A stretch of DNA of 51,949 nucleotides from Emcibacter sp. (lineage in GTDB: Bacteria; Pseudomonadota; Alphaproteobacteria; Sphingomonadales; Emcibacteraceae): NCBI GenBank assembly GCA_026982375.1, contig JALSHF010000176.1, forward strand, positions 1 through 51,949, read 5' to 3'. Numbering within the stretch: position 1 is the stretch's first letter; each line of letters begins with the position of its first letter. The translations under genes were made by a program, and so were the position numbers. The notes beneath the pieces were generated by a model that worked only from the letters and a program-made list of their open reading frames with translations, had not been told where the DNA came from and did no database searches. Below, piece after piece: positions 1 to 51,949 of the stretch.

Positions 1-1065
1 ATGGCCGATCAGCTTGCGGCATTCCTTTGCGCCATAGGCGACGAGGCCCTGCCCGAGGGTCGTGCCTGACATATCATTAACATGAACCGTATCGCCGCGA
101 TCAAATGCCCCCTCAACCCGGACGATACCGGCGGGCAGCAGGCTTCTGCCGGACTTTAACGCATGGGCTGCCCCGTCATCAATAACCAATGTCCCGGAAA
201 TATCCAGACTGGCCCCGATCCATTTTTTCTTGGAGGCCAAAGGATTGCCGGACGCATGGAACCATGTCCCTCTGGCCCCGCTCATATATTTCTGAATGGG
301 CGTCAGGCCCGCCCCGTTGGTGATGACCATGTGACAGCCGCTGGCGGCGGCAATTCTGGCGGCGGCAATCTTGGTGACCATGCCGCCGGCCCCAAAGCCG
401 GTGGAGATTGGGCTGCCCGCCATGGCCTCTATTTCCGGAGTGATTTCCTTGACATAGGGGATGAATGTTGCCTCGGGGTGGTGGCTTGGGTCTGCGGTAT
501 AAAGCCCGTCAATATCCGACAGCAGGAAAAGGCAGTCCGCCTCGCACATGCTGGCCACACGGGCGGCGAGCCGGTCATTATCGCCGTATCTGACCTCGTC
601 CGTAGCGACCGTATCATTTTCATTGATGACCGGAACCACATTCAGGTTGAGCAGGCGGTTAATGGTATTGCGGGCATTCAGGTAACGGCGCCGTTCCTCT
701 GTATCGCCGCTGGTGAGGAGAATTTGCGCCGTTGAAATATTGCAATCAGCAAAAATAGTACGGTAAGTCGCGGCAAGCTCAATTTGCCCGACCGCAGCAG
801 CGGCTTGATTCTCTTCGAGTTTTTTGCTCATGGGCAGCTTTAGAATTTTCCGACCAAGCCCAATAGCGCCGGATGATACGATGATCACCTGATAGCCCTG
901 GTCGCGTAGAAAAACAACATCGCGGGCAATGGATGTCAACCATTCTGCGCGAATGCGGCCGGTTTCTGCATCAATCAGCAGGGCGGACCCGATTTTTATG
1001 ATGATACGTTTCCAGTTTTCACTGTGGCGGGTGATAGGCTGGCCGTTGTCAGATGTTTTTGTCAT
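1..1065 (-). CDS. proB: Glutamate 5-kinase (3' end outside window)
   Basis: ProB phosphorylates L-glutamate with ATP, the first step of proline synthesis in the cytoplasm. Reading from the ATG at 1065, the protein opens with a short polar stretch, then the kinase motif IIIKIGSALL, then VIIVSSGAIGLG, the substrate/feedback segment VPVINENDTVATDE, and a DNDRLAARVA segment typical of the amino-acid kinase fold. The C-terminal part (from about residue 290) looks like the PUA domain usual in ProB. 355 codons are visible and the frame is still open at base 1, so only a few residues (family about 370) and the stop are missing. It lies 29 bp behind obgE, the common alphaproteobacterial order rplU-rpmA-obgE-proB-proA, so it is probably cotranscribed with the ribosomal genes. 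Confidence 0.95.
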   Translation of the reverse strand, partial: MTKTSDNGQPITRHSENWKRIIIKIGSALLIDAETGRIRAEWLTSIARDVVFLRDQGYQVIIVSSGAIGLGRKILKLPMSKKLEENQAAAAVGQIELAATYRTIFADCNISTAQILLTSGDTEERRRYLNARNTINRLLNLNVVPVINENDTVATDEVRYGDNDRLAARVASMCEADCLFLLSDIDGLYTADPSHHPEATFIPYVKEITPEIEAMAGSPISTGFGAGGMVTKIAAARIAAASGCHMVITNGAGLTPIQKYMSGARGTWFHASGNPLASKKKWIGASLDISGTLVIDDGAAHALKSGRSLLPAGIVRVEGAFDRGDTVHVNDMSGTTLGQGLVAYGAKECRKLIGH

Positions 1066-1094
1066 TTTGTGGCTTTAACGATAGAATTATGCGG

Positions 1095-2192
1095 TTAGAT
1101 TGGTGACCAACCTCCGTCTTGAATATGTTCCTCATCTGTTTCGAAATCATCTGATTCCGGTCGTTCCCGATCTGATTTTTCGCGCGGTGCATTTTCAGCA
1201 TTTCTGGCGTTATCAATATTTTTCAACAGCGCCCGCAGCATAAGCGGCACACCATAATGGGTGACCGCAGAAATGGGCACAATCGGCGATTTTGTCACGC
1301 TGCCCAGTTCATCACTTAACATTTTGATCAATTCGTCATCAAGCGCATCGCATTTATTAAGCCCGATCACTTCGGGTTTTTCGCATAGCCCGCCGCCGTA
1401 TGAGTCCAGCTCATGACGGATGGTTTTATAGGCCTTGACCACATCATCGCCGGTTGCGTCAATCATATGCAATATGGTGGCGCAACGTTCAATATGTCCC
1501 AAAAATCTGTCACCAAGGCCATGACCCTCATGGGCGCCTTCGATCAGGCCCGGGATATCGGCGACAACAAATTCACGATTGTCCACATATACGACGCCTA
1601 ATTGCGGCTTAAGGGTTGTGAAGGGGTAATCGGCAATTTTTGGTTTCGCGCGGGATACCGCCGACAGGAAAGTAGATTTTCCCGCATTCGGCAGTCCCAC
1701 AAGACCCGCATCAGCCATCAGTTTTAATCTGAGCCATATCCACATTTCCTCCGCCGGGCCGCCGGGGGTAGTGCGGCGCGGTGATTGATTGACCGATGAC
1801 TTGAAGGCCGCGTTTCCGGTGCCGGGGTGCCCGCCTTCGAGCATCATAACCACTTGGCCTTCTTCGGTGAGGTCGGCCAGCATGACGCCGTAATCTTCAT
1901 CAAAAAGCTGGGTGCCGACAGGGACTTTAAGATAGCTGTCCGCGCCTTTTGCGCCCGTACGGTTTTTGCCCATGCCATGGCCGCCGCGTCCGGCTTTGAA
2001 ATGTTGACGGTAACGATAATCAATCAGGGTGTTCAGGCCATTAACGGCTTCGATCAATATATGTCCGCCGCGTCCGCCATTGCCGCCGTCAGGCCCGCCA
2101 TATTCGACGCATTTTTCACGTCGAAAGCTCAGGCAGCCGTCGCCGCCGCCGCCTGATTTTATATATATTTTGCATTGGTCAAGAAATTTCAT
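1095..2192 (-). CDS. obgE: Obg-family GTPase
   Basis: ObgE/CgtA is an essential GTPase that binds the 50S subunit and acts in late ribosome assembly and growth control. The 365-residue protein has the Gly-rich Obg fold at residues 1-160 ([29 protein letters not shown]), then the G domain with the P-loop GLPNAGKST, the switch motif [16 protein letters not shown] and the base-recognition motif NKCD. After the G domain there is only a short acidic tail ([18 protein letters not shown]), so the OCT domain of Gram-positive Obg is absent, as is normal in proteobacteria. It follows rpmA after 111 bp that contain a strong hairpin, so part of the ribosomal-protein transcription may stop before obgE. 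Start ATG at 2192. Confidence 0.97.
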
Positions 2193-2217
2193 GCGTATAG
2201 TCTATCTGTAAATGTGA

Positions 2218-2246
2218 AAAAGGGGAATGAAAATCATTCCCCTTTT
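2218..2246 (-). terminator. Intrinsic terminator/attenuator between rpmA and obgE
   Basis: A perfect inverted repeat with 13-bp arms (AAAAGGGGAATGA) separated by 3 nt. The arm ends in a run of T on either strand, so transcripts from rpmA would end in a GC-containing stem with a U tract inside and after it. Its place downstream of rpmA and about 25 bp before the obgE start suggests partial termination that lowers obgE-proB expression relative to rplU-rpmA. The structure is seen; the effect is inferred. Confidence 0.7.
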
Positions 2247-2303
2247 CGGATATCTTTCGGTCGGATCTCTTTTCGGTATGCGAAATCGCACTGTTACCGA
2301 TTA

Positions 2304-2555
2304 TCAGGCATCGACACAGACATAGCTGCGTTTTTGTTTGCCTTTATAAAAGCGAACTTTGCCATCGGTCAGGGCAAAAAGGGTATGATCTTTACCGATA
2401 CCAACATTGTCGGCCGGATAGAATTTTGTGCCGCGTTGACGAACAATGATATTGCCTGAGACAACCGCTTCACCGGCATATTTTTTAACGCCAAGGCGCC
2501 GGCCTGCTGAATCGCGGCCGTTGTTGGAACTACCACCAGCTTTTTTATGTGCCAT
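2304..2555 (-). CDS. rpmA: 50S ribosomal protein L27
   Basis: L27 is a small 50S protein whose N-terminal tail reaches the peptidyl-transferase centre. The 83-residue product begins [24 protein letters not shown], the standard L27 start without the cleavable N-terminal extension of Firmicutes. It continues with the conserved segment [29 protein letters not shown]. Length matches the family. It starts 2 bp after the rplU stop and is surely translated from the same mRNA. A strong hairpin follows 58 bp after its stop. Confidence 0.98.
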
Positions 2556-2557
2556 TG

Positions 2558-3106
2558 TTACTTCTCCTTAGTTTTCTTTGCCGCAGTTTTCTTTGCCGCA
2601 GTTTTTTTCGGGGCCGCAGTTTTTTTCGCAGCAGCTGCTTTTTTCGGTGCCGCCTCGGTTTTTGGCGCGACTTTTTTCGCGGCAGGCTTTTTCGGTGCCG
2701 CCTCAGATTTAGGCGCAGCTTTTTCTGCTGTCGCTTTTTCTGTCTTTGCAGGGGCTGCTTTTGGGGCCGCTTTTTTTGCAGCCGCTTTGACGGCTTTCGG
2801 GCCAATTTCCAGAATACGTAAAACAGTCAATTCCTGACGATGACCATTTTTGCGGCGATAATTCTGCCGACGTTTTTTCTTGAAAATAATGATTTTTGCG
2901 GCGCGGGCCTGCTCAATGATTTCAGCGGTGACAACGGTTCCGGAAATGGTTGGTGTGCCCACTTCGACGCCCTTGTCATTGCCGACCATCAAAATATGGT
3001 CCAGCGTAATTGTGGCGCCGGCATCGCCGCCCAGTTTTTCTACTTTAATAATATCACCAGCAGCAACCTTATATTGCTTTGCACCGGTTTTGACGACTGC
3101 AAACAT
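2558..3106 (-). CDS. rplU: 50S ribosomal protein L21 with Lys/Ala-rich tail
   Basis: L21 binds 23S rRNA early in 50S assembly. Residues 1-103 are an ordinary L21: start [20 protein letters not shown], a central [19 protein letters not shown], and the basic [16 protein letters not shown] before LTVLRILEI. Residues 104-182 are an extension made almost only of Ala, Lys, Pro, Glu and Thr, with repeated APK, AAKK and KKTAAKKT units, ending KKTKEK. The tail almost doubles the protein and is probably disordered. Such tails occur on alphaproteobacterial L21 but this one is long. A consensus-like promoter lies about 130 bp upstream. First gene of the rplU-rpmA-obgE-proB operon. Confidence 0.96.
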
Positions 3107-3234
3107 TTTTGTTTCCTATTATATCTTCTGGTCATAGCCGGCAACTGAAATGGATCAGTATTTTGTGAACCGGGATATGACGAATGTCATCTTTTTAATG
3201 GCGGGACTCGTGTCCCACATATGAAAGTGGCCGA

Positions 3235-3262
3235 AATATAACGCTAACAGGCCGACTGTCAA
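3235..3262 (-). promoter_or_regulatory. Sigma-70 type promoter of the rplU operon
   Basis: Read on the minus strand, a perfect -35 box TTGACA (3262-3257) is followed after 16 bp by TATATT (3240-3235). Transcription would begin near 3228, leaving a leader of about 120 nt before rplU. The leader holds a small hairpin, GGGAC-TCGT-GTCCC, at 3203-3216, which could be a binding site for translational control; that is speculation. Confidence 0.65.
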
Positions 3263-3279
3263 GGAGTTTTATGAGGTTT

Positions 3280-4056
3280 TCAGGATAAAATTCTGCCGCC
3301 CTCGGCCATCGTTGACAGTCTTTCGGTGTTTTTCAGAAAAACCCTGTGGGCACCGTCCAGTTCAATGAGGCCCAGCCTGTTCAGGCTTGTGAATTGCCGG
3401 CTCACTGTTTCTACGGTCAAGCCAAGATAATCCGCGATGTCTGACCGGCCCATGGGAAGATCAACTTCATCTTCGCCTGTCTTTGCCAAAAGCGAAGATT
3501 TCTTTCTCATGGCAAGCAGGAAGGAGCAGAGTTTTTCTTTCGCGGTTTTTCGGCCCAATAACAACATTTGCGCATGGGTGGAATTTAATTCAGCCCGGGT
3601 CATGTCAAAGACGCGCTCATTAAGATCCGGAAACTCCTGAAACAGGCCAACAATCTTTTTACGCGGGAATCGGCATATGTCGACAGGGGTAATGGCTTCT
3701 GCCGTGTAGCTGTGTTGCGCCTTGCAGGACAGGCCAAAAAAATCTCCGGCGAAGAGAAATCCTGTAACCTGCCGCCGGCCATCGGGCAACATTTTAGATA
3801 TTCTGACGGCGCCGTAACGTATATTAAAAAGATATTCAGCATTATCATCTTCGGTGCAGATGACTTGTTTGGCCTTTTTATGGATGTCACTTGATAATCC
3901 GGACAGAATATTCAAACCATCATTATCCATAACATTACATAATGATATATGTTTTGAGGCACAGCCCTCACATGCTTTTTGATTCAGGTATTTATTGGCC
4001 CTTCTACGGCCATCCCCTATTTTAGAGCCCGGAATATGAACGGATGCTAAATTCAA
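3280..4056 (-). CDS. FNR-type oxygen-sensing transcription regulator
   Basis: A Crp/FNR-family activator of the FnrL/FnrN kind, which senses O2 through a 4Fe-4S cluster and switches on microaerobic or anaerobic genes. The 258-residue protein has Cys29-x2-Cys32-x7-Cys40 at the N-terminus, the spacing of alphaproteobacterial FNRs, and Cys128 (PVDIC) in the place of the fourth ligand. A cyclic-nucleotide-like beta roll covers about residues 50-135. The helix-turn-helix includes DIADYLGLTVETVSRQF with E216, S219 and R220, the residues that in FNR read TTGAT half sites. So both sensor and reader look intact. It is divergent from the stress-protein gene, whose promoter carries a matching box at 4218-4231. 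No clear box was found at its own promoter. Confidence 0.93.
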   Translation of the reverse strand: MNLASVHIPGSKIGDGRRRANKYLNQKACEGCASKHISLCNVMDNDGLNILSGLSSDIHKKAKQVICTEDDNAEYLFNIRYGAVRISKMLPDGRRQVTGFLFAGDFFGLSCKAQHSYTAEAITPVDICRFPRKKIVGLFQEFPDLNERVFDMTRAELNSTHAQMLLLGRKTAKEKLCSFLLAMRKKSSLLAKTGEDEVDLPMGRSDIADYLGLTVETVSRQFTSLNRLGLIELDGAHRVFLKNTERLSTMAEGGRILS

Positions 4057-4217
4057 ACGACTGTCTTTCCAATATTAAAGCAAAATGATCTATTTGGTAA
4101 AATATCTAATACCATTGGTTTATACGTTATTTTTTTCAAAATACATAAGAAAATGCGACATTCGTCTTCAATGAAATTAAACAAAATGCGTTGAATAACG
4201 GGGGTTTTGTTAAATAC

Positions 4218-4258
4218 TTGACAGGCATCAAATTTGAGATCAGTCTTTGCCTTATGAT
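4218..4258 (+). promoter_or_regulatory. FNR box and class II promoter for the stress protein
   Basis: TTGAC-AGGC-ATCAA at 4218-4231 matches the FNR/FixK consensus (TTGAT-N4-ATCAA) at 9 of 10 defined positions. TATGAT at 4253-4258 is a good -10 element. If transcription starts at 4265-4266, the box is centred at -40.5 to -41.5, the standard position for a class II FNR-activated promoter, and there is no separate -35 box. The FNR gene is the divergent neighbour. Confidence 0.75.
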
Positions 4259-4294
4259 GAACATATAAGTTGATGCAACCAGGAGGTAGAAAAT

Positions 4295-4738
4295 ATGTCT
4301 AAAAAACTTAAATATCTTGTTGGGTATGACGGCGGAGAACTTGGCGCGCGCGCCGCAGAGCTTGCCGTTAAAAAACTTAAAGATCGCGGCGGCGGGGTCC
4401 TGCTTTTGGCGTATATTATTGACTGGTCGGAATTTGAAGTGATGTCCGTCGAAGAACTGGCCGTGCGCCATAGCCAGCATATGGAGCATTTGGAAAGTGC
4501 CGAGAAGGATATTATGGCCCCGGCCCGCGCGAAATTATCAGCCGACGGCATTACCATTAAGACTTACGTTCAGGTGGGCAATGCCGCCGAAATTATCACG
4601 GCCCTGGCCGAGGAACATGGGGCAGATCAAATTTTCATCGGCCATCAAAGCAAAGGACTGCTGGCCAAGCTTGGACTGGGCAGTGTGGCTTACAGCATTT
4701 TACAAAAGGCCAAGATTCCGGTCACTGTGGTGCCTTAA
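4295..4738 (+). CDS. Universal stress protein (UspA family)
   Basis: A single-domain 147-residue protein of the UspA fold: start KKLKYLVGYDGGELGARAAE, a central helix region and the C-terminal HGADQIFIGHQSKG...LGSVAYSILQKAKIPVTVVP typical of the family. The Gly-rich loop is GHQSKGLLAKLGLGS, not a clean G-x2-G-x9-G(S/T) ATP motif, so nucleotide binding is uncertain. It has a strong Shine-Dalgarno, AGGAGGT, before the ATG. The FNR box upstream suggests induction when oxygen is low, as known for several Usp proteins. It ends 14 bp from the stop of the convergent receptor gene. Confidence 0.92.
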   Translation: MSKKLKYLVGYDGGELGARAAELAVKKLKDRGGGVLLLAYIIDWSEFEVMSVEELAVRHSQHMEHLESAEKDIMAPARAKLSADGITIKTYVQVGNAAEIITALAEEHGADQIFIGHQSKGLLAKLGLGSVAYSILQKAKIPVTVVP

Positions 4739-4752
4739 AGGTCGGCTATTGC

Positions 4753-6813
4753 CTAAAACCCATATGTTACGGATAGTTTGATGTTTCGGCCGGGCATGGG
4801 CAACAGGTCTTTCAGGAAAGACGTATGTTGCCGGCGTTCGGCATTGGTCAGATTCTTTCCCTGAAGCCTTAGGGTCAAATCCTGATCTTCGCCGCGCGGG
4901 CGCCAGCTCAGGCCCATGTTAATCTCGGTATAGCCTTCGGTCATAAGTTCTTCTGCGGCTATATTCGTTTGATCACTGACCAGTCTGATATCGCCGCTCA
5001 CCTCAAGTTTTGCTGTGCTATATGCCAAACCGAAAGTTGCGCTATTGGCCGGAATACGGGGTAGGTTGCCGCCATTGTTGCTAAATTTGGCCCGAATGAT
5101 ATCGCCGGAAATATTGATGGCCAGACGATGCCCGCCAGTGGCGTAGATTTGGGTGGTTGTTTCAAGCTCAGCGCCATAAAAACGGGCGTCTCTCTGGCGA
5201 AATTCCAGAATATTCAATCCCCCATTTTGCAGGCCGGTAAAATATTCATAAATAAAGTCATTATACCATGTATGAAAGATATTCAGACGGGCAGAGAACC
5301 AGTCTGTCTCCTGCTTGAGGGTCAGTTCGATACTGGTGGCTTTTTCCTCTGTCAGGTCACTATTGCCTTTCTCAAAAGCGCTTGTGGCCAGATGCGGCCC
5401 GTTGGAGAAAAGCTCCTGCGCTGTGGGCGCGCGCTCTGTGCGGCTGATGGATAAGCCCATCAGGCTGGTGGCGGTCGGGTGAATGGCCGCCCCGGCAGAA
5501 AGGCTTAAACTGTCAAAGTTTCGCTTTTGGTTCAGGGTTTTATTATCCACGGACTGATGATCAAACCGCGCGCCAAACTCGAGGGTGACAGGATCAAGGC
5601 TTATTTTTTCGACGGCAAATATGCCCCATTGCAGCGTATGGGTAGGGGGGACAAAGGCTTCATCACCTATGGCCTCAAAATCACGGCTGCGGATTTGAAG
5701 GCCCATTGAGCCGTTAATATTGCCGATGCCCTTTTGAATGAATTCGATGCGGCCTTCCCAGCCTTCATTGGTAAAAACAGTACCGATTTCAGTCCCCTCC
5801 AATTCGGTGTGCTGGTAATCGGCATAGCCAAAACGCAGACGGGATTCTTCAAAAAACAAGAAAGATTTTTCCAGATTACCCTTGAGGTCAAATCTTTTCT
5901 GATCAAGGTCGATGCGGACGGCCTGATCGCCGTGATCATGGCCGGGTACGCCGTAATTGCTGTCATTCACGCCGTAAGAAACCCCGAGCATGGCGCCGTC
6001 CTGAACCCAGCTTATGCCAACGCTGCCGCCTTTATTGTCCACGTCTGAATTTTCAACACTGCCGAAAGTCTCTTCTTCATGGCCGTCTTCTTCCTGGGTC
6101 ACCTCCTGAGCATGAAAAACGCTACTTTCCGCATATCCGGGAATATCAAAGTTACCGGAATTTCTAAAATAACCATCCAGATGAAGGATGAGCGCTTTAT
6201 CATCGGTGCCGCTGACTTTGGCGGTCAAAGAGGCCGCGCCGGAATAGTCATCGGCAACGCTGCCAAACCCAAGCCGCGCACGGCCGGACAGGGGGTCTGC
6301 CGGAATGAAGCTCGGGATACGTTCATCAATGATATTGACCACGCCGCCGACCGCATTGCTGCCATATAATAAGGTGCTGGCCCCGCGCAGGATTTCTATG
6401 CGCATTGCGGTCAGGGGGTCGGCGGCGACAGAATGATCCGGTGATGTGCCAGAGGCATCAATGCTGCCAATGCCATTAATTAATATGCGGATTCGCCCGC
6501 CGCCAAGGCCGCGAATAATCGGGCGGCTGGCACCGCTGCCAAAGAAACTGGAGGAAATACCCGGGATACCGCTTAAGGTTTCCCCGATGGTGGCTTCCAT
6601 TCTTTGTTCCAGTTCATCAAGCCCAATCAGGCTGTTGCCCTGTAAAACATCAAGCCGTGCCTTGCTATGGGGTGCAGCTGTTACAAACAGCTCCTCTATT
6701 TCATGGTCATGCATGCGGGGTTGATCATCTTGCACATCAGCGAAAGCGGGCGATGAAAGAGCCATGCCGAGAAATAATGTCTGGCCTAAGACTGGAAAGG
6801 GGAAGCGTTTCAT
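4753..6813 (-). CDS. TonB-dependent outer-membrane receptor, ZnuD-like
   Basis: A 686-residue outer-membrane receptor. A signal peptide (FPFPVLGQTLFLGMALSSPAFA) is followed by a TonB-box-like segment EIEELFVTAAP, the plug (about 55-165, with RPIIRGLGGGRIRILINGIG and EILRGASTLLYGSNAVGGVVNIID) and a 22-strand type barrel ending in ...IKLSVTYGF, with a C-terminal Phe. Two His/acid-rich loops (EEDGHEEETF and GVPGHDHGDQ), plus HDHE near the N-terminus of the mature protein, are typical of ZnuD zinc/haem receptors, so zinc is the likeliest substrate. A TlpA-like gene lies 64 bp upstream on the same strand, and the spacer contains a possible Zur-like site. Substrate is inferred from loop composition and similarity, not proven. 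Confidence 0.88.
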   Translation of the reverse strand: MKRFPFPVLGQTLFLGMALSSPAFADVQDDQPRMHDHEIEELFVTAAPHSKARLDVLQGNSLIGLDELEQRMEATIGETLSGIPGISSSFFGSGASRPIIRGLGGGRIRILINGIGSIDASGTSPDHSVAADPLTAMRIEILRGASTLLYGSNAVGGVVNIIDERIPSFIPADPLSGRARLGFGSVADDYSGAASLTAKVSGTDDKALILHLDGYFRNSGNFDIPGYAESSVFHAQEVTQEEDGHEEETFGSVENSDVDNKGGSVGISWVQDGAMLGVSYGVNDSNYGVPGHDHGDQAVRIDLDQKRFDLKGNLEKSFLFFEESRLRFGYADYQHTELEGTEIGTVFTNEGWEGRIEFIQKGIGNINGSMGLQIRSRDFEAIGDEAFVPPTHTLQWGIFAVEKISLDPVTLEFGARFDHQSVDNKTLNQKRNFDSLSLSAGAAIHPTATSLMGLSISRTERAPTAQELFSNGPHLATSAFEKGNSDLTEEKATSIELTLKQETDWFSARLNIFHTWYNDFIYEYFTGLQNGGLNILEFRQRDARFYGAELETTTQIYATGGHRLAINISGDIIRAKFSNNGGNLPRIPANSATFGLAYSTAKLEVSGDIRLVSDQTNIAAEELMTEGYTEINMGLSWRPRGEDQDLTLRLQGKNLTNAERRQHTSFLKDLLPMPGRNIKLSVTYGF

Positions 6814-6844
6814 GTTTTTTGATCCTTAAATATATAATCTAAGG

Positions 6845-6864
6845 CATAATGTTATAATGTATCA
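6845..6864 (-). promoter_or_regulatory. Possible Zur-like operator before the receptor
   Basis: An AT-rich imperfect dyad (minus strand TGATACATTATAACATTATG) lies 32 bp before the receptor start and overlaps a possible -10 sequence. Its ATGTTATAA half resembles Zur boxes of proteobacteria, but the other half is degenerate. Offered only as a candidate because the gene looks like a zinc receptor. Confidence 0.25.
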
Positions 6865-6877
6865 AAAAATACAAGTG

Positions 6878-7477
6878 CTATTCGGATTTATTTGCTATCA
6901 GGCGGTCAATCAGGGCGTGGGCTTTGGCGGAATTCCAATGGGCCGGCCCGGTTAAAATGCCAAATTGCTTTCCGGCTTTGGTGATTAATATGGTGGTCGG
7001 ATATCCGATTGTTTTCATTTTACGGGCGAGGGTGCCTTTTTCATCATAATAGAGGTCAAGATGCTGAACGCCGATTTCATCAAGGAAGGCGCGCGAGGTT
7101 TCCAACCCGCCCCGGTCTACTGAAATGGCGATCACTTTAAAGTCCTCATTGCCGCGCGCCGCTTGCAGGGCGTCAAGTTCCGGCATTTCTTCGCGGCAGG
7201 GCACGCACCATGTGGCCCAGAAATTAATGAGCAGATTTTGGCCCTTAAGATCACCAAGTGTCAAGATTTTTCCCGCTTCATCCGTGATCTCGGTAGCGGG
7301 CAGGTCTGTCTGGACGCCGTAGATAGTGAACAGGGCCGTGCCATTTTTCAGGCCGCTGTCCAGAGGAAAAAACTCATCTTTCTTTGCATCAAGGTCCGTA
7401 TCCGCAGGGCCAATGATGTATATTGCGCCCAGCAAGGCCGCGACAAAAGCGACAACCATTATCAAATTTTTATGCAT
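6878..7477 (-). CDS. TlpA/ResA-type thiol-disulfide oxidoreductase
   Basis: A 199-residue membrane-anchored periplasmic thioredoxin. Residues 1-22 are a hydrophobic anchor (NLIMVVAFVAALLGAIYIIG). The thioredoxin domain has the active site WCVPC (Cys91, Cys94) in LLINFWATWCVPCREEMPEL and the cis-Pro loop IGYPTT (Pro160). Such proteins reduce apocytochrome c or metallochaperone thiols in the periplasm. In alphaproteobacteria a TlpA-like gene commonly sits upstream of and divergent from argH, as here, so its closeness to the receptor gene need not mean a shared function. A CcdA-type electron donor is encoded further on, at 33616. Confidence 0.9.
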   Translation of the reverse strand: MHKNLIMVVAFVAALLGAIYIIGPADTDLDAKKDEFFPLDSGLKNGTALFTIYGVQTDLPATEITDEAGKILTLGDLKGQNLLINFWATWCVPCREEMPELDALQAARGNEDFKVIAISVDRGGLETSRAFLDEIGVQHLDLYYDEKGTLARKMKTIGYPTTILITKAGKQFGILTGPAHWNSAKAHALIDRLIANKSE

Positions 7478-7638
7478 TATATTTTTTCACTGTTTATATT
7501 TTTTCATGTTGTAACGGCTATAAGATAAAGTTGAAACAGGAATAACTCAAGAGACGAATGAATTTGATTTTTATCGGATCGTTTTCTTGATCTTCTGGCC
7601 GATATATTATAGGGATAAAACTTGCCTAAACTGCTGTA

Positions 7639-7668
7639 TTGTCGTATTCCCCGCCATATTGTTATGAT
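7639..7668 (+). promoter_or_regulatory. Possible promoter of argH
   Basis: TTGTCG (7639-7644) and TATGAT (7663-7668) are spaced by 18 bp, which would start transcription near 7675, about 20 nt before the argH ATG. The -35 is imperfect. Confidence 0.35.
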
Positions 7669-7695
7669 ATATTTCAGCTTTGGAGATGAAAAGGC

Positions 7696-9168
7696 ATGAC
7701 CTCTAAAAAAGATACCTCATCTATTCAGGAAAATACGGGCAAAGATAATATGACCAAAGAAAATATTACGGATAAGGGTCAGGCGAACAGCCTTTGGGGC
7801 GGGCGGTTCGGCGCGGGGCCGGCACAAATCATGGAAAAAATCAATGCCTCCATTGACTTTGACAAGATACTCTATGCGCAGGATATCCGAGGCTCCAAAG
7901 CCCATTGTCATATGTTGATGACCCAAGGTATTATATCTGCGGCTGACGGCGATAAAATTCTTGCCGGCCTTGATCAGGTGAAGGATGAGATAGAAGACGG
8001 TAATTTCACCTATGATGCCAAGCTGGAAGATATTCACATGCATGTGGAATCGCGGCTGACGGAAATTATCGGGGATGCGGCCGGGCGGCTTCATACGGCG
8101 CGGTCGCGAAATGATCAGGTGGCGACAGATTTCAAGCTCTGGACGCGGGATGCCATGGATCAGCTGGACGAGGCCTTGAAAGGCCTGCAATTGGCGCTGG
8201 TTGCGAAGGCACAGCAGCATGCGGATGTGATTCTGCCGGGGTTCACTCACCTGCAATCGGCCCAGCCGGTGACTTTTGGTCATCATCTGCTGGCCTATTT
8301 TGAAATGTTTACGCGGGACAGGGGCAGGTTGCGCGATGCCAGAGAACGGCTCAATGAATGTCCGCTTGGGGCGGCGGCTCTGGCAGGGACATCTTTCCCC
8401 ATTGACCGGCAGCAGACGTCGGATAGTTTGAATTTTCGGGCGCCGACGGCCAATAGTCTGGACAGCGTATCTGACCGGGATTTCGCGCTGGAGTTTCTTT
8501 CCGGCGCGGCCATCAGCGCCATTCATATTTCCCGTTTGGCCGAGGAAATCGTCATCTGGTCTTCCGCCCAGTTTAATTTTATCAGCTTGAGCGATAAATT
8601 CACCACTGGCTCTTCCATCATGCCGCAAAAACGTAATCCGGACGCGGCGGAATTATGCCGTGCCAAGGCGGGCCGGATCATCGGGGCACTTAACAGCCTG
8701 TTGATTGTGATGAAGGGGCTGCCGCTGGCCTATAGCAAGGATATGCAGGAAGATAAAGAAGCGACCTTTGACGCGGCCAACGCCTTTGCGCTGATTATTG
8801 CGGCCATGACCGGTATGATTGAGGATATGACGGTGAATGAGAATGCCATGAAATCATCGACCGAAAACGGCTTTATCACTGCAACCGATCTGGCTGACTG
8901 GTTGGTGCGCGTGCTTGATATGCCCTTTCGCAACGCCCATCATGTGACAGGCTCGCTTGTGGCGCTGGCGGAAAAGAAGGGCTGCGACCTTGATGGTTTG
9001 ACATTGGCCGAAATGCAGGAAGTCGATGCAAACATCACCGAAGATGTTTTTTCTGTCCTTGATGTGGAAAGCTCCGTGGCGAGCCGGACAAGTTTCGGCG
9101 GAACCGCGCCGGATCAGGTGCGCCGGCAAGTCAAAGCCGCCAAAGCACGAATTGAATCCAGCGCGTGA
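7696..9168 (+). CDS. argH: Argininosuccinate lyase
   Basis: ArgH splits argininosuccinate into arginine and fumarate, the last step of arginine synthesis. The 490-residue protein has [11 protein letters not shown], the substrate-binding segment [32 protein letters not shown] with the catalytic His, and the fumarase/aspartase signature [15 protein letters not shown] at about residues 305-319. The first 30 residues are a polar extension (with a second Met at residue 19) not normally present. The ATG at 7696 is kept because GGAG and AAAAGG lie just before it and the inner Met has no such signal. It is followed by a GC-rich tandem repeat, a small lipoprotein gene and lysA, the standard alphaproteobacterial order. 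Confidence 0.97.
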
Positions 9169-9173
9169 TTTCA

Positions 9174-9301
9174 GGAGCCCCGCGACTTAGCGACCAAGGG
9201 GGAGCGCAGCCCCTAGCGGCGCTTGAGCGTAATCCAAATAAACGGGAGCCCTCGCGACCTAGCGACCAAGGGGGAGCGCAGCCCCTAGCGGCGCTTGAGC
9301 G
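9174..9301. repeat. Tandem pair of a 57-bp GC-rich element
   Basis: Two copies, 9174-9229 and 9245-9301, lie between argH and the lipoprotein gene. From the CGCGAC at 9181 and 9253 the copies run 49 bp with one mismatch, at a period of 72 bp. Each contains a small hairpin (AGGGG-8 nt-CCCCT) and a longer AGCGC/GCGCT dyad, and is far richer in GC than the surrounding spacer. No third copy was seen elsewhere in the window. It resembles intergenic REP-like elements, but the family was not recognised. Confidence 0.8.
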
Positions 9302-9406
9302 GAATTCAGAAAGAATAAATACCTCAGTTCTTGGAAGTGAGGCATTAAATAATCCCCAAACAGATTTTTCTGATATGGTATATATGAATCAGATGAGGAG
9401 CGCGTA

Positions 9407-9526
9407 ATGCGGAAAATAATCATGGTTTTTTGTGCGGGACTTGTATGTCTTGGGCTGGCCTCTTGCGGCAAGAGGGGGGATTTATTGCCGCCGCCCGGTT
9501 ACGAAAAACCAGAGAGCAACACTTAA
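9407..9526 (+). CDS. lptM: Small lipoprotein, LptM (YifL)-like
   Basis: A 39-residue lipoprotein: MRKIIMVFCAGLVCLGLASC, with lipobox LASC (Cys20), then GKRGDLLPPPGYEKPESNT. The motif CG-x-(K/R)-G-x-L-x-x-PP right after the lipidated Cys is the hallmark of LptM, which helps LptD mature in the outer-membrane LPS translocon. Position between argH and lysA is where this small gene is usually found in alphaproteobacteria. GAGGAG at about -12 serves as ribosome-binding site. The gene overlaps no other if lysA starts at 9547. Confidence 0.85.
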   Translation: MRKIIMVFCAGLVCLGLASCGKRGDLLPPPGYEKPESNT

Positions 9527-9546
9527 AAAAGTCGAGACTATATTTA

Positions 9547-10809
9547 ATGGATCATTTCGATTACCAACAAGGCGAAATATATGTGGAAGGCGTGCCGGTA
9601 ACGGCTATTGCAGAGCAGGTCGGCACGCCGTTCTATTGCTATTCAACGGAAACACTGGTTCGGCATTATAATGTCTTTAGTGACGTTTTCAGGGGTCATG
9701 ACTTTCTGTTATGCTATGCGCTCAAGGCCAACAGCAATCAGGCCATTATCAAAAGCCTGGCAAATCTGGGCTCGGGCGCTGATGTGGTGTCCGAAGGCGA
9801 ATTGCGCCGGGCGCTCAAGGCCGGAATAGCTGCGGAAAAAATTGTCTATTCGGGTGTTGCAAAAACGCAGGAGGAAATGGCGTTTGCCCTGGAAAAAGGC
9901 ATATTGCAGTTCAATATAGAGTCAGAGCCGGAATTGCACCAACTGAGCCGCGTTGCAGATGGCATGGGAAAAGTCGCGGCCATTGCCTTTCGGATTAATC
10001 CGGATGTGGATGCCAGAACCCATGCCAAAATTTCCACCGGAAAATCGGAGAATAAATTTGGCATTCCCTGGACCAGTGCCCGCGCAATATATGCCAAAGC
10101 CGCAGCCTTGCCGGGCATTCGGGTGCAGGGCGTGGACCTTCATATTGGCTCACAATTAACGGATCTTGCGCCTTTTGAAGAGGCCTTTGGGCGCATTGTT
10201 ACGCTGATTGAGGAATTGCGGGCCGATGGCCATGAAATCTCTGTGCTTGATCTGGGCGGCGGGCTTGGAATTCCCTATGACCAAGCCGCTGAAAAGCCGC
10301 CGTTGCCGCTGGAATATGGGGAAATGGTTAAAAGGATTGTCGGACATCTGGGCTGCAAGATTATCATCGAACCGGGCCGGCTTTTGGTGGGAAATGCCGG
10401 TATATTGGTGTCGAAGGTTATATTTTTAAAATATGGTGAAAAACGTAAATTCCTGATCATTGACGCGGCCATGAATGATTTGATAAGACCAAGCATGTAT
10501 GAGGCCTATCACGAGATTGTTGCGGTGAAAGACACCGGCGGGCCATTGTCAGCCTATGATGTGGTGGGGCCGGTTTGTGAAACAGGCGATACCTTTGCCG
10601 TCCGGCGCGATTTGCCGGGCCTTGAAACCGGTGATTTGGTGGCGATCCGGTCTGCGGGGGCTTATGGCGCGGTGATGTCATCGACTTATAACACCCGCCG
10701 CCTTATCCCGGAAATATTGGTTAAGGGCACGGAATATGCCATCGTTCGCCCGCGACCAAGTTATGATGATATCATAGGGCTGGATAAAATGCCAAAATGG
10801 TTAGATTAA
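9547..10809 (+). CDS. lysA: Diaminopimelate decarboxylase
   Basis: LysA is the PLP enzyme that decarboxylates meso-diaminopimelate to lysine, the last step of the pathway. The 420-residue protein starts MDHFDYQQGEIYVEGVPV, then shows the PLP lysine in CYALKANSN (Lys60), the glycine-rich phosphate loop LDLGGGLGIPY, IIEPGRLLVGNAG, and the substrate motif GPVCETGD at about residue 340. The frame is open upstream to 9430, but that part overlaps the lipoprotein gene and does not look like protein of this family, so the ATG at 9547 is chosen. Its last 13 bp overlap the start of the next gene, indicating translational coupling. Confidence 0.96.
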   Translation: MDHFDYQQGEIYVEGVPVTAIAEQVGTPFYCYSTETLVRHYNVFSDVFRGHDFLLCYALKANSNQAIIKSLANLGSGADVVSEGELRRALKAGIAAEKIVYSGVAKTQEEMAFALEKGILQFNIESEPELHQLSRVADGMGKVAAIAFRINPDVDARTHAKISTGKSENKFGIPWTSARAIYAKAAALPGIRVQGVDLHIGSQLTDLAPFEEAFGRIVTLIEELRADGHEISVLDLGGGLGIPYDQAAEKPPLPLEYGEMVKRIVGHLGCKIIIEPGRLLVGNAGILVSKVIFLKYGEKRKFLIIDAAMNDLIRPSMYEAYHEIVAVKDTGGPLSAYDVVGPVCETGDTFAVRRDLPGLETGDLVAIRSAGAYGAVMSSTYNTRRLIPEILVKGTEYAIVRPRPSYDDIIGLDKMPKWLD

Positions 10810-12818
10810 GCAACAACACGGTTATATTAACAGGCTTGCTTCAGGCGGCCGCGCTGTATCTTGCGTATCTTGCGCTATCGCTGGCGGATCTATGGGGTTA
10901 TGCCCCGCCTTTGGTGCAGGCAGTTGTTTATGGCATATTATTTCTCTTGATGATGATCTGTATTATGCGCGGCCTTATGGGGAAAGTCATCTGGCCCTTG
11001 CGGGCGAGCCTGAGGGCTGTTGTCCTGTCCATCTTTCTGTTTTCTGTTGCCGCGATTCTCGCGGGGCCGGACGCCAGAAGACTGATCGAAACAGCCGTCA
11101 AACCAAGAGCTGTTTTTTCTTACCCTGTTCCCGAGATCACCATGATTGTGAGCCCGCCGGCCTATAGCGGGCGTGAGGAATTCACGGAAATATTGAGCCT
11201 TGATGGAGCAACGGGCGGGCTGACCCCCATTCCAGAAGGCAGCGAGATTATGGTTCGGATGCAGAATATATCCCATGCGCCGACCTTGCTGACCGGTGAT
11301 CAGTCTGTGCTTTTCTTAAGCGGAGAAGCGGGCTTAAGCGGAGAAGCGGGCGGCTTTGTCGCAAAATTCACTGTGCGGGATGAAATAAACTGGGCAATCA
11401 GGGAAGGCAGTAGAAAAATCGGGGAATGGCCGCTGTTAATCCTGGCGGATGACCCCCCCGTCATCGAAAGGGCGGATTTTCGTCCTATGATGAGTGATGA
11501 CGGCCTGTTTGGTCTGTCTCTGCACCTCAAGGATGATTATGGCCTTGCGGCGGTATATGTGGATATTGTCGCTTCTGAGGGGGCGGCGAAACATAATATG
11601 CAAAATAATATATTGGATCGCATTACGCTTCCTATCGCGGATTTAAAAGAATATGACGCAGAGACATATGTCAATTTTTCATCTTCTGATCTTGCAAGCA
11701 AGAAGGTTGATATGGTGATCGAGGCCGTGGATCAGGCGGGCCAAAGCCGGAAAAAAATCATATCCGGCATATCCTTGCCAGAAAAGAAATTCGGCAATCC
11801 GTATGCCAGAAAAATCGTTGAAATCCGAGAGCAGCTTTTAACCCTGCCGGATCAACGGAAAAAGTTGGCGCGAAAGCTCATGGCTCTGGGACTTGTGCCG
11901 GATGACGGACAGACGCCGCCGGTATTTTACATGGCCCTCAGGTCAGCTTACTGGCGGTTGACCAAGCCAAAGGATGACGGTGATATCATCAGCGCAAGAG
12001 ATATTCTGTGGGATATTGCCCTGATGCTGGAAGATGGCGATGCGGGCCAGTTCAACCGCGCCATATTGGATGATTTTGCGGCCTTGAAGCTGGCGATTCT
12101 GCAGAAGAAGACAGACGATGACATCAGGCAACAGTTGCAGGATATCGATAAAGCCATCATTTTATTTCAGCGGCATCAGAAATCCTCTATGCGGGCGGCC
12201 CCTGATATGGGGCGACATGAAGATAACTATGATATTAAAGAATTGCGCCGTATCTATGGAAAAATTCTGTCTCATATGCATTATAAGAAATTTGAGCAGG
12301 CCATTGAACTGGTTACCTTCCTTGAACATGGGTTTATTTATCAGGGCCGCGACATGCTGTCAGCACAAAGTTATGGGCGGTTTCAGGTGATCAGCACCGC
12401 CCGTGATACGATCAATAGTCTGGAAGACACTCAGCGCCGGATTCTATCCTATGCTTATAAGCAATCCATCACTCTGGAAATTGCGACATTGGACATTACG
12501 GGGGGGCGCGGCATCTCGCAGCAGACAGGTCAGATAATGCCGTCACATAAAAATATCAAGGACTGGATAGCCCTTCAGAATAAATTGGCTGAGACGGTAA
12601 ATGACTTGGGAATACGCCTGCAAAGAGCCGGCATTGAGGCGGCCCATTTAACTGTGGCGACAGGTGATTTGATGCGTGATGCAATCCGCAGTATGGAAGC
12701 CGGTAACATGGCCGAGACGGCAGAAAATCAGACGGAAATATTAATGCTTTTAAATCGTCTGAAGAAACTGCTGGATCGGGATATGCAGTTCAGTCCGGAG
12801 AAACTGCCGCGCAATTAG
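10797..12818 (+). CDS. TIGR02302/DUF4175 membrane protein
   Basis: An alphaproteobacterial protein of unknown function found between lysA and the response regulator. Residues 1-100 hold three hydrophobic segments. The rest is probably periplasmic, with the family motif VSPPAYSGREEF, a long middle domain and a helical C-terminal half (residues 340-670) with coiled-coil potential. At 673 residues it is shorter than many members (about 800-900): the low-complexity Gly/Gln-rich C-terminus common in the family is missing. It contains an in-frame 18-bp duplication giving SGEAGL-SGEAGG. ATG overlaps lysA by 13 bp. A 16-bp direct duplication spans the stop codon. Confidence 0.85.
   Translation: MVRLSNNTVILTGLLQAAALYLAYLALSLADLWGYAPPLVQAVVYGILFLLMMICIMRGLMGKVIWPLRASLRAVVLSIFLFSVAAILAGPDARRLIETAVKPRAVFSYPVPEITMIVSPPAYSGREEFTEILSLDGATGGLTPIPEGSEIMVRMQNISHAPTLLTGDQSVLFLSGEAGLSGEAGGFVAKFTVRDEINWAIREGSRKIGEWPLLILADDPPVIERADFRPMMSDDGLFGLSLHLKDDYGLAAVYVDIVASEGAAKHNMQNNILDRITLPIADLKEYDAETYVNFSSSDLASKKVDMVIEAVDQAGQSRKKIISGISLPEKKFGNPYARKIVEIREQLLTLPDQRKKLARKLMALGLVPDDGQTPPVFYMALRSAYWRLTKPKDDGDIISARDILWDIALMLEDGDAGQFNRAILDDFAALKLAILQKKTDDDIRQQLQDIDKAIILFQRHQKSSMRAAPDMGRHEDNYDIKELRRIYGKILSHMHYKKFEQAIELVTFLEHGFIYQGRDMLSAQSYGRFQVISTARDTINSLEDTQRRILSYAYKQSITLEIATLDITGGRGISQQTGQIMPSHKNIKDWIALQNKLAETVNDLGIRLQRAGIEAAHLTVATGDLMRDAIRSMEAGNMAETAENQTEILMLLNRLKKLLDRDMQFSPEKLPRN
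11315..11350. repeat. Perfect 18-bp tandem duplication in the DUF4175 gene
   Basis: CTTAAGCGGAGAAGCGGG occurs twice head to tail (11315-11332, 11333-11350). It adds six codons in frame. Confidence 0.9.
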
Positions 12819-12837
12819 AGCGCCGCGCAATTAGAGC
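12806..12837. repeat. Perfect 16-bp tandem duplication over a stop codon
   Basis: GCCGCGCAATTAGAGC is present twice (12806-12821, 12822-12837). The first copy contains the TAG stop of the DUF4175 gene, the second repeats the same codons downstream. Confidence 0.9.
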
Positions 12838-12846
12838 AATGTCACA

Positions 12847-13239
12847 TTAATGAAGGCTTTTCTGATTTTTCTGGCTTTTCTGACTTTTTAAAATTGTATC
12901 CACAGTCTTGCATAGCTCATCCAGAGAGAAGGGCTTGCTGATCACATCATGGATTAAGCATTCCAGGTTGTGGGCGCGTTGAATTTCGTGAGAATATCCT
13001 GTCATCATCAAAATAGGCATTTTGGGATGTTCAGCGGATGCCTTCAGGGCCAGCGCAATACCATCCATGACAGGCATAACAATATCGGTGAGCAGAAGAT
13101 CAAAAGCATCTTCAGCCAGAGCTTCGACCGCCGCGCCGCCGTCTTCGACGCCAACGATGCTATGACCATGGCGCTCCAGCGCCCGACTGACAAACAATCG
13201 AACGGCCATTTCATCTTCTGCGATTAGAATATGCGCCAT
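12847..13239 (-). CDS. cpdR: Single-domain response regulator, CpdR-like
   Basis: A stand-alone receiver of 130 residues. Asp9 and Glu10 form the acid pocket, Asp52 (LLLTDIVMP) is the phosphorylation site, and Thr80 and Lys102 (SKPFSLDEL) complete it. In Caulobacter and relatives CpdR is phosphorylated via the CckA-ChpT relay and, unphosphorylated, helps ClpXP destroy cell-cycle proteins. Sequence (ILIAEDE, RALERHGH, LLTDIVMPVMDGI, SKPFSLDEL) and the place between DUF4175 and the MJ0042 protein both fit CpdR, though other single receivers look similar. The C-terminal tail KSQKSQKNQKSLH comes from an imperfect 18-bp tandem repeat and probably lies outside the fold. Confidence 0.8.
   Translation of the reverse strand: MAHILIAEDEMAVRLFVSRALERHGHSIVGVEDGGAAVEALAEDAFDLLLTDIVMPVMDGIALALKASAEHPKMPILMMTGYSHEIQRAHNLECLIHDVISKPFSLDELCKTVDTILKSQKSQKNQKSLH
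12855..12890. repeat. Imperfect 18-bp tandem repeat at the cpdR 3' end
   Basis: Two copies of GGCTTTTCTGATTTTTCT (12855-12872, 12873-12890) differ at two positions. They encode the Lys/Ser/Gln tail of the response regulator. Confidence 0.8.
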
Positions 13240-13323
13240 AATTTCTTCACTCCGTAAAATTTATAGAGTAAGCTTACCTTATAATCATTTACATTATCTT
13301 TACGGCCTTATTATGGCAGAATA

Positions 13324-14112
13324 TTATTTGCGGGCAAAAGTGACGCTGATGCTGGTGGCGGCATCGGGTGGATTGGCCAGCGAAGTGGCAAAAGGCACAA
13401 TCTCGCCTTTTGAAATGGTGGCGGCGGATGATTTAAAGGTCCATTCCCGAATAACCTTGCCCTGATCGCCTTTTAAGGAAATCCTGAGCAGGGGCAGCGG
13501 AATGGTTTTGTCTGTCCGGTTTTCTATATTACCTTCAACCGTCAAGGTTGTCACTTTACCGGTTCGGACTTTATTCAGGACAGTATTGGTTATTTTGAAT
13601 AATTCTTCGGGCGGAATTTCCGCATCAGATTCCGGCTTGTTTTGGGCTTCATGCACAATTTCCATACCAAGCGCCCGGTATAGTTTCTGGGATGGCGGCC
13701 AGACGTCAGCTATGGTGCTTTGGAAAATCAGGAAGCTGCTGATAATAATCGCAACGAACGCCGCAAGTCCGTACCATCCCCATAAAATACCGCCGTGGTT
13801 ATGATTTTGCAAAGCCGGCAGGTTGGATCCTTTTGGCATGGGGCGCGGACGTTTTTTGCGCCGGGCGCGTTTTACGGCGAAATCATCTTCGTCGGCATCC
13901 TGCGCGGTTCCCTTGGCGGGCGACGGGCTTTCCTCTGCGGGGCTTACGGGGCCCTCTGCTTCTGTCCCGTCAACTACCGGCGTGTCAACTTCTGGCGGCC
14001 CTTCTTTCCAGCTATGTTTGCATTTGGCGCATCTGACGACCCGGCCAGCCGGCATAAGGGCCTTGGGGTCAACAACGTATCTTGCGGCGCATTCGGGGCA
14101 GGTCAGGATCAT
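13324..14112 (-). CDS. MJ0042 zinc-ribbon, DUF3426-like membrane protein
   Basis: A 262-residue protein of unknown function. The N-terminus is a zinc ribbon with Cys5-x2-Cys8 and Cys28-x2-Cys31 (MILTCPECAARYVV, VVRCAKCKHSW), the MJ0042 motif. An acidic and then a strongly basic linker (KRARRKKRPRPMPK) leads to one membrane helix at about 109-131. The outer part (VTTLTVEGNIENRTDKTIPLPLLRISLKGDQG) resembles the DUF3426/FxLYD fold. With the basic stretch before the helix, the zinc ribbon should be cytoplasmic. It is a standard neighbour of ftsEX in alphaproteobacteria, transcribed divergently. The 210-bp spacer to ftsE should contain both promoters. Confidence 0.85.
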   Translation of the reverse strand: MILTCPECAARYVVDPKALMPAGRVVRCAKCKHSWKEGPPEVDTPVVDGTEAEGPVSPAEESPSPAKGTAQDADEDDFAVKRARRKKRPRPMPKGSNLPALQNHNHGGILWGWYGLAAFVAIIISSFLIFQSTIADVWPPSQKLYRALGMEIVHEAQNKPESDAEIPPEELFKITNTVLNKVRTGKVTTLTVEGNIENRTDKTIPLPLLRISLKGDQGKVIREWTFKSSAATISKGEIVPFATSLANPPDAATSISVTFARK

Positions 14113-14322
14113 ATGAAGCTTGTGTTTATTGTTATATCATGGGTTTAGTGCTGCGGCAGAGTATAATCAGACGAAATGATTTACGCAAGAGTCCTTAAGT
14201 TATGTAAAATGACAGAATAACATTATATTTTGAGTTTACGGCATACAAGTGAAACGCTATGGTTAATTAAACGCCAGATAATGGAATAGTAAATTTGATG
14301 ATAGCAGCAAGAGGCATAGTGA

Positions 14323-15099
14323 GTGATCCATTTTGATAATATCGGGATGAGATATGGCATGGGGTCGGAAGTGTTGAAGGATATTGCCTTTAACCTCAAG
14401 CCGGGATCATTGCATTTCTTGACCGGCCCCAGCGGCGCGGGCAAAACAAGTCTTCTGAAACTGATGTATCTTGCCCAGCGTCCATCGCGGGGAAAGATAA
14501 CCATGTTTAATGAGGATGTAACGGCCGCAAAGCGTGAGGATTTACCAAAATTGCGCCGCAGAATTGGTGTCGTGTTTCAGGATTTCAGGTTGCTGGATCA
14601 TCTGACCGCTGTTGAAAATGTCGCTTTGCCCTTGCGTATATCCGGGGGGAAAGGGGCTGAAATTGAAGAGCATGTGGAAGAGCTTCTAACATGGGTTGGC
14701 TTGAAAGGCCGGATGAAGTCGCGGCCTCCGACCCTGTCTGGCGGGGAAAAACAGCGGGTTGCCATTGCCCGCGCTGTCATCAAACGGCCGGATATTTTGC
14801 TCGCTGATGAACCAACGGGGAATGTGGATCCGGCCATTGCAAAAAGAATAATGCATCTGTTTGTTGAATTAAACAAATTGGGTACCACGACGGTTATTGC
14901 CACCCATGATATGAGCTTGGTGGAAGAGATTGGCGCTGATCGCCTGCATCTTCAGGAAGGCCGGTTACATATGATCAGAGCCGGCGAAAATACCCCGAAG
15001 CTGAAGGAAGAAAAATTTGATTCCCTGGCGTTTGATTCCGGTAAATTGGACCAAAAGGAATTTGGCCCTAAAGTAATTTCCGGGGATGATATGTCATGA
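14323..15099 (+). CDS. ftsE: Cell-division ABC ATPase FtsE
   Basis: FtsE with FtsX forms the septal ABC-type complex that activates peptidoglycan hydrolases at division. The 258-residue protein has Walker A GPSGAGKTS (35-43), the Q-loop VVFQDFRLL, signature LSGGEKQRVAIARA, Walker B ILLADEPTG and switch His in IATHDMSL. The start is GTG at 14323 (MIHFDNIGMRYG). About 35 C-terminal residues (KLKEEKFDSLAFDSGKLDQKEF) extend past the usual end near 220. The stop overlaps the ftsX ATG by 4 bp. Confidence 0.95.
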   Translation: MIHFDNIGMRYGMGSEVLKDIAFNLKPGSLHFLTGPSGAGKTSLLKLMYLAQRPSRGKITMFNEDVTAAKREDLPKLRRRIGVVFQDFRLLDHLTAVENVALPLRISGGKGAEIEEHVEELLTWVGLKGRMKSRPPTLSGGEKQRVAIARAVIKRPDILLADEPTGNVDPAIAKRIMHLFVELNKLGTTTVIATHDMSLVEEIGADRLHLQEGRLHMIRAGENTPKLKEEKFDSLAFDSGKLDQKEFGPKVISGDDMS

Positions 15100-15977
15100 C
15101 CAAGGCCATTCATTTCCTGCCCGATGAAAAAAATCACGAAGCCACCCGCCTTTTGCCCTATGTCATGGCTGTTATGGTTTATTTGAGTGCTTTGGCGCTC
15201 ATGGGCAGCATGATGCTGCATAAGGGATTTGGTGATTGGACGGAAAGCTTGAGCAATCGGCTCACCGTGCAAGTCACGACGGCAGATCAGGAAACGCGAG
15301 AAACAGAAGTGCGCAAGGTGATGCAGCTTTTGCGCAATACGCCCGGTATAGAACATGTACGCAAGCTTAATGAGGTTGAAATCGAACAGCTGCTGGAGCC
15401 CTGGCTCGGGGCGGGCAATGTGACAAGTGATCTGCCCGTGCCGGATATCCTTGATGTTACGGTCAGCCGCGCTGTGGACATAAATCTGGATGCTTTGAAC
15501 GCTCAAATATCTAAAATATCAGGCAATATTCATCTGGATGATCATCAGCAATGGCTGGGGCGTTTTTTGCGGTTGATGGATATGGTGGAATATACGGCGC
15601 TTGGTATTTTACTATTGGTGGTGATGGCGACCATCTGTATGGTTATTTTTGGCACCAAAGCCGGTATGGCGGAAAATCGTGAAACCATTGCCATCATGCA
15701 TCATTTGGGCGCGCAGGATAGCATGGTTGCCCGGGCTTACCAGAATCGTTTCATGATCTATGGTTTGAAAGGCGGCGTCATTGGCCTCCTTTTGGCTTTC
15801 GTGACCTTGATATCCCTGATATATTTATCACGTGATTTGGCTTCGGGGTTGGTTAAAGTCCCGGAATTGCCGACAGTCGAAGTCGGGATATTGTTGGTGG
15901 TGCCAATCATTGCGGCCGCGATCTCGATGCTTACGGCGCGCATTACCGTCATGCGGGATTTGAGACGAATGGTTTAA
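15096..15977 (+). CDS. ftsX: Cell-division permease FtsX
   Basis: The membrane partner of FtsE. The 293-residue protein has four hydrophobic segments in the FtsX order: one near residues 22-46 (VMAVMVYLSALALMGSMML), an extracytoplasmic domain (about 50-165), then three helices (160-190, 220-245, 262-282). The loop domain binds hydrolase activators in other bacteria. The ATG lies inside ATGA shared with ftsE, so translation is coupled. Confidence 0.93.
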   Translation: MTKAIHFLPDEKNHEATRLLPYVMAVMVYLSALALMGSMMLHKGFGDWTESLSNRLTVQVTTADQETRETEVRKVMQLLRNTPGIEHVRKLNEVEIEQLLEPWLGAGNVTSDLPVPDILDVTVSRAVDINLDALNAQISKISGNIHLDDHQQWLGRFLRLMDMVEYTALGILLLVVMATICMVIFGTKAGMAENRETIAIMHHLGAQDSMVARAYQNRFMIYGLKGGVIGLLLAFVTLISLIYLSRDLASGLVKVPELPTVEVGILLVVPIIAAAISMLTARITVMRDLRRMV

Positions 15978-16001
15978 AGCCTGTCGCGAAGAAAGAATCA
16001 T

Positions 16002-16604
16002 ATGAAATATATATTTTATCTGATATTGGGTTTATCGCTTATTTGGGTGGGGGGGTTATTTTACTTTATCTATGACTTGTCTCAGGCCCAGCCGCCCACA
16101 GATGAGAAAACCGATGGGATCGTGGCTCTTACCGGAGGCAATAGCCGCCTTCAGGAAGCGGTTGACCTGCTGGAACAGGGGCTGGCCGGAAAATTATTCA
16201 TATCAGGGGTGAATGCAGATGTGACCGACGAAGAATTGCATGCTGTCCTTGGCAGCCCTCAAAATCTGATAGATTGCTGTATTGAAAGCGGAAGCATGGC
16301 ACAGAATACGGTTGGTAATGCACAGGAAATAGCCCTATGGGTGGACAGAAGTCATATGTCGTCCATAAGGGTTGTCACCTCTCTTGAACATATGCCACGC
16401 GCCTTGATCGAAATGCGCAGATTCATGCCAAATACAAAAATGATCGCGCATCCCGTTGGCCAATGGCGCCCCGAAAATATTCGCCTGATGTCATTGGCCC
16501 GTGAGTATAGTAAATTTCTGGTAAGCTCATTCCGAAATAGCCTACTTGATTTGGGGTCAAATGAGTCCCATATGGAAAACGCGGCGGGTGAAGAAAATAA
16601 ATAA
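16002..16604 (+). CDS. YdcF/DUF218-family membrane protein
   Basis: A 200-residue protein with one N-terminal membrane helix (IFYLILGLSLIWVGGLFYFIY) and a DUF218 (ElyC/SanA/YdcF) domain: DGIVALTGGNSRLQEAVDLLEQG, then GKLFISGVN, TVGNAQEIALWV and RVVTSLEHMPRALIEMRR. DUF218 proteins affect envelope integrity in E. coli, but the reaction is unknown. Conserved neighbour of ftsEX and plsC. It begins 24 bp after ftsX and ends 15 bp before plsC, so probably one operon. Confidence 0.88.
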   Translation: MKYIFYLILGLSLIWVGGLFYFIYDLSQAQPPTDEKTDGIVALTGGNSRLQEAVDLLEQGLAGKLFISGVNADVTDEELHAVLGSPQNLIDCCIESGSMAQNTVGNAQEIALWVDRSHMSSIRVVTSLEHMPRALIEMRRFMPNTKMIAHPVGQWRPENIRLMSLAREYSKFLVSSFRNSLLDLGSNESHMENAAGEENK

Positions 16605-16619
16605 AAGGGTCAAGGAATA

Positions 16620-17336
16620 GTGTTAAGTTTGCGGTCTTCTGTTTTCAGGGCATTTTTTTATGGGTGGACGGGGTTTTGTTGCCTGCTATGGGCGCCTATG
16701 CTCTATATTCCGGCTGTGCCGAGATCCTGGCATGCGGCCTTCCAGACCGGGTGGTCTCATAGCGTATGTTTTTGGCTGCGGCTGATCCAGAATTTGACGA
16801 TGGAGGTGCGGGGGGGCGAGTTTATCTCCAGAACGCCGGTGATCTATGCCATGAAACATCAATCGATGCTGGATACGTTCGTTATGCATTCAATCATTGA
16901 TGACCCGTCGTTCATCATGAAAGAAGAGATTTTGAATGTGCCGCTTTATGGCCGGGTTTGCCGCAAAGTGGGGAATATTATCATTGATCGCGACATGGGT
17001 ATGAAATCCATGAAGAAAATGCTGACGCTGTCTCGTATCGAAACAGATAATGGCCGATCTGTGATCATATTTCCCGAAGGATCACGGGCAGAACCCGGCG
17101 CGAAGCATCCTTATATGTCGGGCATTTTTGGTATTTATAAATATCTTAAAATTCCGGTGGTGCCCATTGCGGTCAATACCGGGGTTTATTGGCCCAGAAA
17201 AGGCTCAATGAAATCCGGGAAATTTGTCATTGAATTCCTGCCGCCTATTGAAGCTGGACTTCAGAAGGAAGTCTTTATGGACAGACTTGAAAATGTTATT
17301 GAAACAGCCAGTCAGAAATTACTGGAGGCTGATTAG
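16620..17336 (+). CDS. plsC: 1-acyl-sn-glycerol-3-phosphate acyltransferase
   Basis: PlsC adds the second acyl chain to lysophosphatidic acid, making phosphatidic acid at the inner membrane. The 238-residue protein carries the catalytic H-x4-D box (KHQSMLDTF), the substrate box IIFPEGSRAEPG and a KIPVVPIAVNTGVYWPR segment, with a hydrophobic N-terminus. The start is GTG at 16620, preceded by AAGGAA. It follows the ydcF-like gene by 15 bp. Confidence 0.93.
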   Translation: MLSLRSSVFRAFFYGWTGFCCLLWAPMLYIPAVPRSWHAAFQTGWSHSVCFWLRLIQNLTMEVRGGEFISRTPVIYAMKHQSMLDTFVMHSIIDDPSFIMKEEILNVPLYGRVCRKVGNIIIDRDMGMKSMKKMLTLSRIETDNGRSVIIFPEGSRAEPGAKHPYMSGIFGIYKYLKIPVVPIAVNTGVYWPRKGSMKSGKFVIEFLPPIEAGLQKEVFMDRLENVIETASQKLLEAD

Positions 17337-17420
17337 GCGAACTTCGGCATAGACCCCGTCTCCCGCGCACTCTATATTGTCAAAGAGTGAATCATTACCG
17401 TTAATTCTCTGGACAATAAT

Positions 17421-18482
17421 ATGCGTTTGAAACTTTTGGCCTCTGCCGTTCTTCTTCTGATCTTGGGCTATGTTTTTTTCTGGCATTATATGGCGGGGGA
17501 AATCGAAGAGAAATTCGGCATTTGGGTCAGTCAGCAAAAATCAAAAGGCGTGAGTATAAAATATAAGGATCTTGAGATTTCAGGTTTTCCTTACCGGATG
17601 GAGCTATCGTTAAATGACTTGAGGGTTGTCAAAACAGCTCAGGACAAAGCCCCGATATCCATATTATCCCCTCATGTCATGTTGGTGGCATTCCCGTGGA
17701 ATATTAATCACGGGGTTATTTTCAGTGACGGGGCGACCGTATATATTGGCGGCAGCAGAAACCCGAGCCTGGCCTTGAATATTGGGAAAACCCGTGCTTC
17801 GGCGAAAATTGATATCTTGAACCGGAAATTCCAAAGGGCTTCTTTTGTTATGGCGGATGTATCATGGGGGGCAGGGGAATCAGCAAAACGATCGGCTGCC
17901 GAGGAGGTGAAGCTCCATATCATGCAGCCCGAAGCCCCTGATGCTTCTGTGCCATTCAATGATATGGAACTTCCCGTTCTGATGAAGATTTATCTGGAGG
18001 CCACAGATGTGGTGGTTCAGGAAATCCCCGTGGGTATTTTTGGCAAAAAGGCGGATCAGGTTAAAATTGACCTTCAGTTTCATGGCGAGGAAATTCCGGA
18101 TTTTTCCAAGGAAAGCCTTAGTGTATGGCGGGATACCGGTGGCACGGTCGATGTGAAAAATATTTCTGTCTTATCGGGAGAGATGGACCTTATTCTTGAT
18201 GGGGAAGCCACATTGGATCAGGATTTGAAGCCCCTCGGTGCGTTTGCTGCCAAAATTCATGGCATTGATCATATCGTGACTATTCTTTCCGGTCATTCGG
18301 CCTTTCAGCAGGAACCGGGGGCCATGATATTGCAAGAATTACGCCGGATGAGCAAACAAGATGGCGCGAGCGCCGGAGCGGATCAAAGGAAAGATACCCT
18401 CGATTTAGCCATCAGCTTGCAGGGGGGACTATTGTTTTTAGGCCCGATTCCGGTTTATGAACTGGGTCCTGTGATAGATTGA
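17421..18482 (+). CDS. DUF2125 family protein
   Basis: A 353-residue alphaproteobacterial protein of unknown function. An N-terminal signal/anchor helix (LKLLASAVLLLILGYVFFWHYMAG) is followed by EEKFGIWVSQQKSKGVSIKYKDLEISGFPYRMELSLNDL, the family's typical opening, and a beta-rich body likely in the periplasm. It resembles AsmA-like bridge proteins in its layout, which hints at lipid or envelope work, but that is inference. It follows plsC in the same direction after 84 bp and converges with the dehydrogenase gene 4 bp away. Confidence 0.8.
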   Translation: MRLKLLASAVLLLILGYVFFWHYMAGEIEEKFGIWVSQQKSKGVSIKYKDLEISGFPYRMELSLNDLRVVKTAQDKAPISILSPHVMLVAFPWNINHGVIFSDGATVYIGGSRNPSLALNIGKTRASAKIDILNRKFQRASFVMADVSWGAGESAKRSAAEEVKLHIMQPEAPDASVPFNDMELPVLMKIYLEATDVVVQEIPVGIFGKKADQVKIDLQFHGEEIPDFSKESLSVWRDTGGTVDVKNISVLSGEMDLILDGEATLDQDLKPLGAFAAKIHGIDHIVTILSGHSAFQQEPGAMILQELRRMSKQDGASAGADQRKDTLDLAISLQGGLLFLGPIPVYELGPVID

Positions 18483-18486
18483 AAAT

Positions 18487-19404
18487 CTATTGGTCATCTT
18501 TATGACGGCCAAAGTCAGCGATATCCTGTTCTTGCCCGGCATCAATGATTTCTTTGCGAATGCGGCGGGTACGGTCAAATAATTTAAATAATTTATCGCC
18601 TTCATCATAACGGATGGCGCGCTGTAATGCGGTCAAATCTTCGCTGAAACGCCCCAGCATTTCCAGAACCGCCTCTTTATTATGCAGGAAAACATCGCGC
18701 CACATGGTGGGGTCTGACGCGGCGATACGGGTAAAATCCCTAAAACCGCCAGCGGAATATTTGATAACTTCTGACTTGGTGACTTCTTCGAGGTGACGGG
18801 CCGTGCCAACGATATTATACGCGATCAAATGGGGCAGGTGACTGGTAATGGCCAGCACCATATCATGATGATCCGGAGTCATAAGCTCAACCTTGCTGCC
18901 CAATGCCTGCCAGAATTTCTCGAGCTTATCCACCATGTCATCAGGGGTGTTTTCAAGGGGGGTAACGATGCACCAACGCCCTTCAAACAGGGCGGCAAAG
19001 CCCGCATCAGGCCCGGATTGTTCGGTTCCCGCCACGGGGTGCCCGGGGATAAGATGACAATCCGCCCTCATGAGCGGAGATAGGGCCTTTACCACGCTGC
19101 CTTTCACGGAACCAACATCGGTCAGGATGGCCCCGCTTTGCATTTCGGGGCAGATGATCTTGCCCAGATCACCATAAGTGCCAACAGGCGTCGCTAATAT
19201 GACAAGGTCACTGCCCCGGGCAGCTTCTTGCGGATCGGCGGTGATATGGTCGGCCAGTTTTAAGTCGCGGGATATCTGGCAATGTTCTTCGTTATTGTCA
19301 CAGGCGACAAGTCGGCCCGTAACGCCTGTTTTCTTAACGGCCCGCGCAATAGAGGAGCCAATCAGGCCCATACCGATAATGGTAATTTGAGAGAATAAGG
19401 CCAT
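18487..19404 (-). CDS. Prephenate/arogenate dehydrogenase
   Basis: The TyrA-family enzyme that oxidises and decarboxylates prephenate (or arogenate/cyclohexadienyl substrates) toward tyrosine. The 305-residue protein starts with a Rossmann fold, ITIIGMGLIGSSIARAV, then LVILATPVG, ILTDVGSVKG, HLIPGHPVAGTEQSG and ITSHLPHLIAYN with the catalytic His region, and an all-helical C-terminal part. There is no chorismate-mutase or ACT domain, so this is the single-domain TyrA/TyrC form. The start lies 2 bp after the hisC stop; the pairing suggests HisC supplies transamination for both histidine and aromatic routes. Confidence 0.93.
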   Translation of the reverse strand: MALFSQITIIGMGLIGSSIARAVKKTGVTGRLVACDNNEEHCQISRDLKLADHITADPQEAARGSDLVILATPVGTYGDLGKIICPEMQSGAILTDVGSVKGSVVKALSPLMRADCHLIPGHPVAGTEQSGPDAGFAALFEGRWCIVTPLENTPDDMVDKLEKFWQALGSKVELMTPDHHDMVLAITSHLPHLIAYNIVGTARHLEEVTKSEVIKYSAGGFRDFTRIAASDPTMWRDVFLHNKEAVLEMLGRFSEDLTALQRAIRYDEGDKLFKLFDRTRRIRKEIIDAGQEQDIADFGRHKDDQ

Positions 19405-19406
19405 GT

Positions 19407-20498
19407 TTAATGCTCCAAAAATTCTTTAAGCAGCTGGATCACAGCGCGGTTTTGCGACTCAGTCCCTATGGTCAGCCGCAGGCAGTGACGCAATTTTTGA
19501 CCCGGCAACCAACGCAGAATATACCCGCGCTTCAGGAGATATTCATTGGCTTTCTCTGCTGTTTTCCCAGCTTCTTCAGGGAATTCTATCAGAATGAAAT
19601 TGGTCACGCTCGGTATGGGCTTAAGGCCCATTGCGATCAGCTCGTCCCTTAAAATGCCAAGCCACTTTGTGTTATGGGCGCGGGCCTTATGTTCAAACCC
19701 GGCATCCGCCAAGGCGGCGATTCCGGCGACTTGCGTTGGTGACGGCACATTGAACGGGTCACGAATGCGGTCTAATACCGACGCAACCTCCGGGCAGGCA
19801 TAACCCCAGCCAAGCCTGAGGGCGGCCAAGCCGTATAATTTTGAAAAAGTGCGGGTCATTAAAATATTTCTGGATTTTCGAACCAGTTCAATGCCGGCCT
19901 GATAATCATCTTTTTCGACGAATTCAGCATAGGCACTATCCAGAATCAGCAGAATATTATCCGGGATATTTTTCCAGAGCCGTTCAACCTCTTTTGCTGT
20001 AATATAGGTGCCAGTCGGGTTATTGGGGTTGGCCAGAAATATGATGCGGGTGCGATCCGTAACGGCGGCCAGAATATTATCCACATTGGCGGTATAATTG
20101 GTATCATCAACTTCGATGGGCCGCCCGCCAAAGCTTGCGGCGGCGATGGGATACATCATGAAACTATGTTTGGGAAAGATGACCTCATCCCCCGGGGCAA
20201 TATACGCCCGGCAGGCAAGTTTCAGGATTTCGTCCGAGCCGATACCGCAAATGATCTGGCCCGCTTCGATGGTATATTTTTCCGCCAGCGCCGCGCGCAG
20301 ATCATGGTAGGAGGCATCCGGGTAACGATGTAATTTTTCCGCCTCTTCAAGGTAAGCTGAGATGGCCTTTGGGCTTGCGCCCAGCGCGCTTTCATTGGAC
20401 GATAATTTTACTGTGGTTTCCGCGCCTTCTGCATGGGATTTCCCCCCCACATAGACGTCAAGCTGCTTTATCCACGGACGTGGTTCCGGTCCAGTCAT
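19407..20498 (-). CDS. hisC: Histidinol-phosphate aminotransferase
   Basis: A class I/II PLP aminotransferase, HisC type, making histidinol phosphate and often also acting on phenylpyruvate and 4-hydroxyphenylpyruvate. Motifs: [68 protein letters not shown] and the PLP lysine in [20 protein letters not shown]. The ATG at 20498 is chosen (363 residues) because AGGAAA lies just upstream and the protein then begins [19 protein letters not shown] as in homologues. The open frame continues 26 codons further upstream without a ribosome-binding site. Divergent from metX. Confidence 0.93.
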
Positions 20499-20565
20499 CG
20501 GGTTTCCTGATATTATTTTGTTATGGCCTGTCATTATATTATGGCACGTCAATTGGATTATATTC

Positions 20566-20600
20566 ATCTGGCGCAAAATTCAACTGTTCTTTTGCCAGAT
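20566..20600 (+). promoter_or_regulatory. Stem-loop in the metX leader
   Basis: ATCTGGCGCAAAA (20566-20578) pairs with TTTTGCCAGAT (20590-20600): an 11-bp stem with a 2-nt bulge and an 11-nt loop, ending 19 nt before the chosen metX ATG. A run of T follows ten bases later (GTTGTTTTTT). This could be an attenuator or a translation-control hairpin. It does not match the SAM-II motif that often precedes met genes in alphaproteobacteria. Confidence 0.45.
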
Positions 20601-20619
20601 AATGATTATGTTGTTTTTT

Positions 20620-21795
20620 ATGACGAAGGATACAATAGATAAAATTGACGCTGATGGCTATGCCGAAGTGGTGACGCTCGGGCAGAACCGTCCGCTCCTG
20701 CTTGATTCCGGGGAACAGATCACGTCATTTGACATGGCTTATAAGTCCTGGGGAAAATTAAACAGCGACAAAAGCAATGTGGTTCTTATTTGCCATGCCT
20801 TAACGGGTGATCAATATGTCAGAGGCCTTAATCCGATCACAGGCAAGCGGGGCTGGTGGGAAAATATGGTTGGTTCCGGCAAGCCTGTTGATACGGACGC
20901 TTATTATGTGATTTGCATCAACGCGCTTGGGTCTTGCGCCGGCACGACGGGCCCTGCATCGATAAATTCAATCACGGGAAAAACATATGGCATAGATTTT
21001 CCGGTGATTACCATAGGCGACATGGTGCGGGCGCAGGCCATGCTTCTGGATCATTTAGAAATTGACCAGCTTTTCTCGATCATCGGCGGCTCCATGGGCG
21101 GCATGCAGGCTTTGCAATGGGCCGTGGATTATCCGGATAGGGCGAAAACAGTTATTTCCATTGCCGCAACATGGCGTCACTCGGCCCAGAATATCGCCTT
21201 TCACGAAGTGGGGCGTCAGGCGATCATGGCCGATCCCAACTGGGCTTCCGGCCGTTATCTTGACCATGATCAAAGGCCGCAGTCCGGCCTTGCGGTGGCC
21301 CGTATGGCAGCCCATATAACCTATATGTCTGAAACCGGCCTGACCAATCGTTTTGGCCGCGCACTTCAGGACCGGGACAAGCTGGCGTTTGGTTTTGATG
21401 CGGATTTTCAGATTGAAAGTTACCTGCGTCATCAGGGTTTGTCTTTTGTCGACAGATTTGATGCCAATAGTTATCTGTATATCACCCGCGCCATGGATTA
21501 TTATGATCTGGCTGCGGGACATGACGGCATTCTGGCGGAGGCCTTTCGCGGCACGAAAACCAGATTCTGCATTTTGTCATTCACGTCTGACTGGCTTTAT
21601 CCGACATCGGAAAGCCGTCATATCTCGCGGGCGCTTAATGCGGTCGGCGCAAGGGTTAGTTTTGCCGATATAGAAATGAGCAAGGGCCATGATAGTTTTC
21701 TGCTTGATTGCCCGGAGATGTTCAATATCGTGCGGGGCTTTCTTAAATCGGAAATGACAGCCACCGGGGTATCAATATCCGGGGTATCAATATAA
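20620..21795 (+). CDS. metX: Homoserine O-acyltransferase MetX
   Basis: An alpha/beta-hydrolase that acylates homoserine, the first committed step of methionine synthesis. Motifs: [29 protein letters not shown], nucleophile elbow [13 protein letters not shown] (Ser158), SDWLYPT with the acid, and GHDSFLLD with the His. Sequence alone does not tell acetyl-CoA from succinyl-CoA; MetX proteins of alphaproteobacteria include both. The start is uncertain: the frame is open from 20518, but residues before [10 protein letters not shown] are Trp/Ile/Phe-rich and unlike the family, so ATG 20620 (391 residues) is used although no good ribosome-binding site is seen. Overlaps metW by 1 bp (TAATG). Confidence 0.92.
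21764..21793. repeat. Perfect 15-bp tandem duplication at the metX end
   Basis: CCGGGGTATCAATAT is present twice (21764-21778, 21779-21793), giving the last residues GVSI-SGVSI of MetX just before the stop and the metW start. Confidence 0.9.
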
Positions 21796-22421
21796 TGACA
21801 GAACAAGAATCAAGGGCATCAGATATTCGGGTCGATCTTCTGGAAATTGCGCGGCTTATTGAACCCGGCGCGACGGTGCTTGATGTGGGCTGCGGGGACG
21901 GCAGCCTTCTGGATTATCTTGTGCGGCAGAAACAGGTTGATGGCCGGGGTATTGAGCTGAGTTCCGAAGGGGTCAATCAATCTATTGCCAAGGGACTTTC
22001 CGTTATTCAGGGCAATGCGGAAGAAGATATAACTTTTTTTCCGGACGATTGTTTTGATTATGTGATTTTAAGCCAGACTTTGCAGGCCATGAGAAGGCCC
22101 GATAAAATGCTTGAACAATTGCTGCGTGTCGGGCGTAAGGCAATCGTGTCTTTCCCAAATTTTGCTCATTGGAAAGTGCGGGTAAGTCTTGGGCTGCGCG
22201 GCAGCATGCCGGTGAATAATACTTTGGAACATCCGTGGTATTCGACGCCAAATATTCATTTTTGCACCATTCGGGATTTTGTAAATCTGTGCGGACAGCA
22301 GAATATTCATCTGGAACAATCCATGGCGATTAATGCCAGAGGATACCGGATGCCGTTTCATAACTTGTTTCTGGCAAACTTCCTGGCAACCCAAGGCATG
22401 TATGTCATCACCAGAAAATAA
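21795..22421 (+). CDS. metW: Methionine biosynthesis protein MetW
   Basis: A 208-residue SAM-methyltransferase-fold protein, MetW type. Motif I is VLDVGCGDGSLLDYL, followed by RGIELSSEGVNQSIAKGLSVIQGNAEEDI, DYVILSQTLQAMRRPDKMLEQLLRVG and VSFPNFAHWKVR, all typical of MetW. MetW is needed with MetX for homoserine acylation in several proteobacteria, probably as a partner that activates MetX. The 1-bp overlap with metX supports a joint role. Confidence 0.94.
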   Translation: MTEQESRASDIRVDLLEIARLIEPGATVLDVGCGDGSLLDYLVRQKQVDGRGIELSSEGVNQSIAKGLSVIQGNAEEDITFFPDDCFDYVILSQTLQAMRRPDKMLEQLLRVGRKAIVSFPNFAHWKVRVSLGLRGSMPVNNTLEHPWYSTPNIHFCTIRDFVNLCGQQNIHLEQSMAINARGYRMPFHNLFLANFLATQGMYVITRK

Positions 22422-22432
22422 AGGAGAATCTT

Positions 22433-23212
22433 ATGACAAAAAAAGATAATGAAAGCCCAAAAAAGGCAAACCATGAGGCAGAAAGACAGGAAAAAATTTT
22501 TCCGGCTTTATACAATCAGATCGTACCATTATTGAAAACGGTGCATAAAGATTTGAAATTGCGAAATGATCAAAAATTCGGGTTTGCCGCAAATATAAAT
22601 GCGGTACCGATTACCATGCAAGAACTGCCGATGGCGGCGAAATTCTTTCCGATTGTTTTTGCCGCGGATGAGCCAAATGTTATGTTGGCGGTGCTGGGCA
22701 TTCGAAATGGGCAAAATCTCTTTGTAGATGAAAATGGTGATTGGCAGGAAAATAGTTACATTCCGAGTTACATCAGGCGCTATCCTTTCTATATTGCCAA
22801 GCCGGATGAGAAATCTGAACCGATTATTTGTATTGATGACACATCACCACTCTTGTCCCCGGATGGCAAGATCGCGCTTTTTAAAGGTGAAACCCCCACG
22901 GATGAATTGAACCACATTATGGATTTTACGCGTAGTTATGAACAACAAATAGCGTGGACGAGTGAGTTCAGTCAGGCCCTGACTGAAAAAGATATATTGG
23001 AAGGTCAGCGCGTATCTTTCAAGACGGGCGAGGAAGTGAAAGCCAATGTGGATGGCTTTAAAACCATTAGCCGGCCAAAATTTGATGATCTGGACGGGGC
23101 GACATTGAAAGAATGGCTCGGCAAGAACTGGCTTGATGCCAGCATTTTACATCTGGCGTCAGGGAGCAATTTTGATACATTATGGCGCATGGATCAGAAA
23201 CGGAATGGCTAG
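22433..23212 (+). CDS. SapC family protein
   Basis: A 259-residue protein of the SapC family. After a Lys/Glu-rich start come FPALYNQIVPLLKTVHKDLKL, PITMQELPMAAKFFPIVFA, AVLGIRNGQNLFVDENGDWQENSYIPSYIRRYPF, and in the C-terminal half TLKEWLGKNWLDASILHLASGSNFDTL. The family is named after an S-layer locus protein of Campylobacter, is common near outer-membrane transport genes in alphaproteobacteria and has no proven reaction. There is no signal peptide, so it is cytoplasmic. It follows metW by 11 bp with AAGGAGAA before the ATG, hence probably the last gene of the metXW operon. Confidence 0.82.
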   Translation: MTKKDNESPKKANHEAERQEKIFPALYNQIVPLLKTVHKDLKLRNDQKFGFAANINAVPITMQELPMAAKFFPIVFAADEPNVMLAVLGIRNGQNLFVDENGDWQENSYIPSYIRRYPFYIAKPDEKSEPIICIDDTSPLLSPDGKIALFKGETPTDELNHIMDFTRSYEQQIAWTSEFSQALTEKDILEGQRVSFKTGEEVKANVDGFKTISRPKFDDLDGATLKEWLGKNWLDASILHLASGSNFDTLWRMDQKRNG

Positions 23213-23219
23213 CGTATCC

Positions 23220-24230
23220 TCAAAAATCATAGAGCAGGCCGGCGCGGGCCACCGTATCTGTTTTTCGTCGTCCGAGCGGGGCATCCTGATCATACAAGAT
23301 GTCATATGAAAATTTGCTGCTTAATGCACCATTGATTTTCACCTTAAGGGCCGTTTTGCTCTCAATGATATTTTTATTGCCAAAAAAGAGAACAGTGGTA
23401 TTGGTAAGGTTGCTGCGGTCATTGATTGTCCAGTCGAAAATACTGCTGGCGAAGACATTGAAACTGCTGTTATAGCCATCGCCGGGCAGGTCCCTGGTAA
23501 ATAGAAGGCTTGGGCCGCCTTCAACTTTCCAGCTATAGCTGTCATTGTCAATCACCGGATAACCAATACCGAGGGAGGTTGTAATCCGCTCCCTGAATGT
23601 GCCGAATTGATCATTTTCATAACCGGCAAAGCTGACGAGATAGAGTTGTTCAGATAAATCATAATCCAGTTTGTAAGACAGCCCCCAACGCTGCTTGTCT
23701 TTGGTGCCGGAATTTTTGTTCAAGTCGAAAAAGCTATCGATTGTATGATGAAGCTGTTCTGTCTCACGTTTTAATGTTCCGCCCAGCCCTAATGATTCTT
23801 GGCTTGTATTGCCGGATGAACGCAGAAAATTAAGTTCTACCTCACCTTTCCAGCCGCGAAAATTGAAGAAACCGGGGTCTTCCTCGATAATTACCGCGCT
23901 GACGGCGGGTTTTTCCTCAACCACATCCAGGACTTCTTTGGCGGTGATTTGCGGGCCGGGTTCAACTTCGGCTTTTGCAACAACAGTTGCCGGTTCTGTC
24001 ATATTTTGTTTCAGGCTCAAAACAAGCTTCCGAATATCTTTTTCAGCTCCCGGATTGGCGGCAATGGCAAGTTCCGCCACCATATCAAGATTTTTACCAC
24101 CGTCTTTTCCCGATGCGACGATAAGTAAATTCATAATATCCGGTGATACCCGGTCAGCGGCATGGGGTGAGGCGAATGTTATCCCGGCGAATATAATCGC
24201 CGTCAGGGTTGTTTTAAAAGCGAAAGACAT
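23220..24230 (-). CDS. DUF481 outer-membrane protein
   Basis: A 336-residue exported protein. Signal peptide FAFKTTLTAIIFAGITFASPHAA is followed by a helical stretch (about 25-110) and a DUF481 (YdiY-like, 'salt-induced outer membrane protein') beta-barrel: GWKGEVELNFLRSSGNTSQESLGLGGTL, RWGLSYKLDYDLSEQLYLVSFAGYENDQFGTFRERITTSLGIGYPV, ending with a Phe (AGLLYDF) as outer-membrane proteins do. The residue 25-110 segment is extra compared with short DUF481 proteins. It lies 16 bp after the YceI-like gene on the same strand. Confidence 0.85.
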   Translation of the reverse strand: MSFAFKTTLTAIIFAGITFASPHAADRVSPDIMNLLIVASGKDGGKNLDMVAELAIAANPGAEKDIRKLVLSLKQNMTEPATVVAKAEVEPGPQITAKEVLDVVEEKPAVSAVIIEEDPGFFNFRGWKGEVELNFLRSSGNTSQESLGLGGTLKRETEQLHHTIDSFFDLNKNSGTKDKQRWGLSYKLDYDLSEQLYLVSFAGYENDQFGTFRERITTSLGIGYPVIDNDSYSWKVEGGPSLLFTRDLPGDGYNSSFNVFASSIFDWTINDRSNLTNTTVLFFGNKNIIESKTALKVKINGALSSKFSYDILYDQDAPLGRRKTDTVARAGLLYDF

Positions 24231-24246
24231 GGAATAGGCTCTTTAA

Positions 24247-24858
24247 TTATGGTGTCTGGTTGAAACTCAGGCGAAAAATAATCGGAACACTGCTGCTGAT
24301 CGACGGCAGATTTGCCAGTTTTTTTAACCTCTCCAAACCGGGAAGTAAATTAAATTCTCCCGCATCAAGGAAAATAATTTCACCGGGGATTACCACGGCG
24401 GTCTTGTCACTTAACCGCAAGACCACAAGCTGGGCATCAAATGTTTGCTGAAAGCCGTGAAGATCAAGATCAAAGCTTGTTTCAACGGATTTTTGTCCGC
24501 CGATTTCGAGCTTTTCAAATTGCGCCATATCAATTTTGCCGCGTAATTCAGCCAGAGGAAAATTCTTTGTTTCAAAGAAAAATTCTTTCATTCGGGCATT
24601 GCGAATATCAACCCATGTTTCCACACTGGTCAGATCAATGAGCAGGGTGATATCCCCCTCTGCCGTGATCCGGCCCTCCAGCCGGTAAAAGCCGTTGCTT
24701 TCACCAATAGAGTTTTTCTTGATCGACCCAAAAGACAGGCTGGAATTTTCCATATCCAGTATCCAGTCTGCTTTGGCCGTATTTATAGCCAGCCCCATGA
24801 TCAAAAGCATGGCTGGAAGAAAGCAGGCAACAGTGGTTATTATTTTTTTAACGGTCAT
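24247..24858 (-). CDS. YceI-like periplasmic lipid-binding protein
   Basis: A YceI-family lipocalin-like protein that is predicted to bind isoprenoid or other lipids in the periplasm. From ATG 24858 it has a signal peptide (MTVKKIITTVACFLPAMLLI...NTAKA) and then DWILDMENSSLSFGSIKKNSIGESNGF, GDITLLIDLTSVETWVDIRNARMKEFFFETKNFPLAEL, the common YceI pattern in which the ligand barrel alternates with RN/RD turns. The frame opens 17 codons further upstream, but the chosen Met gives a proper signal peptide and has CAGGG upstream. 203 residues. Pairs with the DUF481 gene. Confidence 0.85.
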   Translation of the reverse strand: MTVKKIITTVACFLPAMLLIMGLAINTAKADWILDMENSSLSFGSIKKNSIGESNGFYRLEGRITAEGDITLLIDLTSVETWVDIRNARMKEFFFETKNFPLAELRGKIDMAQFEKLEIGGQKSVETSFDLDLHGFQQTFDAQLVVLRLSDKTAVVIPGEIIFLDAGEFNLLPGLERLKKLANLPSISSSVPIIFRLSFNQTP

Positions 24859-25020
24859 TATTTTTTCCCTGAGTAATTTCTGAAATAAAAAGATAACAGA
24901 AGAAAACACAGAGATAAACCAATATGAAACACAGGAGAGATAAAGGTCGGGATGGTTCGTTATGCCAAGGGATATTGCAGGGGATATTATAGGTTACCAT
25001 CGTGTTTTTCTCATAATACT

Positions 25021-25060
25021 GTCGGAATATTTTACACATTGTCAGAATATTTTACAATAA
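25021..25060. repeat. Imperfect 20-bp tandem repeat
   Basis: Copies 25021-25040 and 25041-25060 share GTC(G/A)GAATATTTTACA and diverge only in the last few bases. Confidence 0.75.
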
Positions 25061-25182
25061 TAAGAGAATGTGAACTGGGCAAATAGGGCAATATTTTATT
25101 AACCCATTGTAATATAAGAAAAAAATTATATTGGTGCGTAATTTGCATGGAAATTATCTGATTAGCCAGTAGTAAACCAGAA

Positions 25183-25204
25183 AAATAGTTAATAAATAGT
25201 TAAT
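25183..25204. repeat. Perfect 11-bp tandem repeat
   Basis: AAATAGTTAAT occurs twice (25183-25193, 25194-25204) immediately before the ribosome-binding site of the PEP-CTERM-like gene. Confidence 0.75.
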
Positions 25205-25216
25205 AAGGAGATTAAA

Positions 25217-25831
25217 ATGTATAATTACGTTCGGCATGCTTTGGTGGCATGCTTTTTTATATTTTCAACCCAGGCGGCCTCTGCCGCTATTATTCAGGCG
25301 GATTTTGGCGAAGAGCTGGATCTTGAGGCGTTTAGCCAATCAGCCGGCCCTCGCGTTTTTTTTGCCGATGATCGGGTTATTGGCGCAGGTTCAGAGCTGA
25401 CCATTGCCGATGAAACAGCCAATCCAAGTGGCTGGGACGGCTATCTGGATGTTGATATGTCCGGATATCTGCTCACACTTACCCATATGGAGAACTTTAC
25501 TGATTTTCAAACAGCCTCGATTACATTGACGGATATATTGTTTGATATTATTGGGGAAATGATTATCGATGTTACCTTAATTACCGATTCAATAATCGAT
25601 TTTGCCGACTCTGACCCCTATACCGAAGAAATATTATTCACGAATAATTCCATCACCCTGAATTTTTTCGTCAATGATATTCCGGCATTGGATCTGTTTA
25701 ATTTTGTTGGTGGCGGTACGGCAACCTATCAGATCACAACCCGGACGGTCAGTGTGGATGCGCCTGCATCACTGGGCCTGATGCTTCTGGGGCTTGCAGG
25801 TTTTGCTCTGAGACGCCGTTTTGTAAAATAA
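25217..25831 (+). CDS. PEP-CTERM-like exported protein
   Basis: A 204-residue secreted protein of unknown role. The N-terminus is a signal peptide (YVRHALVACFFIFSTQAASA). The mature part is acidic and rich in beta-type sequence with many Asp, Thr and Ile. The C-terminus VDAPASLGLMLLGLAGFALRRRF has the three parts of a PEP-CTERM sorting tag: a short Pro motif (here APAS, a known 'VxAP' type variant of VPEP), a hydrophobic helix and an Arg cluster. Such tags are cut by an exosortase and target proteins to the surface, often with exopolysaccharide. No exosortase gene is in the window. Strong AAGGAG before the ATG. A terminator follows. Confidence 0.8.
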   Translation: MYNYVRHALVACFFIFSTQAASAAIIQADFGEELDLEAFSQSAGPRVFFADDRVIGAGSELTIADETANPSGWDGYLDVDMSGYLLTLTHMENFTDFQTASITLTDILFDIIGEMIIDVTLITDSIIDFADSDPYTEEILFTNNSITLNFFVNDIPALDLFNFVGGGTATYQITTRTVSVDAPASLGLMLLGLAGFALRRRFVK

Positions 25832-25857
25832 TCGGTTCGCTTATTATTCAATGCTTT

Positions 25858-25890
25858 ACAAGGCCCGCCTTTGCGGGCCTTGTTGTTTTC
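25858..25890. terminator. Bidirectional intrinsic terminator
   Basis: Perfect 11-bp arms ACAAGGCCCGC / GCGGGCCTTGT around a CTTT loop, followed by TGTTTTC on the plus strand. It separates the convergent PEP-CTERM-like gene and the beta-oxidation operon, and can serve both. Confidence 0.85.
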
Positions 25891-25895
25891 ATAGC

Positions 25896-28049
25896 TTAAC
25901 CATAGAATTTTTCATCCTTGGCGGCTTTGTCACGCAGCATTTTGGGGACGGAAAATCCGGGCCCGTATTTCCGGGCAAGATTATCACATTCGGCGGCGAA
26001 TTTTTTCACACCGATGGTATCAACCATACTGAGCGGCCCACCGGTCCACGGGGCAAAACCCCAACCGAATATGGCGCCGATATCCGCGTCTTCGGGGGCC
26101 GTCAGCACGCCTTCTTCATAGCAGCGAATAACTTCGATGGCTTGGCGGTACAAGAGCCGGTTCGTGACTTCTTCTGCTGTGGGCTGGCTCTCTGCAAGCG
26201 GGAAATGCTCGCCAAGGCCGGGCCATAGATATTTGGTGCCGCCCTCGGGATATTCATACCAGCCATGGCCGTTTTTCTTACCCTTGCGGCCCAGTTCCAG
26301 ATACATTTTTTCAATCACCGCGTCGGCGGCCTGGGCCACATAGGCATCGCCCATGCCCTTTTTCGTGGCCTGTCCCACATGATAGCTCAGTTCGATACTG
26401 ACCTCGTCACCGACCGCGAATGGCCCGACGGCCATGCCGGAGAAGACACCGCAATTTTCGATGAGCGCAGGGGAGACACCTTCGGCCAGCATATTAACGG
26501 CCTCGGTAACATAGGTACCAAAACAGCGGCTGGTGTAAAAACCACGGCTGTCATTGACAACGATGGGGGTTTTTCTGATTTGGGCCACATAATCCAGCGC
26601 TTTGGCCAGAGCCAGATCGCCGGTTTTCTCGCCCATGATGATTTCCACGAGCGGCATTTTATCCACAGGCGAGAAGAAATGAATGCCGATAAACTGACCT
26701 TCATCGCGGGAAGCTTTGGCAAGACCCGTGATGGGCAGGGTCGAGGTGTTGGAGGCGTAAATACAGTCTGCCGCGACCACAGCTTCGACCTTTGCGGTCA
26801 CATCCGCCTTGACCTTGACGTCTTCCAAGACGGCTTCAATGATCAGGTCACAACCGGCAAGATCAGCATAATCAGTGGTGGGCGTGATCAACGACAGAAT
26901 GCCGTCGGCTTTCTCCTGAGCCATTTTTTTGCGTTTCACCCGTTTGGCAAGAAGACCTTCGGAATAGGCTTTGCCTTTTTCGGCATATTCCTGTTCCCGG
27001 TCGAGCAGAATAACCTCTATACCGGCCATGGCAGAAACAAAAGCAATGCCCGCCCCCATCATACCCGCGCCGAGCATACCCAGTTTTTTGGTTTTCATGG
27101 GCGGGATATCTTTTGGACGGCGAATGCCTTTTTCTGCGGCCTGTTTATTCACAAACAGCGTGCGGATCATATTGGGGGCGACGTCGCCTTTCAATAATGT
27201 GGCAAAATACTTGCTTTCAATTCTGATGGCGGTGTCCATGGGCAGTTGGTGGCCCTCATAAACGCAGGAGAGTATGGCCACGGCGGCGGGGTAATTGCCT
27301 TTGGTTTCTTTTTGAACCATGGCCTGCGCCCCCATGAAGGTTTGTGAAATGCCGGGGTTAAAGGCCCCCTGACCGCCCGGAACCTTGAAACGTTTTTCAT
27401 CCCACGGCTGAACGGCCTTGCCGCCGCCTGTGATCCATGCCTTGGCCTTGGCAATCACCTCCTCAACAGGGGCGATTTCATGCACAACATTGTTGGCCAA
27501 GGCGTTTTTCGGGTTCATATTTTTGCCTTGCAGCAGGAAGGGCAGGGCAGGCTGCACGCCCATCAGGCGCGGCAGGCGCTGCGTGCCGCCCGCGCCGGGC
27601 AGCAAGCCAACCATGACTTCGGGGAAGCCAAGATTGATTTTTGGGTTGTCGGCCACGACCCGATAATGACAGGCAAGACAGATTTCCAGCCCGCCGCCAA
27701 GGGCCAAACCATTAATGGCCGCCGCAAAAGGCTTGCCGCTGGTTTCCATGGCACGCAGGATGCCGTTCATCCGGTAAGCGCCGGCATAGATTTCCTCAGG
27801 CGGCTTGTCGGCAATATTGTCGGTCATGCCAAGCAGCATATCCAGATCCGCGCCGGCAACGAAAGAGCCTTTTTTACCAGAGGTAATCACGGCCCCTTTT
27901 ATATTGTCATCTTCGGCAATTTTTGTCACCAGACTTTCCAGCTCATCCAGCAATTGCGCCGAGATGATATTCATGGATTTGCCCGGAAGATCGATGGTCA
28001 ATAAGGCAATGCCATCCTGATCAAGCTCATATTTGATAATTTCAGTCAT
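25896..28049 (-). CDS. fadJ: Fused enoyl-CoA hydratase / 3-hydroxyacyl-CoA dehydrogenase
   Basis: The multifunctional beta-oxidation alpha subunit: it hydrates trans-2-enoyl-CoA and oxidises the 3-hydroxyacyl-CoA with NAD. Residues 1-190 are crotonase-like ([12 protein letters not shown] for the oxyanion hole, [41 protein letters not shown] with the two catalytic acids). From about 310 comes the Rossmann fold [19 protein letters not shown], then [15 protein letters not shown] with the catalytic His, and two C-terminal helical domains. 717 residues from ATG 28049; the ATG two codons upstream is too close to the AAGGA. Last gene of an operon with thiolase, acyl-CoA dehydrogenase and MerR, 14 bp after the thiolase. 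Confidence 0.94.
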
Positions 28050-28063
28050 TTTCATATTCCTTC

Positions 28064-29269
28064 TTATACGCGCTCAATGATGGTTGCTGTGGCCATGCCG
28101 CCGCCAACGCACAGGGAGGCAAGGGCGGTGGATTTATCAGACCGTTCCATTTCTTCAAGCGCGGTACCCAGTATGATGACACCGGTCGCGCCCAGGGGAT
28201 GGCCCATGGCGATAGAGCCGCCATTGACATTGACATAGGATTGATCCAGATCCAGTTCCTGAATGAAGCGCAGGGCGACGGCGGCAAAGGCTTCGTTGAT
28301 TTCCCAGACATCAATGTCTTTTGTGGTCATGCCGGCCCGCTTCAAAGCTTTTTTGGCCGAGCGTCCCGGCCCGTCCAGCATAACAACAGGCTCGGAACCG
28401 ATATCCGCAAAGCCGATGAATTTGGCGCGAGGTTTCAGGCCGAGTGTCTCGCCCATTTCCTTTGTGCCGATCAGAAATCCGGCGGCTCCGTCCACAATGC
28501 CGCTGGCATTTCCGGCGTGATGGATATGGGTGATTTTTTCCACATGGGGGTATCTTTTCAGCGCGATGCTGTCAAAACCGAGTTCGCCCAGATCGGCAAA
28601 GGATGGCTTTAATCCGGCGAGGGCTTCCATGGTGGCTTCGGGGCGCATATGTTCGTCATGGTCAAGTACGGTCATGCCCAGTTTATCTTTGATGGCCACA
28701 AGGGATTTATCAAAATGTCCTTTGTCCCACGCCGCCTTGGCCCGCTGCTGGCTTTGCACGGCAAAGGCATCACAATCTTCACGGCTGAAACCATAAAGAT
28801 TGCCCATCAGATCCGCGCCGATGCCTTGCGGGGCAAAGCCGATCTGATAGGAGGTTTGCGGGTCAACGGCCCATGCGCCGCCGTCCGAGCCCATGGGAAC
28901 CCGTGACATGGCCTCAGCGCCGCTGCCGATGATCAGGTCTGACTGGCCGGCCATGATGCGGGCAGCGGCATAATTGGTGGCCACAAGGCCCGATGAGCAG
29001 AAACGGTCAATCTGTACGCCCGGCACATGATGGCCATAGCCGGCCATAATACCCGCAAAACGCGGCATGACAGAGCCTTGTTCCGCAACCGGAGATACGG
29101 TGCCGGTGATAATATCGTCGACAAGTTCAGGATTGAAATCGCTACGATCTTTCAAGGCTTTAAGAATCTGTGTCAGGAGATCGATAGGCGTTACCTCATG
29201 AAGGCTGCCATTCTTTTTTCCGCGCCCGCGCGGCGTCTTTACATAATCATAAATATAAGCTTCAGTCAT
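28064..29269 (-). CDS. Acetyl-CoA C-acyltransferase (thiolase)
   Basis: A thiolase of 401 residues, the beta subunit of beta-oxidation, cleaving 3-ketoacyl-CoA. Motifs: nucleophile Cys in [57 protein letters not shown] with the active His, and the second Cys in [15 protein letters not shown]. Chain-length preference cannot be read off; the FadJ-like neighbour points to fatty-acid breakdown (FadA/FadI role). It lies 14 bp before the fadJ-like gene and 45 bp after the acyl-CoA dehydrogenase; that spacer has a duplicated 17-18 bp sequence. Confidence 0.93.
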
Positions 29270-29283
29270 TTTCTAATTCCTTT

Positions 29284-29318
29284 GAATTTTGGCCATTTAG
29301 GAATTTTTGGCCATTTAG
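29284..29318. repeat. Near-perfect 17/18-bp tandem repeat at a gene end
   Basis: GAATTTTGGCCATTTAG (29284-29300) is followed by the same sequence with one extra T (29301-29318). The second copy overlaps the stop of the acyl-CoA dehydrogenase gene. Confidence 0.85.
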
Positions 29319-31105
29319 AATGAGTGGGCATTGAGGCCCATAACGCTTGTCGCGCCGGCTTCTATTTTGGCTTTCAAGGCCGCGGTTTCCGGCAACATAT
29401 GACCATAGAAGAAGTCTGCGGTGATTAATTTATTTTCCAGAAATTCTTTGTCGCCTTCGCCTGCGGCAATCATGTCATGGGCCTTTTTGGCCATATCGGC
29501 CCAGAAATAGGCCATGGTCACAAGGGCCAGAAGATTTAAGTAATAATGGGCGCCGGCGCCGGCATTATTGGGGTTTGACATGCCATTTTGCATCAGCCAC
29601 ATACTGGCCGCCTGCAAACGGCCATTGGCTTTTTCCAACAGGGGGATATAATTGCTTAAGGCATCATTGGTTTTATTGTCATCAATGAAGGTCTGAACCA
29701 TCTCGAAATAGGCCCGGATCGCCGCGCCGCCATTGGCGGGCAGTTTGCGGCCAATCAAGTCCATGGCCTGTATGCCGTTGGTGCCTTCATATATGGGGGC
29801 GATGCGGCTATCGCGCAGGAATTGCTCCATGCCCCATTCGCGGATATATCCATGGCCGCCAAAACATTGCAAGGCGCGGCTGGCGGCTTCTACGCCCTGA
29901 TCGGTCAGATAGGATTTCAGAACAGGTGTGATCAGCGCCAAAAGCTCTTCGGCTTTTTCCCTTTCGGCTTCATCGGGATGTTCGCGGGTGGTATCGACCA
30001 ATATGCCGGCCCAGACCGCCATGGCCCGGCTGCCTTCGATAAAAGCGCGGTTGGTCATCAGCATACGGCGCACATCAGGATGAACCATGATCGGGTCGGC
30101 TTTAGCCTCCGGATTTTGCGGCCCGGTCAGGGCGCGGCCCTGAAGCCGGTCATTGGCATAGGCTGCGGCATTTTGCTGAGCGACCTCGGCAATGGCCAGT
30201 CCCTGAATGGCGACCCCGAGACGGGCCTCATTCATCATGGTGAACATGGCCTTCATGCCTTTATGCTTGTCGCCGAGCAGATAGCCTGTGGCTTCGTCAT
30301 AATTCATCACGCAGGTGGCATTGGAATGGATGCCCATTTTCTCTTCCAGAGAGCCGCAGGATACGCCGTTATTAGCGCCGACAGAACCATCGTCATTGAT
30401 GATGTTGCGCGGCACGATGAAAAGGCTGATGCCTTTGACGCCGTCTGGCCCGCCCGGAATTTTTGCCAGGACAAGATGGATGATATTTTCCGTCAGATCG
30501 TGATCGCCGGCAGAAATGAAAATCTTGGTGCCGGTGATTTTATAGCTGCCATCGTCTTGCGGCACGGCTTTTGTGGTCAATAGCCCCAAATCCGTCCCGC
30601 AATGTGGTTCGGTCAAATTCATGGTGCCGGCCCATTCCGCAGAATACATTTTGGGCAGATATTTTTCTTTTTGTTCGTCCGTGCCCCAGGCATAGATGGA
30701 TTCTGTTGCGCCTTTGGTCAGGCCGGGATACATGGCAAAGCCCCAATTGGCGGATACCATAATTTCGTTGAGCAATAATCCCAAAGTCTGCGGTAAGCCC
30801 TGCCCGCCGTATTTAACATCCCCGGTCATGCCCTGCCAGCCGCCTTCAACATATTGGGCATAGGCTTCCTTGAAGCCGTCCGGGGTGATGACCTTGCCAT
30901 TTTCCAGACGGCATCCCTGTCCGTCACCGGAAAGATTTAAGGGTTGAAAGACATTCTCGTTGATTTTTGCCGCTTCGTCCAGAATGGCGTCCAGAAGGTC
31001 GGGCGTTGCCTCTGCAAAGGCGGGGATATGGGTTTTCTCTTGCAGATCAAAATAATCATGCAGAAGAAATTTTATGTCTTTAACAGGGGCTGAATAAGTT
31101 GGCAT
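29315..31105 (-). CDS. Acyl-CoA dehydrogenase (long form)
   Basis: A 596-residue FAD acyl-CoA dehydrogenase that makes the trans-2 double bond in the first step of beta-oxidation. Segments: FLLHDYFDLQEKTHIPAF at the start, the FAD/substrate region MNLTEPHCGTDLGLL, KITGTKIFISAGDHDLT, CFGGHGYIREWGMEQFLRDSRI and the catalytic Glu in IYEGTNGIQAMDLIGRKL. About 130 further residues form the extra C-terminal domain usual in the approximately 600-residue bacterial class, which accepts medium to long chains. It is the first enzyme gene behind the MerR regulator (18 bp). Confidence 0.93.
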   Translation of the reverse strand: MPTYSAPVKDIKFLLHDYFDLQEKTHIPAFAEATPDLLDAILDEAAKINENVFQPLNLSGDGQGCRLENGKVITPDGFKEAYAQYVEGGWQGMTGDVKYGGQGLPQTLGLLLNEIMVSANWGFAMYPGLTKGATESIYAWGTDEQKEKYLPKMYSAEWAGTMNLTEPHCGTDLGLLTTKAVPQDDGSYKITGTKIFISAGDHDLTENIIHLVLAKIPGGPDGVKGISLFIVPRNIINDDGSVGANNGVSCGSLEEKMGIHSNATCVMNYDEATGYLLGDKHKGMKAMFTMMNEARLGVAIQGLAIAEVAQQNAAAYANDRLQGRALTGPQNPEAKADPIMVHPDVRRMLMTNRAFIEGSRAMAVWAGILVDTTREHPDEAEREKAEELLALITPVLKSYLTDQGVEAASRALQCFGGHGYIREWGMEQFLRDSRIAPIYEGTNGIQAMDLIGRKLPANGGAAIRAYFEMVQTFIDDNKTNDALSNYIPLLEKANGRLQAASMWLMQNGMSNPNNAGAGAHYYLNLLALVTMAYFWADMAKKAHDMIAAGEGDKEFLENKLITADFFYGHMLPETAALKAKIEAGATSVMGLNAHSF

Positions 31106-31123
31106 TGGTTATGTCTCCGATTT

Positions 31124-31522
31124 CTATAAACTGTTATCTGCTGGATAGTTTTCTGCCATAAAAATTGTCATTGTATCGACCAGACTGGACAATTCTTCCA
31201 GGGTTTCATCAATGTCTTTTTTTTGTTGTTCTAAATTTTTGATTCTATTTTTGCAGGCTGTGATGGTGACGCGGCATTGTTCTTCCTTGCCGCCCTCGCC
31301 GTAATGCATGTTGAGAACTTCACGAATATCCGTGATTGAAAAACCCACCCGTTTTCCGCGCAGGATCCAGATAAGGCGGGCGCGGTCACTGGTGGAATAA
31401 ATTCTGGCCTGTCCCTCGCGTTTTGGGGCGATGAGGGCTTCATCCTCATAATAGCGCAAGGTTCGGGGGGTGATGCCGAATTCTTCCGAGAGTTCTGAAA
31501 TGCTGTAGGTTCTTTTTGTCAT
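31124..31522 (-). CDS. MerR-family regulator, LiuR-like
   Basis: A 132-residue MerR regulator. The winged helix is YSISELSEEFGITPRTLRYYEDEALIAPKREGQARIYS, followed by ARLIWILRGKRVGFSITDIREVL and a C-terminal coiled coil (NRIKNLEQQKKDIDETLEEL). There is no Cys pair of metal-sensing MerR proteins, only one Cys (EEQCRV). MerR proteins of this type (LiuR-like) control branched-chain amino-acid and fatty-acid degradation in proteobacteria. It is first in the operon with the beta-oxidation genes and has a perfect 32-bp palindrome over its promoter, so autoregulation of the whole operon, released by an acyl-CoA, is likely. Confidence 0.9.
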   Translation of the reverse strand: MTKRTYSISELSEEFGITPRTLRYYEDEALIAPKREGQARIYSTSDRARLIWILRGKRVGFSITDIREVLNMHYGEGGKEEQCRVTITACKNRIKNLEQQKKDIDETLEELSSLVDTMTIFMAENYPADNSL

Positions 31523-31837
31523 TTTATTTCGTTTGGATAAGCCGTTAAAATTGGAAAGATGTTTTTAAAACTTATGTCACGCCGCAATAAATATAATAAT
31601 AGAATCGATGGGCCATCATAGTTGACCTTTACGTAAAGGTCAACTATGAATAAACAGTCGTTTTAAAAGGCCATTAATAACGCAAGTTTCCGCTGAATTA
31701 TTTCAGTCGAATTTTCTATATTGATGCTAAAAACAGTATCATTTTTGGGTTGTTTTGTATAGGATTGATTCAGGATACAAAGGTTGGGTCAGCTTGCTCG
31801 GGGCCTGTTATCAACATAAGATTGAAAAACTATAAAC
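31523..31837. other. 315-bp divergent spacer between merR and tauE-like genes
   Basis: Apart from the palindromic promoter at 31615-31650, no gene or motif was recognised. The part from 31650 to 31837 is unremarkable and should hold the promoter of the TauE-like gene. Confidence 0.6.
31617..31648 (-). promoter_or_regulatory. 32-bp perfect palindrome: MerR operator and promoter
   Basis: Left arm CATAGTTGACCTTTAC (31617-31632), right arm GTAAAGGTCAACTATG (31633-31648), no mismatch and no spacer. On the minus strand it contains TTGACC (31643-31638), a 17-bp gap and TATGAT (31620-31615), a good promoter for merR. Because the sequence is symmetric, TTGACC-17 bp-TATGAA is also present on the plus strand toward the TauE-like gene. 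The core TTTACGTAAA is of the kind bound by MerR/LiuR dimers between the -35 and -10 boxes. Confidence 0.8.
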
Positions 31838-32761
31838 ATGCAGATTTACCTGCCTATTGCTGAAATGTCGATTAACATCTTTTTGCTGTTGTTTATGGGC
31901 GGCGGTGTTGGCTTTTTATCGGGTATGTTTGGCGTTGGCGGCGGTTTTCTGATGACACCGCTGTTGATTTTTATTGGCGTGCCGCCCGCCGTCGCGGTGG
32001 CAACAGAGGCAAATCAAATCACCGCAGCATCGGTCTCCGGGGCTCTGGCTCATGGACGCCGGGGCGGCATTGATTACAAGATGGGCAGTGTCCTTATTGC
32101 CGGCGGGGCGGTTGGCTCGTATTTTGGGTCCATGTTATTTACCATATTAAAGGCAACGGGGCAGGTTGATTTGATGATTTCCCTGTCTTATGTGGTGTTT
32201 CTGGGGGGTATTGGCGGCATGATGTTCGTGGAAAGCGTGCGCAGCATTATGAGAACCCGGCGCGGTGACAAGCCCGTGGCGGGCCGGCGCTCTCGTACAT
32301 GGGTGGATGCCTTGCCTTTTAAAATGAGATTCAGGGCCTCTAAAATGTATATCAGCGCCATTCTTCCTCTGGCCATTGGCGGGCTTGTTGGGGTTCTGGC
32401 GGCGATTATGGGGGTCGGCGGCGGCTTTATCATGGTTCCGGCGATGATTTATCTGTTAAATATGCCGATCAATGTGGTCATTGGCACCTCGCTTTTTCAG
32501 ATTACCTTTGTGACAGCAAGTGTTACTTTCCTGCATTCTGTCAATACCCAGACCGTTGATGTTATGCTGGCCCTTATCCTGCTTACTGGCGCGGTTATCG
32601 GCGCGCAGATCGGCGCGCGGGTTGGCTTGAAATTAAAAGGTGAGCAGCTTAGAATTCTTCTGGCGATACTTGTGCTGGTGGTCTGCGGCAAAATGGCGGT
32701 GGATCTGGTGAGCGAGCCGGACGAGGTTTATTCTGTCACCCCGGTAGGGAGAAGCCATTGA
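31838..32761 (+). CDS. TauE/SafE (TSUP) family permease
   Basis: A 307-residue membrane protein of the TSUP family, which exports or imports sulfite, sulfoacetate, thiosulfate or related sulfur compounds. It has about eight hydrophobic segments in two halves, each opening with the family repeat: GGGVGFLSGMFGVGGGFLMTPLLIFIGVPPAVAVATEANQI and LVGVLAAIMGVGGGFIMVPAMIYLLNMPINVVIGTSLFQI. A basic loop (RTRRGDKPVAGRRSR) joins the halves. Its stop overlaps the start of the TIGR02186 gene, and CcdA follows, a grouping that hints at sulfur or thiol handling. Substrate unknown. Confidence 0.9.
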   Translation: MQIYLPIAEMSINIFLLLFMGGGVGFLSGMFGVGGGFLMTPLLIFIGVPPAVAVATEANQITAASVSGALAHGRRGGIDYKMGSVLIAGGAVGSYFGSMLFTILKATGQVDLMISLSYVVFLGGIGGMMFVESVRSIMRTRRGDKPVAGRRSRTWVDALPFKMRFRASKMYISAILPLAIGGLVGVLAAIMGVGGGFIMVPAMIYLLNMPINVVIGTSLFQITFVTASVTFLHSVNTQTVDVMLALILLTGAVIGAQIGARVGLKLKGEQLRILLAILVLVVCGKMAVDLVSEPDEVYSVTPVGRSH

Positions 32762-33555
32762 GGCCCGTGATAATGCATATGTTCCGTTTGCTGCTGTGCG
32801 GCGGCCTGTTTTTTAGCCATCAGGCCCGCGCGGAGCGTATGGTTACGGATCTGTCCAGTCATGCTATTGAAATCACCTCTCAGTTTTCCGGGACCGAGTT
32901 AATGATTTTTGGCGCCATAGAGCGGGCCATTACCAGAAGTCGTGGACAGAATATTGTTGTGGAGGGCATAGATTATGACATTATCGTTGTGGTGCAGAGT
33001 GGCCGTCATGACGTGGTCGTTCGGCGCAAGGAAATGATTGGTCCCATATGGGCCAATAAGGGTTTTCGAACGCTTGAAAATGTCCCGGGCTATTACGCGG
33101 TGACAACAACGCGGCCCATTAACCAGATTCTGACCCCAGAGCAGCAGCGATTGCTGGGCGCGGGCATTGATCGGCTCAAGATTGATTTTAGGGAACCGGT
33201 ATCAAAAGAAGAAGAAAAAAACTTCCGCGCGGGCTTTATTCGAAATATGAAGGCCAAAAAACTTTACAGCCAGCAAGAAGGCACCATTTCTGTTCTGGAT
33301 GATATATTATTCCGCGCCATTTTGTATTTTCCGGCCAATATGCCTGTTGGGGATTATCAGGTAGAGGTGCATCTGGTGCGCGACGGGGAAGTTATCCTCA
33401 GCGTAGAGTCTCCTCTCGAAGTGGGTAAAAAAGGCCTGGAAAGGCTGATCTATAATTTTGCCCATGAATCGCCGGCATATTATGGCATCATGGCCATTAT
33501 TCTCGCCCTGTCTGCAGGCTGGCTCGGCGGCTTTGTCACCAGAAAAATGCAATAA
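32758..33555 (+). CDS. TIGR02186 transmembrane protein
   Basis: A 265-residue protein of the alphaproteobacterial family TIGR02186, always found near TauE/SafE-type permeases; function unknown. It has a signal peptide (MFRLLLCGGLFFSHQARA), a periplasmic domain starting ERMVTDLSSHAIEITSQFSGTELMIFGAIE, and one C-terminal helix (YYGIMAIILALSAGWLGGFVTRKMQ), so it is anchored at its end. The start is doubtful: TTG at 32758 has GGGAGAA at good distance and overlaps the permease stop by 4 bp; ATG at 32773 is the alternative, with GAGG before it. Either way translation is coupled to the permease. Confidence 0.85.
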   Translation: MRPVIMHMFRLLLCGGLFFSHQARAERMVTDLSSHAIEITSQFSGTELMIFGAIERAITRSRGQNIVVEGIDYDIIVVVQSGRHDVVVRRKEMIGPIWANKGFRTLENVPGYYAVTTTRPINQILTPEQQRLLGAGIDRLKIDFREPVSKEEEKNFRAGFIRNMKAKKLYSQQEGTISVLDDILFRAILYFPANMPVGDYQVEVHLVRDGEVILSVESPLEVGKKGLERLIYNFAHESPAYYGIMAIILALSAGWLGGFVTRKMQ

Positions 33556-33615
33556 TAATCTCGGCGCTACTTAAATTCTCTTGCGATTTCTGGTGACGTC
33601 TTTAAAAAGACCCTC

Positions 33616-34350
33616 ATGGAAATTATTGAAATCCCTTATTTGATTGCTTTGGTCGGCGGCATGTTCAGTTTTTTATCACCCTGCGTCTTGCCGCTGGTGC
33701 CGGCCTATATTTGTTTTATTACCGGTAATAGTTATCAAGACTTGCAGGACGGCGATAAAATTGACAAATGGGCCATGCTTTGGCCGGCTATTGCCTTTGT
33801 GCTTGGCTTTTCCACGGTATTCATAGCGCTTGGGGCCGGGGCCTCTTCCGTTCAGGGCATTTTGCTGGAATATAAAGAGGTCTTTTCTCAAATCTCAGGG
33901 GCCATGATTATTATTCTCGGGATACATTTTACCGGCCTGGTTAAAATACCTTTTTTATATAGGGAAGCCCGTTTCCAGACGGATAGTGAGCAAAGAGGCC
34001 TGATTGGGGCTTACGTCATCGGGCTGGCTTTTGCCTTTGGCTGGACGCCTTGCATCGGACCTATTCTTGCGACCATTTTGACCCTCGCCGCAACGCAGGA
34101 GCATTTTTCAGAGGGGGTGGCGTTGCTCGGGGTTTATTCAATGGGGCTGGGCATACCCTTTATCATAGCGTCGGTCGGCATTAACAAGTTTCTTAGGGCA
34201 TCCGGGCGCATCAAAAAGCATATGCGGGTTATCGAACTGACCATCGGTTTGCTTTTGATTGTGACAGGGATTGCCATTTTTACAGGCTCGTTGCAAAATT
34301 TGGGGTTCTATTTAATTGAGGCCATGCCCTGGTTGGCACAAATTGGCTAG
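33616..34350 (+). CDS. ccdA: CcdA-type thiol-reductant transporter
   Basis: A 244-residue membrane protein of the CcdA/DsbD-transmembrane family that passes electrons from cytoplasmic thioredoxin to periplasmic thiol proteins such as TlpA/CcmG. It has six hydrophobic segments with the two redox Cys motifs FLSPCVLPLVPAY (helix 1) and GWTPCIGPIL (helix 4). The TlpA-like protein at 6878 could be a client. It follows the TIGR02186 gene by 60 bp, in which a GTCTTT-AA-AAAGAC hairpin lies just before the start; no clear ribosome-binding site was seen. Confidence 0.92.
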   Translation: MEIIEIPYLIALVGGMFSFLSPCVLPLVPAYICFITGNSYQDLQDGDKIDKWAMLWPAIAFVLGFSTVFIALGAGASSVQGILLEYKEVFSQISGAMIIILGIHFTGLVKIPFLYREARFQTDSEQRGLIGAYVIGLAFAFGWTPCIGPILATILTLAATQEHFSEGVALLGVYSMGLGIPFIIASVGINKFLRASGRIKKHMRVIELTIGLLLIVTGIAIFTGSLQNLGFYLIEAMPWLAQIG

Positions 34351-34362
34351 AATATTTCTGTT

Positions 34363-34414
34363 CCGGGGCTATTAAAAAAAAAGCCCCGATGAAGCTTATG
34401 AGCTAAATCGGGGC
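34363..34414 (-). terminator. Intrinsic terminator (minus) with alternative hairpins
   Basis: On the minus strand, GCCCCGAT (34414-34407) pairs with ATCGGGGC (34390-34383) around a 16-nt loop and is followed by nine T: a textbook terminator for the small gene at 34521. A third segment, CGGGGCT at 34363-34369, can pair with the same AGCCCCG (34382-34388), making an alternative hairpin with an A-rich loop for transcripts coming from ccdA. The two hairpins exclude each other. Confidence 0.8.
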
Positions 34415-34520
34415 AGTCAAGGCAGATGAAAGATCAGGCAAGATCTTTCAAGGGATAGTTGGGACTATGCAACCTATGAGTTTATTATGCAACTTAAATA
34501 GTTAATAAACAACTAATAAG

Positions 34521-34814
34521 TTAGTGAATAGTCATGCGAGTGGAGAATGAGGGCATATTCAGAATTTTTTGGAGGGCCGTCCAGAGAAATATTCCGCCGG
34601 CATCCTGTGCTTCTGTCACTTGGTTCAGCATCTTTTCCACATAAGTATAACCCTCCGCCCCGTGACGGTTCATGATGTCTTTCGCGGCGATTTCAAGCAG
34701 CGGCTGGGGGCTGACCCCAAGAAGGTCCATTTCCACAATGAGCTCTATGAGTGAATAATCCGCATAGTTGTCTTTATGGGGTTTCAGGGTGTTTTTCAAA
34801 ATAGCCTGACTCAT
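34521..34814 (-). CDS. Hypothetical protein, 97 residues
   Basis: Not recognised. The ATG at 34814 has a perfect AAGGAG seven bases upstream; the frame extends 14 codons further but without such a signal. The protein begins MSQAILKNTLKPHKDNYADYSLIELIVEMDLLGV and continues with amphipathic helices (QPLLEIAAKDIMNRHG, YVEKMLNQVTEAQ, GIFLWTALQKILNMP). No signal peptide, membrane helix or Cys. It is flanked by its own terminator and by a repeat-bearing spacer, so it is probably a single-gene unit and well expressed. A small cytoplasmic helical protein is all that can be said. Confidence 0.75.
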   Translation of the reverse strand: MSQAILKNTLKPHKDNYADYSLIELIVEMDLLGVSPQPLLEIAAKDIMNRHGAEGYTYVEKMLNQVTEAQDAGGIFLWTALQKILNMPSFSTRMTIH

Positions 34815-34925
34815 AATCTTCTCCTTAGGCAAGTCAGCTTGCAAAAACCGCGCCATATGACGGGAGGCCGGCTAAAGCTGGTTTTCTGCTTTTTAGCTCA
34901 CAATATGGCTCGGCAGAATATGCAG

Positions 34926-34986
34926 ATTCTGGAAAAATATTCCTGTATTGGAAAAATAATTCTGGCATTGGAAAAATATTTTGGGG
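34926..34986. repeat. Three degenerate 20-bp tandem copies
   Basis: ATTCTGGAAAAATATTCCTGT, ATTGGAAAAATAATTCTGGC and ATTGGAAAAATATTTTGGGG follow each other (34926-34946, 34947-34966, 34967-34986) in the spacer after bioD. No other feature was seen in this spacer. Confidence 0.75.
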
Positions 34987-34994
34987 GTATAGCC

Positions 34995-35657
34995 TTAAAT
35001 GACGAGGGCAGCGATTTCCTCGGTCTGATCATGCCGTTTAATGGCCCTTAAGGGAATGTTCGGGATGATCTTTGTGAAGTCCTGAAGGACGCCTTCAATG
35101 TTTATATAGCTTTGCGGTGATTCGGAAATAATTAACCCCGCCACATCTATACCGCGTTGATTGAGGCAAGAGAGGGCTGTTAAACTATGGCTGATTGTGC
35201 CAAGGGCGGAGCCTGCCACCAGCAGGCATTGGCAGCCGAGGCGTGCCATAAGATCCAGCGTCGTATGCTGATAATTCAGCGGAACCATAATGCCGCCCGC
35301 CCCTTCGATCAGCAGAAAATCAAGGTCATTCTTGATATGTTTCTGGCAAAAAAGCGCGACCTCTTCAAAGTTGATTGTTTCGCCTATTTTCTGGGCGGCG
35401 ATATGGGGGGGGAGCGGCGGCGCATAACGCCAGGGCGAAATCATGCGGGCATTATCCAATGTGGGCGTCATGTCCATGGCCCTAAGCAACAGGCCGGTAT
35501 CGGTCTGATCAATGGCATCGTCGTCAAAGCCGCTGATGACGGGTTTGATGGCGCGCGCTTTGTGGCCCAGTTTTCGCAACTGGCGCAATAGCAGGCAGGT
35601 CACATAGGTCTTGCCGATATCTGTGCCTGTCGCGCCAATGAAAATGACTTTTGTCAT
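34995..35657 (-). CDS. bioD: Dethiobiotin synthetase
   Basis: BioD closes the ureido ring of biotin from DAPA, CO2 and ATP. The 220-residue protein has the P-loop FIGATGTDIGKTYVTCLLL, KPVISGFDDDAIDQTDT, the segment LLIEGAGGIMVPLN typical of BioD, and the base-contact region near the end. It overlaps the bioF stop by 4 bp, so both come from one mRNA. Conserved P-loop Thr and Lys are present. Confidence 0.95.
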   Translation of the reverse strand: MTKVIFIGATGTDIGKTYVTCLLLRQLRKLGHKARAIKPVISGFDDDAIDQTDTGLLLRAMDMTPTLDNARMISPWRYAPPLPPHIAAQKIGETINFEEVALFCQKHIKNDLDFLLIEGAGGIMVPLNYQHTTLDLMARLGCQCLLVAGSALGTISHSLTALSCLNQRGIDVAGLIISESPQSYINIEGVLQDFTKIIPNIPLRAIKRHDQTEEIAALVI

Positions 35658-36823
35658 GCTGTATTTCCTGCCGTTAAGATATCATGCTTTTTAAGGGATG
35701 CAACCAATGCGAGAATTTGCTTTTGGGTGTGACGGGCAGAAAAGGTAAAGCGCAGCCTGCCCGTACCCTCGGCAACGGTCGGCGGGCGAATGCCGGTAAC
35801 CAGAAAGCCATCTTCTTCAAGTGCGGCGGCGAAGGCCATGGTTTGGGCCGTATCACCGATGATAACAGGCACAATAGGGCTTTGCGCGTCCGGCAGGCCA
35901 AGGGTTCTGGTGAAGAATAATGCATTGTCCATGGGCCGGCGGCAATAACCGGGGTCGCTGTCAATGATATCCAGCGCTGCCAGCGCCGCCGCCGCATTGG
36001 CCGGCGGTAAAGCGGTGGTATAAATCAGGCTCCTTGCCCGGGTTTTTATCAGGTCTATAACCGGCTTGCTGGCACAAAGATAGCCGCCAAAGCTGCCGAT
36101 GGCTTTGGATAATGTGCCCATTTGCAGGGCAATATCGGGCAAGGGGTCAAAAATATACCGGCTGCCCCTGCCGCCGCCGATGACGCCCAGGCCATGGGCA
36201 TCATCACTCATCAGCCAGCCGTCATATTCTTTGGCCAAACAGCCTAGCCTGTCCAATGGGGCGATGTCACCGTCCATGCTGAAAACGCCGTCGGTGAGAA
36301 TAAGGGCTTTCTGATAATCCGGCCGATGCTGTTCCATAAGCTCTTGCAGATGGGCCATATCGTTATGACGGAAAAATATCATATGGGCGCCGGACATTTC
36401 GCTGCCGGCCCGCAGGCAGGCATGACTAAGTTCATCAATGAAGATTATATCCTGTTCATTGGCGAGGGCGGGAATGATGCCGATGTTGGCCATATATCCC
36501 GCGGTGAATATACAGGCATCTTCGCTGCCTTTTATCTGAGCCAGCCGCTGTTCCAGCTGGCTGATGAGCGGGTGATTTCCGGTAATAAGCCGCGATGCCC
36601 CTGCGCCCGTACCATATTGCTTGATGGCCTGTTTGGCCGCGTGCTTGATCTTTGGATGATGGTTGAAATTCAGATAGTCATTGCAGCAGAATGAAATTAA
36701 TTCACGTCCTTTACGCAGGATGCCGCCGTCCTTGCTACGGTCTGTATCCAGAATTTTCCGCTGCAATCCTTTATCAGCAAGGGCGGCGAGTTTTTTTTGT
36801 GCAAAGGCATCAAGAGATTTCAT
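35654..36823 (-). CDS. bioF: 8-amino-7-oxononanoate synthase
   Basis: BioF is the PLP enzyme that condenses pimeloyl-ACP (or -CoA) with alanine. Motifs in the 389-residue protein: ISFCCNDYLNFNHHPKIKHAAKQAIKQYGTGAGASRLITGNH, ILTDGVFSMDGDIAPLD, LMSDDAHGLGVIG, and the PLP lysine in MGTLSKAIGSFGGYLC. Full length. It starts 170 bp from bioB, which is transcribed away from it; the pair bioFD and bioBA form the divergent biotin cluster. Confidence 0.95.
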   Translation of the reverse strand: MKSLDAFAQKKLAALADKGLQRKILDTDRSKDGGILRKGRELISFCCNDYLNFNHHPKIKHAAKQAIKQYGTGAGASRLITGNHPLISQLEQRLAQIKGSEDACIFTAGYMANIGIIPALANEQDIIFIDELSHACLRAGSEMSGAHMIFFRHNDMAHLQELMEQHRPDYQKALILTDGVFSMDGDIAPLDRLGCLAKEYDGWLMSDDAHGLGVIGGGRGSRYIFDPLPDIALQMGTLSKAIGSFGGYLCASKPVIDLIKTRARSLIYTTALPPANAAAALAALDIIDSDPGYCRRPMDNALFFTRTLGLPDAQSPIVPVIIGDTAQTMAFAAALEEDGFLVTGIRPPTVAEGTGRLRFTFSARHTQKQILALVASLKKHDILTAGNTA

Positions 36824-36831
36824 ATGGCTAA

Positions 36832-36871
36832 CCTGAAAAAAAATTCCCTGAAAAAATTCCCTGAAAAAAAT
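36832..36871. repeat. Three tandem copies of a 13-14-bp unit upstream of bioF
   Basis: CCTGAAAAAAAATT (36832-36845), CCCTGAAAAAATT (36846-36858) and CCCTGAAAAAAAT (36859-36871) lie directly before the bioF start. The A tracts may bend DNA and, read on the minus strand, occupy the ribosome-binding region of bioF (AGGG appears in each unit), so copy number could affect bioF expression. Confidence 0.8.
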
Positions 36872-36993
36872 CTATGAGCTTTGCCTTATGATATCGTGAT
36901 GGTTCTGTCAATCAAAGAGCAAAAAACTTGACTCTTCGGTAACCTTCGGGGAAAGTGTGCAAAATAAGCTGAATACTGATAAATGGAGTGACG

Positions 36994-38016
36994 ATGTCCC
37001 TGCCCGATGCACAGCAAGAGAATTCTGTTTCCATAATGGAAAGCCCCAATACCCAAGCCATCTGGCCAGACGGCTTTCGCCATAATTGGACCCGAAGGGA
37101 AATATTGGCCTATTTCGATTTGCCGATGATGGATCTGTTGTTTCAGGCGCAGACCATGCACCGTAAATATTTCGATCCCAATAAAGTTCAGCTCTCTCAA
37201 TTATGCAGTATCAAGACCGGAGGCTGCCCCGAAGATTGTAAATATTGCCCGCAATCCGCCCGCTATCAAACCAGTGTGGATGCCGAGCGATTGATGGCCG
37301 TCGAAAAAGTTCTGGAAGGCGCGCGCAATGCCAAGGCCAACGGGGCGACCCGCTATTGCATGGGGGCGGCATGGCGCAGCCCGAAGGACCGGGATATGGA
37401 TGCGGTCTGCGATATGATCAAGGGGGTTAAGGCGCTGGGCCTTGAATCCTGCATGACGCTTGGCATGCTGGACGGGGATCAGGCGGCGCAGCTAAAACAA
37501 GCCGGGCTTGATTATTATAACCATAATGTGGACAGCTCACCGGAATATTATAAAGAGATTATCACAACCCGCACCTATGAAGACCGTCTGGATACCTTGG
37601 AAAATGTTCGTTCTGCGGGGATTAATGTCTGCAGCGGCGGTATCGTCGGCATGGGCGAAAGCCGGGAAGATCGGGCCGGCATGCTGCAGACCTTGGCAAA
37701 TCTGCCGCAGCATCCGGGAAGTGTGCCGATCAATATGCTGGTGCAGGTGGAAGGCACGCCGCTTTTTGGCGAGGGTCAGATGGATCCGTTTGATTTTATC
37801 CGCACCATTGCGGCGGCGCGGCTTATTATGCCGGCATCCTATGTGCGCTTGTCTGCGGGCAGGGAGGCCATGAATGATGAAATGCAGGCCTTATGTTTTA
37901 TGGCCGGTGCCAATAGCATCTTTTACGGCGAGAAGCTTTTAACAACCCCCAACCCAATTCAAAATACGGATCTGGCATTATTTTCCCGTCTTGGTATTTC
38001 GCCTGAAGGCCAATGA
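36994..38016 (+). CDS. bioB: Biotin synthase
   Basis: BioB is the radical-SAM enzyme that inserts sulfur into dethiobiotin. The 4Fe-4S motif Cys-x3-Cys-x2-Cys is in [18 protein letters not shown]. Other BioB segments: [52 protein letters not shown] and [10 protein letters not shown] with the Arg that contacts the 2Fe-2S cluster. 340 residues from ATG 36994, which has GGAG 6 bp before it; a GTG two codons upstream lies inside that signal. The stop overlaps the bioA ATG by 4 bp. Confidence 0.96.
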
Positions 38017-39317
38017 TGAAGAAAGATCTGCCCGATTGGTTCGTCGAGGGATATGGCAATGTCTGGTTGCCCTATACCCAGATGCAAACGGCGGATGATG
38101 CCCTGCCGGTTGTCGCGGCGGACGGCGTTACCCTTGAGCTTGCCGATGGCCGCAAGTTAATTGATGGTATTGCCTCCTGGTGGACAGCCTGCCATGGTTA
38201 TAATAATCCGCAGATGCAGGAAAAGATGATCGCTCAGGTCAGGAATATGTCCCATGTGATGCTGGGCGGTTTGGTTCATGAGGGGGCGGCGACTCTGGCC
38301 CGGCGGCTGGCGGAGTTATTGCCCGGTGATTTAAATCATGTATTTTTTTCCGAGAGTGGCTCTGTATCCGTCGAAGTTGCCTTGAAGATGGCCGTGCAAT
38401 ATTGGACCAATTTGGGCGAGCAGGGCCATAATCGCTTTGTCTGTTTTCAGTCCGGCTATCACGGCGACACCACAGCCGCCATGTCGGTTGGGGATAATGC
38501 CAGCAGTGGTTCTGGTGATGATTCTGGCGGAATGCATAAGGCCTTCAGCGGGTTTTTGCAGCAGCAATTTATGCGCCCATTCCCAAAAAACAGCGCGGAA
38601 ATGAAAGAATTCAGCGATTTCTTAAAGGAAAACAAAGGGGAAATCGCCGGCGTGATTATGGAGCCATTGGTTCAGGGGGCCGGTGGTATGAAATTCCATG
38701 GCGCGGATATTCTGGCCTCGATTTCAGCCGCTTGCGCAGAAAATGATATTCTGTTGATTCTGGATGAGATATTCACCGGTTTTGGCCGGACAGGCACCAT
38801 GTTTGCCTGCGAGCAGGCGGGCATCACGCCGGATATCATCTGCCTGGGCAAAGCCCTGACCGCCGGCACGGTGGCCATGGCCGCCACGGTGGCAACGGAC
38901 AGGGTTTACGGCGCGTTTCTGTCGGATGACCCTGCCAAGGCCTTCATGCATGGCCCCACCTATATGGCCAATCCTCTGGCCTGCGCCGCCGCCAATGCGT
39001 CGCTGGATATTTTCCGTGACGAGCCTGTTCTGGATCAAGTGAAGCGTATCGAGGGTCATCTTAGCCAGTCTCTTGAACAGTTTCGCGGCCATCCTGATGT
39101 GGTTGATGTGCGGGTCAAGGGGGCTATTGGGGTCATTCAGATGAAAAAGATCAGCGACCCCGCCAAATTGCGCGCTAAATTTGTCGATGAGGGGGTCTGG
39201 ATACGCCCGTTTGGTGATGTTATTTACCTGACACCTTCTTTTTCCATGGCAAGTCATGAGCTTGCAGCATTGACACAGGCCATCGATAAAGTGCTTAATA
39301 ACAATGTTTTAAAATGA
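38013..39317 (+). CDS. bioA: Adenosylmethionine-8-amino-7-oxononanoate aminotransferase
   Basis: BioA transaminates KAPA to DAPA with SAM as amino donor. The 434-residue class III aminotransferase has [30 protein letters not shown], the BioA-typical WWT and [17 protein letters not shown], the PLP Asp in [15 protein letters not shown] and the PLP lysine in [10 protein letters not shown], then [18 protein letters not shown]. Translationally coupled to bioB. The 3' end carries a near-duplicate 15-bp sequence over the stop codon. No bioC, bioH or bioZ is present, so pimeloyl synthesis must be encoded elsewhere. Confidence 0.95.
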
Positions 39318-39339
39318 TTCTTGCTAAAATGATTCTGGG
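39310..39339. repeat. Imperfect 15-bp tandem repeat over the bioA stop
   Basis: TAAAATGATTCTTGC (39310-39324) and TAAAATGATTCTGGG (39325-39339) differ at two positions. The bioA TGA stop is in the first copy. Confidence 0.75.
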
Positions 39340-39351
39340 TGGTAAAAAATA

Positions 39352-41136
39352 ATGCTGGATCGATTATTGGCGCTGCGGCAACGCCTGCGGGGGCTGGGCC
39401 TTGACGGTTTCCTTATTCCCCATGCCGATGAGCATCAATGTGAATATGCCCCTGCGCGGGCGAAAAGGCTGGAATGGCTCACGGGCTTTGCCGGCTCTGC
39501 CGGCTTGGTCGTTGTTACGATGGATCGGGCGGCCATATATGTGGATGGCCGATATACGCTGCAGGTGCGGGATCAGGTCGACACCAAACTTTATGAGCCT
39601 TTAAAGCTTCATGAGGATAAATTAGAGGATTGGGTCTTATCTCACCTTAAAAAGGGCGACCGGATTGGCTATGATCCGGCCCTTCATACGCGGGCCTGGA
39701 TTCAGAAATTATTCATGGCTTCTGCGCGGCAGGACATTGACCTTGTAGCTGTGGAAGTCAATCCAGTTGATGAAATATGGACAGACCGCCCGGATGCGCC
39801 CAAGGGGTTAGCGGTTCCTCACCCGCTTGAGTTTTCCGGCGAATCATCGCGGCATAAACGCCAGCGGATCGGCGCAGATTTAAAGGCCGATGACCTGCAT
39901 GCCGCCGTCCTGACCAGCCTTGATTCTATTGCGTGGCTGCTGAATATTCGGGGCAATGATGTGGCGCATACCCCCTTGGTTCTAAGCTATCTCATACTAA
40001 AAAATTCTGGTAAGGCGACATTATTTGTTGACGAAGATAAAATATCCGATGACCTGCGGGATCATTTGGGCCGCGGCGTAACCATCAAGCCTTATGGTCA
40101 TTTTTTGGACGCCGTTAAAAAACTGGGCCGTGGCGGCAAACGTATTTTGGCGGATCCCAGGCGAACCCATGCCGTCATTTTTGACAGGCTTGAGCAGGGC
40201 GGCGCTCAGATCATTGAAAAGGACGATCCCTGTTTGCTGCCCAAAGCCTGTAAAAATGATGTGGAGCTGGCCGGCAGCCGCGCGGCGCATCTGCGGGACG
40301 GGGTCGCCATGTGTAAATTTCTATATTGGCTTGAGGGCGCGGTTGCGGATGGCGCAGTTGATGAATTGTCGGCAACCGAAAAATTGCTGGGGTTTCGCCG
40401 TGAGCAAAAGCATTTCCAAAGTTTAAGTTTTGACACCATTTCCGGCGCGGGGCCAAATGGGGCCATTGTGCATTATCGGTCAAGCCCTGAAACCAACCGC
40501 GAGCTGACCGGAAATATATTGTATCTTCTGGATTCGGGCGGGCAATATTTAGACGGGACGACGGATATTACCAGAACCATCGCCATTGGCAAGGCGACGG
40601 AGGAACAACGGGATCGTTACACACGCGTACTGAAGGGGCATATTGCCATGGCACAGGCGCGGTTTCCCGTGGGGCGCAGCGGAGCGCATCTTGACAGTCT
40701 GGCCCGAAAATCCTTGTGGGACGTGGGACTTGATTATGACCATGGCACGGGGCACGGGGTTGGCTGTTATCTTGGGGTGCATGAGGGGCCGCAATCCATA
40801 TCTCAGAAGGGTTTCGGGGTGCCTTTAATGTCGGGTATGATATTGTCCAATGAGCCGGGCTATTATAAGGCGCAGGAATATGGCATTCGTATCGAAAACC
40901 TCATGATCGTCCGGCCCAGTCATTTTGACGATGAAGAACGGCCCATGAATATATTTGAAACCATCACTTTTGTCCCCATAGATACCAGCTTGATTAATGC
41001 TCATATGATGAGCAGTGCCGAGATCACATGGTTGAATATATATCATGCGCAGGTTCGGGAAAAAATATCCCCGTTTCTGGCGGATGCTGAATTGGCATGG
41101 CTGATTAAGGCGACTCAATCGATTACGGCACTTTAA
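39352..41136 (+). CDS. Xaa-Pro aminopeptidase (M24B, long form)
   Basis: A 594-residue metallo-aminopeptidase that removes N-terminal residues next to proline. Two N-terminal creatinase-like domains (about 1-300; GFLIPHADEHQCEYAPARAKRLEWLTGFAGSAGLVVV) precede the pita-bread catalytic domain with metal ligands in LDSGGQYLDGTTDITRT, GTGHGVGCYLGVHEGP and ILSNEPGYY...YGIRIENLMIV. A short C-terminal domain (TFVPIDTSLI...) is as in eukaryote-like XPNPEP1 and bacterial long forms. No signal peptide, so cytoplasmic. It starts 34 bp after bioA but has no link to biotin. Confidence 0.93.
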   Translation: MLDRLLALRQRLRGLGLDGFLIPHADEHQCEYAPARAKRLEWLTGFAGSAGLVVVTMDRAAIYVDGRYTLQVRDQVDTKLYEPLKLHEDKLEDWVLSHLKKGDRIGYDPALHTRAWIQKLFMASARQDIDLVAVEVNPVDEIWTDRPDAPKGLAVPHPLEFSGESSRHKRQRIGADLKADDLHAAVLTSLDSIAWLLNIRGNDVAHTPLVLSYLILKNSGKATLFVDEDKISDDLRDHLGRGVTIKPYGHFLDAVKKLGRGGKRILADPRRTHAVIFDRLEQGGAQIIEKDDPCLLPKACKNDVELAGSRAAHLRDGVAMCKFLYWLEGAVADGAVDELSATEKLLGFRREQKHFQSLSFDTISGAGPNGAIVHYRSSPETNRELTGNILYLLDSGGQYLDGTTDITRTIAIGKATEEQRDRYTRVLKGHIAMAQARFPVGRSGAHLDSLARKSLWDVGLDYDHGTGHGVGCYLGVHEGPQSISQKGFGVPLMSGMILSNEPGYYKAQEYGIRIENLMIVRPSHFDDEERPMNIFETITFVPIDTSLINAHMMSSAEITWLNIYHAQVREKISPFLADAELAWLIKATQSITAL

Positions 41137-41140
41137 GATA

Positions 41141-41671
41141 TTACGCCTTATGGGAAAAATAATTTCCCGCGAGAAACATCAGAGGGGAAATGTCATCCCG
41201 TGATATGACTTTTGTTACTTTTCCTATGAAAATTGTGTGGCTGCCATAATCATGTTGGTCGTCAAGGTCGCAAAATATGGACGATTGGGCATCGGCAAGA
41301 TAGGGAATATTCTCATCGCCCGTTTGCCAGTTGCCAAGGCTGAATTTATCTTTTCCTTCATCTCTTCGCGCGCAGTTATCCGATATTTCCTGTTGGTCAC
41401 TATACAGAATATTGACGCAAAAGCCACGTCCCTTGGATAGGGCATGATGCAGGCCGTTAACCCTGTTGACACAGATGAGCAATGCCGGTGGCTCAAGCGA
41501 AAGCGAGGTCACGGCCGTCGCCGTCATGGCGTATCGTTGTTCATGATCATTACTGGTCACCACGGATACTGATGCGCCAAGCCGTCTCATGGCCTGTTTC
41601 ATCTGGTTTTCCAGTTTTTCGGCCAGTTTTTCAGCCAGTTTTTCGGCCAGTTTTTCAGGAGGGGTCGGCAT
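41141..41671 (-). CDS. Flavin reductase (HpaC-like)
   Basis: A 176-residue flavin reductase-like protein that reduces FMN or FAD with NAD(P)H for a partner monooxygenase or for general use. Segments: MKQAMRRLGASVSVVTSNDHEQRYAMTATAVTSLSLEPPALLICVNRV, GRGFCVNILYSDQQEISD, and the C-terminal HTIFIGKVTKVI...PLMFLAGNYF. The N-terminus has an unusual EKLA repeat (residues 6-20) encoded by four 12-bp tandem copies; the Met at the end of it (ENQMKQAM) could be an internal start if the repeat is not translated. No partner oxygenase is next to it. Confidence 0.88.
   Translation of the reverse strand: MPTPPEKLAEKLAEKLAEKLENQMKQAMRRLGASVSVVTSNDHEQRYAMTATAVTSLSLEPPALLICVNRVNGLHHALSKGRGFCVNILYSDQQEISDNCARRDEGKDKFSLGNWQTGDENIPYLADAQSSIFCDLDDQHDYGSHTIFIGKVTKVISRDDISPLMFLAGNYFSHKA
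41611..41658. repeat. Four 12-bp tandem copies in the flavin-reductase gene
   Basis: CCAGTTTTTCGG and CCAGTTTTTCAG alternate: 41611-41622, 41623-41634, 41635-41646, 41647-41658, i.e. a perfect 24-bp unit twice. Read on the minus strand they code for (EKLA)n in frame. Confidence 0.9.
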
Positions 41672-41737
41672 GTGAATGCTCCGGTGATTATTTTAAGTTA
41701 TGGTATTAATTGCCGAGAAAGACCATTTAATGAAAAT

Positions 41738-42634
41738 TCATATATGGCCCATCATGTTTTTATTTTGATCTTTTAACAGACGGGTCAAAAAATGGCAAAC
41801 CGCATCAACGCGGGCCACATGTCGCAAATCCTCATGAACGACAAGCCAATATTCCCGGTCAATATAAATCTCCTCAGGCAAAACGGGAATTAACCTGCTG
41901 TCCTGATCGGCCATGAAACAATGAACTATTGACAGGCCGATCCCGTCCAGAGCCGCGTTATATTGCGCCATGACATTGGTGCTGCGAAAGACCACATGGG
42001 GGGCCTTTATGATCTGATCCAGAAAGCGCAGTTCGGGCAGCTGGATCAAATCATCAATATAGCTGATGAAATCATGCTCATTCAAATCATCCATTTTTGT
42101 GATTTTCGGATGCGCGCGCAGATAACGGGCGGCCCCATAAAGCCGCAGCCGGTAATCGCATAATTTCCAGGCGATCACCCGGCCACTATCGGGGCGGGCC
42201 AGGGTTATGGCAATATCTGCTTCTCGTTTAGACAGGCTTGTTCGGCGAGATTCGGCCATAAGCTCCAGTTCGATATCGGGATGTATTTCGCGGAATTTTC
42301 CGATATTATGGGCAATGATATGCGCACTTAATCCTTCTGGCGCGGCAAGGCGAACCGTGCCGGAAAGCCGGGCATCCTTGCCGGATATTTCCTGATAAAG
42401 CTGATTTGACTGGGCCTCCATTCGTTCTGCCAAAGGCAGCAACCTCAGGCCGGCATCTGTAAGCTTATAGCCGCTTGGGGATTTGTCGAACAGGCGGGCG
42501 TTCATCTCATGCTCCAAAGCGGCGATACGTCTGCTGACCGTGGTATGGTCCACATGGAGCTTTCGCGCCGCGCTGATGAGCCGGCCGCGCCGCGATAATT
42601 CCAGAAAAAATCGTAAGTCGTTCCAATTATACAT
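41738..42634 (-). CDS. LysR-family transcription regulator
   Basis: A 298-residue LysR regulator divergent from the valine-degradation operon. The winged helix is MYNWNDLRFFLELSRRGRLISAARKLHVDHTTVSRRIAALEHEMNARLFDKSPSGYKLTDAG. The co-inducer domain runs from about 90 (LSGTVRLAAPEGLSAHIIA) to the end. The frame stays open 121 codons upstream of the chosen ATG (42634), but that part overlaps the mmsA region and is not LysR-like. A dyad at 42700-42717 lies in the shared promoter spacer. Likely activator of the mmsA operon. Confidence 0.92.
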   Translation of the reverse strand: MYNWNDLRFFLELSRRGRLISAARKLHVDHTTVSRRIAALEHEMNARLFDKSPSGYKLTDAGLRLLPLAERMEAQSNQLYQEISGKDARLSGTVRLAAPEGLSAHIIAHNIGKFREIHPDIELELMAESRRTSLSKREADIAITLARPDSGRVIAWKLCDYRLRLYGAARYLRAHPKITKMDDLNEHDFISYIDDLIQLPELRFLDQIIKAPHVVFRSTNVMAQYNAALDGIGLSIVHCFMADQDSRLIPVLPEEIYIDREYWLVVHEDLRHVARVDAVCHFLTRLLKDQNKNMMGHI

Positions 42635-42676
42635 GACAGGCCCATATGTGTATTTTTGCAGATTGAATGTGAATAG

Positions 42677-42717
42677 TTTGCTATAGTAATGCAAATTTAT
42701 CTCTAGTAAACTAGAGA
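42677..42717. promoter_or_regulatory. Candidate LysR operator sites before mmsA
   Basis: Two dyads lie between the divergent genes: TTTGC-N9-GCAAA (42677-42695) and TCTCTAGT-AA-ACTAGAGA (42700-42717). The second has perfect 8-bp arms. The first has the T-N11-A type layout expected for LysR proteins. Binding is inferred from position only. Confidence 0.5.
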
Positions 42718-42760
42718 ATATGCAATTTATAATTTTTCTTGAAACCTGAGGCGATTGACC

Positions 42761-44254
42761 ATGAAGCAATATACCCATTTTATCGGCGGCGAACATCACA
42801 GCGGCACAAGTGGCCGCACGAGCGATGTGTTCAACCCTTCTACCGGCGTTAAGTCTGCAGAGGTACCGCTGGCCAGCGCGTCGGAAGTTGAAACAGCCAT
42901 TGCGGTGGCCGAGGCGGCTTTCCCCGCATGGTCGGCAACTTCCGTGCTTCAGCGTTCGCGCATCATGACAAAATTTACCGCCTTGCTGTATCAACATCAG
43001 CCGGAACTGGCAAAGCTTGTGTCATTGGAGCATGGCAAGGTTATTGAAGATGCCATGGGGTCTGTATTGCGCGGTATTGAGGTTGCAGAATTTTCTTGCG
43101 GCATTCCCCATCTGCAAAAGGGCGAATTTTCTGATAATGTCGCCGGCGGCATTGATCTTTATGCCATGCGCAAGCCCTTGGGCGTTGTGGCTGGTATCAC
43201 GCCGTTTAATTTTCCGGCGATGATCCCCTTATGGATGGCTTGTATGGCGATGGCGACCGGTAATACGGTGGTGTTAAAGCCCTCGGAAAAAGACCCCGGC
43301 TGCCCGATGCGCCTTGCGGAACTTTTTGTCGAGGCCGGCGGCCCGGCGGGGGTATTCAATGTGGTTAACGGTGACAAGGTCGCCGTCGATACATTGCTGC
43401 ACGACAGCCGGATCAAGGCGGTGAGTTTTGTTGGTTCCACACCGATCGCGCAATATGTTTATGAGACGGCCACCAAAAACGGCAAGCGGTGCCAGGCCAT
43501 GGGCGGGGCCAAGAACCATATGTTGATCCTGCCCGATGCGGATCTGGAATCTGTTGCCAATGCCTTGATGGGCGCGGCTTTTGGTTCGGCCGGGGAACGG
43601 TGTATGGCCATATCTGTGGGCGTATGCGTGGGTGATGAGGTGGCGGACAAGCTGGTTAAAATGCTCACCCCCCGCGTAAAAGCGTTGAAAATCGGCACGA
43701 GCCTTGAAAAGAATTTGGAAATGGGGCCGCTTGTGACCAAAGAACATCGCGCGAAAGTTATGGATTATATCCAGATGGGCGTTGATGAGGGTGCCGACCT
43801 TGTGGTTGATGGCCGTGATTTTGTTCTGGAAGGCAGCGAAGAAGGGTATTTCCTCGGCGGTTCCTTATTTGATAATGTCAAAAAAGGCATGACGTCTTAC
43901 GAAGAAGAAATTTTTGGCCCGGTTCTGCAATTGATGCGGGTTCAGACTTTTGAGGAAGGCATGGCGCTGGCTTCGGATCATCAATATGGCAATGGCACAT
44001 CAATTTTTACCCGCAATGGCGCGGCGGCCCGAACCTATGCCGATCGCGTAGAAGTCGGTATGGTTGGCATTAATGTGCCCATTCCCGTACCTTTGGCATT
44101 TTATAGTTTTGGCGGCTGGAAAGCCTCTGCTTTTGGCGACCATAACCAGTTCGGCGCAGAGGCCGTACGCTTTTATACCAAGGTGAAGACGGTGACCTCT
44201 CGTTGGCCGGAAAGCACAATTGCGGCAGATTTTTCTATCCCTACCTTGAAATAA
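42761..44254 (+). CDS. mmsA: Methylmalonate-semialdehyde dehydrogenase (CoA-acylating)
   Basis: MmsA converts methylmalonate semialdehyde, NAD and CoA into propionyl-CoA, CO2 and NADH, the last step of valine degradation. The 497-residue protein begins MKQYTHFIGGEHHSGTSGRTSDVFNPSTG and shows GVVAGITPFNFPAMIPLWM, KPSEKDPGCPM, VSFVGSTPIAQYVYETATKNGKR, the catalytic Cys in GSAGERCMAIS, and EEIFGPVLQ. The lack of the general ALDH catalytic Glu (GAKNH in its place) is normal for this family. ATG 42761 has GAGG at 9 bp; a TTG two codons upstream is a weaker choice. Confidence 0.96.
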   Translation: MKQYTHFIGGEHHSGTSGRTSDVFNPSTGVKSAEVPLASASEVETAIAVAEAAFPAWSATSVLQRSRIMTKFTALLYQHQPELAKLVSLEHGKVIEDAMGSVLRGIEVAEFSCGIPHLQKGEFSDNVAGGIDLYAMRKPLGVVAGITPFNFPAMIPLWMACMAMATGNTVVLKPSEKDPGCPMRLAELFVEAGGPAGVFNVVNGDKVAVDTLLHDSRIKAVSFVGSTPIAQYVYETATKNGKRCQAMGGAKNHMLILPDADLESVANALMGAAFGSAGERCMAISVGVCVGDEVADKLVKMLTPRVKALKIGTSLEKNLEMGPLVTKEHRAKVMDYIQMGVDEGADLVVDGRDFVLEGSEEGYFLGGSLFDNVKKGMTSYEEEIFGPVLQLMRVQTFEEGMALASDHQYGNGTSIFTRNGAAARTYADRVEVGMVGINVPIPVPLAFYSFGGWKASAFGDHNQFGAEAVRFYTKVKTVTSRWPESTIAADFSIPTLK

Positions 44255-44309
44255 TGTCCTAAAGTATCTTTGGTAAGCCCCTCAAGTGTCTTTGGTGAGG
44301 AACGTGACA

Positions 44310-45446
44310 ATGGATTTTAACTTTAATGAAGATCAGCGTGCCATGCAGGATATGGCCCGCAGTTTTGCGGAAAAAGAATTTGCGCCCCATGCGGAAGTCT
44401 GGGATCAGGATCATATTTTTCCGCAGGAGGCCCTGCGTAAAGCCGCGGCCCTTGGCCTTGCCGGTATATATGTCCGCGAAGATGTGGGCGGGTCGGCTTT
44501 GACCCGTCTTGATGCCGCGATCGTTTTTGAGGAATTATCCAAAGGCTGTACGTCAACCTCGGCCTATCTTTCCATTCATAATATGGCCAGCTGGATGATT
44601 GATCATTTCGGGGATGAAGCCCTGCGCCAGAAATATTGCCCCGCCTTGACATCAATGGATTATTTCGCCAGCTATTGCCTGACAGAACCCGGGGCCGGGT
44701 CGGACGCGGCGTCTTTAACCACGAAAGCCGTGCGCGATGGTGATGATTATATTATCAATGGGGCAAAGGCCTTTATTTCCGGCGGCGGGCGGTCTGAAAT
44801 TTATGTGGTGATGGTGCGCACGGGCGGCGCCGGCCCCAAAGGCATCAGCGCGATTGTTGTTGAAAAAGGCACAAAGGGCCTGAGTTTCGGGGCGCAGGAA
44901 AAGAAAATGGGCTGGCATAGCCAACCGACCTGCAGCGTTAATTTCGAAGATTGCCGCGTGCCGGTATCAAATCTTGTCGGGGCCGAAGGCGACGGCTTTA
45001 AAATTGCCATGAAGGGGCTTGACGGCGGCCGGTTGAATATTGGGGCCTGTTCCCTTGGGGCGGCGCAGGCCTGCCTTGATTTAACGGTGCAATATATGTC
45101 TGAGCGCAAGCAATTCGGCAAAAAATTGAATGAATTTCAGGCGTTGCAATTTCGTATTGCCGATATGGCGACAGAATTGGAAGCCGCACGGCTCTTGCTG
45201 CATAAGGCGGCGTCGAAAGTGGATGAAAAGGCCCCGGATGCCAGTCATTTTGCCGCCATGGCCAAGCGGCTCGCCACGGATTCCGGCTTTAACATTGTCA
45301 ATGAGGCTCTGCAGCTTCACGGCGGTTATGGCTATATGCAGGATTACCCTATTGAGAGATACCTGCGCGACGTCAGGGTGCATCAGATATTGGAAGGCAC
45401 CAATGAGGTCATGCGGTTGATTATCTCCCGAAATATTTTGAATTAA
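44310..45446 (+). CDS. Acyl-CoA dehydrogenase, probably isobutyryl-CoA
   Basis: A 378-residue acyl-CoA dehydrogenase. Segments: MDFNFNEDQRAMQDMARSFAEKEFAPHAEVWDQ, YCLTEPGAGSDAASLTT, GAKAFISGGGRSEIYVVMVRTG, QFGKKLNEFQALQFRIADMATELEAARLL, LQLHGGYGYMQDYPIERYLRDVRVHQILEGTNEVMRLI, with the catalytic Glu in LEGTNE. The context (mmsA, HIBYL-CoA hydrolase, mmsB) fits isobutyryl-CoA dehydrogenase, which makes methacrylyl-CoA from valine. ATG 44310 is chosen: GAGGAA lies 9 bp before it; a GTG 8 codons upstream falls in a duplicated spacer. Confidence 0.92.
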   Translation: MDFNFNEDQRAMQDMARSFAEKEFAPHAEVWDQDHIFPQEALRKAAALGLAGIYVREDVGGSALTRLDAAIVFEELSKGCTSTSAYLSIHNMASWMIDHFGDEALRQKYCPALTSMDYFASYCLTEPGAGSDAASLTTKAVRDGDDYIINGAKAFISGGGRSEIYVVMVRTGGAGPKGISAIVVEKGTKGLSFGAQEKKMGWHSQPTCSVNFEDCRVPVSNLVGAEGDGFKIAMKGLDGGRLNIGACSLGAAQACLDLTVQYMSERKQFGKKLNEFQALQFRIADMATELEAARLLLHKAASKVDEKAPDASHFAAMAKRLATDSGFNIVNEALQLHGGYGYMQDYPIERYLRDVRVHQILEGTNEVMRLIISRNILN

Positions 45447-45463
45447 ATCCAAAGAGGTAAGTG

Positions 45464-46519
45464 ATGAATAGTGAAGCAGAAATTCTTTTTGAGCAGCGGG
45501 GCTGTCTGGGCATTATTACCTTGAACAGGCCAAAGGCGCTGAATTCGCTCAGTACCAATATGTGCCAACTGATGGATCAGGCATTGCTGAAATGGGCCGA
45601 TGATGATGCGGTGAAGGCCGTGATCATTCAGGGGGCGGGTGAAAAAGCTTTCTGCGCGGGCGGCGATGTCAAGACGCTAGCGCAGAACAGCCCGGAAGAC
45701 CATCATAGGGCGACGGCGTTTTTTGCGACGGAATATGTGATGAACAGCCGGATATATCATTTTCCAAAACCCTATATTGCGCTGTTGGACGGCATCACAA
45801 TGGGCGGCGGCGTTGGGGTTTCTGTTCATGGCTCGCACCGGATTATCACGGAAAAAACGCTGTTTGCCATGCCGGAATCGGCCATTGGACTGATTCCGGA
45901 TGTGGGCGGCAGTTATTTCATGCCGCGCCTTCCGGGCAAGCTGGGCTTGTATCTGGGGCTAACCGGCGCGCGCCTTCGCGGGGCAGATATTCTTTATGCC
46001 GGTATTGGCACATCTTATATGGCATCTGAAAAAATCGAAGCTTTTGTTGCAAGTCTGGCCGAAGCGGATATAGCGGATGCCATTGATGTTGACCGGGTCA
46101 TTGCGGATTTTGCCGACGATCCGGGGGACGCGCCTTTGGATGAATATCGTGATTTGATTGATGCGGCCTTTGGGGAAGAGACCATCGAAGATATTATGGA
46201 TCATCTGGATGCCATTGACCATGAATGGGCGGCAAAAACCCTGTCAAAACTTAAAAAAATGTCGCCGGTCAGCATGAAAGTCATCATTGAACAGATATTG
46301 CGCGGCGGTGAACTCGCCTTTAATGACGCCATGAAAATGGAATATCGTATCGTCAGTCATATTGTATCTTACCAGAGCGATTTTTACGAGGGGGTCCGGG
46401 CGGTTCTTATTGACAAGGACCAGAATCCCACATGGAACCCGGCAACAATTGACGGGGTAACAGATGATATGGTCGCGGCACATTTTCAACATTTGGGCGA
46501 TAAAGAACTGGTTCTATAG
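45464..46519 (+). CDS. 3-hydroxyisobutyryl-CoA hydrolase
   Basis: A 351-residue crotonase-fold hydrolase that releases 3-hydroxyisobutyrate from its CoA ester. Segments: RGCLGIITLNRPKALNSLSTNMC, GAGEKAFCAGGDVKTLAQ, PYIALLDGITMGGGVGVSVHGSHRI and FAMPESAIGLIPDVGGSYFMPRLPG, with the Glu and Asp typical of HIBCH. The longer C-terminus (KKMSPVSMKVIIEQILRGGELAFNDAMKMEYRI) separates it from true enoyl-CoA hydratases of about 260 residues. ATG 45464 with AGAGG upstream. Between isobutyryl-CoA dehydrogenase and mmsB. Confidence 0.94.
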   Translation: MNSEAEILFEQRGCLGIITLNRPKALNSLSTNMCQLMDQALLKWADDDAVKAVIIQGAGEKAFCAGGDVKTLAQNSPEDHHRATAFFATEYVMNSRIYHFPKPYIALLDGITMGGGVGVSVHGSHRIITEKTLFAMPESAIGLIPDVGGSYFMPRLPGKLGLYLGLTGARLRGADILYAGIGTSYMASEKIEAFVASLAEADIADAIDVDRVIADFADDPGDAPLDEYRDLIDAAFGEETIEDIMDHLDAIDHEWAAKTLSKLKKMSPVSMKVIIEQILRGGELAFNDAMKMEYRIVSHIVSYQSDFYEGVRAVLIDKDQNPTWNPATIDGVTDDMVAAHFQHLGDKELVL

Positions 46520-46534
46520 GAAAAGGATAAGCAG

Positions 46535-47431
46535 ATGGCAAAAGTTGGATTCATTGGTTTGGGTAATATGGGCGGCGGCATGGCCCGTAATATTTTAAAG
46601 GCCGGCCACAAGCTGACGGTATTTGACCTGAATGAGCAGGTGGTTGCAGATATTTGCGCAGTGGGCGCAACAGCCGCGAGCTGCGCGGTGGATGCGGCCA
46701 CGAATGTGGATGCGGTGATCACCATGCTGCCGGCGGGTAAACATGTGAAATCTGTCTATCTTGGGGCGGAAGGTTTAATCGCCGCCGCCGCGCCCGGGAC
46801 CATCATGATGGATTGCTCAACCATTGATGTGGACAGCGCGCGCGAGGTCGTCTCTGCTGCCACAAGCGCAGGCCTGAAAATGGTCGATGCGCCCGTGTCC
46901 GGCGGGGTTGCCGCCGCTGCTGCTGGAAGTCTTACCTTCATGGTCGGGGGAACAGAGGGGGATTTTGATTCAGCCGAAAAATACCTGAATTCTATGGGGG
47001 CCAACATCATTCATGCGGGCAAGGCCGGTTCGGGGCAGGCGGCCAAAATCTGTAACAATATGATGTTGGGCATACAGATGATTTCCGTCGCAGAAGCCTT
47101 TATTCTGGCGGAGAAACTGGGGCTTGAAGCGGAAAAACTATTCGCTATTTCATCGAAAGCATCCGGCCAATGCTGGTCACTGACATCCTATTGCCCTGTG
47201 CCGGGGCCTGTGCCCACATCACCGGCCAATAATGAGTATAAAGCAGGCTTTGCCGCCGCCATGATGCTCAAGGATTTACGGCTCTCTCAGGAAGCCGCCG
47301 CATCTGCCGGCGCGGTGACGCCGCTGGGCGCCTGTTCGCGCGATTTATACGAAAAATTCACAGAAATGAGCGCGGATGACATGGATTTCTCCGGCATTAT
47401 CAATATGTTACGGGACGATTCATCAGTATGA
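46535..47431 (+). CDS. mmsB: 3-hydroxyisobutyrate dehydrogenase
   Basis: MmsB oxidises 3-hydroxyisobutyrate to methylmalonate semialdehyde with NAD. The 298-residue protein starts with the beta-hydroxyacid dehydrogenase dinucleotide motif AKVGFIGLGNMGGGMARNILKAGH, then ITMLPAGKHV, MMDCSTIDVDSAREV, DAPVSGGVAAAAAGSLTFMVGG, and the catalytic Lys in GSGQAAKICNNMMLGIQM. The C-terminal all-helical domain is complete. Starts 15 bp after the hydrolase gene. Last gene of the operon. Confidence 0.95.
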   Translation: MAKVGFIGLGNMGGGMARNILKAGHKLTVFDLNEQVVADICAVGATAASCAVDAATNVDAVITMLPAGKHVKSVYLGAEGLIAAAAPGTIMMDCSTIDVDSAREVVSAATSAGLKMVDAPVSGGVAAAAAGSLTFMVGGTEGDFDSAEKYLNSMGANIIHAGKAGSGQAAKICNNMMLGIQMISVAEAFILAEKLGLEAEKLFAISSKASGQCWSLTSYCPVPGPVPTSPANNEYKAGFAAAMMLKDLRLSQEAAASAGAVTPLGACSRDLYEKFTEMSADDMDFSGIINMLRDDSSV

Positions 47432-47518
47432 ACGGCGGTTAATCTTTCTATTCAGGAATGATTAAGACGGTTTGTCCTATTCTGCTTCTATTCGAAATGA
47501 AAGAACAGGAGCCGTATA

Positions 47519-47953
47519 ATGACACAGATCATAAGAATCGCAATGACAGCAATAATGTTATCTGGGATATTACTGGGTTCGGTGGCCCTTGGGTCCAATG
47601 TCGCCTTGGCTCATTCAGAAAAACATAAGCAGAAACATTATAACAGGCATGACAACGACCATAACCGTTATAATTATAACAATAATCGCGGGCATGAGCA
47701 TGCCTATGGCCGCAAACATAAACGCGCGCATAAATATTACAGAAAACATGAACATTACCGGGGCCACGACATCCGTTACTGGCCCCATAAATCCCATAAC
47801 AGAATGGCCAGAAGATATGATATGAGGCCGCATTTTTATATCACGCCCCATTTTTATATCACACCCCATGGTACCGTGGTTTATCTGGCCCCTTATGGCC
47901 GATATCCTCACCATCGTAACCACAGGCATCATAACGGGCATGGCTGGCGGTAA
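47519..47953 (+). CDS. His-rich exported protein
   Basis: A 144-residue protein of unknown function. A signal peptide of about 31 residues (IRIAMTAIMLSGILLGSVALGSNVALA) precedes a mature chain dominated by His, Arg, Asn, Lys and Tyr (HSEKHKQKHYNRHDNDHNRYNYNNN, RNHRHHNGHG), suggesting periplasmic metal binding or a disordered role. The segment HFYITPHFYITPHGTVVYLAPYG contains an 18-bp in-frame duplication; sequences of this kind recall the RcnB-type C-terminus, but the match is loose. AGGAG precedes the ATG. Not part of the mmsB operon by function. Mature protein lacks Cys. Confidence 0.75.
   Translation: MTQIIRIAMTAIMLSGILLGSVALGSNVALAHSEKHKQKHYNRHDNDHNRYNYNNNRGHEHAYGRKHKRAHKYYRKHEHYRGHDIRYWPHKSHNRMARRYDMRPHFYITPHFYITPHGTVVYLAPYGRYPHHRNHRHHNGHGWR
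47831..47866. repeat. Near-perfect 18-bp tandem duplication (HFYITP)
   Basis: CATTTTTATATCACGCCC (47831-47848) and CATTTTTATATCACACCC (47849-47866) differ by one base. They encode HFYITP twice in the His-rich protein. Confidence 0.9.
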
Positions 47954-47958
47954 ATGAC

Positions 47959-48276
47959 TTAGCTTTCTTCCGGCACTGTAACAACCATGCCGTCCAGTTG
48001 GCCCGTAATTTCGATCTGACAACTGAGGCGGCTGTTCTTTTGTTGATTGTCGAGAAAATCCAATAAATATTGCTCGTCCTCATCCATGGCGGGGATCAAG
48101 GCCTTAAAATCGTCGGGAATGATAATATGGCAGGTGGCACAGGCGCAGCCGCCCTGACAATCTGCATCAATGCCGGGCACGTCATTCTCGACCGCCGCTT
48201 CCATCAAGCTTTTTCCGGTCTCTGCCTTAACGATGGTTTTTTGTTCATTGGGAGAAATAAAGGTAATTGTCGTCAT
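47959..48276 (-). CDS. 2Fe-2S ferredoxin (adrenodoxin type)
   Basis: A 105-residue electron carrier. The cluster ligands fit Cys40-x5-Cys46-x2-Cys49 with the fourth at Cys86 (DADCQGGCACATCH ... RLSCQI), the adrenodoxin/putidaredoxin pattern; an additional Cys44 lies in the loop. The fold also shows TFISPNEQKTIVKAETGKSLMEAA and LDFLDNQQKNSRL. Ferredoxins of this type feed cytochromes P450 or Fe-S assembly. No P450 or reductase is nearby, so the partner is unknown. A GTG six codons upstream is another possible start; neither has a good ribosome-binding site. Precedes no operon partner, but follows the Lrp gene by 25 bp on the same strand. Confidence 0.9.
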   Translation of the reverse strand: MTTITFISPNEQKTIVKAETGKSLMEAAVENDVPGIDADCQGGCACATCHIIIPDDFKALIPAMDEDEQYLLDFLDNQQKNSRLSCQIEITGQLDGMVVTVPEES

Positions 48277-48301
48277 GATTTCGGTTTTACTCACTAAAAG
48301 G

Positions 48302-48829
48302 TTATTTGGGGGTGTTTAGGCCAGAATCTGGGCCAGAGTCTGGAATAGCGACGGCGCTGGTATCTTTGACTTCTTCCATAACCACATAAGTATGGGTGGT
48401 GCTGATATCAGACAGGGTGGATAGTTTTTCGCCGAGAAATTTTCGGTAATGAGCCATGTCACGCGTTCTGACCTTAACCAGATAATCAAAGCCGCCGGCC
48501 ACCATATGGCATTCCTGAACCTCTGGCATGGCCAATATTTCTGTGCGAAAAGTTTCAAGGGCTTTTGTGGTTGTGCGGTCCAGAGAGACTTCGATGAAAG
48601 ACACCAGCGCCGCGCCCAGCATTTCCGCATTTAACAGGGCAACATAATCTTTAATATAGCCTTCTTTCTCCAATCTTTTAACCCGCTCCAGGCAGGGTGT
48701 CGGGCTTAAGTTTATGGCTTCTGCCAATTTGACATTGGATATCCGGCCGTCCAGCTGAAGAATATTCAGGATTTTCCGGTCGATCTTGTCGAGGGAAAAT
48801 TGTTTTTCAGTGCGTTTTTCAATCTGCAT
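48302..48829 (-). CDS. Lrp/AsnC-family regulator
   Basis: A 175-residue Lrp-type regulator. Residues 13-75 form the helix-turn-helix (LDKIDRKILNILQLDGRISNVKLAEAINLSPTPCLERVKRLEKEGYIKDYVALLN), and 80-160 the RAM ligand domain (VQECHMVAGGFDYLVKVRTRDMAHYRKFL, HTYVVMEEVKDT). The C-terminal PDSGPDSGLNTPK tail comes from a 12-bp repeat. Lrp-type PutR proteins control putA in alphaproteobacteria; serine deaminase and putA lie 0.7 and 2.2 kb away, so it may be the local regulator, though it is not directly adjacent to putA. Confidence 0.9.
   Translation of the reverse strand: MQIEKRTEKQFSLDKIDRKILNILQLDGRISNVKLAEAINLSPTPCLERVKRLEKEGYIKDYVALLNAEMLGAALVSFIEVSLDRTTTKALETFRTEILAMPEVQECHMVAGGFDYLVKVRTRDMAHYRKFLGEKLSTLSDISTTHTYVVMEEVKDTSAVAIPDSGPDSGLNTPK
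48319..48342. repeat. 12-bp tandem repeat at the Lrp gene end
   Basis: GGCCAGAATCTG (48319-48330) and GGCCAGAGTCTG (48331-48342) differ by one base and give the DSGPDSG tail of the regulator. Confidence 0.8.
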
Positions 48830-49320
48830 AGAATTTTATTCTGTTTATATGAGCGGTATCTAGATTTTATATTAAATATAATGGGAATATAGCAGCACAT
48901 TCTGCTTATGAAAAGCTATTCTGGCGATAAGGCATAGACAAGCTTGATATGCAACGGTTTGGTTCTCGCGTGCTTGTGATTTGGGTAGGTCGGAGTGGCT
49001 TTTCCGACTGTCGAAAAAGTTATCGGGTATGATTTCCCTCCTTCATACTGTTGTGGCACTAAAGTGATGGCTTTTTCATTGTGGTTTATGAGTGCGCGAG
49101 ACCATTTTCTCTGGGGGAAATACAGGCAAAATTCCCCCCCGGATCGAAAAAGTGACTTAGTCATTGACAAAGTTATGGAGGAGGCTTAAATGATGCTCAA
49201 GTTCAGAATATTCACTGGTCAAGCGGGTATGGCTGGCTTAAAATAGCCACAATTTAGGGTGATGCTGTTAAGGTTAATAGTACGCTTTATTTATAGTGAG
49301 TGAAAGAGCAGGTAAATAGT
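48830..49320. other. 491-bp stretch without a recognised gene
   Basis: Open frames of 64-84 codons on both strands show no family-like sequence, no ribosome-binding site and unusual composition, and are not called. The part next to the Lrp start holds a perfect AT dyad TTATATT-A-AATATAA (48867-48881) that could be an Lrp autoregulatory site. The remainder may be a decayed gene or a long leader for the next genes; I see no clear promoter. Confidence 0.5.
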
Positions 49321-49467
49321 ATGGCTGATGAAACGGTTGAAGCATTGGCAAGACAGCTGATCCGGCGTTTGGGACGGTCACAGGCAATGAAAATATGTCA
49401 AACTAACAAATGGTTTCGAGTGCTTGATCATATCAAGTCTGTTGATAAAGGCGCGAATATCAAATAA
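49321..49467 (+). CDS. Small hypothetical protein, 48 residues
   Basis: An ATG at 49321 with AGG about 10 bp before it opens 48 codons: MADETVEALARQLIRRLGRSQAMK, then ICQTNKWFRVLDHIKSVDKGANIK. The sequence forms an amphipathic helix followed by a Trp-Phe turn and a second helix, which resembles small alphaproteobacterial hypothetical proteins, but I do not recognise a family. It has sensible composition for protein and lies 57 bp before sdaA in the same direction, so it may be a leader gene of the operon. A 6-bp-arm dyad CTTGAT-CAT-ATCAAG lies within it (49423-49437). Confidence 0.5.
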   Translation: MADETVEALARQLIRRLGRSQAMKICQTNKWFRVLDHIKSVDKGANIK

Positions 49468-49524
49468 AAGAGTTTGAAAGAGCTTATGTTGAGCTTCATG
49501 GATTTTTCTAGGGGAGTTTGACCT

Positions 49525-50904
49525 GTGTTCTTTAGTGTTTTTGACCTTTTTAAGATCGGGATTGGCCCTTCCAGCTCACATACTGTTGGCCCGATGATTG
49601 CCGCGCGCAGGTTTCTTCTCTCGATGGAGGAGGCCGGATCTTTTCCTGAAATTAATATTATTCACATTAACATATATGGCTCTCTTGCCTTGACAGGTCA
49701 CGGGCATGGTACCGATGGGGCGCTTTTGCTCGGCTTGATGGGTTATGCGCCGGACAGGATTGATTGCGCCATCGTAAAAGATGTGGTGGTAAAAATTCGT
49801 ACCGAGAAAAAACTTAGCTTGTTGGGTAAAAAACCGATTGCCTTTGACGAGTCCTCCCACATGATTTTTCGGATGGAAGATGTTCTTCCTCATCACACCA
49901 ATGGTCTGGCTTTTCAAGCCTTTGACGCGAGCGGCAATTTGCTGGCGCGAGATAATTTTTATTCTGTTGGCGGCGGCTTTGTATTATCCGAGGCGCAAAT
50001 GGGCAAAAACAGTCCGAAACCAGAACAAACGCCTGTGCCTTATCCTTTTGGAACAGGGGATGAGCTTCTTGAGATTTGTGAAAGCAATAATCTGACCGTT
50101 GCGGAATTAATGTGGGCCAATGAGACGGCTTTGGCCCGGCCGCAGGATTTGCGGGCGGGTATGGATAATATCTGGCAGGCCATGGAAGATTGCATTGACC
50201 GGGGTTGTCACGTGCGCGGCATTTTGCCCGGGGGCTTAAAAGTCGATCGGCGCGCGGCCCAGCATTATGAAGATTTACGGTCAAGTCAGGAACGTCAGCT
50301 TTGTGATCCGGCGGTGATCCTCGACTGGATAAATTTATGGGCCTTGGCGGTGAATGAGGAAAATGCCGATGGCGGGCGCGTTGTGACTGCGCCGACCAAT
50401 GGTGCCGCCGGGATTATTCCGGCTGTCATGCGATATTTTGACCGTTTTTACAACAGGCAGGGCAAGCAGGGTATTTATGATTTTCTGCTGACGGCGGCGG
50501 CCATAGGCTCGCTTTATAAAAAAAACGCCTCCATATCCGGGGCCGAAGTCGGCTGTCAGGGCGAAGTGGGCGTGGCCTGTTCCATGGCGGCGGGCGCATT
50601 GACGGCGGTTATGGGCGGCACGGTCGAGCAGGTGGAAAATGCCGCAGAAATTGGCATGGAGCATAATTTAGGTTTGACGTGCGACCCCATCGGTGGATTG
50701 GTGCAAATTCCCTGTATTGAACGTAATGCCATGGGCGCGGTCAAGGCCATTGATGCGAGCCGTCTGGCCATGCGCGGGGACGGCAAGCATATGGTGTCGC
50801 TGGATAAGGTGATCGAGACCATGCGCCAGACAGGTCAGGATATGAAGGATATTTACAAAGAAACCTCTCAGGGCGGCCTTGCCGTGAATTTGGTGGCCTG
50901 TTAA
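49525..50904 (+). CDS. sdaA: L-serine ammonia-lyase (iron-sulfur)
   Basis: This enzyme deaminates L-serine to pyruvate using an oxygen-labile 4Fe-4S cluster. The 459-residue chain fuses the beta domain ([52 protein letters not shown]) and alpha domain ([71 protein letters not shown]) with the conserved cluster Cys residues. Length fits the one-chain proteobacterial form. The start is GTG at 49525, with AGGGGAG upstream. It stands before putA in the same direction, separated by 150 bp. Confidence 0.95.
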
Positions 50905-50970
50905 ATATCCATCTTCTTTGAATCAGCATAAAAAACTGTAATTAAGCCATTTTAATAGATAAAATATTGA

Positions 50971-50995
50971 ATATTCCGCAAGTATGGCGGGATAT
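50971..50995. promoter_or_regulatory. Inverted repeat upstream of putA
   Basis: ATATTCCGC (50971-50979) and GCGGGATAT (50987-50995) form a 9-bp dyad with one mismatch and a 7-nt gap, about 60 bp before the putA start. It could be an operator for the Lrp/PutR-like regulator, or part of the sdaA 3' end as a weak hairpin. Confidence 0.4.
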
Positions 50996-51054
50996 ATCAC
51001 TGCGTGTACGGTATATTTCCTATATTATAAATTTAATTGATAATGGGAGTTATG

Positions 51055-51949
51055 ATGTATTCTTTGGCAGAAAATGCGCCGGACAGGGCGGAGAATCTTG
51101 GCGAAATTCGCGGCATAATACGGGCGGTGACCCATGCAGACGAAGAGGCCTGCATCACCAACCTGCTGGAAAGCTCAAGCCTGTCCGCAGCGGCGCAGCA
51201 AAGAATTGTTGACGCATCCCGCGAACTGGTGGCCATATCCCGTCTGAAAAGTGATGAGCAAGGCACCATGGATTATTTTCTTCAGGAATTTGGTCTGTCA
51301 AATCGCGAGGGCGTGGCATTGATGTGTCTGGCAGAGGCCTTGTTGCGCGTGCCGGATGGCTTAACCGCAGATAAACTGATTGCAGAAAAACTTCAATCCG
51401 GTGACTGGTCTGATCATAAAGGAAAATCAGAATCCCTGTTTGTCAATGCCTCCACATGGGGATTAATGATGACCGGCGGTATCGTCAATTTAGGTGAGGA
51501 TGTCACGGAAAATTTTTCGGGCTGGATGAAAAGGCTGATTGCAAAATCAGGTGAGCCGATCATACGCGGGGCGGTGATGCAGGCCATGCGTATCATGGGG
51601 GGGCAATATGTTCTGGGCCGCACGATTGAAGAAGCGGCAAAGCGCGGCAGAAAAGAAAATCGGCCGGACACGCGTTTTTCTTTTGATATGCTGGGCGAAG
51701 GGGCGCGCACGCTGGATGATGCCGCGCGGTATTTTTCCGCTTACAGGCAGGCCATTGAAAAAATTGGCAAGGATAATACGGCGGAAAACACCTATGATGC
51801 CGATGGTATTTCCGTAAAATTTTCAGCCCTGCATCCCCGCTATGAATTTGCCCAGGCGGAAATTGTTATGGGCGAGATATATCCGGAAATCCGCAGGCTT
51901 GCGCTGGCGGCCAAAAAATATGGCCTTGGCTTTACCATTGATGCGGAAG
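51055..51949 (+). CDS. putA: Proline dehydrogenase PutA (5' part, runs off window)
   Basis: The first 298 codons of PutA, which oxidises proline to P5C and, in the full protein, to glutamate. The sequence shows the N-terminal helical arm (ENLGEIRGIIRAVTHADEEACITNLLESSSLSAAAQQRIVDASRELVAIS), LSNREGVALMCLAEALLRVPDG, NASTWGLMMTGGIVNL, and the start of the proline dehydrogenase barrel (DGISVKFSALHPRYEFAQ). There is no ribbon-helix-helix at the N-terminus, so this PutA does not repress its own gene. ATG 51055 is chosen because GGGAG lies 5 bp before it; the ATG at 51052 is too close. The 3' end is outside the window. Confidence 0.95.
   Translation, partial: MYSLAENAPDRAENLGEIRGIIRAVTHADEEACITNLLESSSLSAAAQQRIVDASRELVAISRLKSDEQGTMDYFLQEFGLSNREGVALMCLAEALLRVPDGLTADKLIAEKLQSGDWSDHKGKSESLFVNASTWGLMMTGGIVNLGEDVTENFSGWMKRLIAKSGEPIIRGAVMQAMRIMGGQYVLGRTIEEAAKRGRKENRPDTRFSFDMLGEGARTLDDAARYFSAYRQAIEKIGKDNTAENTYDADGISVKFSALHPRYEFAQAEIVMGEIYPEIRRLALAAKKYGLGFTIDAE

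Follow-up and report, generated by a model that had tools for sequence, protein, structure and literature searches.

A 34-bp perfect palindrome as the probable autoregulatory operator of a LiuR-type MerR regulator heading a beta-oxidation operon in Emcibacter sp.

A perfect palindrome upstream of a merR gene in Emcibacter sp. is probably the operator at which a MerR repressor of the LiuR type would regulate its own operon, merR-fadE-thiolase-fadJ, until released by a ligand of the acyl-CoA type. We infer binding, repression and the ligand from what was observed of the sequence, its conservation with merR and fadE, the promoter geometry, the LiuR box of liu operons and the predicted fold. A striking palindrome is thereby tied to a well-populated regulator family, with operator and promoter geometry read from 106 loci, and it illustrates well a switch type that is already known. 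The window is the whole stretch of DNA analysed (51,949 nucleotides), in which the operator and the genes behind it lie as follows.

31616-31649, no strand: 34-bp perfect palindrome TCATAGTTGACCTTTACGTAAAGGTCAACTATGA (sequence, palindrome scan)
31622-31643, no strand: conserved 22-bp operator core TTGACCTTTACGTAAAGGTCAA, formed by two overlapping 16-bp LiuR-type boxes at 31622-31637 and 31628-31643 (orthologous loci)
31124-31522, minus strand: merR, a LiuR-type MerR regulator of 132 aa that consists of a winged helix-turn-helix (HTH) and a single long helix for dimerisation and lacks a sensor domain (profiles, tree, predicted structure)
29315-31105, minus strand: acyl-CoA dehydrogenase, FadE-type (profiles; downstream of merR at 104 of the 106 loci)
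28064-29269, minus strand: acetyl-CoA acyltransferase (thiolase; NF006090 above cut-off)
25896-28055, minus strand: FadJ-like enoyl-CoA hydratase/3-hydroxyacyl-CoA dehydrogenase (profiles)

The original prediction placed a 32-bp perfect palindrome at 31617-31648; its symmetry is as perfect as claimed, and the true span is 34 bp, one base more on each side, ending 93 bp upstream of merR. The runner-up among perfect even palindromes of the 51.9-kb window measures 14 bp. Thirty windows simulated under a first-order Markov model had longest palindromes of 14-20 bp, with 28 bp in one, and the expected number of runs of at least 16 pairs is about 1e-5 in a window and 6e-4 in a genome.

Orthologues of MerR were gathered from relatives and from 80 named genome contigs, mostly of Sphingomonadales with Emcibacter MAGs nearest, and gave 106 distinct loci once three duplicates and one paralogue had been dropped; the next best paralogues in relatives scored E 1e-12 or weaker. 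The box TTKACSTNNACGTMAA, allowed up to two mismatches within 300 bp upstream of merR, occurs in all 106 loci and the reversed pattern used as control in none, while FadE is encoded downstream of merR in 104. Class-wide, the box was found at up to three mismatches in 25 of 28 additional loci, mostly before beta-oxidation or leucine genes. These counts support the proposal that the palindrome would act as an operator of MerR type for the merR-beta-oxidation operon beside it. Perfect symmetry over 32-34 bp is not itself a conserved trait: the core is 22 bp long, and many relatives retain just one 16-bp box.

A refinement of this reading, to which we give somewhat less than an even chance, treats the operator as two overlapping 16-bp boxes (TTKACGTNNACGTMAA, offset by 6 bp) for two dimers and not as a 22-bp site for one. 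By a loose count, the left box stands alone in 48 of the 106 loci, the right box alone in 13 and both are present in 41; moreover, the site at the Vibrio liu locus is a single 16-bp palindrome (TTTACGTTAACGTAAA). Against separate boxes, symmetry that runs past the core does so around the middle of the 22 bp in every case but one, whose axis is the left 16-bp centre, and the changes C5 and G16 of the window genus, whose arms read TTGACC...GGTCAA as against the common TTGACG...CGTCAA, are symmetric around the 22-bp centre. Such symmetry is also compatible with two symmetric dimers and so does not decide between one and two. In our reading the functional axis is the central ACGT, about which one dimer, or two placed symmetrically, may bind. 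A symmetric half-site switch was seen in the operator upstream of merR at locus L163 (CATTCCCTTTACGTAAAGGGAATG), where the outer half-sites are TTCCC in place of TTGAC and the core is unchanged.

Extension of symmetry past the conserved core recurs, unexpectedly, in several lineages that are unrelated to one another and whose extensions share no sequence. At least six extra symmetric pairs about the 22-bp centre were found in 6 of 137 loci, whereas shuffling of arms among loci predicts 0.17, an excess that is indicative only, as the shuffle ignores relatedness and two of the loci (L003 and L005) are close relatives; the other cases belong to unrelated families. The extended arms differ by lineage (TCATAG, TCTTAG, AGAATTCTAG, GCGATAC). 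Symmetry beyond the core with lineage-specific arms, upstream of merR or liuR, was noted at L172, L030, L120, L160, L170 and L145; the operator of L172 is perfectly symmetric over 36 bp (GCGATACCTTACGTTTACGTAAACGTAAGGTATCGC) and that of Rubrobacter radiotolerans (L145) over 32 bp. We rejected the idea that symmetric arms are a trait of divergent promoters, since L170 and L172 have extended arms although the gene upstream of each points the same way. The window has A.T as its fourth outer pair and its two nearest relatives have T.A, a difference on both sides at once.

Because of the symmetry excess, the unrelated arm sequences between lineages and the lack of a tie to a divergent gene, we tentatively suggest, from sequence comparison, that the outer arms are not recognised as sequence and recur through template switching at a replication hairpin, one arm being copied onto the other. 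Operators would then drift towards over-long palindromes, and the mirror promoter facing TauE would be incidental. The paired change at the fourth outer pair is what template switching predicts. Selection for symmetry may account for the extended arms instead, and this repeated over-extension constitutes a small puzzle.

The genes merR, fadE, thiolase and fadJ very likely form one operon, since the gaps between them are only 18, 45 and 8 nt. The MerR protein scores above cut-off with the HTH profiles PF13411, PF00376 and PF09278, in agreement with an N-terminal winged HTH, and its predicted structure (mean pLDDT 90) has a dimerisation helix at residues 78-125 with pLDDT 88-98 across most of its length. 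No ligand-binding domain is visible in the model, whose best Foldseek match is the sensor-less HiNmlR. Assignment to the metal-sensing members MerR, ZntR, CueR or CadR was rejected on NCBIfam equivalog scores far below cut-off, the best being ZntR with 63 of 143 bits.

LiuR is a MerR-family repressor (PMC3223726), and the LiuR regulon ('ILV box') covers branched-chain amino-acid degradation in Proteobacteria (PMC3223726, PMC5343134, PMC7238569). The window MerR is approximately 43-52% identical to liu-linked proteins of Vibrio and Aeromonas, has a box of the same type (TTTACGTTAACGTAAA/TTGACGTTTACGTAAA) upstream of its own gene and, like LiuR, would regulate its own expression from first place in an operon for CoA-ester oxidation. 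In a tree of 61 proteins, whose root is uncertain, liu-linked and fatty-acid-linked proteins cluster together and apart from the paralogue L032, which places the window MerR among LiuR-type proteins. Fatty-acid-linked and leucine-linked members are split with support 94/90 in the same uncertainly rooted tree, and the window MerR falls within the fatty-acid-linked clade (53 rows, support 94/90). Both this clade and the linkage to FadE in 104 of 106 loci assign it to the fatty-acid branch of the LiuR-type group. It differs from LiuR in the strict sense, a regulator of liu/ivd genes, in that it heads a fatty-acid beta-oxidation operon and belongs to a separate supported clade, and the genome's own liu operon has no box at up to three mismatches.

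Leucine degradation is the setting of the Vibrio homologue, a LiuR-type gene with a box, placed ahead of genes that encode isovaleryl-CoA dehydrogenase, methylcrotonyl-CoA carboxylase (MCC), methylglutaconyl-CoA hydratase and HMG-CoA lyase, names that were read off the products of an unannotated record; the layout is the arrangement known for LiuR. Homologues in Azospirillum and Martelella head thiolase-fadJ-fadE operons, adjoined in Martelella by fadD, thioesterase and etf genes. LiuR orthologues reportedly regulate fatty-acid degradation in alphaproteobacteria (Kazakov et al. 2009, J. Bacteriol. 191:52-64). The window locus, which shares bacterial class, pathway and regulator family with these, appears to be one of them; it differs in the TTGACC...GGTCAA arms of its genus and in having a single site. 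On pSymB of Sinorhizobium meliloti (L142), a LiuR-type MerR gene has no CoA-ester oxidation neighbour and overlapping boxes (TTGACTTTTACGTCAAAGTCAA) lie upstream of it. On plasmid 1 of the actinobacterium R. radiotolerans (L145), the same operator accompanies a LiuR-type MerR whose neighbour is an isovaleryl-CoA dehydrogenase, which suggests transfer across phyla.

Promoter elements lie within the palindrome on both strands, and the divergent neighbour, a permease gene, has an element of its own.

31615-31643, minus strand: promoter of merR-fadE-thiolase-fadJ, with -35 TTGACC at 31643-31638, a 17-bp spacer and -10 TATGAT at 31620-31615 (consensus scan; geometry conserved in orthologues)
31622-31650, plus strand: weak divergent promoter candidate towards TauE, with TTGACC at 31622-31627, 17 bp and TATGAA at 31645-31650, not conserved (sequence, orthologue comparison)
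31731-31766, plus strand: bipartite promoter-like element of TauE, AACAGTATCATT...TTTTGTATAGGATT, apart from the palindrome (fixed spacing in most of the 17 family loci)
31838-32761, plus strand: TauE/SafE-family permease, the divergent neighbour, probably not a target (profile match, neighbourhood)

In the merR direction the geometry TTGACS, 17-bp spacer and TA.... is kept in essentially all of the 106 loci. Per-base conservation is at least 96% across TTGAC and 93% for the TA of the -10, which begins with TA in 100% of same-family loci and 91% elsewhere and has T at its sixth position in 17 of 17 family members. Together the two hexamers match the consensus at 10 of 12 positions, and the box occupies the spacer of this standard-length promoter, overlapping the -35. 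Just past the expected merR start, at 31598-31610, a short motif (ATCGATTCT in the merR direction) is kept in most family members and is possibly a leader or the site of a second regulator.

Two face-to-face promoters had been predicted within the palindrome; both hexamer pairs lie where claimed with 17-bp gaps, and their orientation is outward, the promoters being overlapping and divergent. Both might work, one bound MerR repressing its own operon and TauE alike, an explanation that we consider unlikely. Besides the two 17-bp spacers, it is favoured by the presence of TauE as divergent neighbour in all 17 family loci and by T-rich sequence where the mirror -10 lies (TAAAAA as read towards TauE), which is conserved in the family and gives two-way control some residual probability, although the merR promoter could equally be using this stretch as an AT-rich upstream element. 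The plus-strand pair itself was too weak to be reached by the consensus promoter scan. Its -10 begins with TA at 53% of the loci in the family and at 10% of the others, and combines A2 with T6 at 18% and 6%, respectively, and most Sphingomonads retain the box with no TauE gene adjoining. TauE moreover has its own conserved element in most family members, closer to its start and ending about 72 nt from the ATG. An unconserved mirror -10 together with this separate element leaves two-way control unsupported, and the suggestion that the palindrome might govern the permease is not borne out. The bipartite element is unlike the usual sigma-70 -35 type. Beside the permease, rightward on the plus strand, lies the gene of a TIGR02186 protein.

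For the merR operon, the repressor model would operate as follows. MerR, as one dimer or two symmetric ones, would bind the 22-bp core between -35 and -10, overlapping the -35, and RNA polymerase would thereby be excluded or held inactive. A ligand from fatty-acid breakdown, most likely an acyl-CoA, would release MerR, after which the operon would be transcribed from an ordinary promoter with a 17-bp spacer. Repression is favoured over activation by untwisting, since the spacer that the box occupies already has the optimal length. At the mer promoter a spacer of 17 bp is optimal and makes transcription constitutive (PMC11049809), so untwisting would bring a 17-bp promoter no benefit, and repression relieved by a ligand derived from fatty acids is the likeliest mode. 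The earlier suggestion that a 17-bp gap points to simple repression accordingly gains from the conservation of this spacer across the 106 loci, which it would fit better than untwisting.

Some observations count against this model. In the mer system, MerR hardly affected promoters with spacers of 16-18 bp (PMC11049809), so that repression at 17 bp is not automatic. With no ligand-binding domain visible, the protein also offers no evident place for an acyl-CoA. A LiuR candidate of Rhodospirillum rubrum increases when butyrate is used, which fits release from autorepression; activation would fit too.

That the protein is instead a classical MerR activator, whose ligand-bound form untwists the spacer and activates the operon like CueR or MerR, seems improbable. 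Its MerR fold and an operator lying between -35 and -10 and including part of the -35, as at classical MerR promoters, speak for it. Classical activated promoters, however, have 19 bp (PMC11049809), or 19-20 bp as the activator type is delimited here, against the 17 bp found here and in essentially all orthologous loci, and the -35 and -10 are already good at 10 of 12 consensus matches. This branch of MerR proteins thus conserves a spacer of 17 bp, which makes the choice between repressor and activator directly testable.

Among characterized proteins, HiNmlR (PDB 5d90, 5d8c, 5e01) is likewise a sensor-less MerR and has been crystallised on promoter DNA, palindromic in one entry; it differs in its regulon and is 22-26% identical. 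CvkR, the MerR-type repressor of CAST systems, also represses, and one of its targets has a 17-nt spacer, but its site overlaps the start and the -10, its 15-nt motif is AnnACATnATGTnnT and its biology is unrelated (PMC9938897). SoxR at the bidirectional PsoxS/soxR promoter is a further parallel, as a MerR-family member acts there on a symmetric region whose two directions of transcription could compete (PMC12825309); it differs in that SoxR activates one way and represses the other over a shared -10, and the second direction of the palindrome is not conserved.

A terminator, an RNA hairpin, a mobile-element relic or chance might be invoked for so long, perfect and intergenic an inverted repeat, but each is highly improbable, as chance is excluded by the simulations and expectations above and the palindrome is single-copy, has neither loop nor T-run, is conserved alongside merR and not alongside a transcript end, precedes the point where merR transcription is expected to start, and drew no match in the consensus terminator scan.

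Returning to the proposed operator, its core occurs once in the genome, although a further site could be missed in an assembly that is 97% complete. A genome search for more copies of the palindrome, the check proposed with the original prediction, found none elsewhere, and looser matches did not exceed the control: 53 + 60 matches at up to two mismatches against 67 + 64 for the reversed pattern, hence no enrichment indicative of a wider regulon. The four best other matches were rejected as regulon sites, lying inside long reading frames. Like the leucine-degradation operon (contig C163), the genome's own etfBA and fadE2-fadD operons have no box at up to three mismatches. From the sequence, the regulator appears to be local here, with a single site. 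Relatives within the order have additional boxes before etfBA (L128, L131) and before MBL-SDR-fadD operons (L127, L129); since the copies of etfBA and fadD in the present genome have none, the regulon seems to have shrunk here. Elsewhere in the window, at 34995-39317, frames resembling BioD, BioF, BioB and BioA are apparent biotin synthesis genes, as judged by sequence.
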